NCBI RefSeq assembly: GCF_007474605.1
Contig: NZ_VHKL01000004.1
Span: forward strand, 248,001-312,000
Direction of reading: 5' to 3'
DNA: 64,000 nucleotides
Source: Rhodoligotrophos appendicifer
GTDB lineage: Bacteria > Pseudomonadota > Alphaproteobacteria > Rhizobiales > Im1
Below the pieces are notes generated by a model, which had not been told where the DNA came from, made no database searches, and was given only the letters and a program-made list of their open reading frames with translations. The position numbers were made by a program, and so were the translations under genes. Positions 1-64,000 of the stretch are shown here, in pieces; the stretch's first letter is position 1, and every line of letters begins with the position of its first letter.

Positions 1-1197
1 CTCAAAGAAGCGGTTCTCCGCTCGTTAATCACTCTGAAGCTGCTCACATATTCTCCAACGGGAGGGATTGTCGCCGCACCTACGACATCCCTTCCAGAGT
101 TGATTGGGGGAGCCCGGAACTGGGACTATCGATACTGCTGGATCCGAGATTCCACCCTGACGCTCTATGCCCTTCTCAATGCTGGATATCGCGAGGAGGC
201 GGAGGCATGGCGTCAATGGCTGCTCCGCGCCGCCGCTGGTCACCCCGAGCAGCTCCACATCATGTATGGGATCGACGGGCGGCGTTGGCTACCCGAAAGC
301 GAACTGCCTTGGCTCAAAGGATTTCAAGACAGCCGGCCGGTGCGGATCGGCAATGCGGCATCCCATCAGGTGCAGTTGGACGTCTTCGGCGAACTGATCG
401 ATGTCCTTCACGCAGCCCACAAAGCTGAACTTGCATCAATCGATGATTCTTGGAGGGTGCAGAAGCTCCTGCTGAGTCATCTGGAAAAGGTGTGGCAAGA
501 GCCAGATTATGGAATCTGGGAGGTCCGGGGTGAAGCACGGCGCTTTACTCACTCTCAACTCATGTGCTGGGTTGCCTATGACAGAGCCATCAAAACCGCC
601 GATACCTTCAAGCTCTCAGGACCCGTCGAAAAGTGGCGGGTGCTGCGCGAACTCATCAAGGAGACAATCCTCGAGCGGGGTTTTGATACGCGTCGTAACA
701 GTTTCGTTCAAAGTTTCGACAGTCAGCATCTGGATGCTTCCTTGCTCCTGGTGCCGCAAGTCGGCTTCCTAAAACCGAACGACCCTCGAGTCGTCGGAAC
801 CGTCGCAGCCATTGAGAGGGAACTGCTCCAAAACGGATTTGTACAGCGCTACTCGACCGATCACGTTGATGACGGAGTGGGCGGCAGTGAAGGGGCGTTC
901 CTGGCTTGCTCATTCTGGCTCGCCGATGCCTATGTCATGCAAGGCCGTCTGGAAGAGGCCACGGAGTTGTTCGAACGTTCGCTGACGCTGCGCAACGATG
1001 TGGGCCTGTTGGCGGAGGAATACGACCCGATCAGAAAGCAGCTGGTCGGCAATTTTCCGCAGTCATTCTCTCACGTCGGGCTGGTCAATACCGCCTTCAA
1101 CCTTTCCAATGCTTACGGTCCCGCCAGGCAACGCTCCAAGAGGGATGCTCCGACCAAGCACACCACCGAGAGAAGCAAGTCACCCGTCATCGCCTGA
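1..1197 (+). CDS. GH15 family glycoside hydrolase (glucoamylase/trehalase type), 5' end outside window
   Basis: The frame is open from the first base, so the N-terminal part lies upstream of the window. The visible start reads LTYSPTGGIVAAPTTSLPE, then GGARNWDYRYCWIRD, the signature of bacterial GH15 (alpha/alpha)6-barrel enzymes that release glucose from alpha-glucans or cleave trehalose. The likely general acid is the Glu in GIWEVRG (near base 520) and the likely base lies in LLAEEYDP (bases 1015-1020), followed by GNFPQSFSHVGLVNTA, so both catalytic glutamates appear intact. The last 20 or so residues are basic and polar and probably disordered. Many related enzymes act on trehalose, which would fit the trehalose-synthase-like gene at 60-62 kb, but substrate cannot be read from sequence. 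Confidence 0.9.
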   Translation, partial: LKEAVLRSLITLKLLTYSPTGGIVAAPTTSLPELIGGARNWDYRYCWIRDSTLTLYALLNAGYREEAEAWRQWLLRAAAGHPEQLHIMYGIDGRRWLPESELPWLKGFQDSRPVRIGNAASHQVQLDVFGELIDVLHAAHKAELASIDDSWRVQKLLLSHLEKVWQEPDYGIWEVRGEARRFTHSQLMCWVAYDRAIKTADTFKLSGPVEKWRVLRELIKETILERGFDTRRNSFVQSFDSQHLDASLLLVPQVGFLKPNDPRVVGTVAAIERELLQNGFVQRYSTDHVDDGVGGSEGAFLACSFWLADAYVMQGRLEEATELFERSLTLRNDVGLLAEEYDPIRKQLVGNFPQSFSHVGLVNTAFNLSNAYGPARQRSKRDAPTKHTTERSKSPVIA

Positions 1198-1309
1198 TGT
1201 AACGGAGATACAATTTTGATGAAGCAGGACCATGGCACCTGACCGTGTGCTTCAATGACTCGCAAAGCATTGTTATTCTATGGTGCGAGAACTCGTCACT
1301 GGTGAAAGA

Positions 1310-2293
1310 ATGCTCCCATTGAAAGGCACCGTTGTCGCCTTCGTGAGTCTTTGTTTCGTTGCTAGCACTGCGCCAATCTCCGCAGTGGCCGAACCCATGC
1401 GGGGAGCTGCTTTAGCGACTGAGCAGGGCATGAGCACCGACATGCCAGGCGCAGCTAAAGACGACGGCAAGGTTGCCCAGAAGACCATTTGCGAGCTCAT
1501 CGAAAGTGCTGCTGACGTTCATGACCTCCCCGTGGATTTCTTTACTCGGCTGATTTGGAACGAGAGTGGCTTTCGCCCCAAAGTCACCAGCCGAGTGGGT
1601 GCTCAGGGAATTGCGCAGTTCATGCCCGGGACGGCCGCAGAACGCGGTCTTCTTGACCCCTATGACGTCCATCAGGCCATCCCTGCCTCAGCTCACCTCT
1701 TGAGAGACCTGAGAGCTCGCTTCGGGAATCTTGGTCTGGCTGCAGCGGCGTATAATGCCGGACCTCGTCGCGTCGGCGATTGGCTAGAAGGCGCAGGCAA
1801 TCTTCCGGCAGAAACTCGAAACTATGTCATCAACATTACGGGGCTCAGTGCGGAGGACTGGTCCATTGCAGACCGTAATGAACTTGCCGTTCCGGACAAG
1901 TACGGTTCCCTTGATGTGAAGGCGATGGCGCTCCAGAAAAGAAATTCCAAGGTCGCCCTGAGTTGCCTGGACATTGCCTCGACCATCGGCAGAACCCCTG
2001 CACCACCGCCCGGTGCTGTCGTCGCGCTCTCTCCCCTGAAAGCTCCCTGGGGGGTTCAGGTCGCCGCCAATTTTTCCCAGAATGTGGCCCTGACGAAGTT
2101 CACTTCTCTGCAGCGTCGTTTTCCCGCCATCCTCAGTGATCAAGAGCCCATGGTCGTGCGCGAGCTCAATCGCAGCCGAGGCAAGCGTGCAATGTTCCAC
2201 GTTCGCCTTCCGGCAGACAGCCGGGACGCTGCAGAGCGCCTGTGTCGGAGGCTCCTGGCGATCGGGGGAAGCTGTATCGTCACCCGGAACTAG
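1310..2293 (+). CDS. exported lytic transglycosylase (SLT domain) with C-terminal SPOR-like domain
   Basis: A 327-residue protein if translation starts at the ATG at 1310; an in-frame ATG at 1280 has no ribosome site and would bury the signal peptide. Residues 1-30 form a hydrophobic signal peptide ending near AVA. The SLT domain (about residues 50-180) has the catalytic Glu in LIWNESGFRP (E85), then GAQGIAQFMPGTA and AAAYNAGPRRV, typical of goose-lysozyme-like enzymes that cut peptidoglycan glycan strands and form 1,6-anhydro ends. The last 80 residues (from PWGVQVAANF) look like a SPOR fold, which binds denuded septal glycan. Its stop overlaps the end of the convergent MFS gene by 14 bases. 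Confidence 0.85.
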   Translation: MLPLKGTVVAFVSLCFVASTAPISAVAEPMRGAALATEQGMSTDMPGAAKDDGKVAQKTICELIESAADVHDLPVDFFTRLIWNESGFRPKVTSRVGAQGIAQFMPGTAAERGLLDPYDVHQAIPASAHLLRDLRARFGNLGLAAAAYNAGPRRVGDWLEGAGNLPAETRNYVINITGLSAEDWSIADRNELAVPDKYGSLDVKAMALQKRNSKVALSCLDIASTIGRTPAPPPGAVVALSPLKAPWGVQVAANFSQNVALTKFTSLQRRFPAILSDQEPMVVRELNRSRGKRAMFHVRLPADSRDAAERLCRRLLAIGGSCIVTRN

Positions 2294-3533
2294 CCAGGCT
2301 AGAGCTGGATTTGGGGGTTCGAAACCCCATGACCGTCGGCACCGCCAGGAACAGGGCAATCCCGCAAAACAGAAAAACATAATGCGATAGATGATGGTCT
2401 ATGAGGCTCGCGAAAAGAATTGGCGCAAACAGGGAGCCTATATCGAAGCCCGAATAGACAATACCAAAGACTTTCCCGTACCCGCCGGCGGGTGCAGCTC
2501 TCCGCACCAAAACGTCACGCGACGGCATTGTCACACCGGATGCAAAACCCGATGCGGTGATGAGCACCAAAATCATCACCTCCCCCACCCCCTCTTCGAA
2601 CACCAATCCAATGAAGAGGGCGGAGAAGATCAAGCCCACCATCGCGACGCGGTGATGATGGTTGGTACGATCGGCGAGATATCCACCAAGCAAAACACCT
2701 GCAGCAGTCCCCGCCTGATAAGCCGCGACAGCAATGGTCGCTATGGCAAGCGTGATGGCATAGCCTTCGTTGAGCGCGCTGATGGCGAAGTTCTGAATTC
2801 CCGCACCGGCGAAGGCACTGAGGCAAAAGAAAAGGAAGGCCAAGAGCACCACTGGCATCATGATAATTTGGAGGAAGTTGGCATGTTCGCGTGAATGGCT
2901 GCCGACGTCATCAGGCTTTCCCGCCGTTCGACCTTTGGTCGCAATCGCTTGGCGATTAAGGAGAACCCATGCACTGATCAGCACGCCGACCAGGCCCACA
3001 ACCACCAAGCCGGCTCGCCATCCCCATTGATATCCCACAAATCCGACGAAGAGCGGCGAGATGCCAAATCCGAAGCTGCCAGCGATCACGTGCGCTGCGA
3101 AGGCTCGACCCAGTCGCTCCGGGCGAACACGATGGCTCAGGATCGACAGGTCTGCAGGATGGTAAACGCAGTTACCAAGACCCGCGAAGACCGCAAGGGG
3201 CAGCAGCATGTAGTAATTGGGCACAAGTCCCATCAACAAGACCGAAACCGATTGCAGAGTAATCCCGGCAATCAGCAGACGATGAGCCCCGAAGCGATCG
3301 ACCAGAATACCAGCACCGATCTGGCCCAGACCAGAGGCTGCGTAGAAGCAGGTCAACACCAGGCCAAGCTCGACGTAACTCACATTGAGGGCGTCACGCA
3401 TCATCGGAAATAAGGGAGCCAAAGCCAGTTGCAGGAGATGGCTCGCAAAGTGTGCCGAAGCAACCGTTCCAATGACCCGGGCGTCGCTGTTATGACGCTG
3501 AACTCTGCCGCCGGTGGAACTCGCGACGCTCAA
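2280..3533 (-). CDS. MFS transporter, 417 residues
   Basis: The product has twelve hydrophobic segments and a large central loop (about residues 195-215). The sequence GAGILVDRFGAHRLL after TM2 is the MFS motif A region, and GNCVYHPADLSILS in TM4 resembles fosmidomycin-resistance-type and sugar-phosphate permease-type carriers. Substrate is unknown. The start is a TTG at 3533 with AGAGGA about 7 bases upstream; no ATG fits better. It lies downstream of, and in the same direction as, the M20 amidohydrolase, 145 bases away, so it might export or import that enzyme's substrate or product, but this is context only. The final residues overlap the lytic transglycosylase gene tail to tail. Confidence 0.88.
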   Translation of the reverse strand: MSVASSTGGRVQRHNSDARVIGTVASAHFASHLLQLALAPLFPMMRDALNVSYVELGLVLTCFYAASGLGQIGAGILVDRFGAHRLLIAGITLQSVSVLLMGLVPNYYMLLPLAVFAGLGNCVYHPADLSILSHRVRPERLGRAFAAHVIAGSFGFGISPLFVGFVGYQWGWRAGLVVVGLVGVLISAWVLLNRQAIATKGRTAGKPDDVGSHSREHANFLQIIMMPVVLLAFLFFCLSAFAGAGIQNFAISALNEGYAITLAIATIAVAAYQAGTAAGVLLGGYLADRTNHHHRVAMVGLIFSALFIGLVFEEGVGEVMILVLITASGFASGVTMPSRDVLVRRAAPAGGYGKVFGIVYSGFDIGSLFAPILFASLIDHHLSHYVFLFCGIALFLAVPTVMGFRTPKSSSSLASSG

Positions 3534-3678
3534 GCCTCTGTCCTCTCAGTTGCCCTTGCCAAGCTTCGGCGGCCAAAAAAATGGCCTTTCATGGCCTTGT
3601 GAGCGTCGTCAGTAGGACGAGAAAGCGCCGAAATGGGGGCGCGGTCAATGGCTTCCGCTTGCGTTTAGCTCAACGCAG

Positions 3679-4842
3679 CTATGCGTGCTCTAAGCGAAGG
3701 AAATCTTCCACAAGGCTTACCCAGAATGATGCACCGATCGGCAAAGCCGCATCGTTGAAGTCGTATTGGGTTGTGTGCAGACCCGGTCCATCCCCCATCC
3801 CTAGAATGAAATAGGAGCCCGGCTTGACCTGGAGCATATAGGAGAAATCCTCGCTATACGGGTAAGGGCGAGCCAATACTTCCACGTTCTCCGGTCCTGC
3901 AAACCGTAATGCTGCATCATTTAAGAAGCGGGTCTCCCGCTCGCTGTTTACAGTCACGGGATAGAAGTTCTCATATTTAATCTCTGCCGTTACATTGAAG
4001 CTGTCGGCTTGGTGAGCGGCTATTGCTCTAATGCGCTGCTCCAGCATGGCTCGCAGAGGGGCAGAGAAGCTGCGGACATCTACGGTCAGCGTCGCCGTGT
4101 CGGGAATGACGTTGCTCACGGTTCCAGCCTGAAACGTGCCTACAGTCACCACAGCCGGATCATGCGGATCCCGATTGCGCGAAACGATGGATTGGAGCGC
4201 CATCACCAAACTCGCCCCCGCCACCACCGGATCTCTCGTGAGGTGAGGCATGGCAGCGTGCCCCCCGGCGCCCCGCAACGTAATTGTCGCCACATCCGAG
4301 GCCGCCATGATCGGTCCGGATCTGACAAGGAATTTGCCCAAGGGCGCACCCGGCATGTTGTGCAGGGCAAAAACTGCATCACAGGGAAAACGCTCGAAAA
4401 TGCCCTCCGCCACCATACGCTTGGCCCCAGAGATATCCTCTTCGGCCGGCTGAAAGATCACGTGCACGGTGCCGGAAAAGTCGCGAGAGCGGGCAAGTTC
4501 GCGCGCCGCGCCTAGGAGCATGGTGACGTGTCCATCATGGCCGCAGGCATGCATTCTTCCCTTCGTGTGACTGGCATAGGACAGGCCGGTCTCCTCGACC
4601 ATGGGGAGTGCATCCATATCCGCCCGAAGTGCGATCTTGCGCGGGCCCTCTCCACATCGAAGAGTTCCGACTACCCCAGTCTCCGCTATTCCGCGCGCAA
4701 CCTCGAACCCCCACTCTTGAAGTCGATTGGCAACGAACTCCGCCGTCTCAAATTCCTGGAAGGCCAGTTCCGGGCGCTCATGCAAATGGCGGCGCATTGC
4801 AACGAGCTCGCGTTCACAGGCTGCAATTTCGGGACGAAGCAT
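3679..4842 (-). CDS. M20 family metallo-amidohydrolase (hippurate hydrolase / N-acyl amino acid hydrolase type)
   Basis: A 387-residue zinc or cobalt peptidase of the M20D group. Metal-binding and catalytic residues are visible in MHACGHDGH (metal His and Asp), QPAEED (catalytic and metal Glu) and the C-terminal YSEDFSYML. The lid domain contains GAGGHAAMPH. Members hydrolyse N-acyl amino acids, indole-acetyl conjugates or hippurate. No signal peptide, so cytosolic. Length is normal for the family. It lies upstream of the MFS gene on the same strand. Exact substrate cannot be deduced. Confidence 0.9.
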   Translation of the reverse strand: MLRPEIAACERELVAMRRHLHERPELAFQEFETAEFVANRLQEWGFEVARGIAETGVVGTLRCGEGPRKIALRADMDALPMVEETGLSYASHTKGRMHACGHDGHVTMLLGAARELARSRDFSGTVHVIFQPAEEDISGAKRMVAEGIFERFPCDAVFALHNMPGAPLGKFLVRSGPIMAASDVATITLRGAGGHAAMPHLTRDPVVAGASLVMALQSIVSRNRDPHDPAVVTVGTFQAGTVSNVIPDTATLTVDVRSFSAPLRAMLEQRIRAIAAHQADSFNVTAEIKYENFYPVTVNSERETRFLNDAALRFAGPENVEVLARPYPYSEDFSYMLQVKPGSYFILGMGDGPGLHTTQYDFNDAALPIGASFWVSLVEDFLRLEHA

Positions 4843-4974
4843 TGAACGTGCCTATCTTTGTGAAGAGGATTATACGGAGCTAATCTTCCAGGACGTGATT
4901 GTGCAAGCCCCGGTGAAGAGCGAACCCACTTCAGTGACGAAACTGCAGAGGTGAAACTGGTCGGCGGAGACAAC

Positions 4975-5000
4975 AAAAAAGGCCCCGCTCTCACGGGGCC
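4975..5000 (-). terminator. Rho-independent terminator of the PRC-barrel gene
   Basis: A perfect 7-bp stem (GGCCCCG at 4981-4987 pairing with CGGGGCC at 4994-5000, 6-nt loop) is followed on the minus strand by a run of six T (4980-4975). It begins 21 bases after the stop codon of the PRC-barrel gene. Confidence 0.88.
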
Positions 5001-5021
5001 TCTGAGCTCTCAGATTACGTC

Positions 5022-5420
5022 TCAGTCGCGTACGGGGAGCGCTTCGACCTGCTCCTTCGTCATGTCCAACGTCAACTTATCGCCCGCAAGGGTGAGCTGA
5101 TCCAAGCCGATGATGACTTCCTTGGAGCCGATTCCGAGGAAGCCGCCGACGTCCACGGAGACCGCTGTCGGAGTTCCATCGGCCGTCCCGAGAACCTCAT
5201 CGACTTCGGCGATTTCCTTCCCGTTCGCGTCCACGATGTCCATGTCCTCGACGTCGTCAACCGTCATGTTGTAAGGCTGCACCATGACATCGTCCTTGTC
5301 GATCTCGACCAAGGCCTGTCCTGCTGGGGCTGTGCTCGTTGTCGCCGTCTGAGCCCAGGCCAAGGGGGTCGAAGCGAGAAATGTTGCCAAGGTGATTGCC
5401 GTAAGACCAGTGATTTTCAT
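5022..5420 (-). CDS. secreted PRC-barrel domain protein, 132 residues
   Basis: A cleavable signal peptide (about residues 1-23, ending AWA-QT) precedes a PRC-barrel-like domain: VDANGKEIAEVDEVLGTADG, a beta-rich core, then GSKEVIIGLDQLTLAGDKLTL. In alphaproteobacteria such small periplasmic PRC-barrel proteins are common and often stress-induced; their molecular role is not known. The start ATG at 5420 has GGGAG 8 bases upstream. A GGAAC-N16-CGTT promoter lies directly upstream (5449-5473) and a strong terminator follows, so it is a monocistronic unit, probably in the general stress regulon. Confidence 0.82.
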   Translation of the reverse strand: MKITGLTAITLATFLASTPLAWAQTATTSTAPAGQALVEIDKDDVMVQPYNMTVDDVEDMDIVDANGKEIAEVDEVLGTADGTPTAVSVDVGGFLGIGSKEVIIGLDQLTLAGDKLTLDMTKEQVEALPVRD

Positions 5421-5448
5421 CGAGTATTCTCCCGTTGTGAGTATGGAG

Positions 5449-5473
5449 AACGTCGCTCGGTCAATCCTGTTCC
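5449..5473 (-). promoter_or_regulatory. EcfG-type (general stress sigma factor) promoter of the PRC-barrel gene
   Basis: On the minus strand GGAAC (5473-5469) is followed after 16 bases by CGTT (ending 5449), exactly the alphaproteobacterial EcfG/RpoE2 consensus. The expected start of transcription would leave a 5' leader of about 20-25 bases before the ATG at 5420. Confidence 0.7.
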
Positions 5474-5487
5474 TTGGGTTTTTCGCC

Positions 5488-6135
5488 TCAGCTTCGTCGT
5501 TGGCTCAGGGAGTCGACCCAATTCTCGCACAGGATTACGGCTTCCTCGGTGCTGAAGGTGCGGGGATTCAGACACCATTCGAGCCACAGTCCATCAAGCA
5601 ATGCGGAAAGGCCGATGGCTGCCAATCTCACATCAAATGCACTCGCCGCCCAGTCCACTGCCAAAGCCTGCAGCAGCTGTTCGATGAACGCGCGGTAGTC
5701 GCCATAGGTCCGATCGTGAATCTGCGCCAATAGCGGGGACTCGTCGATCATGCCCCAAAACACGATCCAGCATCTCAAGACCCCATGATCAAGAGCGGGC
5801 TTCGCAAAAGACGCTCTGAAGAAAGCCGTGACGCGGCCTCGAGGGTCTTGGCCAGCTTCGGCGACCACCTCACGCACCGCTTCAAGGAGCGCGCTTGCGA
5901 GCGTCTCATAGGCCTGAGCGATCAAAGCTTCCTTGCTGGGATAATGGTGGTTGATCAATCCCACGGAGATTCCGGCCCTGGAGCTGATTTTCCGAACCGA
6001 AAGGCCGGCATGCCCCTCTTCAGCCAAGCATTTCAGCGTCGCGGCGATCAGTGAACGCCGCCGATCCTCAGGAAGTTTTCGCTCGAATTTACCTCTTGTC
6101 ATCACAGCGATCTCAAATTTGCCCAGCCTCGCCAT
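5488..6135 (-). CDS. TetR family transcriptional regulator, BetI-like
   Basis: 215 residues from the ATG at 6135; an alternative ATG at 6102 (MTRGKFERKLPEDRR) begins just before the conserved part and may be the real start. The N-terminal helix-turn-helix reads LSVRKISSRAGISVGLINHHYPSKEAL, close to BetI, the choline-sensing repressor, and the C-terminal ligand domain (RCWIVFWGMIDESP, LSALLDGLWLEWCLNP) is also of the BetI type. There are no bet genes in the window, so the ligand is unlikely to be choline. It is divergent from the aminotransferase operon at 6208 and probably controls it and itself. Confidence 0.87.
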   Translation of the reverse strand: MARLGKFEIAVMTRGKFERKLPEDRRRSLIAATLKCLAEEGHAGLSVRKISSRAGISVGLINHHYPSKEALIAQAYETLASALLEAVREVVAEAGQDPRGRVTAFFRASFAKPALDHGVLRCWIVFWGMIDESPLLAQIHDRTYGDYRAFIEQLLQALAVDWAASAFDVRLAAIGLSALLDGLWLEWCLNPRTFSTEEAVILCENWVDSLSQRRS

Positions 6136-6181
6136 CTTGAGCGTGTGTTCAGTTTTCGGTATGACTCATCTCTCCCGTTCA

Positions 6182-6195
6182 CCGTTACACAACGG
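6182..6195. promoter_or_regulatory. candidate operator between tetR-like gene and aminotransferase operon
   Basis: Perfect inverted repeat CCGTT-ACAC-AACGG directly in front of the aminotransferase start, its right arm overlapping the ribosome site GGAG. It is in the divergent promoter region, where a TetR operator is expected, but the arms are short and it is a single copy. Confidence 0.35.
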
Positions 6196-6207
6196 AGCTG
6201 CATCGGC

Positions 6208-7407
6208 ATGCGGTTTTCTTCATTTGTTGAGCGTATCTCGGGTGAAGGGTCAGAAGCCTGGGCCATTCATAGCGCAGCCAGTGCCGCTCGCCGGCGGGGC
6301 GAGGACGTGGTGATGCTCAGCATCGGCGACCCGGACTTCTCCACGCCCGATCTCATCAACACTGCCGCCAAGACAGCGCTGGACGATGGCGACACCCATT
6401 ATGCCGAGATCCTTGGCCGTCACTCCTTGCGGGAAGCGGTTGCACACCATCATCGACGGACGAATGGGCAGCCCGTGGAGGCTGAGAACGTCATCATATT
6501 GGCCGGCGCGCAAAACGGCCTGTTCTCCGCAAGCATGTGCCTCACTCAGCCTGGTGACGAGGTCATCGCGCTGGAACCCATGTATGTGACTTACGAGGCG
6601 AGCATCCGAGCCTCCGGAGCCACTCTCGTTCCGATTTCACAACCGGCATCCGGTGGCTTTCGGCCGGATATCGCAGCCATCGAGGCCGCCGTTTCCGAGC
6701 GCACCCGTGTGATCTTTTTCGCCAATCCCAACAATCCCACAGGGGTCGTCCTGACGCGAGAGGAGCTCGAGGCCATCGCGGACATCGCCCGCCGGCACGA
6801 TCTGTGGGTCGTCTCGGATGAGGTCTATGCCAGCCTCACATTCGAAGCCCCTCATATCGGCATCGGCTCCCTTCCCGACATGGCTCAACGCACGGTGACC
6901 GTCGGCAGCCTGTCCAAGTCGCACGCCATGACCGGCTGGCGCGTCGGCTGGATCGTTGCGCCGGAGCCGATGATCGAGCATTTGGAAAAGCTCGCTCTGT
7001 GCATGTTGTACGGACTGCCCGGGTTCATCCAAAGTGCGGCGACCACAGCATTGAACGAAGGGCTGCAAGAGGTCGCCGGGATGCGCGAGATCTATCTGCG
7101 GCGCAGAGATTTCCTGTTTGAGCGATTGAGCGCCCTGCCCCCGTTGCAATGTCTGAAACCGCAAGCGGGAATGTTCCTTATGGTCGACGTGCGCGGCACA
7201 GGCATGACGAGCCGAGACTTTGCCTGGGGCCTCTATAATGAGACAGGCGTCGCTGTCCTGGATGCCACAGCCTTCGGAAAGAGCGCCGAGGGCTATCTCA
7301 GAATTTCCTACACGGTAGGCGAAAAAGAGCTCGAAGAAGGCTGCAAACGGATTCAGTCCTATCTGGAGAGCCTTAAACGACGACCGGGACTGGTCGCAGG
7401 TGCCTGA
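6208..7407 (+). CDS. class I/II pyridoxal-phosphate aminotransferase, 399 residues
   Basis: Fold-type I aminotransferase related to aspartate aminotransferases. Visible marks: SIGDPDFSTPDLI (N-terminal substrate arm), ANPNNPTGVVLTREELE, DEVYASLTFE, and the PLP-lysine motif VGSLSKSHAMTGWRVGW. The ATG at 6208 (GGAG about 10 bases upstream) is preferred to a GTG at 6145, which would add 21 residues not typical of the family. It transfers amino groups between an amino acid and a 2-oxo acid; the specific pair is unknown. It is the first gene of a likely operon with the class III aminotransferase that starts about 40 bases downstream, divergent from the TetR-like regulator. Confidence 0.9.
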   Translation: MRFSSFVERISGEGSEAWAIHSAASAARRRGEDVVMLSIGDPDFSTPDLINTAAKTALDDGDTHYAEILGRHSLREAVAHHHRRTNGQPVEAENVIILAGAQNGLFSASMCLTQPGDEVIALEPMYVTYEASIRASGATLVPISQPASGGFRPDIAAIEAAVSERTRVIFFANPNNPTGVVLTREELEAIADIARRHDLWVVSDEVYASLTFEAPHIGIGSLPDMAQRTVTVGSLSKSHAMTGWRVGWIVAPEPMIEHLEKLALCMLYGLPGFIQSAATTALNEGLQEVAGMREIYLRRRDFLFERLSALPPLQCLKPQAGMFLMVDVRGTGMTSRDFAWGLYNETGVAVLDATAFGKSAEGYLRISYTVGEKELEEGCKRIQSYLESLKRRPGLVAGA

Positions 7408-7449
7408 CATGCTCTATGACATGAGCGTTGCAAGGAGATGAGCAAGACC

Positions 7450-8808
7450 ATGTCCAAGAGAGAAGAACTCGTTACGCGCTCCGCCAGCAGTTACGGCATC
7501 GAAGATCTGCCCAGGATCGCCTATGCGCGCGGCAGCTATCTCTATGACGTGAATGGAAAACGGTATCTCGATGGATCTGGGGGACCGGCCGTCTATTGCA
7601 TCGGTCATTCCAATGAGGAAGTGAACGAAGCGATTAAATCGCAATTGGACAAGGTTGCGCATGCTTATCGCTACCTGTTTACAAGCGATGCCTCGGATGA
7701 ACTCGTGGAGATCGTCAGGGACCTCACGGGCTTTGCCAACATGGTCTTCGTGTCCAGCGGGTCGGAAGCCGTTGAATCCTGCCTGAAGATCGCGCTGCAA
7801 TACTGGGCGGCCAAGGACCAGATGTCGAAGCGGCGCTTCATTGCGCGCCGCCGATCCTGGCATGGCAACACGCTGGGAGCGCTCTCCGTCTCCGGTTTTC
7901 GGGCGCGACGCGCCGCCTTCGAAGGAAGCCTGCTGGATGTGAACTTCGTCTCTCCGGCAAATGATTACCGCCGACCAGAAGGCGTCAGCTCTGAGGCGCT
8001 CGCCGCCTATCTGGCACAGGAGCTCGAAGATGAGATCCTGAAGCTTGGAGCGGAGAATGTGGCCGCCTTCATCTTCGAGCCAGTGGTCGGCGCCGCCGGC
8101 GGCGTCGTCCCCGCGCCAAAAGGCTATGCCAAGGCGGTTCAGGAGGTGTGCCGCAAACATGACGTCCTCATGATCTCGGATGAAGTCATGTGCGGTGCGG
8201 GACGGGTCGGCACGTGGCGTGCCTTGGAGCATGACGGAGTCATGCCCGACATCATGTCCGTGGCCAAGGGACTAGCGGCGGGCTACATCCCCCTGGGCGC
8301 CTCGCTCTATACGCAGACCATCCGTGATGTACTCGTCTCCGCCCATGGCGGGCCGCAGACGGGCCATACTTTCACTGGCCACACAGCCGCCTGCGCTGCG
8401 GGCGTAGCCGTCCAACGGCTGATCAAGCGGGACGGTTTGATCGATCATGTGCGCAGCCGTGGCGCCACCTTCCAGGACCAGCTCCGGTCTGCATTGAGCC
8501 ATATTCCCGAGGTGGGCGACGTCCGAGGCCGAGGCTACTTCATCGGCATCGAACTCGTGGCGGATCCAGCCACGAAGACCCCCTTCCCGGCGGAGCTTAA
8601 AATTCACGCGGATATCGGCAATACGGCGTTTGACAAGGGGCTGATCGTGTATCCCTGCACCGGCAACGTCGATGGCTTTGCCGGCGATACCGTGATCGTC
8701 TCGCCTGCCTATAACGCCACGGAGGGAGAGCTCGAGGAGATCATCACCACCTTGACCGCATCGATCGAAGCGGCTGTGGGACGGGCTCGACGCGGTGTCG
8801 CTGCGTGA
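7450..8808 (+). CDS. class III pyridoxal-phosphate aminotransferase, about 452 residues
   Basis: Family marks: YLDGSGGPAVYCIGHSNEEV, SSGSEAVESCLKIA, RRSWHGNTLGALSVSG, FEPVVGAAGGVVPAPKGY, ISDEVMCGAGRVGTW, and the PLP lysine in SVAKGLAAGYIPLGA. This group includes omega-amino acid:pyruvate and taurine- or putrescine-type transaminases. AAGGAG (7432-7437) directly abuts an ATG at 7438, so the next ATG at 7450 is the better start; the difference is four residues. Cotranscription with the upstream aminotransferase is likely and the TetR-like protein is the candidate regulator. Substrate not known. Confidence 0.9.
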   Translation: MSKREELVTRSASSYGIEDLPRIAYARGSYLYDVNGKRYLDGSGGPAVYCIGHSNEEVNEAIKSQLDKVAHAYRYLFTSDASDELVEIVRDLTGFANMVFVSSGSEAVESCLKIALQYWAAKDQMSKRRFIARRRSWHGNTLGALSVSGFRARRAAFEGSLLDVNFVSPANDYRRPEGVSSEALAAYLAQELEDEILKLGAENVAAFIFEPVVGAAGGVVPAPKGYAKAVQEVCRKHDVLMISDEVMCGAGRVGTWRALEHDGVMPDIMSVAKGLAAGYIPLGASLYTQTIRDVLVSAHGGPQTGHTFTGHTAACAAGVAVQRLIKRDGLIDHVRSRGATFQDQLRSALSHIPEVGDVRGRGYFIGIELVADPATKTPFPAELKIHADIGNTAFDKGLIVYPCTGNVDGFAGDTVIVSPAYNATEGELEEIITTLTASIEAAVGRARRGVAA

Positions 8809-8984
8809 TCTGAGACTGGAATCATCAAGCGCGAAGTGTGTCCAGCGTCCTCCGCAAAAGTCGTTGGCGGCAGCCGCAGAAAGGATCGAAGGAAGGATCG
8901 AGCGGCGCCGCGATCCATGGGGACTGTCTTGAACTCCCAGTTTTGCAGCTGCAGCAGTAACCGCCCAATGTCAGGACCACTTGC

Positions 8985-10412
8985 GTGAATGATTTACTCG
9001 GCGCAACCGCCACCAGACTGGCGCAGCTCATGGCTTTGGGCAAGGTTTCACCCGTCGACGTCGTGGATGCCTCGCTGGCTCAGGTCGATCGGATCAATCC
9101 TGAACTCAACGCCTTCTGCCTCGTGCTTCATGAAGAGGCGCGAGGCAAGGCGAAGGCTGCAGAAGCTGCCGTGATGCGAGGAGATGCCCTGGGCCCTTTG
9201 CACGGGGTTCCCATCGCCATCAAAGACCTCACAGCGACGGCCGGACACAGAACCACATCGGGATCAAAGGTGTTCCGCGATTTCGTGGCTTCGGAGGATG
9301 CCGAGATCGCCGCATCGCTGCTCCGGGCCGGCGCCATTCTTATCGGAAAGACGACAACCCCAGAATTCGCCTATTCCGGATTCACCTACAGCCCCTTATG
9401 GGGCACGACGCGAAATCCCTGGAACCCCCTGCGCACCTCGGGAGGCAGTTCCGGTGGATCGGCGGTCGCGGTTGCCACGGGATGTGTGGCGATGGCAGAG
9501 GGTTCGGATATGGGTGGTTCTGTGCGCATCCCTGCGTCTTGCTGCGGCGTCATCGGGCTCAAACCCAGCCTTGGTCGGATCCCCTTCAGCATTCTTCCCA
9601 GCAGCTTCGAAAGCCTTGCGCATTTCGGGCCCCTCGCCCGGTCTTGCGACGATGCCGCTCTTTTCCTGTCGGTCACCCAAGGCCCCAGCGACAGCGATAT
9701 TCTGTCCAATCCGCAACCGTTGGATTTCGATGGGGGACTGGACTGCGATCCTTCTCTGCTGCGGGTGGCGATCTCCATCGATCTTGGGTTCTATGCGGTG
9801 GATCCTGAGGTGGAGCGCAATAGCCGGCAGATGGCAGAGCGGCTACAGGCCATGGGAGCGACGGTCAGAGAGGTCGAACTGGGCTGGTCCCACGATGCGG
9901 TCCAGGCCTGGGACATGTTGTGGGAGGTCTATCTCGCCACCCATTACGGTCATCTTCTGAGGGACCATCGTGATGATCTTGACCCGGAAGTCGCAACGCT
10001 CATCGAGAACGGCTTCAGGATCAATGCGGTCGATCTCAAGCGGACGGAGATGATCCGAACGGAGATGTGGCGTCGTCTGGCCAAAATTCTACAAGATCAT
10101 GATGCTTTGCTCTGCCCGACCCTCTCCCGGCCCGTGTCGCTGGCCAGTCATAACGATTCCACGGAAAGTGGCTTCGATGCTCGCGGAAGGTATCGCGGCG
10201 GAACCATGACATCGCCTTTCAACTTAGTCAGTCAATGCCCTGTTCTGTCGGTCCCGAGCGGATTCACTTCTGACGGACTGCCTACAGGTCTGCAGATCGT
10301 CGGCCGACGGTTCGATGACCTCGGTGTGCTCAAATTGGGTCGCTTAATTGAGTCTTCTTGGGGTCACGCCGGTTTTCCGAGACCTCCGATCTGGGAACAA
10401 TCCTCCGCATGA
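8985..10412 (+). CDS. amidase signature family protein, 475 residues
   Basis: Shows the Ser-cisSer-Lys triad of amidase signature enzymes: K80 in GVPIAIKDLTATAG, S155 in RTSGGSSGGSAV and S179 in AEGSDMGGSVRIPASCCG. Such enzymes hydrolyse amide bonds in small molecules or in mischarged Glu-tRNA, but the context (no gatB/gatC) and sequence argue for a catabolic amidase. The start is a GTG at 8985. It follows the aminotransferases by 176 bases with no obvious terminator, so one nitrogen-scavenging operon is possible. Its TGA overlaps the ATG of zwf by four bases (ATGA), implying translational coupling. Confidence 0.9.
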   Translation: MNDLLGATATRLAQLMALGKVSPVDVVDASLAQVDRINPELNAFCLVLHEEARGKAKAAEAAVMRGDALGPLHGVPIAIKDLTATAGHRTTSGSKVFRDFVASEDAEIAASLLRAGAILIGKTTTPEFAYSGFTYSPLWGTTRNPWNPLRTSGGSSGGSAVAVATGCVAMAEGSDMGGSVRIPASCCGVIGLKPSLGRIPFSILPSSFESLAHFGPLARSCDDAALFLSVTQGPSDSDILSNPQPLDFDGGLDCDPSLLRVAISIDLGFYAVDPEVERNSRQMAERLQAMGATVREVELGWSHDAVQAWDMLWEVYLATHYGHLLRDHRDDLDPEVATLIENGFRINAVDLKRTEMIRTEMWRRLAKILQDHDALLCPTLSRPVSLASHNDSTESGFDARGRYRGGTMTSPFNLVSQCPVLSVPSGFTSDGLPTGLQIVGRRFDDLGVLKLGRLIESSWGHAGFPRPPIWEQSSA

Positions 10413-11887
10413 TGGCTATAAGGATCATCCCTGTCTCTCCCTTCGATCTCGTTGTGTTCGGCGGAAGCGGCGATCTCGCGCAGCGCAAGCTTCTGCCTGC
10501 CCTCTACCACCGCTTCGCCGATGGCCAATTCGACGAGGCCTCTCGCATTGTTGGCATCAGCCGTCGCGAGATGAGTTCCGAAGCGTATCGAGAGATCGCG
10601 GAGCGCGCCATCAAGAAGCACGTGCGCGCCGAGGAGCGGCCCACTGAAACGGTGAACCGCTTCTTGTCGTGTCTGGACTATTTGAGCCATGACGTCACCA
10701 AGACTGATCATTGGACGAAGCTCGGCAAAAAGCTCGCGCATAAGTCAGAACGGGTGCGAGTATTCTACCTGGCGGTTGCTCCAGACCTTTATGGATCGAT
10801 CTGTACGGGGCTGGGCCGGGCCGGCCTCGCGACCCCTGAGTCGCGCGTGGTCCTGGAGAAGCCGCTGGGCTATGATCTGGCTTCGGCAGAAGCCATTAAC
10901 GGCGTCGTCGGGACTGTTTTCAACGAAGGCCAGATCTACAGGATCGATCATTACCTGGGCAAGGAGACTGTGCAAAATCTGATGGCACTGCGCTTCGCCA
11001 ACGCACTGTTCGAGCCCCTGTGGAACTCCGCCCATGTCGACCACGTCCAGATCACCGTCGCCGAGTCCATTGGTGTGGAGGAGAGAGCTCCTTATTATGA
11101 CGGATCCGGCGCACTCCGCGACATGATCCAAAACCACATGCTGCAGCTGCTGTGCCTGGTCGCCATAGAGCCCCCCTCCTCCTCTTCGGCGGATGCTTTA
11201 CGCGACGAGAAACTCAAGGTGCTGCATGCGCTCAAGCCGATCCAGGAAGATCTCGTAGGAGAGAGGACCGTGCGCGGACAATATCGCGCCGTCGAAGCCG
11301 GAACTCTCAGCATCCCGGGCTATATCGAGGAGGTGGGGCACCCCTCGGTGACTGAGACATTCGTGGCCTTGAAGGCGGAGGTCGCCAATTGGCGCTGGGC
11401 CGGTGTGCCCTTCTACCTCCGTACGGGCAAGCGAATGGCAAAGCGCGTGTCCGAGATCGTGATCCAATTCCGCTCCATCCCTCATTCGATGTTCGAGAGC
11501 ACCGCCGGCCGTATTGCGTCCAACCGCCTCGTCTTGCGCCTGCAGCCGGACGAAGCCGTCAAAATGTTCCTCATGATCAAAGACCCCGGGCCCGGCGGAA
11601 TGCGCCTGCGCCAGGTCCCGCTCAACCTGTCCTTTGCAGAGACATTCGGCACGCGTCAGCCCGACGCCTATGAGCGGCTCTTGCTCGATGTCGTGCGCGG
11701 CAATCAAAGCCTGTTCATGCGCAGAGATGAAGTCGCCGCAGCCTGGCGCTGGGTCGATCCCATTCGGGATCATTGGGAACGCTCGAGCGACAGCCTGCAA
11801 GGGTATATCGGCGGAACATGGGGACCGAGTGCCGCCATTGCGCTCATGGAGCGCGACCACCGAAGCTGGCACGATGACAATGGCTGA
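10409..11887 (+). CDS. zwf: glucose-6-phosphate 1-dehydrogenase
   Basis: 492 residues from the ATG at 10409, which overlaps the amidase stop codon. The nucleotide-binding motif is FGGSGDLAQRKLLPALY and the active-site motif is RIDHYLGKETVQNLMALRF with the catalytic His region; EKPLGYD is also conserved. The enzyme oxidises glucose-6-phosphate to 6-phosphogluconolactone with NADP+, feeding the Entner-Doudoroff or pentose-phosphate pathway. Unlike the usual alphaproteobacterial zwf-pgl-edd arrangement, pgl and edd are not adjacent here; a GlpD-type dehydrogenase follows instead. This may be a second zwf copy. Confidence 0.95.
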   Translation: MMAIRIIPVSPFDLVVFGGSGDLAQRKLLPALYHRFADGQFDEASRIVGISRREMSSEAYREIAERAIKKHVRAEERPTETVNRFLSCLDYLSHDVTKTDHWTKLGKKLAHKSERVRVFYLAVAPDLYGSICTGLGRAGLATPESRVVLEKPLGYDLASAEAINGVVGTVFNEGQIYRIDHYLGKETVQNLMALRFANALFEPLWNSAHVDHVQITVAESIGVEERAPYYDGSGALRDMIQNHMLQLLCLVAIEPPSSSSADALRDEKLKVLHALKPIQEDLVGERTVRGQYRAVEAGTLSIPGYIEEVGHPSVTETFVALKAEVANWRWAGVPFYLRTGKRMAKRVSEIVIQFRSIPHSMFESTAGRIASNRLVLRLQPDEAVKMFLMIKDPGPGGMRLRQVPLNLSFAETFGTRQPDAYERLLLDVVRGNQSLFMRRDEVAAAWRWVDPIRDHWERSSDSLQGYIGGTWGPSAAIALMERDHRSWHDDNG

Positions 11888-11990
11888 GCTTCACCTCGGC
11901 CTGATATGATCCCGCCGCTGAAATCATTTGCTGCTCCTTGACGCCCGATCTATTCACAGGTGGGGCGCCGAGTGTGTGCGGAGGGACCGT

Positions 11991-13547
11991 GTGCGGAAGG
12001 CCATTGCCGACATTGCCATTATCGGCGGCGGCATCAACGGGTGTGGGATAGCGCGAGATGCGATCGGCAGAGGGTTATCGGTCGTCCTTTTTGAAAGGAG
12101 CGACTTAGGGTCAGGAAGCTCATCCGCCTCAACGAAGCTGCTGCAGGGCGGGTCAAATCATCTCAGACCACTCGATCTCCGTTCGGCACGAGCGTCGCTG
12201 GCGGAGAGCGCGGTGCTGCAAAGAGCAGCGCCCCACATCATCCGTCCCCTTCGCTTCATTCTCCCTTACCCCAGTGAGTTTCGGGCCGCCTGGCGGGTCC
12301 GATCGGGATTCCTCCTGCACAATTATCTTGGTGGTCGATCTCCGCTGCCCTCTGCCAAACGCCTAGATCTCCGAAGAGCGCCCGGAGGGCAGCCGCTGAA
12401 TGCAACATGCGTTCGCGGATACGAGTATTGGGACTATCAGGTCGACGATTCCCGGCTCGTTATTCTCACCGCCCTGGACGCTGCTTCCAGAGGGGCGGTC
12501 ATTCGAACGCGCACCGAAGTCCTTACCACTCACCGAAAACGCGACCATTGGGTTATCAAATTTCGCGATGAGCTCAGCCAGAGGGAGCAGGAGCTGGCGG
12601 CAAGGGTTCTCGTCAATGCCGCCGGCCCTTGGGTGTCAGACGTCTCTGAGCATTGCCTTGGGCAGCTTGATCAGAAACCTCGCCGTCTCGTCAAAGTCAG
12701 CCATATCATTGTTCCCCGGCAATGGACGGGCGATCATGCCTACATGTTCCACCAGGGAGCCGAGCATGGCGTTTTTGCCTTTCCTTATGAACGGAACTTC
12801 ACCCTCATAGGAGCCACAAAGGTCGACGTCACACGAGACCCCTCGAAAGTCCGAGTCGAGCCGTCTGAGGTGGATTACCTCTGCGCGCGAGCGTCTGAGT
12901 GTCTCAAGACCCCCATCGATCGATCGCGTGTCGTGTCAGCCTTCTCAAGCGTTCATTCGCTTCATGATGATCCTCCGGCCGACGGACGACCGGCCAAACA
13001 GGAGTATGTTCTCGACCTCGACACCCGTCAGGATGCGGCAACCCTTCTGACTGTTCATGGCGGAACGATCATCACGTTCAGGCGACTGGCAGAGGATGCT
13101 CTCAGAAAACTAAAACGCGATTTTCCTCGCATGGGCGAAGCGTGGACCCGCTTGGCCCCCTTGCCTGGAGGCCGGTTTCCCGTAGACGGACACGACGCTC
13201 TTGTCGCCGATGTTTTGCGCCTATCCCCCGCCTGCAGTCTTCAACTTGCGACCAGGCTGGTCCACTCCTACGGCACCTTCGCGCTGGACATCGCGCGGGG
13301 CACGGAAAGGGAGGATGATTGGGGTATGGTGTTTGGCGCTGATCTCTCAGAGCGGGAGGTCCAGTATCTCGTGACCAGAGAATGGGCGCGCACCGCCGAA
13401 GACATCGTCTGGCGCCGCTCCAAACTTGGGTACCACATGACAGGCGCTCAGATTTCAGCACTCAATGCCTGGATGAGCGAGCATTTCCACGCACCTGCGC
13501 CGCTCCTGTCAGGATCCTCTGGCCAGATGCGAAAGGTGCACTGGTAA
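11991..13547 (+). CDS. glpD: FAD-dependent glycerol-3-phosphate dehydrogenase (GlpD type)
   Basis: 518 residues starting at a GTG at 11991, chosen because GGAGGG lies 5 bases upstream; longer in-frame starts add residues with no homology. The Rossmann motif IAIIGGGINGCGIARDA is followed by VVLFERSDLGSGSSSAST and KLLQGG, typical of aerobic GlpD. VNAAGPWV and the C-terminal region (LVTREWARTAEDIVWRRSKLG) are also diagnostic. The enzyme oxidises sn-glycerol-3-phosphate to dihydroxyacetone phosphate and passes electrons to quinone at the membrane. No glpK, glpF or glpR is nearby. Confidence 0.9.
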   Translation: MRKAIADIAIIGGGINGCGIARDAIGRGLSVVLFERSDLGSGSSSASTKLLQGGSNHLRPLDLRSARASLAESAVLQRAAPHIIRPLRFILPYPSEFRAAWRVRSGFLLHNYLGGRSPLPSAKRLDLRRAPGGQPLNATCVRGYEYWDYQVDDSRLVILTALDAASRGAVIRTRTEVLTTHRKRDHWVIKFRDELSQREQELAARVLVNAAGPWVSDVSEHCLGQLDQKPRRLVKVSHIIVPRQWTGDHAYMFHQGAEHGVFAFPYERNFTLIGATKVDVTRDPSKVRVEPSEVDYLCARASECLKTPIDRSRVVSAFSSVHSLHDDPPADGRPAKQEYVLDLDTRQDAATLLTVHGGTIITFRRLAEDALRKLKRDFPRMGEAWTRLAPLPGGRFPVDGHDALVADVLRLSPACSLQLATRLVHSYGTFALDIARGTEREDDWGMVFGADLSEREVQYLVTREWARTAEDIVWRRSKLGYHMTGAQISALNAWMSEHFHAPAPLLSGSSGQMRKVHW

Positions 13548-13577
13548 AATCCCTTCAGCTCGCCGAAAGCCCACACT

Positions 13578-14363
13578 TCAGCTGCTTGAAATCCGGTTCA
13601 AGTATATCTCAACCAAGCGGTTCCAGTTGGGTTGCGATGCCAAATGCAGACTGGCAGCCCCGAGCCAGCCGTTACGATGCCACTCCACGACCTTCTCAGC
13701 GGCCATATCCCTCAGCTGATTTTCGGCAATGATCCGAAACCCATCCAGCTTCAACTTGCTGTTGTCAGGAAGCTTCACGTCTGCGCGCTTGGCAACAAGC
13801 AAATTCAGTGTGGAGAGGTCAGAGATAAACTGATCCGTGCGTCGGATGTCTTGGTTCATTGCCTTGCACAGCTCGAGTGCCGAAAGCGCCATGGGCGCCG
13901 GCTTCCCCTCCTCGGTGAACAGGGGAACGCTCGCCCCTTCCCCACTGGGCTCCTTCATCAACCTGTCCGAAGACTCGTCGATGGCCAAGGACAGGGTGCT
14001 GGTTCCCGGGGTCTGCACGAGCCCAAACGGGTAGCGCCGTATGAAAGCAGGAACATAGGCGCCCTTACGCCATGAACCGTCGGGTTCGACGAAGAGATTT
14101 TCATTCGCACGGACCCCGAGCACTGCCAGAGGTGCTGGCTTGTCACTGTCGGCAAAGACGACCGGATAGGTCGAGGCGGCGTGGGAGATCTCCGATACCG
14201 TTATCGGAACGGCCACAGTTCGTGCGGCAAAGCGGTAGTTGTTGCGAACACTGAGCTGAAGATCCCTGTGCTGCGGGAGCCTGAGAATGGCGACCTTCTT
14301 GTAAAAGTCCAGACTGGCCGGGACCGGCGCATTGGCCGCCATTTTGCCGTTGGATTGTGCCAT
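13578..14363 (-). CDS. SapC family protein
   Basis: 261 residues if started at the ATG at 14363; the minus-strand sequence AAGGAGGA lies directly before tandem ATGs at 14366 and 14363. The sequence VRNNYRFAARTVAVPITVSEI, YPVVFADS and NENLFVEPDGSW matches the SapC family, named after a Campylobacter S-layer gene but widespread in alphaproteobacteria and without established function. No signal peptide or membrane segment. Convergent with glpD, 30 bases apart. Transcribed from the 14364-14574 gap. Confidence 0.8.
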   Translation of the reverse strand: MAQSNGKMAANAPVPASLDFYKKVAILRLPQHRDLQLSVRNNYRFAARTVAVPITVSEISHAASTYPVVFADSDKPAPLAVLGVRANENLFVEPDGSWRKGAYVPAFIRRYPFGLVQTPGTSTLSLAIDESSDRLMKEPSGEGASVPLFTEEGKPAPMALSALELCKAMNQDIRRTDQFISDLSTLNLLVAKRADVKLPDNSKLKLDGFRIIAENQLRDMAAEKVVEWHRNGWLGAASLHLASQPNWNRLVEIYLNRISSS

Positions 14364-14574
14364 CATTCCTCCTTCGCCCTGCATCACCTATCGAATAAGG
14401 GAAAAAGGTCATGATGGGGAGGCGTCATTGGCAATTGGATCGTTCTGTGTGATTTCTGTCGCTTTATGTCCGAGACAAGGATCAGTGCGCAGTGCCTCCG
14501 ATGGGCATACCGATCGATTGAACAAGCAGCGGTCCCATCGACGGGAAATGCCCGCCTCCGAGTGAGTGTCATCG

Positions 14575-15243
14575 TCAGGCGGGTTGGTCGGCGAAGAAGA
14601 CCCGCTCAACAGCCTTTTGCCCGGATGCAGTTAACGCCACTTCCCGTACGCGACGATCGTCTTGGGTGGACTTCATGACAACGAGCCTTCGGGCCCGAAG
14701 TCTCTCAAGACCGCGCCACAACGTGGACAGCGAGATCCCGCTTTCGGACGACAATCGCGTCAGTGAAAGACCCTGTGGATCACGACCATAAATACTCGCC
14801 AAGATCAGCCAGTCGCGATCCCTGGCCACCTGCTGGCAGACACGGTCGATCAATCTGACGGTGCGGAGCCTTTCATCAGCCAGCCGAGCGGCCCTAAGCG
14901 TTTTGATCTTGGCGGGCAGCTCCTCGCGTGAGACCACTTCAAATTTGGAATCGTTGTTGCTTTTCTCCTCCGCAAGCAGTCGAAGAGTAGCATCAAGTTG
15001 ATTTTTTCCCGAAATTACTACTATTTCGAAATCGTTTTCGTACCGGTCCTTTTTATTCCCAGTGCTTTCAGGACCTGCAGACAAACTATCAATGACCACG
15101 AGAATAAATTTAGAATTTTTCTCGGATAGTTCTTCCTGGAGAGTATTTATCTTCTGGAATGTGGCGCCGGAGATCAAGCTCGAACTTAAGAACGCGCCGC
15201 CTACTTCAGGAGATAGAACCGGATCCAATGTTTCCAGTTTCAT
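14575..15243 (-). CDS. winged-helix (MarR-like) transcriptional regulator with unusual N-terminal half, 222 residues
   Basis: The C-terminal 100 residues form a MarR-type winged helix: LTRLSSESGISLSTLWRGLE as recognition helix region and MKSTQDDRRVREVALTASGQ as wing. The N-terminal 110 residues (EKNSKFILVVIDSLSAG, NDFEIVVISGKNQLDATLRLLAEE) alternate beta-strand and helix like a small alpha/beta domain, perhaps a degenerate receiver, which ordinary MarR proteins lack. A TCCCA-N3-TGGGA palindrome 66 bases upstream recurs at the EPS locus, so it may regulate itself and EPS genes. Function otherwise unknown. Confidence 0.72.
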   Translation of the reverse strand: MKLETLDPVLSPEVGGAFLSSSLISGATFQKINTLQEELSEKNSKFILVVIDSLSAGPESTGNKKDRYENDFEIVVISGKNQLDATLRLLAEEKSNNDSKFEVVSREELPAKIKTLRAARLADERLRTVRLIDRVCQQVARDRDWLILASIYGRDPQGLSLTRLSSESGISLSTLWRGLERLRARRLVVMKSTQDDRRVREVALTASGQKAVERVFFADQPA

Positions 15244-15755
15244 GTTGACCGTTCCCTCGTAGGAGAAGCCGCAAACAGCAACCGCTCAGATTTTCCGCCC
15301 TTTGCATTTCCCAAATTGGGACTGCAACAGTTATTGCTTCAATGAATTGCAAGTCCTGCGCCACGGCTTAACAAGCTCGCCTCAGAAATTGCGAAGAGCG
15401 GCGATCAAACTTGTCGCTAGAGCAGGATAGACAGACTGAAAAAAATTTTGATGGCGTTGGATTGCCGCCTCACCTGAAAAGCGGCTTTGATGATCCAAGA
15501 ACTTGGACACAGGATCAAAGGCGTTCCGCTTCACGGACCGCTGTCGACAGACACAGGTTCAACGAGACCGCCCCGTGGCCGGTTTCGTCCAGCTGAGAAT
15601 GCCGTTAACGGGTCCTGCGCGAGATTTACAGGCCGAATTTTAGACCGTAAGCGGAGCCCAATCGCACAACACTGTTCGCGTCGTTGATTAGTCGAAGCTA
15701 AGACGTCAAAGAACTTGAGTGTTTCTGACTTCTGCCTTCGACCTCTGCTCTCCCT
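15244..15755. other. 512-bp intergenic region without a supported gene
   Basis: It holds the upstream region of the winged-helix regulator (with the palindrome at 15309-15321) and the downstream region of ectC. A short open frame at 15411-15596 (+) has no ribosome site and no recognisable sequence. No tRNA or clear terminator seen. Confidence 0.5.
15309..15321. promoter_or_regulatory. palindrome TCCCA-AAT-TGGGA upstream of the winged-helix regulator
   Basis: Perfect 5-bp arms with 3-base spacer, flanked by TGCA on both sides (one base off symmetry). The same arms and spacing occur at 26198-26210 in front of the EPS export gene. Candidate operator. Confidence 0.5.
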
Positions 15756-16166
15756 TTAGTCTGGAGGGGGATAGCTTCCGTCAGACTGATGCTTCTCGTT
15801 GCCCACCAGAGCCGGCACGAAAATACAAATCAGGTGCATGTTTCCATTTGTTGCACGTAATACATGCTCGTCATGCTTATCCAGAGTATACAAAGTCCCC
15901 GGCTTGATCGGATGCGTGACACCCGTGGCTACATCTAAGACTTCGCCTTCACCCGCAATACAGTAATTCGACTCCGTATGATGCTTGTAGTGAAGATGCT
16001 GTTCGGTGCCTTCGGGAACGATGGTGTGATGGAGCGAATATCCCAAGCCATCCGCCGCCAGAAGCAATCGACGGCTCTCAGTCCCAGTGCTGCCCGTCAC
16101 GTGGCGATCCGTTCCGATCACATCCTCTAACCGTTTGATTATCATAGCTCGCGACCGCTCCAACAT
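15756..16166 (-). CDS. ectC: L-ectoine synthase, solitary
   Basis: 136 residues from the ATG at 16166 (GGGGGAGG 3 bases upstream) or 129 from the ATG at 16145, the usual EctC length. The cupin core is clear: MIIKRLEDVIGTDRHV, GTEQHLHYKHHTESNYCI, AGEGEV, IKPGTLYTLDKHDEHVLRA, and a C-terminal VGNEKHQSDGSYPP, all matching EctC. The enzyme closes the ring of N-gamma-acetyl-diaminobutyrate to ectoine. Neither ectA, ectB, ectD nor ask is adjacent; flanking genes are a regulator and a sugar epimerase. Solitary ectC genes are known in a few bacteria and may use externally supplied precursor. Confidence 0.88.
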   Translation of the reverse strand: MLERSRAMIIKRLEDVIGTDRHVTGSTGTESRRLLLAADGLGYSLHHTIVPEGTEQHLHYKHHTESNYCIAGEGEVLDVATGVTHPIKPGTLYTLDKHDEHVLRATNGNMHLICIFVPALVGNEKHQSDGSYPPPD

Positions 16167-16214
16167 TTGCCTCCCCCATCATGAGGCAATCGGCATCAAT
16201 CCGAAACGGTAAAT

Positions 16215-17252
16215 TTAGTTTTCAACCTCAGGGTTGGATCCCGCCCCGGGGCGCTCATTTCGATACCAGGCGACAAATTTCTCGACGCCCTCGGTGACAG
16301 GTGTCGACGGCCTGAAACCAGTCAGGTGCTCCAACAGTCTGTGGTCGGCATAGGTTGCGGGGACATCCCCCTTCTGCATGGGCATCATGTTGCGGCGTGC
16401 CGTCCTTCCCAGGCATCGTTCTATCGTCTCGACGAACTCCATCAATTCCGTTGTATGCCCGCCGGCTATGTTCACCAAGCGCCAGGGCGCGGCGGGAGAC
16501 AGGCTGTCCTCCACGCCCTCACCACTTACCGGAGCGCCTGCAACGGGAATGCAGGCGACCAGACGGACGATCGCCTCCACCAGATCATCGACATAGGTGA
16601 AGTCACGCCGCATCTCACCCTGGCCATAGATATCAATGGGCAGGTCCTTCATGATCGCGTCAACGAATTTGAACAGAGCCATGTCGGGGCGGCCCCACGG
16701 TCCATACACGGTGAAAAAGCGAAAGCACGTGGTCGGCAGAGTCCATAGATGGGCATAAGAATGGGACATGACCTCCATCGCCTTCTTCGTCGCGGCATAG
16801 AGCGTGATAGGGTGGTCCGTGCGGTGGATCTCCATGAAGGGCATTTCCTCATTGGCACCATAGGCGGAACTGGTCGAAGCCAAGAGAAGATGACGCGGCG
16901 ACAACATTCGTGCCACTTCGAGCACGTTGAAGGAGCCTATGAGATTTGAATCTGCATAGGCACGGGGATTTTCCAGGCTGTATCTCACCCCCGCTTGAGC
17001 AGCCAAATGGATGATGATCTCGGGCTCCGCGTCCCGCGCAGCACGTTCCAAGGCGGCCATGTCTTCCAACATTCCGATTCGCGCCTGGAAGCCGTTCGAT
17101 CGCGCCAGGATCGCGTGCCTCGCTTCCTTGAGGCGAACGTCATAATAAGGGGTCATCCCATCAAATCCGACCACGAAGTGCCCTTCGTCGAGCAGGCGCC
17201 TTGCCAAGTGAAACCCAATGAAACCTGCCGTCCCGGTAATGAAAAACCGCAT
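16215..17252 (-). CDS. NAD-dependent sugar epimerase, UDP-glucuronate epimerase type
   Basis: 345-residue short-chain dehydrogenase of the extended class. N-terminal [18 protein letters not shown] binds NAD; the catalytic triad is in [15 protein letters not shown] (Ser) and [14 protein letters not shown] (Tyr-X3-Lys). [17 protein letters not shown] and [14 protein letters not shown] are typical of UDP-glucuronate 4-epimerases (LspL/CapI-like), which make UDP-galacturonate for polysaccharides. UDP-glucose dehydrogenase, which makes its presumed substrate, starts divergently 183 bases away. Likely role: precursor supply for the adjacent EPS locus. Confidence 0.88.
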
Positions 17253-17434
17253 AGGGAATAACCTGCTTGAACGTGCCTAGGGGATCCGCAGACTATTCTC
17301 AAAGCCTCGCTCGTCAATGGCGGAGATCTTCGCGCTGCCTCATTTCCATGCGACGATGAAACCCGTTTGCGAGGTTGATTTCGCGGATGCAGCATGCGCA
17401 GATCTGCAAGTCGTTGAAGGCGGGGCGGTAGACT

Positions 17435-18793
17435 ATGAAACTGGTTATGGTGGGTTCGGGATATGTGGGACTCGTGTCGGGCGTCTGCTTCGCCGATTTC
17501 GGGTTCGATGTGGTGTGCGTCGACGTGGATGAAGCCAAGATCGCTCGGCTAGAGACCGGCGAACTGCCCATTTACGAGCCGGGACTCGACCAGTTGATGG
17601 CTGAGAATGTTTCGGCTGGTCGTCTCACATTTTCGACGGATCTCGCCACTGCTGCTGCCGATGCAGACCTGGTGTTTATCGCCGTGGGCACCCCCTCTCG
17701 CCGAGGCGATGGTGAGGCGGATCTGACCTATGTCTTCGCTGCCGCAAAAGAGGTTGCCCACGCCATCAAACCAGGCACCGTTGTCGTCATCAAATCGACG
17801 GTGGTTGTCGGCACGTGCCGAAAGGTCAGAGAGATCATCGCAGCGGAGCGGCCCGACCTGGAGTTTTCAGTCGCCTCCAACCCGGAATTTCTGAGGGAAG
17901 GCTCTGCGATCGAAGATTTCATGAGGCCCGACCGCGTCGTGATCGGCGTCCATGACAAGCGGGCCGAGGTCGCATTGCGCCGCGCCTACAGGCCTCTGTA
18001 TCTCCGCGATTCGCCGATGGTCGTGACGTCCTTGGAGAATGCCGAGATCATCAAATATGCCTCGAACGCGTTTCTTGCCTTGAAGGTCACCTTCATCAAC
18101 GAGGTTGCCGACTTGTGCGAAGCTGTTGATGGCAATGTCCAGGAGGTGGCACGGGCCATTGGGCTGGACGGCCGTATCGGATCAAAATTCCTTCATGCCG
18201 GACCGGGCTTTGGCGGCTCTTGCTTTCCGAAGGACACCAGAGCATTTGCCGCTACGGGCCACAAGCACGGCTCAAGGCTGCGTCTGATCGAGGCGGTCAT
18301 CGACATCAATGAGAGCAGGAAACGACGTCTTGCGGACCGAATCCTGGAAGAACTCGAGTCCGTCAGTCAGGCCAAGGTCGCCGTTCTCGGCGTCGCCTTC
18401 AAGCCCAATACCGACGACGTCCGTGAGGCGCCTAGCTTGGACATCATCCCGAGGCTCGTCGGCGCCGGCGTCTCGGTCGTCGCCCATGATCCCGAGGCCA
18501 GGCAGCAGGCAGAGCCGCTTCTGAAAGGAATTGGCTGGGCGGATGATGCCTATGAAGCCGCAGAGGGCGTCGATGTTGTGGTCGTGCTCACGGAATGGAA
18601 CGAATATCGCGGCTTAAACCTCCGCAAGCTTGCCTCCCGCATGCGAGGAAGAACGATGGTGGATCTGCGCAATATCTATCGCGCAGATGACCTCGCTGGC
18701 AGCGGCCTTGTGTATATCAGCATCGGCAGGCCGCGGATCGACAGTGGATCTGAGCAGTCGTCCTTCTCGGAAACCGAGCTCGTTCAGCACTAG
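17435..18793 (+). CDS. ugd: UDP-glucose 6-dehydrogenase
   Basis: 452 residues. N-terminal Rossmann motif GSGYVGLVSGVCFADFG, VGTPSRRGDGEADL, the central helix region SNPEFLREGSAIEDF, and the catalytic cysteine in GPGFGGSCFPKDTRA, followed by the second Rossmann domain (VAVLGVAFKPNTDDVREAPS). It oxidises UDP-glucose twice to UDP-glucuronate. Divergent from the epimerase gene and convergent with the EPS operon. A terminator follows at 18824-18846. Confidence 0.95.
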   Translation: MKLVMVGSGYVGLVSGVCFADFGFDVVCVDVDEAKIARLETGELPIYEPGLDQLMAENVSAGRLTFSTDLATAAADADLVFIAVGTPSRRGDGEADLTYVFAAAKEVAHAIKPGTVVVIKSTVVVGTCRKVREIIAAERPDLEFSVASNPEFLREGSAIEDFMRPDRVVIGVHDKRAEVALRRAYRPLYLRDSPMVVTSLENAEIIKYASNAFLALKVTFINEVADLCEAVDGNVQEVARAIGLDGRIGSKFLHAGPGFGGSCFPKDTRAFAATGHKHGSRLRLIEAVIDINESRKRRLADRILEELESVSQAKVAVLGVAFKPNTDDVREAPSLDIIPRLVGAGVSVVAHDPEARQQAEPLLKGIGWADDAYEAAEGVDVVVVLTEWNEYRGLNLRKLASRMRGRTMVDLRNIYRADDLAGSGLVYISIGRPRIDSGSEQSSFSETELVQH

Positions 18794-18823
18794 AGTTCCA
18801 TCTGCAAAGGCCATCGCAAGACG

Positions 18824-18846
18824 GGAGCCATATCGGCTCCTTTCTT
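18824..18846 (+). terminator. Rho-independent terminator of ugd
   Basis: GGAGCC (18824-18829) pairs with GGCTCC (18835-18840) across a 5-nt loop, followed by TTTCTT. It is 31 bases after the ugd stop codon and 9 bases before the end of the convergent gene. Confidence 0.75.
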
Positions 18847-18854
18847 ATGCAGCG

Positions 18855-20318
18855 TCAATAAGCCTGGGCGCTGACAAAGCCCTTCACGGTCGTCTTGACG
18901 AGAATTTCCATGTCGGTCGCCAATGACCAGTTCTCGATGTAATAAAGATCACAATCGACACGACGGCGCATCAGGTCTGGTGTCTGCGTCTCTCCTCTGA
19001 AGCCACTGATCTGAGCCAAGCCAGTGATCCCCGGTTTGACCTTGTGCCGGTTTGCGTATTCTTCGATCAGCTCACCGTAATACTCGTCGTGAACCATGGC
19101 GTGTGGACGCGGGCCCACCAGGGACATCTCGCCTTTCAGCACATTCCAGAGCTGGGGGAGCTCGTCGAGGCTGGTCTTGCGCAAAAGGCGCCCTAGCCGC
19201 GTAATGCGTGGATCATTCGTGGTCGCCTGGACCACATTCTCTCCATCTTCCATCACCTTCATGGTGCGGAACTTCCACACATCAATGACCTTGTGATTAA
19301 GGCCTCGGCGCTTCTGCCGGAAAAACACGGGGCCCTTACTGTCGAGCTTGATGGCCAGACAGATCAGGCTCAATACAGGGGACAGCATCACCAACAGAGC
19401 GAGACTGCTGATGCGGTCGAACAGACTTTTGAAAATGCGGCCCCAATCGTCGATGGGCCGCGTTTGCAACGCGAGCAGCCTGGTTGCACCCAGCGTGCGG
19501 ATGGACTTCACAGATGCGGCCGTCGAAAATTCCCCTGGATATAAAGATATGCCCACCGGCATCTGAGAGAACTTCAGGACGGCGGACGCGATCTCTTTTT
19601 CGGAAGAGAGAGGCAGGGCCAGTATGACTTCATCTGCGCCAGACAACCTCACTCCAGAAGTAATCTGCTCCAGCAACGCCGACTGATTCACCACTGCATG
19701 AGTGTCATAATTGTAGACCCCCGCGACGACCATCCCGGCCGGCGTGTCCGCCAACTGTCGCTGAATGGCTTCGAGGGGCGCGCCCGCGCCGACGAGTACA
19801 ACGCGCTTTGCAAATGCACCGCGCTCAAACAGGCCGCCGATCAGTCGCACGGCCAGTTTTCGCTCGAGGACCAGAAGCGTGAGGGACAGTAAAAACCACG
19901 TAATCGCCCAACCGCGGGAATAGTCCGACGACACTTTCACGACGTAGCCGACCGCTCCGACGATCAGAAACCCGATGAGAAGGCCGATGAAAAAGCGCCT
20001 GACATGTCCGGACTGCGTTCCGAACAGCTCCGCGTCGTATAGCTTCTGCTTGTGGAGCGTCACGGCGCAGACGAGAGCCCCCATGAACCCTACCCCCGCA
20101 TAGCTCGCCGTATCCGCGGATTCCTGGGCCAGATAGACATCGATGTAGAGAAGCTTCGCGACGATTGCCGAGACGACGATGATGGCCATCTCCACAGCCA
20201 TACCGATGTCCATAAGGACCTTTCGGTTGATGCCGTGGCGATTCAGGAATTCGAGGATTCCCTGCAGGCCGTAGCCCGCCTGGCCCTTCCCAGCCAATTC
20301 CTGTTCAACAATGCTCAT
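18855..20318 (-). CDS. undecaprenyl-phosphate sugar phosphotransferase (WcaJ/polyisoprenyl-phosphate hexose-1-P transferase)
   Basis: 487 residues. Five hydrophobic segments: four in the N-terminal 130 residues and one before the catalytic domain (about residue 305). The middle CoA-binding-like domain has [17 protein letters not shown]. The C-terminal bacterial sugar transferase domain shows [45 protein letters not shown] and [15 protein letters not shown]. It transfers sugar-1-phosphate (commonly glucose) from UDP-sugar to undecaprenyl phosphate and so starts EPS repeat-unit synthesis at the inner membrane. Last gene of the minus-strand EPS operon. Confidence 0.92.
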
Positions 20319-20365
20319 ATCGGCCCCGCTCTCCTACGCACTCTGCACTCTATCGATCGCCACTA

Positions 20366-21043
20366 TCAGTCCGCTGGAACCAGCCTCTCCATCGTTCGTA
20401 AGAAGATCTCCTGCTCATTATCCGGTCTCGTCTCCGCCTCGGAGACCACTGCCTCCTTGGAGCCCTCGGGGGCCGTCAAGTAAAGACTGGCAAGCATTCG
20501 TGGCGTCTGGAACCTCAATTCCCTCTGCACCATGGCCCTGGACTCGGGATCCAGTTCCGCCCACAGCGCCAGTGCCAGCGGGGTGCGATCCGAGCTCAGC
20601 CAGCCTTCTCTGGGGCCTGTCAGATAGGACGCGCGCAATGCGGCGACGGTTCGGTCGCTATCTTCGGCAGCGCGGTAGAGGCGAGCCATCTGAAGCCAAG
20701 CATTGGGCGATCCTGGCGCCAATTGGACGGCCCGAGCATAGGCTTCCAGTGCCGTCGCCAGCGTCGAAGAGGCTTGCGGATTGTCGCTCTCCTCCTCCTG
20801 ATCATATTTGGAAAGAAGCAAAGTGGCATAGCGCAGTTGCGCATCGCGGTTGGCCGGTTGCCAATACACGGCCCGAGCTGCTGCCGCGAGTGCAGGCGCA
20901 GTATTCGAAGGATCGGCGGCCTCGGCGATACTGGCATCAAGCATTGCCCATTCGGCGAGAGCTCTCGGAGCCGCAAGCCAAAACAATCCGCCGCTCAGAA
21001 CAAGAGCAAGCACGAGCTGAACATATGCTTTTCGGCTATTCAC
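20366..21043 (-). CDS. membrane-anchored TPR-like protein of the EPS operon
   Basis: 225 residues with an N-terminal hydrophobic segment (about 8-28, signal anchor) and helical repeats resembling tetratricopeptides, clearest at ALEAYARAVQLAPGSPNAWLQMARLYRAAED. The rest is likely periplasmic. No enzymatic motif. Its place between the tyrosine kinase and the initiating transferase suggests a scaffold in polysaccharide assembly. Start is a GTG at 21043. Confidence 0.7.
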   Translation of the reverse strand: MNSRKAYVQLVLALVLSGGLFWLAAPRALAEWAMLDASIAEAADPSNTAPALAAAARAVYWQPANRDAQLRYATLLLSKYDQEEESDNPQASSTLATALEAYARAVQLAPGSPNAWLQMARLYRAAEDSDRTVAALRASYLTGPREGWLSSDRTPLALALWAELDPESRAMVQRELRFQTPRMLASLYLTAPEGSKEAVVSEAETRPDNEQEIFLRTMERLVPAD

Positions 21044-21095
21044 CGCCTGTTACCTTCGCGAATTCCGCCATACCGCTTCAAGTCCCCGAAAGAAC

Positions 21096-23321
21096 TCAAT
21101 CGTCCTTGCCGTAATAATGGGGGTATTTTCCATAGGCATAGCCGTATCCATAGGGGCTATACCCGCTCATCTTCTTGACATTGACTTTATTCAAGGCGAC
21201 GCCTGCGATGCGATGGGCGTTGGGTCCCAGATTTCGCATGGCCGACATCACGACCTCTCGGGGGGTCTTGTCCCACTCGACCACGAGGAGGATCGAATCC
21301 ACTTCCTTCGCCAAAACGCGGGAGTCCACAACCGGCGTTATTGGAGAGCTGTCGACGATCACCAGATCGTAAAGATCACGTGCACGTCGCAGCCAGTCTC
21401 TCATCTTTGCGGATTCCAACACCTCGGCCGTGTTCTGCACGCGCTGGGAGGCCGGAAGAAAATGAAGATGCGTCTCGGGATCCTTCAACAACACAGATTC
21501 CGCCGAAACCTGCCCCACCAGGAACTCGACAAGTCCGGGTGCACTGTCTGCACCCTCGCCCAGCCAACGGTTGGTCAGCGCGGGGTGGCGCAAGTCCGCA
21601 TCCATGAGCAGTACCTTCATGCCCGTATGAGCAGCAAAGGAGGCAAGGTTCGAAGACAGGGTTGTCTTGCCTTCGGCCGGGACCGCAGAGGTGACCATGA
21701 CGACACGCGGCGGCTGGTCGATATTGGAGAGGAGGATCTCCATCTTGAGCGCCCGTATAGCTTCCGCGTAAGTCGATAGCGGTTTGTTTACGGCGAACTT
21801 CTCCGCGGGGATCACCCCCTTGTCGCTCTTCAGCTGGCTGGCGAGCATGAGCGGCACAGTCGCAAGGACGGGGAGCTTCAGGACCTCTTCGACCTGGGCG
21901 CTGGATTTGAACGAGTCGTCAAGATGCTCCGTCAGGAAGGCCAAGCCGACCCCGATCCCGCAGAAGCCAACAAAGGCAATGGCGAGTGCGAGCTTCTTAT
22001 TGGGATAGGATGCGGAGGTGGGTGCAAAGGCCTTGGCAATGATCCGTGCCTCGGGAGTTTGTAGGGTCTCTTGCTGGGAGACCTCCTTGAATCGTCCTAA
22101 GAACGCCTCGTACAGGGCCCGGTTGGCACTGGCTTCCCGTTCGAGCTCGCGGACCCTGATGGTCGCGGATTTATTGCCTTCGATCCCGCTTTGGAGTTTT
22201 TCCAAACTTTCCTGCAGGGACTCGGCTCGGGTAAGAGCAACCTCATAATCGTTCTTGATGTTGGCGACCACACGGCTCACTTCCAGGGTGATCTGGCGCT
22301 CGATATCCCCCCTCTGCGCGCGGATGTTGATCACCTGCGGATGCTTGCTGCCATAGCGGGTGGCCAGCTCCGCCTCGCGGCCAGCGATGGTTGATTGCTG
22401 TCCTCGCAGCTGCGCCACCACGTCGGACCGGATCACCGCTTCCAAAGACCGCTGGCTATTCGGCTGGCTTTGAATTTCCAAAACGCGATCATAGCGAGCC
22501 TTCGCCTCGGCCACATCTGCACTTGCGAGGACGAGTTGCTGGTTGATCTGGCCAAGCTGCTGCTCGAAAATGTCCTGGCCACCGGTGCTGATGATGTTGT
22601 TCTCTTGCTTGAACTGCTCAACAGCGTTCTCAGACACTCTGAGATTCTGCGCCAAGGCCGACAGACGCTCATTCAGCCAATCGGTCGCGAGCTTGGTCGC
22701 CTCGAATTTCGCCTCCAGCTGATCAACCAGATATTCTCCGGCAAAGGCGTTCGCAATGCGGGCGGCCTTGTCGGGGCTCTTCGCCGTGTAATTGATCACA
22801 AGCACATAAGTGCGCCCCTCACGTCTCACATCGAGACCCGTGAGGACCGCCTGCGCCAGGGAGGCCTGTTCCGGTGTAAGGGTGTCGTCCACAGGAAGCG
22901 GAGTCGCGTCACTTTTGGCTTCGGACTGAAACATGGACATGAGCCATCCAACGGGCGAGAAACCGTCGGACGTCGGTCGAAATTCCACGTCATTCGCCAA
23001 TTTAAGCTTGTCAGCAACACGAAGAGCCGTCGCGGTCGACTTGATCAACTCCACCTGACTGTCAATCGCCGCAGTATCGGCCCCCATGCCGGAGAGGACC
23101 GCCTCGGCGTCGAAGACGGCTTTACTGCGGGTATCAATCAGGATGCTGGCGGAGGCGGTATAAAGCGGTGTTGCGACCATCAGGTACAAGGAAACCAGCG
23201 CCAGCCCAACAGCAATCGTTCCAGCGATGAGCTGCCACCGGCGGCGCAACGCCCTCATTATTTCGCGGAGATCAATCTCCGCGTCCTCAACCGCTGCAAC
23301 AGTTTCGTTTTTCATCAACAT
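21096..23321 (-). CDS. polysaccharide co-polymerase with bacterial tyrosine kinase domain (Wzc/ExoP type)
   Basis: 741 residues. Wzz domain with first membrane segment at about residues 33-50, long periplasmic coiled coil (about 190-420), GNVR-type region with PEARIIAKAFAPTSASYPNK, second membrane segment near 440-460, then the kinase: Walker A SAVPAEGKTTLSSNLASFAA, Walker A' VLLMDADLRHP and Walker B LVIVDSSPITP. The C-terminus is a tyrosine cluster (eight Tyr in the last 23 residues), the usual autophosphorylation tail. It controls chain length and export together with the Wza-like lipoprotein. Member of the minus-strand EPS operon. Confidence 0.93.
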   Translation of the reverse strand: MLMKNETVAAVEDAEIDLREIMRALRRRWQLIAGTIAVGLALVSLYLMVATPLYTASASILIDTRSKAVFDAEAVLSGMGADTAAIDSQVELIKSTATALRVADKLKLANDVEFRPTSDGFSPVGWLMSMFQSEAKSDATPLPVDDTLTPEQASLAQAVLTGLDVRREGRTYVLVINYTAKSPDKAARIANAFAGEYLVDQLEAKFEATKLATDWLNERLSALAQNLRVSENAVEQFKQENNIISTGGQDIFEQQLGQINQQLVLASADVAEAKARYDRVLEIQSQPNSQRSLEAVIRSDVVAQLRGQQSTIAGREAELATRYGSKHPQVINIRAQRGDIERQITLEVSRVVANIKNDYEVALTRAESLQESLEKLQSGIEGNKSATIRVRELEREASANRALYEAFLGRFKEVSQQETLQTPEARIIAKAFAPTSASYPNKKLALAIAFVGFCGIGVGLAFLTEHLDDSFKSSAQVEEVLKLPVLATVPLMLASQLKSDKGVIPAEKFAVNKPLSTYAEAIRALKMEILLSNIDQPPRVVMVTSAVPAEGKTTLSSNLASFAAHTGMKVLLMDADLRHPALTNRWLGEGADSAPGLVEFLVGQVSAESVLLKDPETHLHFLPASQRVQNTAEVLESAKMRDWLRRARDLYDLVIVDSSPITPVVDSRVLAKEVDSILLVVEWDKTPREVVMSAMRNLGPNAHRIAGVALNKVNVKKMSGYSPYGYGYAYGKYPHYYGKDD

Positions 23322-23372
23322 CCGATTTCAGCACTCCACAGCTGAGGCGATCGGAGTTAGGCGGCCGCAATT

Positions 23373-24692
23373 CTAAAACTGAAGCCGCAGACCTACTCCG
23401 GTGTAATTTCGCGTATAATCATACTGACTAAAATTCGAGCTTCTATCAGTAAAGTCATAAAAAATATTCGCGCTGAAATTGCGGTTGACGAGATAATCAA
23501 CCTTGATTCCAGTAGTCACAAGATCGTCTTTACGACCGCTTCCTTCATAATTACTATGAATGAAACCTAAATAAGGCGAGAAGATCAAATTTCTCAACAT
23601 CTCATAGTCAGCGACGAGCCTGACAAGAGTATCCAGACGCCCGGATGCATTTGTCTGGATTGTCTCGCCGACGCGGCGCTCGGCAATCAGGTTCAATGTG
23701 AGCAGTGCGGTTGGATTGTAGAGAACCGCCGCGCGCATAGTCCAATCGCTGATATCCTTTAGATCGCCATCCTTGTAGTCCTGCACGAGATAGCCGAAGC
23801 CGAGCTCACCATGGATCAGATCGGTGATGTCGAACTCGACCCCTCCCAGCCCGGTGATGCCCTGAGAGCTTCGGTTATAACCATCCTTGTCGAAATCCCG
23901 GACATTGCCCTCGACAAGGGCAAAACCCGCGTAGCCCGGCGAGAACTCGTAAGCCCAGCGGGTCGCGGCGACATAGGTTTGACCATCACGATAATGCTGG
24001 TTCAGAGTTCCGCCTCCGACCGCGTCCACATTATCGTAGGATATCGTCGCCGCCGACCCGGCGAGTGAGCCCGAAAGCCGGTTGAAGCGCTTGTTCAGAG
24101 ACAGACCACCCTCGACATTGGTGAACGGTACCGGCTCCAGAGCATTCTGCGGCGCCTCTAACGATCCGGGCGGCTCATGATCATAGACCGCATTCGCAAA
24201 GCCCGTGATGTTGAAGTCCTGGGTTACGTCAACCCGCCAGTTCGCCTTGCCGCCGACATCCGTCCGGTTCTGGCGGGACTCGTTGAAATAGGTGTAATTA
24301 TCAAATGCTACGCTGACATTCAGCGCATGTCGGGCAAAATCCGAAACCGCCGAAACGGCACCACTCACTCTGTTCAGCCCATCGCCGATCTTGTCATGCG
24401 GCTCAGCATAAACATTGTCATCATAAATTATCGCATCTTCCAGCCACGGATAGAGGAAGAAGGACCCGACCCGACCGCCGATCGGATCATAATCCTCCTG
24501 GGGCCTGCTGCGCACGGCATTAGACTCAGCCGGGCTCTTGGAGACGACCGTATTGTTGAATACGGTCGACGCACTTCTCGTCTGAGTGGCACCAGCCACC
24601 CCACTAGATACCGCCTGCGCATGGCCGGGCTGAGCCCAAACAACCGCAAGGACGGCCCCCCCGAGCCATGCCGCGTGTTTCTTCAAACTCAT
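23373..24692 (-). CDS. outer-membrane beta-barrel protein of the EPS operon
   Basis: About 439 residues from an ATG at 24692, giving the signal peptide MSLKKHAAWLGGAVLAVVW ending AQA; an earlier ATG at 24710 is possible. After a low-complexity linker the sequence alternates polar and aromatic residues and ends YTGVGLRLQF, the C-terminal Phe typical of outer-membrane barrels. It resembles the putative beta-barrel porin family found in alphaproteobacterial EPS loci. Probable role: outer-membrane step of polysaccharide secretion, not proven. Confidence 0.8.
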   Translation of the reverse strand: MSLKKHAAWLGGAVLAVVWAQPGHAQAVSSGVAGATQTRSASTVFNNTVVSKSPAESNAVRSRPQEDYDPIGGRVGSFFLYPWLEDAIIYDDNVYAEPHDKIGDGLNRVSGAVSAVSDFARHALNVSVAFDNYTYFNESRQNRTDVGGKANWRVDVTQDFNITGFANAVYDHEPPGSLEAPQNALEPVPFTNVEGGLSLNKRFNRLSGSLAGSAATISYDNVDAVGGGTLNQHYRDGQTYVAATRWAYEFSPGYAGFALVEGNVRDFDKDGYNRSSQGITGLGGVEFDITDLIHGELGFGYLVQDYKDGDLKDISDWTMRAAVLYNPTALLTLNLIAERRVGETIQTNASGRLDTLVRLVADYEMLRNLIFSPYLGFIHSNYEGSGRKDDLVTTGIKVDYLVNRNFSANIFYDFTDRSSNFSQYDYTRNYTGVGLRLQF

Positions 24693-24756
24693 CACCGCCC
24701 CGCCGGCCAAGCAATACTCTCAAGCCATGCGCCAATACACACGCAAGACTAAATCA

Positions 24757-25104
24757 TCAGGCGTTCGGGCTGACCACACCGCCGGTCAATATGTCGGAGA
24801 TCCTGCGAAGAGCATCCCGCACGGCATCCTGGTCGCCAGAGCGAATGGCCTGACGCAGTTCCCGAAACGCGCTCCGCAGCTCGCCCAAAGGCCGCTGACG
24901 CATAGCACGCTGGGAAGAGATACCGCCATTCGTGTCGCGCTGCAGTGCAACCGACTGAACCGGCGCCCGACTCTGCCGCTCCGTGATCTTGCCGAGGCGG
25001 TCCCGGAATCCCTCCAGGGCTGTCGCCGGCGCCACTGAAGACACCGCGAGCGCCGCCGCCATCACGGCACTGCCTAAAAACATTTTCATTCGGCTCTTGG
25101 ACAT
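24757..25104 (-). CDS. small secreted protein, unknown function, first gene of the EPS suboperon
   Basis: 115 residues; signal peptide about 1-29 (SSVAPATA-LE). The mature part is basic and helical (LGELRSAFRELRQAIRSGDQ, AVRDALRRISDILTG), with no recognised domain. The tight spacing (64 bases) to the barrel gene suggests cotranscription. Function unknown. Confidence 0.65.
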   Translation of the reverse strand: MSKSRMKMFLGSAVMAAALAVSSVAPATALEGFRDRLGKITERQSRAPVQSVALQRDTNGGISSQRAMRQRPLGELRSAFRELRQAIRSGDQDAVRDALRRISDILTGGVVSPNA

Positions 25105-25560
25105 ATGTCTAACTCCCGCACAAAGTTAAAGCGATCCTGCGCACGTACGACGAACGTCTCCGCCCGCCCCTCTCATCGCTTTACCAACCTTAATACTACG
25201 CGCCTACATCTCACCGTCAAGACAAAATACCTGAAATCAGAATAAATTCTCCAGGGTCCTTTTGCACTGCTTTAAGAAAATCTGCCCTCATCAGAGGACT
25301 TATTGAAAGCAACACGAGAACTGAGTTCGTTAACAAAATCATTACAGCGAACTGTTTTAATCATCACACGCCAGATTCGAACACTAAGTTGCTATCTAAC
25401 GGAGGAAAACCGCATCGCCGGGCATCGAGACATTCAGCATCGTGACGAATCTTCTTTGAGAGCTTTTCATAATGAAAATAAATTCTGATTTCTTAACAGC
25501 GTCCCAAAAATGGGCCAGGGTGTCCCATATTGCATCGCACAATCGCGGAGGTCGCCGGCT
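25105..25560. other. 456-bp AT-rich intergenic region in the EPS locus
   Basis: Clearly more AT-rich than its surroundings and without a supported gene on either strand. It contains a perfect GAACT-G-AGTTC palindrome (25318-25328) and, at its left-gene end, two tandem TCCCA-type sites (25502-25535). Probably a regulatory region for the genes transcribed leftward from 25104. Confidence 0.5.
25502..25535. promoter_or_regulatory. two degenerate TCCCA/TGGGA sites, 21 bases apart
   Basis: TCCCA-AAAA-TGGGC at 25502-25515 (spacer 4) and TCCCA-TAT-TGCAT at 25523-25535 (right arm degenerate). The left half-sites are 21 bases apart, two helical turns. They resemble the perfect copies at 15309 and 26198. 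Confidence 0.35.
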
Positions 25561-26160
25561 CTAGAAAAACCGCTCGCCTACCCTCACCGTATCTCCTGGG
25601 AGGACGTTCACCGGCCGGTCTAGGTTGTAGGCCATTTCCGCCGATTCGTTTGCTCGGCGAATATACACAGTGCTCATATCAGCCCGATACGTATATCCGC
25701 CAGCTTTTGCGACCGCAGCCTGAAGTGTAAGACCATTGGAGTAAGGATACTCCCCAGCCGACTTTACTTCTCCATGAATGTAAAACGGCCTGTAGTTCAA
25801 AATTTCCACACTGACACTTGGATTTTTCAGGTATCCCTGCGACAGTCTGGCTCCGATCGCCTGCTCGACGTCTCGCGCGGTTTTTCCGCCGGCATTAATC
25901 TGACCCACGAGCGGCAGAGAGAAATCGCCATTGGCGTCGAGCTCAAATTCGCCGGACAAATCCTGCTCACCGAACACGATTACTCTCAGCTTGTCGCCCG
26001 AACCCAGCCGGTAAGACTGGCTCACCGGCGCCGCCGAGTTCAATCCTGCGGGGCTTGCCGTGGCCGTAGGCTGGTATGCCGCCGGGTTTCCGCCCGCGCC
26101 CATGCACCCCGCCAACGCCATGGAAAGCATGACAATTGCTGCCCGAATAGCCTTACTCAA
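25561..26160 (-). CDS. polysaccharide export lipoprotein (Wza/ExoF-like)
   Basis: 199 residues beginning with a TTG at 26160. Lipoprotein signal with lipobox LAGC (Cys 19), then the poly_export domain (YRLGSGDKLRVIVFGEQDLSG, FSLPLVGQINAGGKTARDVE) and a SLBB domain (FYIHGEVKSAGEYPYSNGLT). Much shorter than E. coli Wza, like the single-SLBB ExoF/GumB-type proteins. It would form the outer-membrane or periplasmic exit with the Wzc-like protein. A TCCCA-N3-TGGGA palindrome lies 38 bases upstream of the start. Confidence 0.92.
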   Translation of the reverse strand: MSKAIRAAIVMLSMALAGCMGAGGNPAAYQPTATASPAGLNSAAPVSQSYRLGSGDKLRVIVFGEQDLSGEFELDANGDFSLPLVGQINAGGKTARDVEQAIGARLSQGYLKNPSVSVEILNYRPFYIHGEVKSAGEYPYSNGLTLQAAVAKAGGYTYRADMSTVYIRRANESAEMAYNLDRPVNVLPGDTVRVGERFF

Positions 26161-26485
26161 AACTCGCCCTCGCCGTGGCCCAACCGGAGGATGTCAGTCC
26201 CATTTTGGGACAATCTCCTGCCCGCATGTGCATTATGGACACAAATGTGGCATACATGAGATCAATACTGACGATCCTGCAATCCTCAGCGCTATAGGAA
26301 CATATTAGAGTTCATGGTGCAACGCGATATGAGCTTATCGAGCGATCTTAGATGTATCGAATTGGCACATAATTGTCAGGGGGCCAACTAAAGCGGAGAG
26401 ACATCCGTCGGCTGATCTTTGTCATGCTGAAGAGAAAGCTAAGATTTCGAGACTAAGCAGCACTCACAAAAGGGTAAACAAACAT
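26161..26485. other. 325-bp intergenic region between exbD and the EPS export gene
   Basis: Contains the operator-like palindrome at 26197-26211 and presumably the promoter of the export gene. Near exbD a GTAAA-N6-TTTAC inverted repeat (26474-26489) overlaps the exbD stop and is followed on the minus strand by CCCTTTTG, at best a weak terminator. No gene seen. Confidence 0.45.
26197..26211. promoter_or_regulatory. palindrome GTCCCA-TTT-TGGGAC upstream of the EPS export gene
   Basis: Perfect 6-bp arms with a 3-base spacer, 37 bases before the TTG start at 26160. Same core (TCCCA-N3-TGGGA) as upstream of the winged-helix regulator. Position fits repressor or activator control of the EPS operon. 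Confidence 0.55.
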
Positions 26486-26935
26486 TTACTGTCTGCCCGC
26501 TGCGGCCGCGGCGGGATCGACGACCTCCAACTGAACCAGACCGATCTTGGTATAACCGGCTTGCCTGACGTCGTTCATGACCCCCATGACATCGCCATAG
26601 GACACCATCCGATCGGCCCGCAGGAAGACCCGTTGTTCCTTGTCCCCTTGTGTCGCCTCATTGAGCCGCGCCGCAAGCTCATCGCGGGACAGGCGGTCAT
26701 TGCCCAGGACCAACGACATGTCTGATCGAACAGAGAGAAAAACCGGTTTGTCCGGGCGCGGCTGAGGGGTCGCATTGGACATCGGCAAATCCACGGGCAC
26801 ATCCACAGTCGCCAGAGGTGCTGCCACCATGAAGACGATCAGGAGAACCAGCATTACGTCAATGAACGGCGTGACGTTGATCTCGTGGGTCTCCACCAGG
26901 TCATCGCCGCCGCTCTCGTCCAGCCTTGCTGCCAT
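26486..26935 (-). CDS. exbD: ExbD/TolR family biopolymer transport protein
   Basis: 149 residues. One membrane segment (about 20-45) contains the proton-relay Asp in VTPFIDVMLVLLIVFMVAA, followed by a periplasmic domain (VDVPVDLPMS, VFLRADRMVSYGDVMGVMND). With ExbB it uses proton flux to drive TonB-type energy transfer to the outer membrane. It follows exbB by 5 bases. No tonB in the window. Confidence 0.93.
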   Translation of the reverse strand: MAARLDESGGDDLVETHEINVTPFIDVMLVLLIVFMVAAPLATVDVPVDLPMSNATPQPRPDKPVFLSVRSDMSLVLGNDRLSRDELAARLNEATQGDKEQRVFLRADRMVSYGDVMGVMNDVRQAGYTKIGLVQLEVVDPAAAAAGRQ

Positions 26936-26940
26936 AGTGA

Positions 26941-27927
26941 TTACTCCGCCGGGACAACTCGACCAAAGGAAGCCCGCTCCGCCGGTCGCGAAGAGGGCGT
27001 TGTGTGATTCAGAGCCTGACGATCCAAGTCACGACTTACCAGTTTCATCACGCCAGCGGACACATCGCTCAAACTCGCCCGATACCCGGCAATGGCGCGG
27101 GCGAAGACGTTGTAAATCATCACCGCGGGGATCGCGACGACCAGCCCCAAGGCCGTGGCCAGCAAGGCCTCTGCAATGCCGGGGGCCACCACGGCGAGAT
27201 TCGTGGTCTGGGATTTCGAGATCCCGATGAAGGCATTCATGATCCCCCAGACCGTGCCGAAAAGTCCGACAAAGGGGGCTGTCGATCCCATCGTGGCGAG
27301 AAGACCCGTGCCCTTGGTCATGGTGCGTCCTGCGCGGGCCTCTATTCTGCTCAAGGTGGTGGCAAGGCGTTCCTTAATCCCCTCGGATGCCAAGGCATCG
27401 GACAAGGTCAGTTCTGCGCGCGCAGCGCGCACAAGGTCCGTGCTGGCCCCTCTCGCATGATAGAGCATCTTTTCCGCATCGTGGAGCGAGCGTGCATCAT
27501 TCAGGGCGCCGAGCGTCTGAGACGTGCGCCGCTTGGCTCCGAGAAGTTCGATCGATTTGGCCAACCAGACCGTCCAGGTGAGGACCGATGCGAAAGCGAG
27601 GGAAACCATAACCGCCTTCACAACAATGTCTGCAGCCAGGAACATCCCCCAGGGGGAAAGATCGTGAGGTAGTGCCGCCTTGTTGACGCCGGGGGCAATG
27701 AAGGAACCCGCATCCTCAGTATCAAGAATAGTTTCCTGGGACGGCGTCGGCTCGGTTGTCGCTCCTTCTGGCACAGGAGACGGCGCGGCGGGATCCAAAG
27801 CCTGTGATTGCGGCGGAGAGGAAGGATCCGAGCCAGCCTGCTGTGCCACCGCGGAAGACAACCCATTCAGGATCAGCCCCATGGCGCATGCCAATAGCGC
27901 CGCTCTTGGAAATAATCTCGTCAACAT
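26941..27927 (-). CDS. exbB: ExbB/TolQ family proton-channel protein, long N-terminal form
   Basis: About 328 residues from the ATG at 27927, which exposes a signal peptide (MLTRLFPRAALLACAMGLIL ending AVAQQA); a frame open to 28101 lacks support upstream. After a Pro/Ser-rich periplasmic linker (about 30-95) come three membrane segments, with the conserved MGSTAPFVGLFGTVWGIMNA and LLATALGLVVAIPAVMIYN. This matches the long TonB-system ExbB subtype of alphaproteobacteria. Paired with exbD downstream. Confidence 0.9.
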   Translation of the reverse strand: MLTRLFPRAALLACAMGLILNGLSSAVAQQAGSDPSSPPQSQALDPAAPSPVPEGATTEPTPSQETILDTEDAGSFIAPGVNKAALPHDLSPWGMFLAADIVVKAVMVSLAFASVLTWTVWLAKSIELLGAKRRTSQTLGALNDARSLHDAEKMLYHARGASTDLVRAARAELTLSDALASEGIKERLATTLSRIEARAGRTMTKGTGLLATMGSTAPFVGLFGTVWGIMNAFIGISKSQTTNLAVVAPGIAEALLATALGLVVAIPAVMIYNVFARAIAGYRASLSDVSAGVMKLVSRDLDRQALNHTTPSSRPAERASFGRVVPAE

Positions 27928-28185
27928 AAGGGACACACCATTGTTTGGGAGAAGGAGCGCTGGCTCGCTTGCCTCCGCTGTGTTGGGAGACTGCCGATGG
28001 ATGGCTGGCTGGCTTGCGCAATCGCCTTGCGGCACTTCTGCCGCAAGTCCCGCAGTATCCGCAAGACCAGATATGACGACGAAAGGGAGAAGAGGCAACA
28101 ACCCTGAATTGCGACAGATGACCGGACCTTCCTTCGCTCTGGCCGTTGGGTGATTGACTCCTGCAGGCGGCTATGGAATCCATAG

Positions 28186-28200
28186 GAACAAATAATGAAC
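28186..28200 (-). promoter_or_regulatory. LexA (SOS) box of the imuA-imuB-dnaE2 operon
   Basis: The plus strand reads GAAC-AAATAAT-GAAC, i.e. GTTC-N7-GTTC on the minus strand, the alphaproteobacterial LexA recognition sequence. It ends 13 bases before the imuA start and a TTGACT (28154-28159) lies upstream as a possible -35, so bound LexA would block transcription. Confidence 0.87.
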
Positions 28201-28213
28201 ATCGAGGTTGCGA

Positions 28214-29005
28214 GTGCCTGTTCCTTTGCTTGCGGAGAAGTTCGCACGCCTCCAACGAAGAATTGCAAAGCTGGAACGGACAGGCTCCCGAGGGGGGCCC
28301 ATCCGGCGAGAGCATTTTCTGCCCTCGGGCATTCCTTCCCTGGACGCTTTGCTGGGTGGAGGCCTCTGTCGGCGGGCCGTGCATGAGGCCTGTAGTGGCA
28401 ACACTGCCAGCGCAGGAACGACGGTGGGCTTCGTTCTCGGTTTTGTATCCAGGGGTCTAGCAGAGACAGGACGGCGGGTTCTCTGGATTCAGGATCGGCT
28501 GTCTCAGCTTGAAATGGGGTCTCTCTACGGACCGGGCATCGAGGCCTTCGGGCTGGATCCCGACCGACTGCTCCTGTTGAAGCCAGATCGGCCAAGCGAT
28601 GCCCTTTGGGCTATGGAAGAGGCCCTCAAATGTCCCGGGATTGCCATGGTTATTGGGGAATTCTTCCAGGACAAAGGTCTCGATCTCACCACTACCCGGC
28701 GTCTCGCCTTGGCCGCCCGCGAGCAGGATGGCCTCGGGGTCGTGATCCGGCATCAGCCCGGGTCCCAATCAACCGCAGCCTGGACACGATGGATCGTCAC
28801 GACGCAATCGGGCGACGTTCGCGATGGCTATGGCGGGCTTGGCGCTGCAGCTTTCAACGTCATCCTCGCCCGCAATCGTTCCGGACCACCAGGCCAATGG
28901 GCGCTCGTCTGGGACAAAGAAAGCCATGAGTTCTTCGAGAAGATACCTCGCAATTTGGCTGCCACGGCTGAGCACGGACCGTCTTATGCTCGCGGTGCCG
29001 CCTGA
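28214..29005 (+). CDS. imuA: ImuA, SOS mutasome accessory protein
   Basis: 263 residues from the GTG at 28214 (GAGG 6 bases upstream); a TTG at 28208 is an alternative. RecA/SulA-related fold: FLPSGIPSLDALLGGGL replaces the Walker A region, then VLWIQDRLSQLEMGSLYGPG, and LALAAREQDGLGVVIRH. ImuA works with ImuB and DnaE2 in translesion synthesis after DNA damage. First gene of the cassette, directly after a LexA box. The 3' end overlaps imuB by 80 bases. Confidence 0.93.
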   Translation: MPVPLLAEKFARLQRRIAKLERTGSRGGPIRREHFLPSGIPSLDALLGGGLCRRAVHEACSGNTASAGTTVGFVLGFVSRGLAETGRRVLWIQDRLSQLEMGSLYGPGIEAFGLDPDRLLLLKPDRPSDALWAMEEALKCPGIAMVIGEFFQDKGLDLTTTRRLALAAREQDGLGVVIRHQPGSQSTAAWTRWIVTTQSGDVRDGYGGLGAAAFNVILARNRSGPPGQWALVWDKESHEFFEKIPRNLAATAEHGPSYARGAA

Positions 29006-30497
29006 GCCAGGCGAGACGGGCGAGGTCCTCTCCGCGACAAAAACCGTTGTCGCCGAGTTGTCGAGACAGGCGTTGCGCGTAACAGCCGTGAATGAAGCCG
29101 CAGAAGCCTCCGGCTTAAAGCCGGGCATGACGCTCGCCGATGCGCGGGCGATGTATCCAGACATTCAGGTTGCCCAACCCCATCGCCAAGAGGATCTTGC
29201 CCTGCTGGAAGCCTTGGCGGATGCCTGCGATCGCTTTACCCCCATGGTCGCCCTTTACCCGCCGGACGAGTTATTGCTCGACATTACCGGCTGTGCGCAT
29301 CTTTTTCGTGGAGAGGCCGCCCTCGGGCGCAATATTCTGGGCCGCTTCAAACGGACAGGACTCACCGCGGTCGCCGCCGTCGCCGGGAGTGCTGCCTGTG
29401 CCAGGGCGGTGGCCAAGTTCAGCAAAGGCGGCATTGTCACAGAGGGCAAGATCAGGGCTGCTCTAAGCCCGCTGCCGCTTGCGGGACTGCAGTTGCCCTC
29501 GCCGATGCTCGACGCTCTTCGGCGGATGGGATTCCTCAGGATCGGCGACATCATCGATCTGCCGCGGCCACCGCTGACTGCCCGCTTCGGCTCTTTGCTC
29601 ATGGAGCGTCTCGATCAGGCCTTGGGCCAGCGCGAGGAAGTGATCGCATTCCGCCGCCTGCCTCCCCGCTATTGGGAAGAGCAGGTCTTTGCCGAGCCGA
29701 TCACGCAGGAGGCCGCAGCGCTCGCAACCGCCGGTGCCTTGGCGCAACGGTTGTCGAGAAGCCTCGAGGAGGACCAATGCGGTGCCCGCAGACTCGAATT
29801 GTCCTTGTTTCGTGTGGATGGCGTCGTCAAGCGCATCAGTATCGGAACCAGTCGGCCGCTTCGCGACCCGGCTCTGATGAAGCAGTTGCTGGCTGAGAAA
29901 ATCAACACGCTGCAGCATCTCGACATCGGTTATGGCTTCGATGGCATCCGCCTTGCGGCTCCCGTTGCGGAGGCGCTCTGGCCCGTGCAACCAGGGCTCG
30001 ACGAGGCCAGCATGGCCGAGGCCGACCTTGCAGGCTTGATCGATCGCCTCAACAGCCGGTTTGGATCCGATCACCTCACGGAATTCATCGCCCAGGACAG
30101 CCATATCCCGGAACGGGCCGTCGCCATGGTGCCGGTGCAGAACAAAGCGTCGCCTGCATCTCACGTGGGGGGTGATGGTTTCTGGCAGGACAGCAACGCG
30201 CCTCTCAGACCGATCCGTCTCCTGGAAAAGCCTGAAGCAATCGATGTTGTCGCCACGGTGCCCGACGGGCCGCCCGCGCAGTTTCGATGGCGGCACGTCA
30301 CGCATCGAATCGCGCAGGTCGAGGGGCCGGAGAGGATCTCGCTGGAATGGTGGGCGAGTTCCGGCCCTCCACCACCCAGCCGCGATTACTTTCGTATCGA
30401 GACGATTGATGGCCGCCGCTTCTGGTTGTTCCGAGAAGGACTTTATGAACGAGGAACACCGACACCACGCTGGTTTCTGCATGGATTTTTCGCCTAA
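28926..30497 (+). CDS. imuB: ImuB, catalytically inactive Y-family polymerase homologue
   Basis: 523 residues from the ATG at 28926 (MSSSRRYLAIWLPRLSTDRL), overlapping imuA by 80 bases; the longer open frame to 28824 is antifeatured by lack of similarity. The N-terminal palm motif is IWLPRLSTDR instead of the DMDAFF of active Y-family polymerases, as usual for ImuB, which acts as the beta-clamp-binding hub. The finger, little-finger and C-terminal regions are full length (WFLHGFFA end). A clamp-binding motif could not be assigned with confidence. Confidence 0.93.
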   Translation: MSSSRRYLAIWLPRLSTDRLMLAVPPEPGETGEVLSATKTVVAELSRQALRVTAVNEAAEASGLKPGMTLADARAMYPDIQVAQPHRQEDLALLEALADACDRFTPMVALYPPDELLLDITGCAHLFRGEAALGRNILGRFKRTGLTAVAAVAGSAACARAVAKFSKGGIVTEGKIRAALSPLPLAGLQLPSPMLDALRRMGFLRIGDIIDLPRPPLTARFGSLLMERLDQALGQREEVIAFRRLPPRYWEEQVFAEPITQEAAALATAGALAQRLSRSLEEDQCGARRLELSLFRVDGVVKRISIGTSRPLRDPALMKQLLAEKINTLQHLDIGYGFDGIRLAAPVAEALWPVQPGLDEASMAEADLAGLIDRLNSRFGSDHLTEFIAQDSHIPERAVAMVPVQNKASPASHVGGDGFWQDSNAPLRPIRLLEKPEAIDVVATVPDGPPAQFRWRHVTHRIAQVEGPERISLEWWASSGPPPPSRDYFRIETIDGRRFWLFREGLYERGTPTPRWFLHGFFA

Positions 30498-30506
30498 GCC
30501 GCGCCC

Positions 30507-33500
30507 ATGAGTGCCTATGCGGAATTTGCCGTCACCACGAATTTCTCCTTCCTCCGCGGCGGCTCGCATCCAGAGGAATATGTCGTCCAGGCCAATCATC
30601 TTGGACTTGCCGCCATTGGCATCGCGGACCGCAACACCCTTGCCGGTGCGGTCCGCGCCTATGGCGCTGCCCAAGAGCATGGGGGGCACGTGGCCGTGGG
30701 TTGCCGGCTGGTCTTCGTCGACGGGACACCCGACATTCTCGCCTATCCCCGAGACAGAGCTGCTTATGGACGCCTATGCCGACTGCTCAGCCATGGCAAT
30801 CTTCGGGAGGAGGCGGTCAAGGGGCAGTGCTGGCTCACTCTGCCCGATCTCCTGGACTGGGTCGAAGGCCTCTGCTTAATCCTCATCCCCCCTCGGCGGA
30901 TTGGGAGCTCCTTCGAAACTCTTGCCCAGACGCTGACGGAGGCCGCTCCCCGCCATCTCTGGCTCGGAGCCTCCATGCTGTATCGGGGAGACGATTCCCG
31001 GCGATTGTCGCGGCTTAGAGACATCGGACACCGTCACAAGATCCCGCTGATCGCCATTGGCGATGTCATCTATCATCATCCCGACCGGCGCCCCCTGCAG
31101 GACATCGTTACCTGCATCCGGGACCATGTGACCCTGGAACAGGCCGGGCGGCGGCTTGAGGCCAATGCGGAAAGACATCTCAAATATCCCCAAGAAATGG
31201 GGCGATTGTTTCGCGCCTTCCCCGAGGCGGTGGCTGAAACGATCAGCTTTCTCTCGCGCCTCGACTTCTCGATGGATCAACTCAAATATGACTATCCCCT
31301 CGAGACCCGGGAAGGTTTCGCCACGCCACAGGACGCCCTCATCGCTTTCACATGGGAAGGTGCTGCCCGGCGCTATAGAGATGGAATTCCCGAGAGCGTC
31401 CGCCAGTCCATCGAAGATGAGCTCAGCATCATCGCCGATCTGAATTACGCGCCCTATTTCCTGACGGTCTACGACATTGTCCGCGAGGCCAAGAGACGGG
31501 AGATCCTCTGCCAAGGTCGAGGGTCGGCCGCCAATTCCGCCGTGTGCTTCTGTCTTGGAATCACGGAAGTCGACCCGGCCACCAGCAAGCTCCTGTTTGC
31601 CCGCTTCATTTCGGAAAGCCGCAACGAACCCCCGGATATCGATGTGGATTTCGAGCATGAAAGGCGGCCCGAAATTCTCGAATATGTTTACAGTAAATAT
31701 GGGCGTGCGCGGGCCGGCTTGGCAGCGACCACCATCACCTATCGGACCCGCAGCGCCCTGCGGGAAGTGGGCAAGGTGTTCGGCCTTTCCGAAGACACCA
31801 CCGCCGCGCTGGCAGGAACCGTGTGGGGCTGGTCTGCCGAGGGCGTGGCGGAGGAACGGGTCAGGGAGCTCGGGCTGGATCCAAGCGACTGGCGGCTGGC
31901 TCAGGTTCTCCGATTGGCCCGTGAATTGATCGGTTTTCCCCGCCATCTCTCCCAACATGTCGGGGGGATGGTCATCACCCATAGCCGCCTTGATGAACTG
32001 GTGCCGGTTACCCGCTCAGCCATGGAAGACAGGCCCATCGTCGAATGGAACAAGGACGATCTGGATACGCTGAAACTGCTCAAGGTCGACATTCTTGCCC
32101 TGGGAATGCTCACTGCCATCAAGAAATGCTTCACCCTTCTGAATGAGCATTATGGTCGCTCGTTCAGCAAGATCAGTGAGCCGGATGGGGATGATGAACG
32201 CGTCTATGCCATGCTGCAGCGCGCGGATTCGATCGGCGTCTTCCAGGTTGAGAGCCGCGCCCAGCAATCCATGCTGCCGCGGCTCAAGCCTGATAAATTC
32301 GAAGATCTGGTGATCGAGGTCGCCATTGTCCGCCCTGGTCCCATTCAGGGCGGCATGGTGCATCCCTATCTCCAACGGAAGCAGAGCGGGGAGCAGCCTG
32401 TCTATCCCTCCAAAGAGCTGGAGGAGGTCCTAAAGCCGACCTTGGGCGTGCCGCTGTTCCAGGAGCAGGCCATGCAAATCGCCATGGTCGCCGCCGATTT
32501 TACAGCCACAGAGGCCGACCAGTTGAGACGTGCCATGGCAACCTTCCGCAATGTCGGCACGATCGGACGCTTTCACGACAAGCTCGTCAACCGGATGAAG
32601 GAGAAGAATTACGACCCCGTCTTCATCGACAGTCTCTGGAAGCAGATCGAGGGATTTGGCTCCTACGGTTTTCCTCGCTCCCATGCGGAGAGTTTCGCCC
32701 TTATCGTCTATTGCTCGGCATGGATTAAATGCCACTATCCGGATGTCTTTGCCGTCGGCCTCCTGAATTCCTGGCCCATGGGCTTCTACGCTCCCGCCCA
32801 ACTGATCCGGGATGCGCAAGAACACGGCATCGAAATCCGTCCCGTCGATATCCTCACCTCATCCTGGGATCATGATCTCGAAGTGTCCGAGGCGCCCATC
32901 ATGCTCCACCCCCGACATGGCGACATGAAGGGTGACATCCTCTCCTCCCATGCCGTCCGGCTGGGTTTGCGCCAAGTCCATGGTCTCTCCTGGGACGAGG
33001 GTCAGAAGATCGTGGAGCTTCGCGGGGAAGGCTATGATTCCCTTCGCGATCTCTGGCTCCGGACGGGTCTCTCCCCAGCAACACTCGAAAAGCTCGCCGA
33101 TGCCGATGCCTTCCGTTCCCTCGGCCTCGACCGGCGCGCAGCCCTTTGGGCCATCCGAGGCCTCAACCGGGCGGGCGATAAGGATGACTTGCCCTTATTC
33201 CGGGCTGCCAAAGGCCGTGAGATCGAACCCGACGTCAACCTTCCGCCCATGCGGCTCGGAGAGCAGGTCATTGAGGATTACCGGCATCTCAAGCTCTCTC
33301 TGAAGGCTCATCCCGTAAGCTTCGTGAGGTCAGAGCTCCATCGGCGCAAGATCACCCCCTGCGAGATGTTACCGCATCTCGCCAATGGCCGGCGAATGGC
33401 GATCGCGGGGCTGGTCCTCGTCCGTCAGCGTCCAGGCACCTCCAAGGGGGTCATCTTCATGACGATCGAAGACGAGGGGGCCTGGGCGAATGTCATTGTC

Positions 33501-33815
33501 TGGCCGAAAATATTCGAGGAATTCCGGCCCATGGTTCTCGGCAGCCGCCTCGTCGGCGTCACGGGGAGGCTCCAAAGCGCCAGCGGCGTCATTCACCTCA
33601 TTGCCGAACGGCTCGAGGACCTGAGCCCTCTCCTCGACACCGTCGTCGCCGGCGCCGCCACTCTCGATTCCCGCATGCCGCCCGATGAATCGAAGAGGCC
33701 GGTCTACTCCCGCGAGAAACGTCCAGGACATTCCAATACCCCGGACCTCTCGCCCCCCGCTCCACGGCAGATCACAGCCAGGCAAGCGATGCCAAAGGGA
33801 CGCAACTTCCACTGA
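30507..33815 (+). CDS. dnaE2: error-prone DNA polymerase III alpha subunit DnaE2
   Basis: 1102 residues, normal length. N-terminal PHP domain (YAEFAVTTNFSFLRGGSHPEE), polymerase palm with catalytic acidic residues in PDIDVDFEHERR and GRGSAANSAVCFCLGIT, helix-hairpin-helix region, and an OB domain near the C-terminus (MAIAGLVLVRQRPGT, VIFMTIEDEGAWANVIVWP). It begins 9 bases after imuB, so the three genes form one SOS operon. It carries out mutagenic translesion synthesis. The PHP start SFLRGGSHPEE is characteristic of DnaE2 rather than DnaE1. Confidence 0.96.
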   Translation: MSAYAEFAVTTNFSFLRGGSHPEEYVVQANHLGLAAIGIADRNTLAGAVRAYGAAQEHGGHVAVGCRLVFVDGTPDILAYPRDRAAYGRLCRLLSHGNLREEAVKGQCWLTLPDLLDWVEGLCLILIPPRRIGSSFETLAQTLTEAAPRHLWLGASMLYRGDDSRRLSRLRDIGHRHKIPLIAIGDVIYHHPDRRPLQDIVTCIRDHVTLEQAGRRLEANAERHLKYPQEMGRLFRAFPEAVAETISFLSRLDFSMDQLKYDYPLETREGFATPQDALIAFTWEGAARRYRDGIPESVRQSIEDELSIIADLNYAPYFLTVYDIVREAKRREILCQGRGSAANSAVCFCLGITEVDPATSKLLFARFISESRNEPPDIDVDFEHERRPEILEYVYSKYGRARAGLAATTITYRTRSALREVGKVFGLSEDTTAALAGTVWGWSAEGVAEERVRELGLDPSDWRLAQVLRLARELIGFPRHLSQHVGGMVITHSRLDELVPVTRSAMEDRPIVEWNKDDLDTLKLLKVDILALGMLTAIKKCFTLLNEHYGRSFSKISEPDGDDERVYAMLQRADSIGVFQVESRAQQSMLPRLKPDKFEDLVIEVAIVRPGPIQGGMVHPYLQRKQSGEQPVYPSKELEEVLKPTLGVPLFQEQAMQIAMVAADFTATEADQLRRAMATFRNVGTIGRFHDKLVNRMKEKNYDPVFIDSLWKQIEGFGSYGFPRSHAESFALIVYCSAWIKCHYPDVFAVGLLNSWPMGFYAPAQLIRDAQEHGIEIRPVDILTSSWDHDLEVSEAPIMLHPRHGDMKGDILSSHAVRLGLRQVHGLSWDEGQKIVELRGEGYDSLRDLWLRTGLSPATLEKLADADAFRSLGLDRRAALWAIRGLNRAGDKDDLPLFRAAKGREIEPDVNLPPMRLGEQVIEDYRHLKLSLKAHPVSFVRSELHRRKITPCEMLPHLANGRRMAIAGLVLVRQRPGTSKGVIFMTIEDEGAWANVIVWPKIFEEFRPMVLGSRLVGVTGRLQSASGVIHLIAERLEDLSPLLDTVVAGAATLDSRMPPDESKRPVYSREKRPGHSNTPDLSPPAPRQITARQAMPKGRNFH

Positions 33816-33904
33816 AGTGGCCTCCTAAAAGACTTGTAATCAATCACTTGTGTCCAGCGGGGAATTGCATTGGCGCCTATGGCCGAGAGCTTCGTCTGGT
33901 GAGG

Positions 33905-35209
33905 TCAGCGGTGCCGGGCCCGATGCAAGGTGTCGTCGGGTTGATGAAACACCATGACGATGATGACCGAAGACAGGGACAGTGCTGCCAACAACCAGAA
34001 AGCGCCGTCGAAACGGCCGGTCATGGCGACGATCCGCCCCGTGAGATAGGGCGCTATCGCGCCCGCCAGGGCGAAAGCCGTGTACATCACGCCGAGAGCC
34101 GCCCCGGCACGCCTCGAGGCAATGTCGATCACAGTCGCATAGAAAGCGGTGTTCGCGGCCAAGCTGAAGCCGACAGCAACCGAAATCAGGCCAATGGTCC
34201 AGTATATGTCGCTGGCCAGGACGATCGGCAATACTGCAAGGGCCGCCACGGCTTGGGTTGAGCCGATCAACAGGGATCGAGCAATGCGAAGCCGCCCCGT
34301 CCGACGCAGCAGAAAGTCCGACAAGAGCCCGAACACCCAAAGCAGCACTGCCGCGCAGAGCCACGGCAAGATGGAGAACAACCCTACCTGATCAAGGCTT
34401 AGGCCATGCGCCGCGCGAAGGTAGGTCGGCAACCAGGTCAGGAAAAAGAAGAGGAAATAGCCGAACACGAAGAAAGCCCAGGCATTGGCGAGCAATGTTC
34501 GGTTGGTGAGGACGAAGAGCCAATCGTGGCGACCGGGAGCCAGTACGCCAACGAAGCGATGGGAAGCCCGATCTCGGCCAATATGCTCGAGCTCGGATTG
34601 GCTTACAAATGGCGACCGTTGCGGATCGTCGCGAAAAAACAACATCCACACCGGTATCCACAGGCCTATGCCGATGGCCAATGCCCAAAACATCGGCCGC
34701 CAGCCGGCAAGCGCCATGATGACGGTGAGAAGCGGTCCGCTGACTGCCAAGGCGATCGGCAAGGCAACCAGGGAATAAGCCAAAGCAGTTCCCCGCTCAT
34801 GCGGCGAAAGCCAGTCTGCGATCGCCCGTGTCAGGGCGGGAAACAGAGGTCCGGCGGCCAAACCGAGAAGACCTTGCGAAAGGATCAGTGTCGTTGCCGA
34901 CGTCGCGAGAGCAGCCATGGACATCGCGGCGACCATGACCAGCATGGCGATGAACATCACGAATCGAGCCCCAAAAGCGTCGACGGCCACTCCACCGAGC
35001 AAGGTCGTGATCGCATAACCCAGACCGAAGGCACCGAGTATGATCCCGACCTCGTCTTGAGCCAGATCGATTTCGAAGGAGATGGCATCAATGGCAAAGG
35101 CCATGGCGGCACGATCAATATTGGAGATGATCACCACCAGAAACAGAAGCGCTACAATCACCCAACGGAATGCTGAGCGGCTCGCTTGGCGTTTCCCGGC
35201 ATTGACCAT
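33905..35209 (-). CDS. MFS transporter of the anion:cation symporter type
   Basis: 434 residues from the ATG at 35209; the frame is open further but upstream residues overlap nothing conserved. Twelve hydrophobic segments; VIVALLFLVVIISNIDRAAM and FGLGYAITTLLGGVAVDAFGA are typical of the ACS family (hexuronate, glucarate, tartrate or phthalate carriers). It lies 150 bases downstream of tctA on the same strand and may share its transcript. Substrate is probably an organic acid by family and context. Confidence 0.87.
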   Translation of the reverse strand: MVNAGKRQASRSAFRWVIVALLFLVVIISNIDRAAMAFAIDAISFEIDLAQDEVGIILGAFGLGYAITTLLGGVAVDAFGARFVMFIAMLVMVAAMSMAALATSATTLILSQGLLGLAAGPLFPALTRAIADWLSPHERGTALAYSLVALPIALAVSGPLLTVIMALAGWRPMFWALAIGIGLWIPVWMLFFRDDPQRSPFVSQSELEHIGRDRASHRFVGVLAPGRHDWLFVLTNRTLLANAWAFFVFGYFLFFFLTWLPTYLRAAHGLSLDQVGLFSILPWLCAAVLLWVFGLLSDFLLRRTGRLRIARSLLIGSTQAVAALAVLPIVLASDIYWTIGLISVAVGFSLAANTAFYATVIDIASRRAGAALGVMYTAFALAGAIAPYLTGRIVAMTGRFDGAFWLLAALSLSSVIIVMVFHQPDDTLHRARHR

Positions 35210-35361
35210 TGATGATCTTGTCCACGAATCGATCGGTACCGTCTCGCAACCGACGGGAGCCCCCGAAAATAACCATCCTCGGGGCGCATTACCATTTGTC
35301 GCCGCAGTCTGACGCCGGAAGACGGCGGCGGTGTGGACACTCAGCAACAGCCTGTCCGGCG

Positions 35362-36867
35362 TCAATCCTCTTCGACGAAGACTTCCTTTCGCTTCTTGCC
35401 GATCGAAGGCAGGAAGGTCAGGGCCAAGGCAGCAAGGGCGGCTGCCAGCAAGCCGGCGCTGATCGGCCGTTCAAGAAAGACCATGGGATCGCCGCGCGAG
35501 ATGATCATCGCCCGGCGCATGTGCTCCTCGAGCAGCGGACCGAGAACAAATCCCAGCAGCAAAGGCGCCGGCTCGCAGCCGAGCTTGACCAAGACGTAGC
35601 CGACAATGCCGAAGACGGCGATCATGTAGATGTCGAAGACGTTCAAGTCCAAGGAATAGGCGCCAATGCAGGCGAAGGCGATGATCGCCGGAAACAGGTA
35701 ATTGTAGGGAATGGTCAGCATCCGCACCCAGATGCCGATCAAGGGCAAGTTCAGCAGGACCAGCATGAGGTTGCCGATCCACATGGAGGTTATCACTCCC
35801 CAGAACAGTGCCGGTTCATCGCGGATGACGTTGGGGCCAGGTGTTATGCCTTGAACGATAAAGGCGCCAATCATCAGCGCCATGACCGGATGGGCCGGTA
35901 AGCCCAAGGTCAATAGGGGGATGAACGAGGTCTGGGCTGCAGCATTGTTAGCGGATTCGGGAGCGGCCACACCTTCGATGGCGCCTTGGCCGAATTCCTC
36001 GGGGTGCTTGGATATTCGCTTTTCGATGGCATAGGAGGCGAAGGATGACAGGATGTGTCCTCCGCCAGGCAGGATGCCGAGGATCGAGCCCAAGAGGGTT
36101 CCTCGCAGGACGGGTGCCGCCGCCCGCTTGAAATCCTCTTTCGAGAGCCAGAGGCCCGTCACCTTCTTAATACCGACCTCTCGATTATGCTCGTTTTCAA
36201 GGTTGCGCAGGATCTCCGCCACGCCGAAGACACCCACGGCAACGGAGACGAAATTGATGCCGGAATAGAGCTCGAAAAGCCCGAAGGTGAAGCGCGGCGT
36301 GCCGGTGTAGATATCCTGACCGACGAGACCCAGCAGCAGCCCGAGCACGATCATCGCCAGCGCCTTCAGCATCGAGCCATGCGCCAGCGCTATTGAGGCC
36401 ACGAGGCCGAGCACGATCAGCGAGAAATATTCTGCGGGACCGAATTGCAGGGCCATCCGCGCTAGAGGGGGGGCGAATAGGGCGACCGCCAAGGTGGCGA
36501 CTGTGCCCGCAAAGAAAGATCCGAGAGCCGCTACCGCAAGTGCCGCCCCGGCCCTGCCCTGCCGGGCCATCTTGTAGCCGTCGATTGCCGTGACGGCGGA
36601 TGAGGATTCCCCGGGCAGATTGATCAGAATGGCCGTGGTGGATCCACCATATTGGGCGCCATAATAGATGCCAGCGAGCATGATCAGCGCGGTGACTGGA
36701 GAAAGGCTGAAGGTGATCGGCAAGAGCATGGCGACCGTCGCCGTGGGGCCAATTCCCGGGAGCACCCCCACAAGCGTGCCGAGCAACACGCCGATGAAGC
36801 AGTAGAGCAGATTTACCGGAGTTAAAGCGGTGCTGAACCCCAGTTCAAGATTGGCGAGTATTTCCAT
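35362..36867 (-). CDS. tctA: tripartite tricarboxylate transporter, large permease TctA
   Basis: 501 residues with about twelve membrane segments. Conserved TctA blocks: GVLLGTLVGVLPGIGPTATV, YYGAQYGGSTTAILINLPGE, GILPGGGHILSSFASYAIEK and GVAAPESANNAAAQTSFIPL. With TctB and the periplasmic TctC it imports carboxylates driven by ion gradients. It starts 11 bases after tctB. Confidence 0.95.
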   Translation of the reverse strand: MEILANLELGFSTALTPVNLLYCFIGVLLGTLVGVLPGIGPTATVAMLLPITFSLSPVTALIMLAGIYYGAQYGGSTTAILINLPGESSSAVTAIDGYKMARQGRAGAALAVAALGSFFAGTVATLAVALFAPPLARMALQFGPAEYFSLIVLGLVASIALAHGSMLKALAMIVLGLLLGLVGQDIYTGTPRFTFGLFELYSGINFVSVAVGVFGVAEILRNLENEHNREVGIKKVTGLWLSKEDFKRAAAPVLRGTLLGSILGILPGGGHILSSFASYAIEKRISKHPEEFGQGAIEGVAAPESANNAAAQTSFIPLLTLGLPAHPVMALMIGAFIVQGITPGPNVIRDEPALFWGVITSMWIGNLMLVLLNLPLIGIWVRMLTIPYNYLFPAIIAFACIGAYSLDLNVFDIYMIAVFGIVGYVLVKLGCEPAPLLLGFVLGPLLEEHMRRAMIISRGDPMVFLERPISAGLLAAALAALALTFLPSIGKKRKEVFVEED

Positions 36868-36878
36868 GTCTCAGCTGC

Positions 36879-37334
36879 TCAGAACTTCAGCCAGGGGCCA
36901 ATGGCCGGCACGGTGATGCCAAGGCCATAGATGAAGATTGCGACACAAGAGACAGTCAGCACAGCGGCGATCGTGAGAGCCGTCATCACCGTCATGGCGC
37001 GACTTGCAAAGGCACTCATCAGCACGGTGACGAAAAGCGACGGCGCGAGTCCGGCTCCCTTGACCATCAGGCCAAAGACGATCGGTGCCGAGATCAGCAA
37101 CGCCATGGCCCGCCAGGGCACGGCTCCTATGGCCTCGGCGCCCGCATCCAGAAAGGATTTGCCAACGATCGCCAAGCCGAGAAGCACAAGGACGCCCGCC
37201 AGGACGAGTGGGAAATATCCTGGCCCCATTCTGACGGGCGTTCCCAAATCATAGCCCAGGGAGGCGATGGCAAAGGCTGCCCCGAAGCCGATGAAGATCA
37301 CACCGGCCAGAACATCACGGGCTGATTTCTGCAT
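36879..37334 (-). CDS. tctB: tripartite tricarboxylate transporter, small subunit TctB
   Basis: 151 residues from the ATG at 37334 (MQKSARDVLAGVIFIGFGAA). Four predicted membrane segments and the motif LGTPVRMGPGYFPLVLAGVL typical of TctB. It sits between tctC and tctA in the standard order C-B-A. Confidence 0.92.
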   Translation of the reverse strand: MQKSARDVLAGVIFIGFGAAFAIASLGYDLGTPVRMGPGYFPLVLAGVLVLLGLAIVGKSFLDAGAEAIGAVPWRAMALLISAPIVFGLMVKGAGLAPSLFVTVLMSAFASRAMTVMTALTIAAVLTVSCVAIFIYGLGITVPAIGPWLKF

Positions 37335-37383
37335 GCTCTGTCCTACTGCCGCCACCCGAGCCCCCGCCGGCGACGGCCTCATG

Positions 37384-38358
37384 TCACTGGGCGTAGACGC
37401 CGGCTTTGTCGATGATCGGCTTCCAGAGTGCGATCTGGCTGCTGAGCTGATCCTTCAAGGCCTGGGGCGTCGCCTGTTCGCTGGTGGAGGGCACCGTGCC
37501 CAGCTCCCCAAAGCGTTTGACGACGTTGGGATCCTTCAAGGCCGTCTGAAGTGACGCTGACAGCTTGTCGATGACCGGCTTCGGAGTGCCCGCAGGCGCG
37601 TAAAGGCCGTGCCAGACGCCCACCGTAAAGTCGGGAAGGCCGGCTTCAGCCGCGGTCGGCAGATCCGGCAAGGAGGCCAGTCGCTCCTTTGTGGTCACCG
37701 CATAGGCCTTGATCTCGCCGCCCTTGATCTGACCCGTCGTGTTGGTGGTTTGATCGCACATGAGATCGACCTGGCCCCCTACGAGATCCGTCAGCGCAGG
37801 TCCGGTACCCTGATATGGCACGGTGGTCAGTTCCGTCCCAATAGCCTCCATGAACAGCATGCCGCAAAGATGCGACGCGGCCCCGATCCCAGCATTGGCG
37901 TAGGTCACCTTGTCCTTGTTGGCCTTCACGTATTCGATGAGTTCCTTCAGGTTGTTGGCCGGGAAATCCTTGCGCGCCACGATCACCATGGGGACGTCAG
38001 TGACCATGCCAATCGGTTCAAAATCCGTCACCGGATTGTAGGCCAAATTGCGATAGAGGGTCGGGGCGGTCGACATGCCGATGTGATGAAGCAACAGCGT
38101 CTGGCCATCGGGCGCAGCCTTCGCCGCCTGTCCGGCGCCAAGGGTTCCGCCGGCGCCACCGACGTTCTGCACCACCACCTGCTGTCCCAGTTCCTTGCCC
38201 ATCGGCTCGGCAATCAGTCGCGTCACCGTATCCGTCGGGCCGCCTGCCGAGAAGGGCACGATGACCGTCACAGGGCCGGTGGGATAGGTCTCTTGAGCTG
38301 AGGCTGTCGCCACACTCGCCGCGACAATCGATACGGCCAACCATTTTGCAAGGCTCAT
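37384..38358 (-). CDS. tctC: tripartite tricarboxylate transporter substrate-binding protein (TctC/Bug family)
   Basis: 324 residues with a signal peptide (1-21, cleaved at ASAQ). Bug-family marks: TVIVPFSAGGPTDTVTRLIA, VVVQNVGGAGGTLGAGQAAK, ANAGIGAASHLCGMLFM and GLYAPAGTPKPVIDKLS. It binds a carboxylate in the periplasm and delivers it to TctAB; the ligand is not predictable. First gene of the tctCBA operon. Confidence 0.94.
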   Translation of the reverse strand: MSLAKWLAVSIVAASVATASAQETYPTGPVTVIVPFSAGGPTDTVTRLIAEPMGKELGQQVVVQNVGGAGGTLGAGQAAKAAPDGQTLLLHHIGMSTAPTLYRNLAYNPVTDFEPIGMVTDVPMVIVARKDFPANNLKELIEYVKANKDKVTYANAGIGAASHLCGMLFMEAIGTELTTVPYQGTGPALTDLVGGQVDLMCDQTTNTTGQIKGGEIKAYAVTTKERLASLPDLPTAAEAGLPDFTVGVWHGLYAPAGTPKPVIDKLSASLQTALKDPNVVKRFGELGTVPSTSEQATPQALKDQLSSQIALWKPIIDKAGVYAQ

Positions 38359-38608
38359 CAGTCTCTCCCTGTTTCCCCACCGTTTGCCAGTGCGGGCATT
38401 GCATCATTTCGGAAAAGACTGCGGTCTAACGGAGGCGAATGCAAGTCGACAAAGGTCGTGGGCGCGCAAGATCCGCGGCCAAGGCCGCCGTCTGGAAACA
38501 ATTGAAACACTTTTCACCGCCTCCTGCATGAGAGTTGAAACATTGGAGGGCTAGAGAAAGCGCGCTCGCCGAGGCCGAGCCCATCGTCTCAAACATACGG
38601 ACCCCATC

Positions 38609-38884
38609 ATGTCACCCGCAACGATCGTCGCTGCATCCGCCCTTGGTCTTCTCTGCGCCGGCCATATTGGCACAGACGTTCTCGCGGGGACGACATCGGC
38701 CGTATTCTCGCCCGTCCTCGAGACCAAGACATGCCGCACAAGCAGCTGCGGCCTTCCGGAAGTGGTTCGATACACAGGCCCCCATGCACCCGGAACCCTG
38801 GTCACGGATCAGAATGGCCAGCCAGTTCTCTATGTGCTGACCACACGCAAGGCAGTCCGGTACAATTCTTCGGTTTCGAGCTGA
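38609..38884 (+). CDS. small exported protein resembling the N-terminal part of an L,D-transpeptidase
   Basis: 91 residues: signal peptide (about 1-31), then PEVVRYTGPHAPGTLVTDQN and PVLYVLTTRKAVRY, which align with the opening strands of YkuD L,D-transpeptidase domains (pattern APGTIVVD..LYLV..ALRYG). The frame ends after RYNSSVSS, so the catalytic HXX14-17[S/T]HGC region is missing and is not found in another frame downstream. Either a decayed or truncated gene or a small protein derived from one. The next gene starts 3 bases after its stop. Confidence 0.5.
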   Translation: MSPATIVAASALGLLCAGHIGTDVLAGTTSAVFSPVLETKTCRTSSCGLPEVVRYTGPHAPGTLVTDQNGQPVLYVLTTRKAVRYNSSVSS

Positions 38885-38886
38885 GC

Positions 38887-39189
38887 ATGCAGACCCAAGC
38901 AGCCACGGACGCCAAACCCGGCTTCTCCGAGCGCCAAGAGAACGATGCGGCTCGGATCATTGCTCTGGCCGCCTGGGAGGAATACCAACAGGCGGACTGC
39001 CGATATCGAACATTGGTCCGAGCCCTTTCGCCTAACCCGCAAAATCTTCTGTGGCTCGCCAGTATGTTCGAGACGGCGGCTTCGCATCTCGCAAGGCGAA
39101 ATGAAAAGGGAAGCAAGTGGCTCGAAGACCGCGCAGAGTCTTGCCGGTGGCAGCTTTCGGAACACGGATTCGTCGCGTCTGAGGCTTGA
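38887..39189 (+). CDS. hypothetical protein, 100 residues
   Basis: Starts at the ATG at 38887, two bases after the preceding stop codon, so translational coupling is likely. Predicted all-helical and charged (ARIIALAAWEEYQQADCRYR, LVRALSPNPQNLLWLASMFE); no signal peptide or recognised domain. It precedes the response-regulator gene by 78 bases on the same strand. Function unknown. Confidence 0.55.
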   Translation: MQTQAATDAKPGFSERQENDAARIIALAAWEEYQQADCRYRTLVRALSPNPQNLLWLASMFETAASHLARRNEKGSKWLEDRAESCRWQLSEHGFVASEA

Positions 39190-39267
39190 TTATCGTCGAA
39201 TCCTGGTGCAATTGACCCGCTCGTCTCATACCATATCCGTTGCCTAGGGTCGGAGTGGTGACTGGGG

Positions 39268-40026
39268 ATGGGCGATCGCGACATGGGCCAGGAACATATC
39301 ATCGTCGTCGACGACGAGGCCGATCTGCGCGACATGCTGAGCGAGTATCTGGCCCGCCACGGTTTTGCGGTTTCCGTCGCCAGCAATGGCGAGGAGATGC
39401 GCGCCATCCTTCGGGATCGACCCGCCCATCTCGTCACCCTCGATCTGCGGATGCCAGGCGAGGACGGATTCGCGCTTGCCAAACACCTTCGCGATCAAGG
39501 TCCCATCGGTATCATCATGGTGACGGCGAGCAGTGAGAAAGTCGATCAGATCGTCGGGCTCGAGCTTGGTGCGGATGATTACATCGCCAAACCCTTCGAT
39601 CCCCGCGAGCTTCTGGCCAGGGTCAGGAGCGTTCTGCGACGGGTGAATGCATCGACACGCGGTGAGACCCAACCGGCCGGGGTCATGGGCCAGGAGATCC
39701 GGATGGGTCGGTGCATGTTCAACGTCGCGACAGCCAAGCTGTTCACGGTGGATGGGCGAGAAGTGCCGCTCACCGCCATGGAGTTCGATCTCTTGAAAGT
39801 CTTCGTCGAGCGACCGAACCGGGTGCTCAGTCGCGATCAGCTGCTCGACTGTGCCCATCACCGAGACATGGACGCTTTCGACCGTTCGATCGACATCCGC
39901 ATCATGCGGATCCGCCGGAAGATCGAAGAAGATCCTGGTCGCCCGCGCGTCCTGCGCACGGTCAGAGGTCTGGGTTATATGTTCGTGACCGCAGACCGCG
40001 TCCGAGATCTGGGGCTGTCGGCATGA
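39268..40026 (+). CDS. OmpR family response regulator
   Basis: 252 residues. Receiver domain with acidic pocket IIVVDDEADLRDM, phosphoacceptor D59 in VTLDLRMPGEDG and the conserved Lys in ADDYIAKPFDPREL. The C-terminal winged helix (GREVPLTAMEFDLLKVFVER, SIDIRIMRIRRKIEEDP, TVRGLGYMF) is of the OmpR/PhoB type. An ATG at 39283 is an alternative start. Its stop overlaps the hybrid kinase start by four bases, so they are cognate partners. Confidence 0.93.
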   Translation: MGDRDMGQEHIIVVDDEADLRDMLSEYLARHGFAVSVASNGEEMRAILRDRPAHLVTLDLRMPGEDGFALAKHLRDQGPIGIIMVTASSEKVDQIVGLELGADDYIAKPFDPRELLARVRSVLRRVNASTRGETQPAGVMGQEIRMGRCMFNVATAKLFTVDGREVPLTAMEFDLLKVFVERPNRVLSRDQLLDCAHHRDMDAFDRSIDIRIMRIRRKIEEDPGRPRVLRTVRGLGYMFVTADRVRDLGLSA

Positions 40027-42086
40027 CACCGGCCATCGCCGATCATGCCAGCGTCATCGCGGATGCCGCGCGACTGTTGCGGTCGGATCGCGACTGGAGC
40101 CGGCATATCGATCAGATCTTCGCCCGTCTCGGCGAGACCTTGTCCCTCAGCAGGGTCTATCTGTTCCAGGTTCACGATATCGGTGCGAGCGGCCTTGGTC
40201 AGACCTGCCTCTTCGATTGGGCAGCGCCGGGCCTGCTTCCCCTGACGGAGGATTCCCGAAACATCGATGAGCAGATCTCCGAAAACGACGAGACCATGCT
40301 GGATTGGGCCGAACGTCGAAGGAGAGGCGAGCTCATTTCGGGCCATACGCGCGATCTGACAGGTTATCTGCGGCAGGATTTCGAGCATCAGCAGATCAAA
40401 TCGTTCATGTCGTTTCCCATCTGGGCGAACGGTCATTGGTGGGGCCATATCGGCTTCGACGATTGCGAGCGGGAACGAGACTGGAGCGCTGCGGACGTTT
40501 CGGTGCTGAAGACCATCGCCTACCTGCTTGGGGATGCGATCGAACTCTCGTCGAGCAGCCTCGTCATGAGCGAAGCCACACGGGTCGCCATGATGCGCGC
40601 GGCCCTCGATGGCATCGTCATCGTCGACGAGGGCGGCTGCATCCTCGATTTCAGTCCCGCCGCGGAGGCCATCTTCGGCTTTCAACGGGCGGAGGTGCAG
40701 GGGAAGCTGCTCACGGAGACCCTGCTGCCTCCAACAGATGACGGTTCCGATCAAGGCTTGCGCGAGTATATCGGCGAAGACAGCGGTATCTTGGGGCGCA
40801 GAGTCGAGATCATGGCGAAATCAGCCGATGGCAGGCTGATCCCCATCGAATTGACCGTGACCGAAATCAAAGTCGAGAACCGTCGTCTTTTCGCTGCCTA
40901 TTTGCGCGATCTCACCGAGCGGAAGCAGGCCGAAGCGGAAGTTGCGCGGCAGCGCGAGGCCCTTCATCAGAGCGAGAAGATGACCGCGCTGGGATCGCTG
41001 CTGGCGGGCGTTGCCCACGAACTCAACAATCCGCTTTCCGTCGTCGTCGGCCGTGCGATCATGCTGGAGGAGGATGCTACGGATCCGGTGCAACGCGAGC
41101 GGCTGCGCAAGTTGAGAGAAGCCGCAGAACGGTGCGCCAAGGTCTCCAAAACGTTTCTGATCATGGCGCGGCAGACTCCTGCGGCGCGCAAACTGATTTC
41201 CCTGAACGACGCCATCCAATCAGCGCTCGACCTCGTGTCCTATTCGCTGCGTTCCAGCGGGGTCGAAATTCAGCAGATTCTCGATCCCCGTCTTCCCCCG
41301 GTTCTGGCCGATTTCGATCAGATGGTGCAAGTCTTCGTCAATCTCTTCGTCAATGCCGACCAGGCCATGCAGTTGGTTGATGGTGAACGCAGGCTCACAA
41401 TTGAGACCCTGGCCGATCCTCAGAACGGGCTTGCCGTCTGTCTGGTTGGCGACACCGGACCTGGAATTGCTGCTGATGTGGCCCCGCGCATCTTCGAGCC
41501 ATTCTTCACTACCAAACCGGTGGGGCTCGGCACCGGACTTGGGCTCGCCGTCAGCTTTGGCATGGTCACGGCGCATGGAGGAACGCTGAGCATCGTTCCC
41601 GAGCGCGCGCGTGGTGCTCAGTTCAAGCTTGCTCTGCCGTCGCAAGCCAGGAGCGAGATCCTCAGCGAATCGGCTTCAACCTCACCTGTTTCCTCGACGC
41701 ACCTGAAGATCCTGGTGGTCGATGACGAGCCCGAAGTCGCCTCGCTCCTCGAGGATATCCTGCTGCGGGAAGGACATTCGGTGGATCATGCCCTGAATGG
41801 GCGTGAGGCCATGTCGCTGCTGGCCGACAAAACCTATGATGCGTTGTTCTGCGATCTTCGCATGCCGCATATGGATGGCCATGCCTTACGCCGCTGGATC
41901 GCCGAGAACCGGCCGCATTATCTTGATCGGATGGCGTTCGTCACCGGCGATCTGCTTGGTGTCGGCAACACCGGGACGATCGATGGTTGTCCGGTGATCG
42001 AGAAGCCTTTCCACACCAAGGCCGTCTCCGCTTTCGTGCAGTCCATTTCAGTGAAGCACGCGACGCCCGGCCAACAGGCGCATTAG
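40023..42086 (+). CDS. hybrid sensor histidine kinase (GAF-PAS-HisKA-HATPase-receiver)
   Basis: 687 residues from the ATG at 40023, overlapping the response-regulator stop (ATGA). No membrane segments: cytosolic sensor. Order: GAF-like domain (about 15-175), PAS domain (about 185-305, LDGIVIVDEGGCILDFSPAA), HisKA with phospho-His H332 in LLAGVAHELNNPLSVVVG, HATPase with DTGPGIAADVAPRIFEPFFT and LGTGLGLAVSFGM, and a C-terminal receiver with D611 in ALFCDLRMPHMDG. The extra receiver suggests a phosphorelay or self-inhibition. The signal is unknown. Ends 4 bases inside the convergent monooxygenase gene. Confidence 0.93.
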   Translation: MTPAIADHASVIADAARLLRSDRDWSRHIDQIFARLGETLSLSRVYLFQVHDIGASGLGQTCLFDWAAPGLLPLTEDSRNIDEQISENDETMLDWAERRRRGELISGHTRDLTGYLRQDFEHQQIKSFMSFPIWANGHWWGHIGFDDCERERDWSAADVSVLKTIAYLLGDAIELSSSSLVMSEATRVAMMRAALDGIVIVDEGGCILDFSPAAEAIFGFQRAEVQGKLLTETLLPPTDDGSDQGLREYIGEDSGILGRRVEIMAKSADGRLIPIELTVTEIKVENRRLFAAYLRDLTERKQAEAEVARQREALHQSEKMTALGSLLAGVAHELNNPLSVVVGRAIMLEEDATDPVQRERLRKLREAAERCAKVSKTFLIMARQTPAARKLISLNDAIQSALDLVSYSLRSSGVEIQQILDPRLPPVLADFDQMVQVFVNLFVNADQAMQLVDGERRLTIETLADPQNGLAVCLVGDTGPGIAADVAPRIFEPFFTTKPVGLGTGLGLAVSFGMVTAHGGTLSIVPERARGAQFKLALPSQARSEILSESASTSPVSSTHLKILVVDDEPEVASLLEDILLREGHSVDHALNGREAMSLLADKTYDALFCDLRMPHMDGHALRRWIAENRPHYLDRMAFVTGDLLGVGNTGTIDGCPVIEKPFHTKAVSAFVQSISVKHATPGQQAH

Positions 42087-43666
42087 AGGAAGATCTTCCT
42101 CAAATATGTCTGGAGTCCCTCCCCCGCCCAGACAGCTCCCTTCCATCCGACATAGCCATCAGGGCGAATGAGATAGCTGGACGCTCCATAGGTCGCGGCA
42201 AAGGCGCCGTTGGCATCGCAGAGAAGGGGAATTCCGAAGAAGTTCGCGGGGCCGTCTCCCTTGGGTGCAATGACTGCTGCACGCAAAAGATCGCCCCGTT
42301 GCTCTGAGAGGCGGTTGGCGAAGGCTTCAATTTCTGCCTGCTGGCCCCAATCAAGGAGGCGGATCAGCAGCACGTGGCTTGGCCCCCGCAGGATGTCGAA
42401 CAGCCGAAGGGGCGCTGCCACGCCAAAGCGTGTCAGTCCGCCCACATCCGGCGCCCGATCGCCCGCCGCGGGTCCACTCGATCCGGAGGTATCGTCCCTT
42501 ACCCAGGCCGTGTCCCGATAGGTGACCAGCAGCTGGGTGTCCGCCAAGCGGTCCTTGTGCTCCGTCCGCCCCAGCCCCTGGCTTGCCGCCTTGGTCCGCG
42601 CCACGACGTCGGCACCAATAGGCCGGCGCTCCGCTTCGTAGCTGTCAAGAAGGTCAAGCGGCGCCTTACCGCGAACCACGAGCGCCAGTTTCCAGGCCAG
42701 ATTGTAGGCGTCCTGGATACCGGTATTCATGCCCTGGCCGCCGGTCGGCGGATGGATATGGGCAGCATCCCCCGCCAGGAACAAGCAACCGCGACGATAT
42801 TCTCTCGCCAGGCGCATGCTGATCCTGAAGATCGATGACCAGCGCAGATCGCTCAGTCCAGGCGCTCCAGGCAGCAGGCGATCTGCGACCGCTTGCAGGG
42901 CCTGCAGCGATGGCGGTTCGCGCTCCGACTGTATGCCGTGCTCGAGACCGCTGCTGGCATCATGAAGCCCGTCGTCCGGTGCCACCATGGAGACGCGGTA
43001 ACGACCGCGCTCCGGCAAAGGAATGGCCACGAAAAGATCGGGTGCTGCGTCCTGCTTGGGATTGATGGAGAACACGGCCGTCCCAGGGGGCACGTCCCAA
43101 TCAATGAAAACATCCCCCAGCATGAATTCGCTGGCGAAGGCGTCGCCGTCGAAATCTATTCCAGCAAGATGACGAACGGTACTGTGAGCCCCGTCACAGC
43201 CGATGACGAAATCGAATTCCGCGTCTTCGACAAGGCCGTCAGCATGCCTCAGTCGTACTGCGGCTCCCATTCCCTTGTCAGTTATGGAGTCCAGCCCTAC
43301 GCCCCGTTCCGACACGATCCCAAAGAGCTTCAGATGCCGGGTCAGCACGCGTTCGGTTTCATATTGCGGCAGACCCAGCTCGGCATAGGGTTGGTCGCCC
43401 AAGTCCCGATGCTGGTCGGGCATGCGCTTGCCGTCGATGATCGTCCGCAGACCAGTCAGCCAGAGGCCGGCATCGATGGCATCAAGCACCATTCCCATGT
43501 CGTCCCACACCTCTAGGGTCCTGGGGGTGATGCCGATCGCGCGGCAATAGGGCAACGGACTCAGGGCCTTGTCGATGATTCGGGCATCGACGCCATGCCG
43601 CGCCAGCTCGGCTGCCATGGTCAGCCCGACGGGTCCTGCCCCAACCACCAGTATCTTCGCCGTCAA
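42083..43666 (-). CDS. FAD-dependent aromatic-ring monooxygenase (PheA/TfdB/MhpA type)
   Basis: 527 residues, started at a TTG at 43666 with GGAGG 6 bases upstream. FAD motifs: LVVGAGPVGLTMAAELARHG, IGCDGAHSTVRHLAGI, and FLAGDAAHIHPPTGGQGMNT. A thioredoxin-like C-terminal domain (about residues 420-527) is present, as in phenol hydroxylases and related enzymes. It hydroxylates an aromatic compound with NAD(P)H and O2; substrate unknown. Monocistronic, facing the TRAP operon divergently across 281 bases. Confidence 0.9.
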   Translation of the reverse strand: MTAKILVVGAGPVGLTMAAELARHGVDARIIDKALSPLPYCRAIGITPRTLEVWDDMGMVLDAIDAGLWLTGLRTIIDGKRMPDQHRDLGDQPYAELGLPQYETERVLTRHLKLFGIVSERGVGLDSITDKGMGAAVRLRHADGLVEDAEFDFVIGCDGAHSTVRHLAGIDFDGDAFASEFMLGDVFIDWDVPPGTAVFSINPKQDAAPDLFVAIPLPERGRYRVSMVAPDDGLHDASSGLEHGIQSEREPPSLQALQAVADRLLPGAPGLSDLRWSSIFRISMRLAREYRRGCLFLAGDAAHIHPPTGGQGMNTGIQDAYNLAWKLALVVRGKAPLDLLDSYEAERRPIGADVVARTKAASQGLGRTEHKDRLADTQLLVTYRDTAWVRDDTSGSSGPAAGDRAPDVGGLTRFGVAAPLRLFDILRGPSHVLLIRLLDWGQQAEIEAFANRLSEQRGDLLRAAVIAPKGDGPANFFGIPLLCDANGAFAATYGASSYLIRPDGYVGWKGAVWAGEGLQTYLRKIFL

Positions 43667-43947
43667 GTACTGCCTCCAGACCTGCGCCCGCGCATGAATC
43701 CACCCTCACCCAGGATCAGCACACCGAAAGTTGCGATACCTCGAAAGGCCAATTGATGCGGCGTCTTCTTCTCGTCTAAGCTAGTTTTGTACTTGTCCAG
43801 GGATGGTGGCAATCTCACCAAGCAAAAGCCTAAGAGACAAGACAAGAGGAAAATCCGGGATGGGTGAGCCGGTTATGTTGCGGAAAATAACAATCGTGGT
43901 CCCGCTACGCGCCGTCCACCCTTTCGTAATCATACGAGGGAAGGGTC

Positions 43948-45099
43948 ATGACGAAGCACGAGGATCTACACGATTGCCCTGAAGCCGCCGACACCAAAAC
44001 TGCAAGCCGTCGGAATTTCATCGTTGGTGCCGGCGCGGCCACGGCCGCCGCTGCAACCCTTGCCGCTCCCGCGGTCGTCCGCGCGCAGGCACCGGTCAGG
44101 TTGCGTTTTCAGTCCACCTAGCCGAACCGCGACATCTTTCACGAATTTGCAGGCGATTACGTCAAGCGCGTGAATGCCATGTCGGGCGGCCGGGTCGAGA
44201 TCCAGCTGCTCGAGGCCGGCTCCGTCGTTCCGGCCTTTCAGATGCTGGATGCTGTCAATTCCGGAATTCTGGATGGCGGCCACGGCGTGGCGGCCTATTG
44301 GTACGGCAAGAACAAAGCCTTTTCGCTCTTCGGCACGGCACCGGCTTTCGGCTGGAACGCCAATCAGATGCTGGGATGGATCAATTACGGCGGCGGACAA
44401 CAGCTCTATAACGAACTCGTCAACGACATCCTCAAGCTTCAGGTCGTTGGCTTTCTCACCGGCCCCATGCCCTCCCAACCCTTGGGTTGGTTCAAAAAAG
44501 AAATCGTCACGGCGGATGATCTCAAGAACATCAAATACCGTACGGTGGGACTTGCCGCCGATCTGTTCACGCAGCTCGGCACCGCCGTCACCATCCTCCC
44601 CGGCGGCGAAATCGTTCCGGCGATCGATCGCGGCCTGATCGATGGCGCCGAGTTCAACAACCCCTCCTCTGACTTGGTGCTCGGCTTCGCCGACGTCTCA
44701 AAGATCTATATGGTCGGAAGTTATCATCAGGCGCTCGAATGCTTCGAAGTGCTGTTCAACAAGGCCAAGTTCGACGGCTTGCCCGAGGAAGCCAAGGCGA
44801 TCCTCAAATATGCGGCAGAAGCCGCTTCCGCCGACATGTCCTGGAAGGCGCAGGACCGGTATGAAAAGGACCTACAGACGCTGCGGTCGAAAGGCGTGAA
44901 GGTTATAAGGGCGCCGGAAGCCGTGCTGCAGGCACAACTCGCCGCCTGGGACGTCGTGATCGAAAACGGTTCCAAAGATCCGTTCTTCAAGAAGGTCGTC
45001 GACAGCCAGAAGGAGTGGGCAAAGCGCGTCATCACCTTCTCGCTTGATTACGAAGCGCCGGTCAAGCTGGCTTATGACCATTTCTTCGGCACAGCCTGA
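43948..45099 (+). pseudogene. dctP: TRAP transporter substrate-binding protein DctP, interrupted by an in-frame amber codon
   Basis: One frame runs from the ATG at 43948 (GGGAAGG just upstream) to 45099, about 383 residues, except for TAG at 44119-44121. Before it lie a twin-arginine signal (SRRNFIVGAGAATAAAATLA, AVVRAQA) and the start of the mature protein LRFQST; after it PNRDIFHEFAGDYVKRVNAM continues the family perfectly. Family alignment predicts Trp here (QSTWP), and TGG to TAG is a single change. Without suppression only the signal peptide and about 10 mature residues are made. The rest, including GHGVAAYWYGKN and the C-terminal helix, is intact, so decay is recent, or the base is a sequencing error. 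Confidence 0.85.
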
Positions 45100-45177
45100 G
45101 TTCTTCCCCGCGTCCCAGCAGAGGTGAGGGGTCGTCCCCCGCCTCTGCCTTCCTTCCTCTCCGCGGCGGAGCCAACC

Positions 45178-45771
45178 ATGAACAGTTTCGTCCAGATCAT
45201 CGACAGGCTGAACACGTCGCTCGGCAAGCTCTTCGGCTGGGCGATCGTCTTTCTCACGCTGGTGATTTCCTACGAGGTCTTCTCGCGTTATCTGCTCGGG
45301 CGCCCGACCAGTTGGGCCTTCGATGCGAGCTATATGCTCTATGGCCTCCTTTTCATGATGGCCGGCCCGTATACGCTTGCCCGAAATGGCCATGTGAGAG
45401 GCGACTTCCTGTATCGGACCTGGCGACCTCGCCGGCAGGCCGCAACGGATCTGGTCCTTTATTTCCTGTTTTTCTTTCCCGGCATATGCGCGCTCATCTA
45501 TGCGGGGAGCTCGTATTTCTGGCTGTCCTTCCAGCTCAATGAAACCAGCTCATTCTCGCCGTTCGGACTGATCTTGTGGCCGTTCAAAGCCGTCATTCCC
45601 ATTGTCGGGGTGATGATGGCCCTGCAGGGCCTCGCGGAGGTCATTCGGTGCATGACCTGCCTCAAAACCGGCGAATGGCCGCCCAGGCTGCATGACGTCC
45701 AGGAAACTGAAGCCCTCGCCATCGAGGGGATGTCCGGCCAGCAAGACGAAGTGGACGAGGCCACCCGATGA
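45178..45771 (+). CDS. dctQ: TRAP transporter small permease DctQ
   Basis: 197 residues from the ATG at 45178 (MNSFVQIIDRLNTSLGKLFG). Four predicted membrane segments and the DctQ pattern EVFSRYLLGRPTSWAFDASY. It associates with the large permease DctM in the inner membrane. It follows the dctP pseudogene by 78 bases and overlaps dctM by 4. Confidence 0.93.
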   Translation: MNSFVQIIDRLNTSLGKLFGWAIVFLTLVISYEVFSRYLLGRPTSWAFDASYMLYGLLFMMAGPYTLARNGHVRGDFLYRTWRPRRQAATDLVLYFLFFFPGICALIYAGSSYFWLSFQLNETSSFSPFGLILWPFKAVIPIVGVMMALQGLAEVIRCMTCLKTGEWPPRLHDVQETEALAIEGMSGQQDEVDEATR

Positions 45772-47090
45772 TTTCCGATCCCGCCATGGGCGTCACCATG
45801 CTGGCGCTGTTCATCTTCGTGCTGATGCTCGGATTTCCCATCGCCTTCACCTTGATGGCTCTCGGCGTGGGCTTTGGCTACTACGCCATGGGATCCAACA
45901 TCTTCAGCCTGTTCGTCCAACGCACGTTCAGCGTCATGTCCAGCGATGTGCTCATTGCGGTCCCGTTGTTCCTGTTCATGGGATATATGGTCGAGCGCGC
46001 CAATATCCTCGACCGGCTGTTCAAGTCGATCCAGCTCGCGGCCGGGGGGGTTCCGGGCGCCCTGGCAATCGCCACGCTGATTACCTGCGCGCTCTTCGCC
46101 ACCGCCACAGGCATCGTCGGGGCCGTCGTGACGCTGATGGGGCTGCTGGCCTTTCCCGCCATGCTGCGAGCGGGATATGATGTAAGGCTGTCCTCGGGGG
46201 TGATCTGCGCAGGCGGCTGTCTCGGAATCCTCATTCCGCCCAGCGTCATGCTGATCCTTTACGGTGCCACGGCAGGCGTCTCGGTCGTCCAGCTCTATGC
46301 GGCCGCATTCTTTCCGGGTCTGATGCTGGCGGGCCTCTACATCGTCTATGTGGTCGTCCGGGTGATGATCACCCCATCGCTGGCGCCAAAGCTCCCCAAG
46401 GAGGAACAGGCGCAATCCTATGGTGTGGTGCTCTGGGCGCTGCTGACATCATTCGTGCCGCTGGCCGCCTTGATCGTCGGGGTGCTTGGGGCCATCATTT
46501 TCGGACTCGCCACACCGTCCGAAGCGGCCGCGATCGGCGCGCTGGGAGCAGTTCTTCTCTCCATCCTCTATCGGCAGTTCAGCTTTCAGAAGCTTCAGGA
46601 ATCCGTCTATCTCACGGCCCGTGCAGCAGCGATGGTGTGCTGGCTTTTCGTCGGGTCCTTCGTGTTCTCATCGGTCTTCGCCTATCTGGGCGGACAGGCC
46701 GTCGTCGAGAACTTCATCATCGGACTTGATCTGTCTCCCATCCAGTTCCTTTTGCTGACCCAGGCCATCATCTTCGTGCTGGGCTGGCCGCTGGAGTGGA
46801 CTGAGATCATCGTCATCTTCCTCCCCATCTTCCTGCCCATGCTGGACCATTTCGGAATCGATCCCATCTTCTTCGGGGTCCTCGTCGCCCTCAACATCCA
46901 GACGTCGTTCCTGTCGCCTCCGGTCGCCATGGCTCCGTTCTACCTGAAGGGCGTCGCGCCCAAATGGGTCAGCATCAACGATATCTTCAAAGGCGTGATG
47001 CCCTTCTTGTTCATCGTGATCTTCTCCATGGTCCTTTTCTACACCTTCCCGCAGATCGGATTGTGGCTGCCAAGCGTCATCTATAATTGA
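45768..47090 (+). CDS. dctM: TRAP transporter large permease DctM
   Basis: 440 residues, about twelve membrane segments. Family marks: GFPIAFTLMALGVGFGYYAM, CLGILIPPSVMLILYGATAG, FGLATPSEAAAIGALGAVLL and the C-terminal FLSPPVAMAPFYLKGVAP. This membrane domain couples solute import to a sodium gradient. Its ATG overlaps the dctQ stop (ATGA). With dctP interrupted, the system may be non-functional or may use another binding protein. Confidence 0.95.
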   Translation: MISDPAMGVTMLALFIFVLMLGFPIAFTLMALGVGFGYYAMGSNIFSLFVQRTFSVMSSDVLIAVPLFLFMGYMVERANILDRLFKSIQLAAGGVPGALAIATLITCALFATATGIVGAVVTLMGLLAFPAMLRAGYDVRLSSGVICAGGCLGILIPPSVMLILYGATAGVSVVQLYAAAFFPGLMLAGLYIVYVVVRVMITPSLAPKLPKEEQAQSYGVVLWALLTSFVPLAALIVGVLGAIIFGLATPSEAAAIGALGAVLLSILYRQFSFQKLQESVYLTARAAAMVCWLFVGSFVFSSVFAYLGGQAVVENFIIGLDLSPIQFLLLTQAIIFVLGWPLEWTEIIVIFLPIFLPMLDHFGIDPIFFGVLVALNIQTSFLSPPVAMAPFYLKGVAPKWVSINDIFKGVMPFLFIVIFSMVLFYTFPQIGLWLPSVIYN

Positions 47091-47524
47091 GGACGAAAAT
47101 TTCCCCTTGATTGTGACGATCGAATTCTCCATATCGATTTTGCCCAGAGTCGCACGTGCCTGTGGGCGCCCGCCGGCCTTCCGACATTCGTCAGGGAGTC
47201 ACCGGTTAGGTACACGGTTCTTCGGAACCGGACATGGATCCTCGGGTCCGTGGGGCGCCTTGAAGCAACGACGGTGCGGGCTTTTTTGGTCTCGGTCTGA
47301 CTGTCCATAGGTCAGCGTTACTGAAGAGGCACACCATCTTTGCCTGCAGTGCGGTCGGTTCACCCCACCAATCCAAGGCAGTTCACAGGGTCGACATGCG
47401 CGCCGTAACAGGCGTGGCGCGTCCCAAAAGCTTGATCTTTTAGCGCGTGCTGCGGTTTCCATCGCTGCAGCCCACGCAACGGGATCCTGCCCCTTGTAAC
47501 CATTCTGGATTTGGGAGCTCCCCG
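47091..47524 (+). ncRNA. long structured leader of ornithine decarboxylase, candidate speF-motif RNA
   Basis: 434 bases without a credible gene precede the decarboxylase start. It contains a UUCG-capped hairpin CGGTTC-TTCG-GAACCG (47215-47230), a CGGAC...GTCCG pairing that shares bases with it, T-rich CTTTTTT (47281-47287), CTGAC-N9-GTCAG (47297-47315), a GCGCC/GGCGT hairpin near 47400-47425, and a long hairpin GCGTG...CACGC (about 47442-47476). Alphaproteobacteria are known to carry a large conserved RNA called the speF motif upstream of this class of ornithine decarboxylase; assignment here is by position, length and structure, not by alignment. Confidence 0.55.
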
Positions 47525-48658
47525 ATGGCAACTGCTCGCATTCTCGATTTCCTTGCCACGCGACGACCCGAGGGACCCTGCCTCGTGCTCGATCTCGACG
47601 TTGTGCGCGATAATTATCTCTCCTTCCGTCGGGCCCTGCCCGATGCCGCCGTCTATTATGCCGTCAAGGCCAATCCGGATCCGCAGATCCTGTCCCTGCT
47701 GGCCGAGCTCGGATCGAATTTCGACACCGCTTCCGTCGTCGAAATCGAAATGGCGCTGGCCGCCGGGGCCGGCCCCGAGCGCCTGTCGTTTGGCAATACG
47801 ATCAAGAAGGAGCGCGACATCGCGCGAGCCCATCAGCTGGGCGTCAGCTTGTTTGCCGTGGACTGCGTCGAAGAAGTCGAAAAGGTTTCCCGGGCCGCTC
47901 CAGGCGCGCGCGTGTTCTGCCGTATCCTGACCGACGGTGCCGGTGCAGACTGGCCTTTGTCGCGCAAATTTGGCTGTGCACCCGAGATGGCGATCGACGT
48001 CCTACTCCATGCTCATGCCCTCGGCCTTCGCGCCTATGGCGTATCATTCCATGTCGGTTCGCAGCAGGGCAATGTCGACGGCTGGGACGAAGCCCTGTCG
48101 CAGTCGGCGGAGATTTTCCGGACCCTGGCGGAGCAAGGGATCCATCTTGGTATGGTGAATCTCGGAGGTGGCTTCCCGACCCGCTATCTCAAGGATGTGC
48201 CGGCCATGACCGAGTATGGGCAGGGCATCAATCGCGCCATCGCAAAGCATTTCGGCAATGCCATCCCAGAGACCATCATCGAGCCCGGTCGCGGCATGGT
48301 CGGCGATGCTGGCGTGATCAAGGCCGAGGTCGTCCTCGTCTCACGCAAGCACAAGGACGATGAGGTCCGCTGGGTCTATCTCGATATCGGGAAATTCGGC
48401 GGTCTCGCCGAGACGATGGAAGAGGCGATCCGCTATCCGCTGCTGACACCCAGGGATGGGGATGCGGTCGCACCTTGCGTGATCGCCGGCCCAACCTGCG
48501 ATTCGGCAGATGTCTTGTATGAGAAGACACCCTATCTGCTGCCGATTTCGTTGACGGTCGGCGACGAAGTGCTGATCGATAAAACCGGTGCCTACACCAC
48601 CACCTATTCCAGCGTGGGCTTCAACGGCTTTCCGCCGCTGCAGTCCTATGTGATCTGA
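47525..48658 (+). CDS. ornithine decarboxylase (fold-III, eukaryote-like)
   Basis: 377 residues from the ATG at 47525 (GGGAG upstream). Alanine-racemase-fold PLP enzyme: Lys in AVYYAVKANPDPQILSLLAE, SFHVGSQQGNVDGW, NLGGGFPTRYLKD, EPGRGMVGDAG, the substrate Cys/Asp loop CDSADVLYEKTPYLL and the closing GAYTTTYSSVGFNGFPPL. It decarboxylates ornithine (perhaps also lysine) to putrescine. It is 89 bases before homospermidine synthase. A structured leader probably regulates it by polyamine or a related signal. Confidence 0.93.
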   Translation: MATARILDFLATRRPEGPCLVLDLDVVRDNYLSFRRALPDAAVYYAVKANPDPQILSLLAELGSNFDTASVVEIEMALAAGAGPERLSFGNTIKKERDIARAHQLGVSLFAVDCVEEVEKVSRAAPGARVFCRILTDGAGADWPLSRKFGCAPEMAIDVLLHAHALGLRAYGVSFHVGSQQGNVDGWDEALSQSAEIFRTLAEQGIHLGMVNLGGGFPTRYLKDVPAMTEYGQGINRAIAKHFGNAIPETIIEPGRGMVGDAGVIKAEVVLVSRKHKDDEVRWVYLDIGKFGGLAETMEEAIRYPLLTPRDGDAVAPCVIAGPTCDSADVLYEKTPYLLPISLTVGDEVLIDKTGAYTTTYSSVGFNGFPPLQSYVI

Positions 48659-48686
48659 TCGTCGCTTCCCCATGATCCGCTGAAGC

Positions 48687-48711
48687 GGCTCGGCGCTCGC
48701 TGCGCCGAGCC
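48687..48711 (+). other. strong hairpin between the decarboxylase and homospermidine synthase genes
   Basis: Perfect 9-bp stem GGCTCGGCG/CGCCGAGCC with a 7-nt loop, followed by AATCTCTTT. The T stretch is too weak for a confident terminator; it may attenuate or stabilise the transcript. A smaller stem CCGC-TGAA-GCGG sits just before it (48677-48688). Confidence 0.45.
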
Positions 48712-48747
48712 AATCTCTTTGAGCCTCTGCATGCGAAAGGCCGTTTC

Positions 48748-50193
48748 ATGACTTCATCCTCCTCCTGGCCCATCCATGGTGAAATCACCGGGCCCGTGGT
48801 GATCGTCGGCTTCGGCTCCATCGGCCAGGGGACGCTGCCTCTGATCGAGCGTCACTTCCGCTTCGACCCGAAGAGGCTCGTCGTCATCGATCCCGACAGC
48901 GCCCATGGCCGCGACATCGAGGCCCGCGGGTATCGTTTCGTCAATGAGGCGGTCACTCGCGACAATTACAGGGCGCTCCTGGCCCCGCTGCTCACGGAGG
49001 GCGACGGGCAAGGTTTCTGCGTCAACCTCTCGGTCGACACCTCCTCGCTCGACATCATGCGTCTGTGCCGTGAACTCGACGTCCTTTACATCGACACCGT
49101 GGTCGAACCCTGGCTCGGGTTCTATTTCGACAAGACCAAAGACAATGCGGAGAGGACAAATTACGCCTTACGCGAGACGGTAAAGGAAGAGCGCCAACGG
49201 TCGCCGGGCGGCTCCACCGCCGTCTCCTGCTGCGGCGCCAATCCCGGCATGGTCTCCTGGTTCGTCAAGAGAGCGCTCCTTGATATCGCGCGCGATACTG
49301 GTCGGGCAGTCGCCGAGCCAACATCGCGGGAGGGGTGGGCACTGCTCATGCGGGAGCTGGGCGTAAAGGGTGTCCACATTGCCGAGCGCGACACCCAGGT
49401 CACTCTTCGTCCCAAGCCGCTCAACGTGTTTTGGAACACCTGGTCCGTGGAGGGTTTCCTGTCGGAAGGCCTGCAGCCGGCCGAGCTCGGCTGGGGAACC
49501 CATGAGACATGGATGCCCAGCAATGCCCGCACCCATGAGGTCGGCTCCGGATGTGCGATCTTTCTTGAGCAGCCGGGGGCCTTCACCCGTGTCCGCAGCT
49601 GGTGCCCCACGCCGGGGCCGCAATTCGGCCTTCTCGTCACGCACAATGAATCGATCTCAATTGCGGATTACTTCACTGTCCACGGGCGCGGCGGCGCGGA
49701 ATTCCGGCCCACCTGCCACTATGCCTATCATCCCTGCAACGATGCGCTCCTGTCGCTGAACGAGATGTTCGGCGCCGCCGCCCAGCCTCAGCCCGAGCAG
49801 CATGTGCTGACGGAGAGTGAGATCCTGTCGGGGCGCGACGAGCTCGGCGTTCTGCTCTATGGACACGACAAGAACGCCTACTGGTTCGGCTCCCAGCTCA
49901 CCATCGAGGAGGCTCGCGAACTGGCCCAGCAGGGGGCAACGACGTTGCAAGTGACGTCGGCCGTCCTCGCCGGCATGGTCTGGGCACTCGAGAACCCCGC
50001 CGCCGGGATCGTCGAGACCGACGATATGGACCATGTGCGCTGTCTCGAGGTGCAGTCGCCCTATCTTGGAACGGTAACGGGTTATTACACCGATTGGACG
50101 CCGCTCGATAACCGCCCCGGCCTGTTCCCCGAGGATCTCGACACCAGTGATCCTTGGCAGTTCCGCAACATCCTGGTGCATGAGGGCCGGTAA
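48748..50193 (+). CDS. hss: homospermidine synthase
   Basis: 481 residues. NAD-binding VVIVGFGSIGQGTLPLIERH, then VIDPDSAHGRDIEARGYRF, LYIDTVVEPWLGFYFDKT, CCGANPGMVSWFVKRALLDI and WGTHETWMPSNARTHEVG, all conserved in bacterial homospermidine synthase. It joins two putrescine molecules into sym-homospermidine with release of ammonia, using NAD as redox cofactor. Its position after ornithine decarboxylase gives a two-step route from ornithine. Homospermidine is typical of many rhizobia and relatives. Confidence 0.95.
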   Translation: MTSSSSWPIHGEITGPVVIVGFGSIGQGTLPLIERHFRFDPKRLVVIDPDSAHGRDIEARGYRFVNEAVTRDNYRALLAPLLTEGDGQGFCVNLSVDTSSLDIMRLCRELDVLYIDTVVEPWLGFYFDKTKDNAERTNYALRETVKEERQRSPGGSTAVSCCGANPGMVSWFVKRALLDIARDTGRAVAEPTSREGWALLMRELGVKGVHIAERDTQVTLRPKPLNVFWNTWSVEGFLSEGLQPAELGWGTHETWMPSNARTHEVGSGCAIFLEQPGAFTRVRSWCPTPGPQFGLLVTHNESISIADYFTVHGRGGAEFRPTCHYAYHPCNDALLSLNEMFGAAAQPQPEQHVLTESEILSGRDELGVLLYGHDKNAYWFGSQLTIEEARELAQQGATTLQVTSAVLAGMVWALENPAAGIVETDDMDHVRCLEVQSPYLGTVTGYYTDWTPLDNRPGLFPEDLDTSDPWQFRNILVHEGR

Positions 50194-50225
50194 GGCGCAA
50201 CCTGCACCTGCGGGGCCTGAGCGCG

Positions 50226-50756
50226 CTAACGGATGAGCTTAGAGACCGGCCTGAACTGAGGGTGGTCTGCGGTTCGCAGCCACTCGAAGATCACCATCTC
50301 GGTCGTCACGATCTCCGCGCCATGTCCGGCCATGCGGGTGATCGCCGTTTCCTTCGACTCGCTCCGGCGCGATCCCACGGCGTCGCGCACAACTGTGACC
50401 GATCGGCCTTTGGCCAGCAGGCCCAGCACCGTCTGCTGGACGCAGACGTGAGCCTCCACCCCCATGACGAGGATGTTCGACTCGTCACCGATCGCCATCA
50501 TGAACTCGGGTGCGTCACAGGATCCGAAGCTCATCTTCGCGACGAGGGTGCCATGGCGGCCAACCTCGGAAACAGTAGCGCCCAGGCGGTCCGGATTCTG
50601 CTCCGTCGTTACCATGGGCACCTCCAGCATTTCCGCCGCCGCGACAAGCCGTCGGGCGTTTTCCAGCATGGGACCGCATTCATGGATCACGGGCATGATG
50701 CTCGACTGGAAATCGATGATGGCCAGGGTGGAGCGGTCGCGATCGAGAAGCGGCAT
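50226..50756 (-). CDS. isochorismatase-like cysteine hydrolase
   Basis: 176 residues. Asp in STLAIIDFQSSI, Lys in LVAKMSFGSCD and Cys in VMGVEAHVCVQQTVLGLLAK form the family triad. Such enzymes hydrolyse small amides or vinyl ethers (nicotinamidase, N-carbamoyl and similar). Third gene of a minus-strand operon: it starts one base after the stop of the serine hydrolase gene. Substrate unknown. Confidence 0.88.
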   Translation of the reverse strand: MPLLDRDRSTLAIIDFQSSIMPVIHECGPMLENARRLVAAAEMLEVPMVTTEQNPDRLGATVSEVGRHGTLVAKMSFGSCDAPEFMMAIGDESNILVMGVEAHVCVQQTVLGLLAKGRSVTVVRDAVGSRRSESKETAITRMAGHGAEIVTTEMVIFEWLRTADHPQFRPVSKLIR

Positions 50757-50757
50757 C

Positions 50758-51951
50758 CTAACCCTCCAAAGCTCGAGCTAAAGCATCGAAGGCGGTCGTG
50801 CAGAGACGGTCCATGGGCTGGTCGCTGGCGATGGGCTGAGACGACAGTTTCACAATCACTGCGTCGGAGGCTGCATCAATATAAATCCATTGACCGTGGA
50901 TCCCTACAGCATAGAAGGCCCCTCGACCGTTCCCCGTGTTATACCATTTGGCTCGATAATCGCCGCTCGGGTTGATATCCGCCCACTCGCCTCTGGCCCA
51001 AAGGTCGGGGTCGCCCGCCTCAGTGATGTCGTCGATCCAGAATCCGGGCACGATCTGGCGCCCATTGGCAAACCCTCGCAGTCGCATCATTTCGCCGAAG
51101 CGCCCTAAATCCCGCAGTGTCGCGCAGAGCCCTCCTGCAGTCCTCGGAAATCCCAGCCGATCCACAGCGATGTAGGCATCATGCTCGGCTCCCATCGGAC
51201 CCCAGATTTCCCTTGCCAGAAGATCGGGGAATGGCACGCCGGATGCGCGTTCAAGGATCCAGCCCAGCATGTCGGAATTCGGCGAGACATAATGAAACCG
51301 CTCGCCATGCGCATGATCGGCCTGAGTGAGCGTCAGCAGAAAGCTCCTCGTGTCGCTGATCGTCATGCCAGGTGTGGGGGGATTCCAGCCCATGGCGACG
51401 CGATAGCGTGCGAAGTCGCTGGTCGGATCGTCATAGACCTCCTCGAAGTTCACCGAGATCGCCATGTCCAAGACATTGCGCACGGTGGCATTGCCGTAAA
51501 CGGAGCTATCCGCCTCAGGGATATAATGCGTAACGGGAAAGTCGGGATCCAGCTGGCCCCGCTCCACGAGAATTCCAGCAGCCGCACCCGTCACCGATTT
51601 GGTCATTGAAAAAATGATGTGCTGATGATGGGATTGGAGCCCTCCATCATACCATTCGGCGACCACCCTGCCCTGATGAAGGACCAGAAATCCATCGGTT
51701 CGCGTTTCGCGAAGAAACTCTCCAAGGGTGGTCTCGCCGCCCTCGGGCCGTTCGAAGGCCAGGGCAGTGAGATCCATGGGATTGCGCCGCAATTCGGAGG
51801 CGGGACCCGAGCGCGGAACATCGGCTGTCGGGAGAATTTGTCTTACATTGCGAAAGCCCCACCGGTTGAAGCGCGGCGACCGCCAGTTTGCGAGCGTGAC
51901 CTGATCCTCTTCCGCGGGCGGAATGGGCGTCATCACATTGCGAGACAACAT
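50758..51951 (-). CDS. serine hydrolase, beta-lactamase/esterase class C fold
   Basis: 397 residues. Nucleophile in the SXXK motif SMTKSVTGAAAG, second motif FHYVSPNSDMLGWILERASG (Tyr-X-Asn region), and VGIHGQWIYIDAASDAVIVK towards the C-terminus as the third motif region. No signal peptide, so probably a cytosolic amidase or esterase (6-aminohexanoate-dimer-hydrolase-like) rather than an antibiotic beta-lactamase. Located between the isochorismatase-like and aminotransferase genes, all on one transcript. Confidence 0.87.
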   Translation of the reverse strand: MLSRNVMTPIPPAEEDQVTLANWRSPRFNRWGFRNVRQILPTADVPRSGPASELRRNPMDLTALAFERPEGGETTLGEFLRETRTDGFLVLHQGRVVAEWYDGGLQSHHQHIIFSMTKSVTGAAAGILVERGQLDPDFPVTHYIPEADSSVYGNATVRNVLDMAISVNFEEVYDDPTSDFARYRVAMGWNPPTPGMTISDTRSFLLTLTQADHAHGERFHYVSPNSDMLGWILERASGVPFPDLLAREIWGPMGAEHDAYIAVDRLGFPRTAGGLCATLRDLGRFGEMMRLRGFANGRQIVPGFWIDDITEAGDPDLWARGEWADINPSGDYRAKWYNTGNGRGAFYAVGIHGQWIYIDAASDAVIVKLSSQPIASDQPMDRLCTTAFDALARALEG

Positions 51952-51982
51952 ATCTTCTCAGCCTTCCCGAATGATAGTCGCG

Positions 51983-53299
51983 TCACGCCGACGGCAAGAC
52001 CGAGGCATTGACCTGGAGGAAGTCCTCGAAGCACTCGATGAATCGATCCACTTCCGCCTGCCCAACCTCAATGGACAAGGAAAGCATCCCGCGTGGCGTC
52101 ACGTAGCATCCGCGCAACAACATTTCCAGCTGCCACAGCTGATGGAATTGCGGATTTCCGGCCAGGCGATCGGCCGGCGTTGTGACCGGTCCCGGTACGA
52201 AATGCAGCGCCATCATCGAGCCGCGCCCCGTCACACAGGCGCCGACCCTCGCGCGCTGCAAGGACCGATTCAAGGCCTCGCGCATCTGGTCGCCCAGGTC
52301 GTTCATGCGGGTGACAACCGGTTCCGTCAGCACCTGGGTCAATCCGGCTGTGCCTGCGGCCATGCTGAGCACGTTGTTGTTGAACGTGCCGCCATGGGGA
52401 AAGGCGTCCGGGCTCGAGGGATCGAACCGGTCCATGATGGAGGCTCGCCCGCCGAACACGCCGAAGCTCGCGCCGCCTCCGAGATACTTGCCCATGGTGA
52501 CGAGGTCGGGATCAAGCCCCAGCGCTCCATGGAGAGCGTCATAGGCCAGCCGCGACGTCATGACTTCGTCAAGGATCATCAAGGCCCCTGCGGTGCTCGT
52601 CTCCTCACGCAACATGGTCAAAAATTCGGGGGTTGCCAGAATGCAGCCACCGCCGCCCAGCATCGGCTCCAAAATGACGGCCGCCAGATCCGCGGCATGC
52701 TGGCGGATCAGGGCGCGGGTGCCCTCCATGTCGTTATAGGTCGCCGTGACATAGGGATAGGGGACGTTCAACGGCGAGCCATTCTTGGAGAAGCTGAGAA
52801 CCCCGCCGTGATAGCCCTCGCGAAAGATCATGATGGTCTTGCGGCCGGTCGTCGCCCGCGCCGTCGAAAGGGCCATGATATTGGCCTCTGTCCCGGAATT
52901 GCAGAACCGAACCCGTTCATAGGCTGGAAAACGCTCCACCAGGGCCGCCGCCAACTGCGCCTCGTGGCGATTGGGGCCCCCCAGCATGATGCCATCGTCG
53001 ATGGCGCCTTTCAGCGCGGCCGCGATCGAAGGGTTCGAATGGCCATAGAGACCCGCCGTATATTCAGTGACAAAGTCGACATAGACATGGCCATCCATGT
53101 CGGTCACATGGCATCCCTCGCCCTGCACAATCGAAACGGGAAAGGGCGGATAATACATAACGGCCCGGGTATTTCCTCCGGGCAGAACCGCCTTAGCCCG
53201 CTCGTGGCGCTCCATGCTCTTTGGATTGGCTGCGCTAAAGCGGGCGATCACATCGTCCAGGGCGGAGGCGAGAGCAAGGTTTGCTTTGGGATTGAGCAT
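51983..53299 (-). CDS. class III aminotransferase, glutamate-1-semialdehyde aminomutase-like
   Basis: 438 residues. Marks: AVLPGGNTRAVMYYPPFPVS (aminomutase-like N-terminus), RFCNSGTEANIMALSTARA, LILDEVMTSRLAYDALHGAL and PLP-Lys in TMGKYLGGGASFGVFGG. The N-terminus and the phrase GGNTR resemble GSA-aminomutase-type proteins found next to amidohydrolases, probably not heme-pathway HemL. First gene of the operon with the serine and cysteine hydrolases; together they could degrade a small amide or lactam carrying an amino group. AAAGGTG 9 bases before the ATG at 53299. Confidence 0.88.
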   Translation of the reverse strand: MLNPKANLALASALDDVIARFSAANPKSMERHERAKAVLPGGNTRAVMYYPPFPVSIVQGEGCHVTDMDGHVYVDFVTEYTAGLYGHSNPSIAAALKGAIDDGIMLGGPNRHEAQLAAALVERFPAYERVRFCNSGTEANIMALSTARATTGRKTIMIFREGYHGGVLSFSKNGSPLNVPYPYVTATYNDMEGTRALIRQHAADLAAVILEPMLGGGGCILATPEFLTMLREETSTAGALMILDEVMTSRLAYDALHGALGLDPDLVTMGKYLGGGASFGVFGGRASIMDRFDPSSPDAFPHGGTFNNNVLSMAAGTAGLTQVLTEPVVTRMNDLGDQMREALNRSLQRARVGACVTGRGSMMALHFVPGPVTTPADRLAGNPQFHQLWQLEMLLRGCYVTPRGMLSLSIEVGQAEVDRFIECFEDFLQVNASVLPSA

Positions 53300-53360
53300 A
53301 AGGCTGCACCTTTCGATGAGGCGATCGGCAGATCGATCGGATCATTACCATGGCCAGTGC

Positions 53361-53395
53361 TCAAAAGAAAAGCGGCGGTCCAAAGAACCGCCGCT
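53361..53395 (-). terminator. terminator of csbD
   Basis: 9-bp stem AGCGGCGGT (53371-53379) with ACCGCCGCT (53387-53395), 7-nt loop, followed on the minus strand by TTTCTTTTGA. It starts 24 bases after the csbD stop. Confidence 0.8.
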
Positions 53396-53418
53396 CAGAA
53401 AACCTGCTCGAAGGGGAT

Positions 53419-53589
53419 TTATTTCTTCAAACTATCTTTGACGTCCCCAACAGCCCCGCGGGCCTCTCCTTTTGCCTTGTCCATCTTCCCTTCGGCCTGA
53501 AGAGATTTGTCGCCAGTCAGCTTGCCCGCTGCATCCTTCACAGCGCCCTTTGCCTTGTCCGCTGCGCCCTTCAGGTGTTGCTTGTCCAT
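53419..53589 (-). CDS. csbD: CsbD family stress protein, 56 residues
   Basis: Read by eye from the minus strand: MDKQHLKGAADKAKGAVKDA, then AGKLTGDKSLQAEGKMDKAK, GEARGAVGDVKDSLKK and TAA. This Lys/Ala/Gly-rich pattern is the CsbD family, small hydrophilic proteins abundant under stress, function unknown. GGAG lies upstream (AGGAGCTTTCC before the ATG). An EcfG-type promoter is at 53622-53647 and a strong terminator follows, so it is a single-gene unit. Confidence 0.9.
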   Translation of the reverse strand: MDKQHLKGAADKAKGAVKDAAGKLTGDKSLQAEGKMDKAKGEARGAVGDVKDSLKK

Positions 53590-53621
53590 GGAAAGCTCCT
53601 ATTTCTCTGTTATGAGACAAG

Positions 53622-53647
53622 AACAACACTCAGGGTCGTATCGTTCC
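53622..53647 (-). promoter_or_regulatory. EcfG-type promoter of csbD
   Basis: On the minus strand GGAAC (53647-53643) is followed by GTT after 15 bases and again after 18 (GTTGTT). The second spacing fits the RpoE2/EcfG pattern of GGAAC and TT separated by about 18-19 bases. The expected leader before the csbD ATG is about 20-30 bases. Confidence 0.6.
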
Positions 53648-53670
53648 GTTGCTGGCTTGAGGGGTGCCTC

Positions 53671-54151
53671 ATGAGCCGCGCCTTCGTGAAAGAGCCTGAC
53701 GGCGAAGACGTCTTCCAGGAGCTGCCCGATCGCCCCGTCAGCCCGCATCCCAATCTTGTGACCGCGCGAGGTCTCGGCCTGATTGAGGCGGAGATCTCGA
53801 TTGCGCGCGGACGCCGCTCGAGTTCACGCAGCAGGCCAAAGGTCGGCCATTGCCGAAACCTCTCGGGATCTTCGTTATTGGACCGCGCGGCGCAGCAGCG
53901 CTCAGCTCGTCCCGATGCAGGCTGACACTGGGGACGTCCGCTTCGGCATGCGGGTCACGATCGAACGGGATGATGGACGCCAACAGAGCTTCCGCATCGT
54001 TGGCCAGGATGAAGCCGATCCGGCCAAGGGGTTGATCTCCTTCGTGTCTCCCCTCGCGGTCGCACTCCTCGGCCGGCGGGTGGGAGACGTCGTCACTTTC
54101 GGTCCGGGGCAAGCCGAAATCCTCGCCATCGATGCCTCGGAGGAAGCCTAA
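53671..54151 (+). pseudogene. GreA/GreB-family transcription factor-like gene, frameshifted
   Basis: Frame 1 from the ATG at 53671 (GAGGGG 7 bases upstream) gives MSRAFVKEPDGEDVFQELPD, RPVSPHPNLVTARGLGLIEAEISIAR, then loses sense near 53805. Frame 2 then gives the rest: AETSRDLRYWTARRSSAQLV, VRFGMRVTIERDDGRQQSFR, IVGQDEADPAKGLISFVSPL, LLGRRVGDVV. The span of 481 nt is one base over a multiple of three; removing one base in the GC-rich stretch around 53805-53815 would restore a 159-residue GreA/B-like protein. Such proteins bind the RNA polymerase secondary channel. Either a real pseudogene, a sequencing error, or programmed +1 shift. Confidence 0.8.
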
Positions 54152-54159
54152 CGGTCACG

Positions 54160-54417
54160 TCAGGGCTTGCGATTGTCTTGTTTCCGCTCGGCTTGATCCA
54201 GCACCGCGGGCTCATCATAGCCTCGGCGCGAGGAGTAGAAGACCAGGACCATGAGTACCACTCCGACGGCGAGCGTCAGCACCGTCCCGCCAATCATCGC
54301 CGCATAGCCATCTAGGCTCATAGAGGTTCCGACGGACAACGTCATGGCTTGGCTGGAGAGCCAGCCGGTCGCGAGAACTGTCAGTACAGCCGCGGCAATG
54401 ATGATCGCGTTTTTCAT
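54160..54417 (-). CDS. small two-helix membrane protein, 85 residues
   Basis: From the ATG at 54417 (GGAG 6 bases upstream). Two hydrophobic segments (about 4-22 and 35-60), then a polar tail SSRRGYDEPAVLDQAERKQD. No known domain. It lies 44 bases downstream of the sulfite-oxidase-type gene on the same strand and is probably cotranscribed; a role in anchoring or electron transfer is only a guess. Confidence 0.6.
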   Translation of the reverse strand: MKNAIIIAAAVLTVLATGWLSSQAMTLSVGTSMSLDGYAAMIGGTVLTLAVGVVLMVLVFYSSRRGYDEPAVLDQAERKQDNRKP

Positions 54418-54461
54418 GGGACGCTCCAGCGATGCTGCTTGTGGCGCGTTCGCGAGCAGCT

Positions 54462-55544
54462 CTACTTCACAGTTATATAGACCCGGTGCCACATGGTTCC
54501 AAGATAGCCTGCAAAGTTCCACATGGTTTCGACGGTCTCCGGCTGGGTCTGTCCGGCTTCGTCCCAGGCCCTGACGATTACTTCCGCTGTGCCGCTTGCG
54601 AGGGTCGCCTGGCATTTCCAAAGAACCCAGCTCCAGGGGCTTTCGTCTCGCTCAAGCTCCGCCTGGAGCCAGCTCCGGCCGCCATCAACCGAGACATCAA
54701 CGCGGGCCACCGCGCGACCATACGCCACCGCATAGCCGCGCAAGGTGGTCACTCCCGCGGTCAGCTCGCTGCCGTCGGCGGGTTCACAGATTGCAGAATT
54801 GATCGGCAGTGCGTTGATCGTCACGCCCTTGCTCCAATCTGCCTCTTCCCGGGATACGGAGCCGGGGAAAAATTTGTAGTCCTTCGACTGGATGGGGAGG
54901 TCGCTCGGCGTCTCCCTCACTTCGACGTCAGCAACCCATTTGACGCTCCTCGCGCCGGCATATCCTGGGACGACGACCCGAAGCGGGGCGCCGTGATCCG
55001 GCGTCAGGGCCTCACCATTCATGGCATAAGCCAGCAGGACAGGATCCTTCACTGCCTTGGACAGTGGAATGGAGGCCCCGTAAGGCAGCCGTCCGCCCGG
55101 GTGCTCTGCATCGTCGAGGGCCGTAAAGGCGACGTGCTGCGCCATTGCCGAGGGCTTGAGCACGTCAAGCACATCCGACAACAGGACCCCCGTCCACTCT
55201 GCATTGCCGATCGCACCGACGCCCCAGGGATCGCCTGAAGTGGGCTTGAACTTCTGCAGGTCGGCGCGGCGATTTCCGGCGCATTGCATCACGGCGACAA
55301 CATTATGGGGGGGAAATCTCCGTTTCAGCTCCGCGACCGAAAGCTCGATGGGCATTGAGAGCAAACCATGGAAGCGGATCCGATGGTCATCGTCGCGCTG
55401 CGGGGTGGTGCCATGATTGCGGATGTAGAACCGGCTCTGAGGCGTCAGAAAATTCTCGACGAGCGCAGCCGGCTTCGTCTCCACGTTCAATGGATCGCTC
55501 CGTTGCACGATCACTGGATGCTCCAAGCCACTCTCCCGATCCAT
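54462..55544 (-). CDS. sulfite-oxidase-type molybdopterin enzyme
   Basis: 360 residues. Molybdopterin domain with the Mo-ligand Cys in VVAVMQCAGNRRADL, plus GAIGNAEWTGVLLSDVL, LLAYAMNGEALTPDHGAPLR and VVPGYAGARSVKWVADVEV; C-terminal Mo-co dimerisation domain (LRGYAVAYGRAVARVDVSVD, MWNFAGYLGTMWHRVYITVK). No heme domain and no obvious signal peptide, unlike periplasmic SorA. It oxidises sulfite or a similar small substrate. GGAG 7 bases before the ATG at 55544. Confidence 0.9.
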   Translation of the reverse strand: MDRESGLEHPVIVQRSDPLNVETKPAALVENFLTPQSRFYIRNHGTTPQRDDDHRIRFHGLLSMPIELSVAELKRRFPPHNVVAVMQCAGNRRADLQKFKPTSGDPWGVGAIGNAEWTGVLLSDVLDVLKPSAMAQHVAFTALDDAEHPGGRLPYGASIPLSKAVKDPVLLAYAMNGEALTPDHGAPLRVVVPGYAGARSVKWVADVEVRETPSDLPIQSKDYKFFPGSVSREEADWSKGVTINALPINSAICEPADGSELTAGVTTLRGYAVAYGRAVARVDVSVDGGRSWLQAELERDESPWSWVLWKCQATLASGTAEVIVRAWDEAGQTQPETVETMWNFAGYLGTMWHRVYITVK

Positions 55545-55673
55545 TCCGATTCTCCGTTGGGCGAGCCCGCTTTTCGGCCCGTCATAGATTTGACCGGGTC
55601 AGCGTCTCGTTTAGCGATTGGCAATTCAGTTGGTTTATGACGACACGAGGTGACAGCGTCGACGGGAGTGATC

Positions 55674-56222
55674 ATGGCCAGTCTGGTCAGGCAAGTCTTA
55701 TATGGTTGGGCCATCGGTCATGCCTCACGCGATTTGAGCAGCTTTGTCGTGCTGATGCAGAATGCCTCGGACGAGGAATGTGCACAGGCGCTCGTTGCCA
55801 CCGCCGCTGCAGCGCAATGGCTCCAATCGTCAGAGGCGATCGATCTGCCTTTTCCCGAAACCTATCTCTCTGGTGAAGCCCTCGCCCGCTCCGCAGAGGA
55901 CAGGACCATTCTCTCCGAATACATCCGCCAACTCGATCTCGTGCGCAAGCAGCTGAAGGGCGAGGAAGTGTCCCGCATCCTCCTAGTGGGCGCGGGAATG
56001 GTCGTCCTCACGCATTCGCTCGCCTGCGTCCGCGACGCCGATCACCTGCTGGGCACCGGCAAGTCCCTGTGGCGGGCAATCCTCCGGGGACAGGCCATTG
56101 CCGTCGAGATGACGAACGCGTTGTTCGTCCCAAGAATCCTCGTCCCCGATTGGCAACCGCCGGAGGGGTGGCAACTTGGAACCGCCACGACAACGCTTCA
56201 GGAGCTCGACGTTCCGGCCTGA
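55674..56222 (+). CDS. hypothetical protein, 182 residues
   Basis: Begins at the ATG at 55674 (GGGAG 5 bases upstream). Mostly helical, no signal peptide; a hydrophobic stretch ILLVGAGMVVLTHSLACVRD near residue 104 is not a clear membrane span. No recognised domain. The stop lies 14 bases from the end of the convergent HupE/UreJ gene. Upstream, 129 bases separate it from the divergent sulfite-oxidase-type gene. Function unknown. Confidence 0.6.
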   Translation: MASLVRQVLYGWAIGHASRDLSSFVVLMQNASDEECAQALVATAAAAQWLQSSEAIDLPFPETYLSGEALARSAEDRTILSEYIRQLDLVRKQLKGEEVSRILLVGAGMVVLTHSLACVRDADHLLGTGKSLWRAILRGQAIAVEMTNALFVPRILVPDWQPPEGWQLGTATTTLQELDVPA

Positions 56223-56236
56223 TTCGGATGTCCTGC

Positions 56237-56833
56237 TTAGATGTACCCGATCAAAAGCGCCAAGCCTGTCACAGAGGCCGCACCGCCGGCCACACGAAGG
56301 ACGGTCACACCCTGCCTTTCGGCCACTGCACCGATGCCATAGCCAAGGGCTATTCCCACCGCATGCAACATGGCGGTCGCCACCATGAAGCCGGATGCAT
56401 AAGCAGCCGCCGACATGTTCGAAGGCATTTCCGCACCATGGGCATGGCCGTGGAAAACCGCAAACATCGCAACCAAGCCAATGACCATTGCCAGCGGGAT
56501 CTGAACGGCCGCGCACACCATCATGCCGAGGCAGATGATTGAGAGCGCGATGCCAAGCTCAACCGAGGTCAGCGCCATACCGGAGAAGGCCACGCCGCCA
56601 CCCAAAGCCATAGTCGCCACGAAAGCCAAGGGCACGAGCCAAAGGGCCCGACCACCAAGCTGGTAGGCGAGGACACCGACCAGGACCATGGCCAGTAAAT
56701 GATCGAAGCCGGTGAGCGGATGCAGGATACCAGCCCCGAATCCACCAACCATACCGGCGCCCGTGTGCGCCGATGCCGCCGTGGGCAGCACAAGAAGCGC
56801 AGCTGACGTCGCGCCAAGCCAAAATTTTCGCAT
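56237..56833 (-). CDS. HupE/UreJ family membrane protein (probable nickel permease)
   Basis: About 198 residues from the ATG at 56833 (signal peptide MRKFWLGATSAALLVLPTA ending ASA-HT). Six to seven membrane segments. HPLTGFDHLLAMVLVGVLA and FHGHAHGAEMP are the His-rich motifs of HupE/UreJ, which import nickel for hydrogenase or urease. Neither set of structural genes is in the window. Confidence 0.87.
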   Translation of the reverse strand: MRKFWLGATSAALLVLPTAASAHTGAGMVGGFGAGILHPLTGFDHLLAMVLVGVLAYQLGGRALWLVPLAFVATMALGGGVAFSGMALTSVELGIALSIICLGMMVCAAVQIPLAMVIGLVAMFAVFHGHAHGAEMPSNMSAAAYASGFMVATAMLHAVGIALGYGIGAVAERQGVTVLRVAGGAASVTGLALLIGYI

Positions 56834-56978
56834 CGAACCCCTCATCCCGCCTGCAGCCTCCCCCGAGGCCGCAGCACCATGCTGGCATTTTTAGCATGTG
56901 CAGCAAAGCGCGATCAATCGGTCGTCACTGTTCCACTGCCCGCACAGTTGGTCGCCAGTCATTCAAGGGCGTGCGAGG

Positions 56979-58319
56979 TCACAGCCGGAGCGCCCCCACC
57001 TCATCCGGGAGGATGGCCTTCAAGTCATAGATCAAGGCATCGGGCTTGCCGAATTCGGCTATCCCTGCCCCCATGGCCTTGAACTGATCATGCGCCACCG
57101 CGACAATGACGGCGTCATAGAGCCCCCGCTCGGGTTCAGCGATCAAGCCCAAGTCGTAAACCTCAGCCGCCTCGGCGGCATCCACCCAGGGGTCGTGGAC
57201 GTCGACCGTCACTTGGTACTCCACCAACTCGGCGATCATGTCGACGATGCGCGTGTTGCGAAGATCTGGGCAATTCTCCTTGAAGGCCAGTCCCAGGATC
57301 AGCACCCGTGACTTGTCCACGGCCATCTTGCTTCGGATCATCGCCTTGATCAGCTGCTGGACGACATATCGACCCATGCCGTCGTTGATCCTCCGCCCTG
57401 CGAGGATGATCTCGGGATGATAGCCGACGCTTTGGGCCTTATGGGTGAGATAGTAAGGATCGACCCCGATGCAGTGGCCCCCCACCAATCCCGGCCTGAA
57501 CGGGAGAAAGTTCCATTTGGTGCCAGCGGCTTCAAGAACGTCGCGGGTATCGATGCCCAGCCGATTGAAGATGACAGCCAATTCGTTCACCAGAGCGATG
57601 TTCAAATCGCGTTGTGTGTTCTCGATGACTTTCGCGGCCTCAGCCACCTTGATCGAGGCTGCCTTGAAGGTGCCGGCCTCGATGATGGAGCCATAGAGCT
57701 GATCGATAAAATCTGCCGTCTGCGGCGTTGAACCCGAAGTGACCTTACGAATGGAGGTCAGGCGATGCTGTTTGTCACCAGGATTGATCCGTTCGGGGCT
57801 GTAGCCGGCAAAGAAGTCCCTGTTACAGGCAAGCCCGGAGACGCGCTCCACAATTGGAATGCACTCTTCCTCCGTCGCCCCGGGGTAGACCGTGGACTCA
57901 TAGATGACAATGTCCCCGCGCCTGATGACTTTGCCAACCGTTTCGCTCGCCTGAATGAGGAATGTGAGATCTGGACGCTTGTGCTCGTCGATCGGCGTTG
58001 GGACGGTAACAATATAGACGGAGCATTGCTCGAGGTCTGCCAGATCATCGGTGAAGGTCAGGCTCTCCTTTGGCGAAAGATCAACGGCATCGACCTCAAG
58101 CGTTCGGTCATAGCCACGCTTCAATTCGCTGATCCGGTTGGCGCTGATATCAAAGCCGGTGGTTCGAAGGCGCGCGCCGAACGCGACTGCCAGCGGCAAG
58201 CCCACATAGCCGAGACCGATAATTCCGACATGCACGGTGTCCAGCTGCCAATCGGGATGCCAATCCGATCCCTCCACGACACCCGTCTGTGAGTTCAGGA
58301 TGATGTCCGCGCCTGTCAC
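56979..58319 (-). CDS. nucleotide-sugar dehydrogenase, UDP-HexNAc dehydrogenase type (TviB/WbpA-like)
   Basis: 446 residues, GTG start at 58319 with GAGGG upstream. NAD motif [62 protein letters not shown], and catalytic Cys in [16 protein letters not shown]. The [12 protein letters not shown] form distinguishes UDP-N-acetylhexosamine dehydrogenases from UDP-glucose dehydrogenase (GGSCFPKD at 18.2 kb). It makes UDP-HexNAc uronic acid for surface polysaccharide. Monocistronic here, 30 kb from the EPS operon. Confidence 0.92.
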
Positions 58320-58520
58320 CGATTACAGCCCTCCATTATGATTCTGAGATGGCATTTCGGAAAGCATCAATACATAAGGATCAGCGGGGCGCAATCGATG
58401 GAATTCCTACACTTGTTCCAATGAGCACAAATACAACTCAGTTCTATTAAACTCTCTCAGAACATATGCAAATCTCGATACACGACAAATTGTGATGGCT
58501 TTCTTTACTTGGGAGATGCC
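58320..58520. promoter_or_regulatory. AT-rich promoter region of the nucleotide-sugar dehydrogenase
   Basis: 201 bases, clearly more AT-rich than the surroundings, between the GTG start at 58319 and the end of the alpha-glucosidase gene at 58521. Probably contains the promoter of the dehydrogenase and the end of the GH13 operon; no precise elements or terminator assigned. Confidence 0.4.
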
Positions 58521-60155
58521 CTAGATGTCCTGCGTTGAGGATCGCTCCTTCACCACAAGCCCTTCATTGGGGCGCAGGCGAAGATCGTCGCTCTCGCCTT
58601 CGCGATCCATGTGAGTGGACGCCAGGATCTCTACACCACCGGAGACGGCCACACTTGCCTCCGCATCGCCGAAATTCAGTGCAACCAGGATGTGCTCAGC
58701 GCCGGCCGAACGGCGGTACATGAGAACGCTGCCTGAAACTTCGACCGTTCCGAGATATCCGATGCTCAGCGCCTGGTGCTTCCGGCGCAGCGCGATCAGT
58801 GTCCTGTAGAGGCTGAGAAATGAGCGAGGATCCTCGGCTTCCCCCTCGACATTCTGGCGATGCGCATCGGGAGACAAGGGAAGCCATGGCCTGCCCGAGC
58901 TGAAGCCGGCCGCAGGAGACCCGTCCCACTGCATCGGCGTGCGAGCGGGATCGCGCCCGACACCCAATCCCGGCTCCTTCAGAGACCAGGGATCACGCAC
59001 CGCCTCGAGTGGAATCTCGATATGGCCAATCCCAAGCTCGTCGCCGTAATAGAGCGTCGGCGTGCCCCGCAAAGTCAGCAACAGGACTGCGGCAACCCGC
59101 GCCTGGGCTTCTCCCACGCGATCGGCGATCCGCCGTTGGTCGTGGTTGCCCAGTACCCAGTTGGGCCAACCACCCGCTGGCAGTGCGCGCTCATATTCCA
59201 CGATCAGGGACGCAATATCCTCCGCCCGCCACCGGGCGTGGATGAGCTGGAAGTTGAATGGCAGGTGGGCCCCCTCCAGCTGCTTGCCGTAATAGGCAAC
59301 CAGTCTTTCAAGGGGCAAATAGATCTCACCGATCAGCACCCGATCATTGAATTCATCCAGCACGGACCGCATCTTCGCGACGATTTCATGCACCCCGGGC
59401 TGATCGCCATTATACAACTGGAGGAAACGAGTGATCTCGGGTTGACCCGCCTGATAGGCAGGGTTTGGCGGGTTGTCTCTCAGATGCTGGTCCTTGATCA
59501 TCAGCCAGATCACGTCGACACGGAAACCATCGACCCCGCGCCTCAACCAAAAGCGCAAGACATCGAACATCGCCTGCCGCACCTCAGGATTGCGCCAGTT
59601 CAGATCGGGCTGCTCAGGCAGGAACATGTGCAGGTAGTATTCGCCGGTCATCTCATCCAGGGTCCAGGCGGCACCACCGAAATTGGCGGTCCAGTTGTTC
59701 GGTGGCGAGCCATCAGGCTTCGGCGGACGCCAGATGTACCAGTCCCGCTTGGGGTTGATGCGGCTCGAACGACTTTCGGCGAACCAAGGATGTTCGATGG
59801 AGGTGTGGTTGGGGACAAAATCGAGGATGAGTTTCATCCCGCGCCGGTGGACTTCGTCGACGAGCCGATCGAAATCCGCGAGAGAACCGAATAACGGGTG
59901 GATGTCGCAATAATCCGAGACGTCGTAGCCGAAATCGGCCATGGGCGAGGGAAAAATCGGCGACACCCACACCGCGTCGATGCCGAGCCAGGACAGATAA
60001 TCCAGTCGGCGGCGAATGCCCTCGAGATCACCGACGCCATCGCCATCGCTGTCCTGGAACGACCGCGGATAGATCTGATAAATGATTCCGCGCTGCCACC
60101 AGGTGGCCTGATTCAGTTCGGTGATTGTCGCGCTGGAGTCCATTTGCAGCTTCAT
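58521..60155 (-). CDS. GH13 alpha-glucosidase / oligo-glucosidase
   Basis: About 544 residues from the ATG at 60155, one base after the stop of the upstream gene; an ATG at 60143 is also possible. TIM-barrel GH13 motifs: YQIYPRSFQDSDGDGVGDLE, ILDFVPNHTS, nucleophile Asp in DGFRVDVIWLM, acid Glu in VLIGEIYLPLERL, and WVLGNHDQRRIADRV. The C-terminal beta domain ends in DIxx-type residues. Hydrolyses alpha-1,4 or alpha-1,6 glucosides. Second gene of an operon with the trehalose-synthase-like gene. Confidence 0.9.
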   Translation of the reverse strand: MKLQMDSSATITELNQATWWQRGIIYQIYPRSFQDSDGDGVGDLEGIRRRLDYLSWLGIDAVWVSPIFPSPMADFGYDVSDYCDIHPLFGSLADFDRLVDEVHRRGMKLILDFVPNHTSIEHPWFAESRSSRINPKRDWYIWRPPKPDGSPPNNWTANFGGAAWTLDEMTGEYYLHMFLPEQPDLNWRNPEVRQAMFDVLRFWLRRGVDGFRVDVIWLMIKDQHLRDNPPNPAYQAGQPEITRFLQLYNGDQPGVHEIVAKMRSVLDEFNDRVLIGEIYLPLERLVAYYGKQLEGAHLPFNFQLIHARWRAEDIASLIVEYERALPAGGWPNWVLGNHDQRRIADRVGEAQARVAAVLLLTLRGTPTLYYGDELGIGHIEIPLEAVRDPWSLKEPGLGVGRDPARTPMQWDGSPAAGFSSGRPWLPLSPDAHRQNVEGEAEDPRSFLSLYRTLIALRRKHQALSIGYLGTVEVSGSVLMYRRSAGAEHILVALNFGDAEASVAVSGGVEILASTHMDREGESDDLRLRPNEGLVVKERSSTQDI

Positions 60156-60156
60156 C

Positions 60157-61821
60157 CTAGAATTCGCTCCGGACGAGCAGATAATCGAGGCCGCCAACGC
60201 GGTACCAGCGATACTCATAAGCGTCGAGCAAGACACAATGCCGACGACCGTCATCGGCCTGGCTGTGATCGTCACTCAACAGATTGATCAAGTGGCTTCC
60301 CTCTTCTCCCTCGAGACCCGTTTCGAAAACAACCTCGTGGGCTCGGCCATCAAAATTGTGGAGAAACAGCGCCGAGTTGTTACGCCAGTCATAGCGCAAT
60401 GCGAGGATCGCTGGATCCCCCACGTCGATGACGTGGAACTCCCCCCATCCGATCTCGGGGATCTCGGCCCGCATTCGAACGGCGCGCTCCAGCCAATTCT
60501 GCAGCGATTCGGGCTCGCGTCGCTGCTCGGCCGCATTCAGATGCTCATAACCGTAGGGGCCTCCCGAGATCACCGGTGACACGGTGGTCGCCGATTTCGA
60601 GAACCCTCCCTGCGGTTCCGAGGACCATTGCATCGGGGTGCGAGCGCAATACCGCTCGGGGAGCGTCAGGTCGTCCCCCATGCCCAGCTCATCGCCGTAG
60701 CGCAGCACCGGGGTGCCGGGAAGGGTCAACATCAGACTGTAGGCAAGTCGCAGACGCCGGATATCGCCATCGAGCATCGGGGCCAGTCGCCTGCGAATGC
60801 CGCGATCATAGAGCTGCATGTCCGGTTCGGGACCGAAGGCTGCGAACACGGATTGGCGTTGCTCTTCGGTCAGCCGACCCAGATCCAGCTCGTCATGATT
60901 GCGCAAAAAATGAGCCCATTGAGCGGTTGGTGGAAGAACGCGGGTTTCCTCCAGGGCCTTAGCCAACGGACGTGTGTCGGCCGCCGCAAGGGCGTAGAAG
61001 AGATGCTGATTGACATGGAAGTTGAACATCATCTGCAACCGGTCACCGTCTTCGCCGACATAGGGCAAAGTGGCCTCCGGCGGCACGTTCGCCTCGGCGA
61101 GGATGATGGCGTCTCCCTGTCGCCATTGCAGGAACTGACGAAACGCCCTGAGCATATCGAACTGCTCTTTCGGCTTTTCGAGATTGGGGCCCTTCTCGGC
61201 AATGACGAAGGGAACCGCATCCATCCGGAACCCGGATACACCGAGCTGAATCCAGAAACCCATGATCTTGAAGATCTCGGCCTGGACGGCGGGGTTGGCC
61301 GTGTTCAGGTCCGGCTGAAATTTATAGAAGCGATGAAAGTACCAGGAGCGCGCTGCCTTGTCGTAGGTCCAGGTCGCGTCCTGAACCCCCGGGAAGACCA
61401 TTCCCTTATGAGCATTGTCCGGCTTCTTCTTCGACCAGACGTACCAATCCCGATATTTGGACTGTGGATCGCTTCGGGCGTCCTGGAACCATGGATGCTG
61501 GTCCGAGGTGTGATTGACCACGAGGTCGATGATGACGCGCACGCCATATTGCTTGCATCGATGGGTGAATTCGACGAAATCGCCCAGGGTGCCGAAGCGC
61601 GGATCGACATTGTAATAATCGATCACGTCATAGCCATCATCCTTGCCTGGAGAGGGCTGGAAGGGCATCAGCCAGATGGCGGTCACTCCGAGGCCATGGA
61701 GATATTCCACACGCCTTGCCAATCCCTGGAAATCACCGACGCCATCGCCGTTGGCGTCCATGAAGGTCTCAACGGACAGACAATAGATCAGGGCATTCTT
61801 GTACCAGAGGTCATTTATCAT
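60157..61821 (-). CDS. treS: GH13 trehalose-synthase-like enzyme
   Basis: 554 residues from the ATG at 61821. N-terminus LWYKNALIYCLSVETFMDAN, IIDLVVNHTSDQHPWF, nucleophile in SGFRMDAVPFVI, acid in IILAEANVPPEAT, and HFLRNHDELDLGRLTEEQ, a signature close to trehalose synthase (maltose/trehalose transglucosylase). TreS interconverts maltose and trehalose; related GH13 enzymes include amylosucrases, so the name is tentative. Downstream alpha-glucosidase and the GH15 gene at the window start suggest alpha-glucoside/trehalose metabolism. Confidence 0.75.
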   Translation of the reverse strand: MINDLWYKNALIYCLSVETFMDANGDGVGDFQGLARRVEYLHGLGVTAIWLMPFQPSPGKDDGYDVIDYYNVDPRFGTLGDFVEFTHRCKQYGVRVIIDLVVNHTSDQHPWFQDARSDPQSKYRDWYVWSKKKPDNAHKGMVFPGVQDATWTYDKAARSWYFHRFYKFQPDLNTANPAVQAEIFKIMGFWIQLGVSGFRMDAVPFVIAEKGPNLEKPKEQFDMLRAFRQFLQWRQGDAIILAEANVPPEATLPYVGEDGDRLQMMFNFHVNQHLFYALAAADTRPLAKALEETRVLPPTAQWAHFLRNHDELDLGRLTEEQRQSVFAAFGPEPDMQLYDRGIRRRLAPMLDGDIRRLRLAYSLMLTLPGTPVLRYGDELGMGDDLTLPERYCARTPMQWSSEPQGGFSKSATTVSPVISGGPYGYEHLNAAEQRREPESLQNWLERAVRMRAEIPEIGWGEFHVIDVGDPAILALRYDWRNNSALFLHNFDGRAHEVVFETGLEGEEGSHLINLLSDDHSQADDGRRHCVLLDAYEYRWYRVGGLDYLLVRSEF

Positions 61822-61948
61822 CAGGCGTCCAAGAAAGGGAGAAGTCCAGGCAGCCTTTCGATAACGATCGGCGGCCGCAATCGATCCTTCCTGCCGCAAC
61901 CCTCGGCGTTCTGGAGCGTTGAGGCAGCACTATGGAAAGGAGCGGAAC

Positions 61949-62908
61949 GTGGCGCGCTTCGGCTATCATGCCTCCCATGAGCAATTCAGTCCTCGGGCCC
62001 TGCTCGATTATGCGGTGCTGGCGGAGGCGGCAGGCTTCGACTGCATCATGTCGTCTGACCACTTCCACCCTTGGAGCGAGCGCCAGGGCCAGTCCGGTTT
62101 TGCCTGGTCGTGGATGGGCGCTGCAATGCAAGCCACCACGCTGCCCTTCGGACTCATCACGGCGCCGGGATATCGCTATCATCCGGCGATCGTTGCGCAG
62201 GCCGCAGCAACGCTGTGCCAGATGTATGAGGATCGGCTGTGGTGGGCGCTGGGAAGCGGGCAGGCCATCAACGAAGCCATTACCGGCATGGCCTGGCCCG
62301 ACAAGCAGGAGCGGAATGCCCGGCTCGGCGAATGTGTGGAGGTGATCCGCGCGCTGTTTGCCGGCGAGACCGTTACCCATCGCGGCCGGATCGACGTCGT
62401 CGAGGCGAAGCTCTATTCATTGCCAAAGCGTCCACCGCTGCTTTTCGGCGGCGCCGTCACGGAAGAAACAGCTGCATGGTTGGGGCATTGGGCTGATGGG
62501 CTCATCACGATACAGGCCGAAACGGACAAGCTGCGCCGCATCATCGATGCCTTTCGAAGCAATGGCGGGGACGGGAAACCCTTGTTGCTGCAGGTCGCGC
62601 TCTCCTGGGGCCAGACGGATACAGAAGCAGAGGCATCGGCTCTCGACCAGTGGGGACCGCTTGCTGCAGGTGGCGAAGTCAATTGGGACCTGCGAAGGCC
62701 CTCCGATTTCGATGTCGCGACCCGCTTCGTCCGGGGAGAGGATATCCGGCGGGGCGTCCTGGTCTCGTCCGATCCGCAACGTCATCAGGCGTGGCTGGCC
62801 GCGTTTGTGGAGCTCGGTTTCGAGGAAATCCTGTTGCATCAGGTGGGGCGCAACCAGAAAGCCTTCATCGATCTTTTTGGAGGCCAATTGCTCCCAGAGC
62901 TCCGATAA
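61949..62908 (+). CDS. LLM-class flavin-dependent oxidoreductase
   Basis: 319 residues from the GTG at 61949 with AAAGGAG 6 bases upstream. Luciferase-like fold: ARFGYHASHEQFSPRALLDY, AAGFDCIMSSDHFHPWSE, LPFGLITAPGYRYHPAIVAQ and WWALGSGQAINEAITG. It resembles F420-dependent glucose-6-phosphate dehydrogenase-like proteins, but alphaproteobacteria generally lack F420, so FMN is the probable cofactor. Divergent from the trehalose-synthase-like gene. Substrate unknown. Confidence 0.87.
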   Translation: MARFGYHASHEQFSPRALLDYAVLAEAAGFDCIMSSDHFHPWSERQGQSGFAWSWMGAAMQATTLPFGLITAPGYRYHPAIVAQAAATLCQMYEDRLWWALGSGQAINEAITGMAWPDKQERNARLGECVEVIRALFAGETVTHRGRIDVVEAKLYSLPKRPPLLFGGAVTEETAAWLGHWADGLITIQAETDKLRRIIDAFRSNGGDGKPLLLQVALSWGQTDTEAEASALDQWGPLAAGGEVNWDLRRPSDFDVATRFVRGEDIRRGVLVSSDPQRHQAWLAAFVELGFEEILLHQVGRNQKAFIDLFGGQLLPELR

Positions 62909-62929
62909 CGCGCGCGAAGGCGGGCGTCC

Positions 62930-63922
62930 GTGAGCGAACTGGTGCACAGCCGACTGATCAACGATCCCTTTCTCGATCCCGGCCTATTCATCGATTTCCG
63001 CTTCGGTCGTCAGGCCATGCTCTTCGATCTCGGCGATATCGTTGCACTGGCGGCACGGGAGCTGCTGCGCGTGAGCCATGTGTTCGTCTCGCATCGGCAT
63101 CTTGATCATTTTTCCGGATTCGACCGGCTGCTCCGCATCAAACTCTCGCGTGCGGGAATGCTGACGCTGATCGGCCCGTCAGGACTTGCCGCAGGCGTCC
63201 ATCACAAGCTGCAGTCCTACAGCTGGAACCTGCTGGATGAGGAGGCCACGGACTTCGCCATCACCGTGCAAGAATTCGAAGATTGTCGCCTTACGACATC
63301 CACAGTGTTCTCAGCTCGACGTGCCTTCCGGCCTGTCGAGCAGGGGCCTCCTTCCCTTCCCCCAAACCGGGTCCTGACGGAGGCCGATTTTCACATTGAT
63401 GCGGCCACCCTGGATCACGGTCTTCCCTGCCTCGGTTTCGTCCTGCAGGAAAGGCTGCGCGTGAATGTCCGAAGTGATGGTTTGAGCGCCTTGAACTTGG
63501 CACCGGGAGCCTGGCTCAACGACGCCAAGACCGCCGTCCGCCAAGGAAGCCCGGATGATCTGCGAATCCCAGTTTCCGACGGCCGCACTCTGCCGCTCGG
63601 CTTCTTGAAGGCTGAAGCCTTCCGCATCGGGCGCGGCCAGCGCATCGCCTATGTCACGGACGCCTCCTACACTCCTGCCAATGTGGAGCGCATCCTGTGC
63701 CTCGCCGCAGAGGCCAACCATCTCTACATCGAAGCACATTTCCTCGAGGAGGACGCCCAGCTCGCCGCGGAGCGCAAGCACCTGACCGCGCGTCAGGCGG
63801 GCAGCCTTGCGCGGCAGGCCGGGGTCCGGCGTCTGACCGTGTTTCACCACTCCCCGCGCTATTCGGAGCGACCGGACGCCTTGCGCCTCGAAGCCGAGAG
63901 CGCGTTCAAGGGCGAGATCTGA
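62930..63922 (+). CDS. MBL-fold hydrolase, RNase Z-like
   Basis: 330 residues, GTG start at 62930, 21 bases after the flavin oxidoreductase. Metal motif SHRHLDHFSGFDRLLRI, downstream Asp in IAYVTDASYTPAN and His in IEAHFLEEDAQ and FHHSPRYSER. It is close to the tRNase Z group but lacks the usual flexible-arm sequence, so a role in tRNA 3' processing is unproven. Probably cotranscribed with the flavin oxidoreductase. Confidence 0.82.
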   Translation: MSELVHSRLINDPFLDPGLFIDFRFGRQAMLFDLGDIVALAARELLRVSHVFVSHRHLDHFSGFDRLLRIKLSRAGMLTLIGPSGLAAGVHHKLQSYSWNLLDEEATDFAITVQEFEDCRLTTSTVFSARRAFRPVEQGPPSLPPNRVLTEADFHIDAATLDHGLPCLGFVLQERLRVNVRSDGLSALNLAPGAWLNDAKTAVRQGSPDDLRIPVSDGRTLPLGFLKAEAFRIGRGQRIAYVTDASYTPANVERILCLAAEANHLYIEAHFLEEDAQLAAERKHLTARQAGSLARQAGVRRLTVFHHSPRYSERPDALRLEAESAFKGEI

Positions 63923-64000
63923 TGGCCTCGTTGACTTGATTCCACGGAATCCGAAGATCGAGCCAAGCAGCGATCCGGCCTACCGACATGATCGCCTCGT
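63923..64000. other. window end, no feature
   Basis: 78 bases after the MBL-fold gene with no supported start of a further gene. Confidence 0.4.

Follow-up and report, generated by a model that had tools for sequence, protein, structure and literature searches.

A palindromic site shared by an orphan winged-helix regulator gene and an EPS export gene: a candidate local regulatory circuit

In the excerpts available from two publications, WggR (ExpG) of Sinorhizobium meliloti is presented as a Mar-family regulator that is encoded in the galactoglucan cluster and binds palindromes upstream of its own gene and of the EPS operons (PMC10458429, PMC3233446). The protein is described in one of these excerpts as an activator under phosphate limitation (PMC3233446) and in the other as having a positive or negative effect depending on conditions (PMC10458429), where the usual MarR operator is given as a palindrome of 16-20 bases. 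The EctR operator, according to the accessible part of another report, is A/T-rich and comprises two half-sites of 8 bases separated by 2 bases (PMC5924519). In the open-licence literature, as represented by titles and abstract openings, no title concerning a TCCCA-N3-TGGGA site was found, and the motif strings matched a yeast paper. Here, such a site is described at an EPS locus within a 64-kb stretch of DNA, analysed as a whole and referred to below as the window.

Sites and genes of the locus

Two exact copies of TCCCA-N3-TGGGA are present in the window, and a pattern scan returned no further ones (Table 1). They lie where an earlier note on this DNA had placed them, at 15309-15321 and 26198-26210 (the latter being the 13-base core, TCCCATTTTGGGA, of a longer palindrome), and the distances given there are right, the first copy being located 66 bases upstream of the regulator ATG (15243) and the second 38 bases (37 for the longer palindrome) from the TTG start codon (26160), upstream of what the note had called the EPS export lipoprotein gene. 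Family profiles agree with that name, identifying the product of 25561-26160 as a polysaccharide export protein in an EPS locus. Two degenerate tandem copies had also been proposed at 25502-25535; the first is a near-copy with a 4-base spacer and one mismatch relative to 6-base arms, and the distance of 21 bases stands, whereas the second (the 25523 element, TCCCATATTGCAT) proved to be a single good half-site and not a full palindrome.

Table 1. Genes and candidate sites at the EPS locus (positions in the window)
Feature	Position	Strand	Remarks
Regulator, 222 aa, orphan in the genomes searched	14575-15243	-	MarR-like winged helix at ~143-208
Exact palindrome TCCCA-AAT-TGGGA	15309-15321	.	TCCCAAATTGGGA
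Solitary ectoine synthase gene ectC	15756-16166	-	adjoins regulator
Nucleotide-sugar epimerase/dehydratase superfamily	16215-17252	-	no NCBIfam cut-off reached
UDP-glucose/GDP-mannose dehydrogenase family	17435-18793	+	
Undecaprenyl-phosphate glucose phosphotransferase, initiating enzyme	18855-20318	-	above cut-off
Wzc-type chain-length determinant and tyrosine autokinase	21096-23321	-	
Outer-membrane beta-barrel	23373-24710	-	BBP2_2; EpsL-like below cut-off
Small protein, 115 aa	24757-25104	-	signal-like start, no family
Near-copy GTCCCA-AAAA-TGGGCC, spacer 4	25501-25516	.	between export gene and next locus gene
Half-site GTCCCATATTGCAT	25522-25535	.	21 bases from the near-copy
Outer-membrane polysaccharide export lipoprotein	25561-26160	-	Poly_export and SLBB
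Exact 15-base palindrome GTCCCA-TTT-TGGGAC	26197-26211	.	upstream of export lipoprotein gene

Genome-wide, the perfect GTCCCA-W3-TGGGAC form is found at the export-gene site alone, which is the top 15-base match, and the near-copy is the best match to the 4-base-spacer form and the sole one that deviates by no more than one mismatch. Elsewhere in the genome a single further site comes within one mismatch; this site (G000:C2:127089) falls inside a reading frame, in a cluster rich in glycosyltransferases that lies on a different contig.

The export-gene site lies ~80 bases downstream of the single block that this region has in common with the congeners; should that block be the promoter, the site would act in the leader. 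A scan for sigma70-like promoters did not flag the block and found none in 15230-15760, while a match was recorded at 25220-25193, ahead of the small-protein gene.

The regulator encoded beside the first site

The product of 14575-15243 had been called a winged-helix regulator, a description borne out by MarR-like winged-helix similarity at scores below the curated cut-offs (MarR_2, 24.4 bits against 27; HTH_27, 19.5 bits against 22.2). Every family listed scores below its cut-off, and the N-terminal part reaches none. The best MarR-family matches show 28-41% identity over ~55-80 residues of the winged helix, which occupies the extreme C-terminus, with at most 14 residues beyond it. MarR proteins possess C-terminal dimer helices after the wing. 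Residues for such helices are absent from the regulator, in which 2-12 residues follow the matched stretch, compared with 32-172 in 40 matched proteins (from 40 of the 41 fetched loci, L015 having yielded none) and 34-48 in the 20 solved chains among the matches listed.

When residues 44-115 were aligned to a profile built from 8 receiver domains, the resemblance was weak (P = 0.048, against 0.33-0.41 for three controls), and no receiver family was found for the N-terminal part among the families listed. A single-sequence structure model had a mean pLDDT of 41.5, too poor for a fold search. No close relatives were detected among plasmids, nor among genome contigs with exact peptide seeds, a search that possibly left out the own and very near genomes. 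Across the order, 73 of 397 genomes contain a match to the regulator at E 1e-3 or better, and across the class 12 of 385 do so at E 1e-5 or better, the own genome being counted in each; nearly all matches are confined to the winged helix, a few weak ones reaching further, such as those in G183 and G021 (both ~68-170) and G130 (71-214), and the only full-length match in these genomes is the own gene. By sequence similarity, it is an orphan among the genomes searched. The GC content of its gene (51.6%, and 43.9% in the first 330 bases, versus 54-60% in six neighbourhood genes) fits recent acquisition.

Operators or coincidence

Our tentative proposal, which we hold at somewhat less than even confidence, is that a single DNA-binding protein, most likely the orphan winged-helix regulator encoded next to them, uses the palindromes as its operators. 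The most serious competitor of this proposal, itself unlikely, is a chance coincidence that was noticed because matching palindromes had been sought, and the counts speak on both sides. In shuffles of the window, TCCCA-N3-TGGGA occurred 0.08 times on average and two copies were reached in 0 of 100. The genome contains 7 copies in 5,593,515 bases (3 for the reversed control), and 0.08 per 64 kb scales to ~7, so no genome-wide enrichment is seen; the earlier note had named random frequency as evidence against its proposal, and random frequency is what was found. On inspection of reading frames, the remaining 5 copies all fall within them. The idea of a genome-wide regulon was rejected, the N3 pattern being at chance number. 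Enrichment was equally lacking for the 15-mer when two mismatches at most were allowed (15 places, 18 for the reversed control) and for the 4-base-spacer form (8 and 6). Copies with an all-A/T spacer number two, both of them the EPS locus sites, with one for the reversed control and ~0.4 expected from the base composition of the window.

When any palindrome was allowed (5-base arms, spacer 0-10), some shared one appeared in 35% of 300 shuffled versions of the whole window's intergenic DNA. The real window contains 4; apart from the present one there are three, two of which occupy a single overlapping pair of positions, in line with coincidence. The form with GC-rich arms and an all-A/T spacer, however, arose in just 2% of the shuffles. 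When the four larger intergenic regions of the EPS locus were shuffled (15244-15755, 17253-17434, 25105-25560 and 26161-26485), a shared palindrome was obtained in 77 of 5000 trials, 5 of which also gave a third near-copy; this makes a real operator set likelier than chance, in a small sample of three sites from one genome whose motif and regions were picked after being seen. All six TCCCA/TGGGA words in these 1475 bases belong to palindrome or half-site elements, and TGGGAC/GTCCCA occurs five times, versus ~1 expected from 43 in the 64-kb window.

Coincidence is also favoured by the relatives, which show no conservation. Two congeners retain the EPS genes at 37-82% identity (dehydrogenase and epimerase 81-82%, kinase 71-72%, export gene 67-70%, or 70% and 73% in a separate comparison, beta-barrel 61-63%, undecaprenyl-phosphate transferase 56-57%, TPR gene 37-39%), and their export-gene regions contain two-mismatch matches only, with no site within one mismatch, in a scan that also took in G063, G160, G013 and, upstream only, G001. 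No A/T-spacer site is present in G001, G002 or G003. Neither congener has a close relative of the regulator (G002, one 27% winged-helix match; G003, nothing), and none was found in the fetched stretches of relatives, so that regulator and sites are jointly missing from two congeners that keep the locus, which counts in favour of our proposal. Around related export genes, exact copies number 0 in 94 stretches totalling 1,549,789 bases (1 for the reversed control), the best 80 of 155 relatives having been kept; these stretches are not independent, L099 and L101 merely extending L098 and L100, and include at least four pairs of contigs that their lengths suggest are duplicates (L102/L136, L104/L146, L106/L157 and L107/L155). 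An A/T-spacer copy is carried by 66 of 397 genomes of the order, the own one included; among 29 copies from other genomes, 15 are within reading frames and none lies within ~1.5 kb of a gene resembling any of 17 window proteins from the EPS region. The second finding that the earlier note had counted against itself, lack of conservation upstream of orthologous export genes, was thus made in the congeners and the 94 stretches, and a general EPS regulon motif across relatives does not hold.

Rather improbably, the sites could be genuine operators that serve a different regulator, encoded elsewhere, with the adjacent winged-helix gene as a further target. They look like dimer operators generally, proximity is the sole link between the site and the adjacent regulator, and the N-terminal part of the latter has no family assignment; a wide regulon, however, should have more than two A/T-spacer sites, one of the two stands before the regulator, and site and regulator gene are missing together from two congeners. 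Far less probable is an EctR-like regulator with the neighbouring ectC as its main target, coupling osmotic stress to EPS. The lone ectC has the same orientation as the regulator gene and is found 512 bases upstream of it, and EctR regulators are MarR-type in the accessible part of their description (PMC5924519), but the operator described there is A/T-rich, unlike the G/C-armed palindrome, the nearest exact palindrome is downstream of ectC and not before it, and the MarR similarity of the regulator is essentially the winged helix alone. That the palindromes are RNA hairpins in leaders is barely credible: each perfect copy can form a stem of 5-6 pairs with a 3-base loop, but the leaders show no better folding than their shuffled counterparts (z 0.21, -0.57 and 0.73), self-complementarity would suffice without identical arms at three places, and the fourth copy is merely a half-site.

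Proposed circuit and comparison with described systems

In the operator reading, a regulator dimer would sit on the palindrome with one recognition helix per TGGGA arm and the A/T spacer between them. At 15309 the protein would limit its own synthesis. From 26197, and through the paired 25501/25522 sites, the export lipoprotein and the operon that follows would come under its control; since the export-gene site seems to be in the transcribed leader, repression or roadblock is the probable mode. An acquired or fast-evolving regulator would have been placed on an EPS locus common to the genus, giving a circuit private to the species. The identity of the binder, its dimerisation, the direction of control and the signal are what we infer; against the circuit we count the chance-level N3 number, the 0 of 94 and 0 of 29 in relatives, the family scores below cut-off, the missing MarR dimer residues, the lack of a sigma70-like match in 15230-15760, the ~80 bases between the export-gene site and the unflagged shared block, and the placement of the one further genomic site inside a reading frame. 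A fuller version, which we consider doubtful, has a recent circuit on an old genus-wide EPS locus, with a new-build orphan regulator, possibly with a degenerate receiver-like N-terminus, and a new operator GTCCCA-W3/4-TGGGAC, whose regulon G000:C2:127089 may join.

Seen so far in a single species, the arrangement has the look of a small, local on-off circuit. If true, the circuit would illustrate in compact form how a new local regulator arises together with its operators at a polysaccharide export locus that a genus conserves, and regulatory rewiring could be tested directly. It would further offer an entry point to an architecture with a C-terminal MarR-like wing and no MarR dimer helices, for which the genomes searched yielded no full-length relative.

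With the MarR family (SlyA, OhrR and others) the locus has in common the winged-helix similarity and a two-armed palindromic site, but the winged helix is at the extreme C-terminus and the site is 13-15 bases long, compared with the usual 16-20 of the excerpted account (PMC10458429). Adjacency to an ectoine synthase gene recalls EctR, from which the G/C-rich arms of 5-6 bases and the spacer of 3-4 bases set the present site apart, as far as the operator is described in the accessible text. On our analysis the protein is best read as a local regulator, private to the species, that controls itself and EPS export, probably as a repressor. It resembles WggR (ExpG), as described in the excerpts, in being encoded at an EPS locus with palindromes before its own and an EPS gene, and differs from it in lacking the MarR C-terminal residues.

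Palindromic sites in the EPS locus

The genes around the export lipoprotein gene, which include those for a BBP2_2 beta-barrel protein, a Wzc-type kinase, an undecaprenyl-phosphate glucose phosphotransferase, a nucleotide-sugar dehydrogenase and an epimerase-like protein, form, with it, the portion of an EPS locus devoted to export and initiation. The ExbD and ExbB genes adjoin the export gene in the congener G003 too. The solitary ectC is the sole match to the ectoine synthase family in the genome, and the congener G002 carries a 50% identical copy ~10 kb from its export gene.

Coordinates of features discussed (source genome, G000; window positions unless a contig is named)
Feature	Position	Strand	Remarks
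Regulator gene	14575-15243	-	orphan winged helix
TCCCA-N3-TGGGA	15309-15321		66 bases before regulator start codon
ectC	15756-16166		between epimerase-like gene and regulator
Sigma70-like match	25220-25193		TTGACG-N16-TAGTAT, before small 115-aa gene
Third copy	25501-25516		GTCCCA-AAAA-TGGGCC, 4-base spacer
Half-site	25523		single
Export lipoprotein gene	25561-26160	-	Poly_export/SLBB
TCCCA-N3-TGGGA	26198-26210		38 bases before export gene start codon; perfect 15-base palindrome GTCCCA-TTT-TGGGAC
Common block	26323-26292		GTTGCAC...ATGTTC..TAG
ExbD and ExbB genes	26486-28101		directly upstream of export gene
One-mismatch site	G000:C2:127089 (fetched stretch L135, 10090-10104)		GTCCCATTATGGGCC
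Second export lipoprotein gene	G000:C3:59196-59717		42% identical

A pattern scan of the 64 kb found two exact copies of TCCCA-N3-TGGGA (the N3 site) and no others, confirming both perfect copies of the earlier note and their distances to the start codons. The two degenerate tandem copies that it also proposed are retained in part: one is a near-copy, and the spacing of 21 bases, two helical turns, stands, while the other is a single half-site.

Upstream of the export gene, alignment with the congeners G002 and G003 revealed a common block, possibly the promoter; the promoter scan gave no match there. The sequence after the block is unconserved and contains the palindrome, ~80 bases downstream. 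Sigma70-like matches in the scanned region number 2, versus 1.3 in shuffles; as for the one at 25193-25220, CTTGACGG recurs before the corresponding gene in both congeners.

Frequency and conservation of the sites

Random genome-wide frequency, which the earlier note named as refuting its proposal, is what was found: 7 N3 sites occur in 5,593,515 bases (reversed motif, 3), with no excess over the ~7 expected when window shuffles (0.08 per 64 kb) are scaled up. The remaining five all lie within open reading frames, and the contig of the second export lipoprotein gene has none. The form with the same arms and an all-A/T spacer occurs twice, both times in the window (~0.4 expected from composition; reversed control, 1), the 4-base-spacer form with at most one mismatch once, as the third copy (~0.65 expected), and the full 15-base form with at most one mismatch at three places (~1.5 expected), namely the two here and G000:C2:127089. 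These counts are unremarkable; what stands out is the clustering. Because the motif had been picked after being seen, shuffles were allowed to choose any palindrome. Shuffling the whole intergenic part of the window (36 segments totalling 6444 bases, from an automatic gene call) produced some shared palindrome in 35% of 300 trials, and GC-rich arms flanking an A/T spacer in just 2%; the real window has 4 shared palindromes, 3 of them unrelated to these sites, including 2 at one overlapping pair of places. For four EPS-locus intergenic regions, likewise selected after the sites had been seen, a shared palindrome arose in 77 of 5000 shuffles, and in 5 of 5000 together with a third near-copy.

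G000:C2:127089 lies on another contig amid glycosyltransferase-, polymerase- and flippase-like frames (putative roles, read by eye), and could belong to the regulon or be coincidental; the latter is favoured by its location ~100 bases within a methyltransferase-like open frame.

Both congeners keep the export gene (67-70% identity), beta-barrel, kinase, TPR, transferase, dehydrogenase and epimerase-like genes (37-82% overall). The earlier note's other refuting outcome, a lack of conservation at orthologous upstream regions, was found too: neither congener has a site within one mismatch before the export gene or between the export and beta-barrel genes, and 94 stretches around related export genes, not fully independent of one another (1,549,789 bases), contain no exact N3 copy (reversed control, 1). 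Within the order, 66 of the 397 genomes carry A/T-spacer copies. Of the 29 copies that were fetched from genomes other than this one, 15 are within reading frames, and none of the 29 lies within ~1.5 kb of a gene resembling any of 17 window proteins. Nor do the fetched congener stretches contain a regulator-like frame, so that both site and regulator are private to R. appendicifer among the species compared. Their joint absence fits a coupled pair, yet is a single evolutionary contrast.

The orphan regulator

The regulator (222 residues) matches MarR_2 at residues 143-198 with 24.4 bits, below the cut-off of 27, and matches to the 20 solved MarR-type chains listed begin no earlier than residue 128, most at ~140. 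No close relatives were found in the genome_contigs search or among plasmids. Within the family, one of the other three genomes gives a match of 27%, lying over the winged helix; matches occur in 73 of 397 genomes of the order and 12 of 385 of the class (own included), nearly all covering the winged helix and, own gene aside, none spanning the whole protein. Behind the matched stretch come only 2-12 residues, where the 40 matched proteins, drawn from 40 of 41 fetched loci, have 32-172; the regulator is therefore not a standard MarR protein, the residues carrying the dimer helices being missing. Residues 44-115 are co-linear with a profile of 8 receiver domains (P = 0.048; three controls, 0.33-0.41), a resemblance that is a lead and no more; a structure model of the protein was of low confidence (mean pLDDT 41.5). 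The GC content of the gene is below that of six nearby genes.

A probable local operator set and its precedent

The palindromes are probably a functional local operator set, and there is modest evidence for its use by the adjacent orphan regulator. The palindrome is not a general EPS motif. A role as RNA hairpins is unsupported. In the simplest reading, a self-limiting local regulator would bind GTCCCA-W3/4-TGGGAC both upstream of its gene and within the export-gene leader, acting, as site position suggests, by repression or roadblock. The paired site lying between the export gene and the following one could extend control to the remainder of the operon, which has a sigma70-like match of its own. 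The arrangement is not a new kind of system. WggR (ExpG) provides a precedent for a MarR-type protein of an EPS cluster that can act via palindromes in the promoter of its own gene and in those of EPS genes (PMC10458429, PMC3233446).
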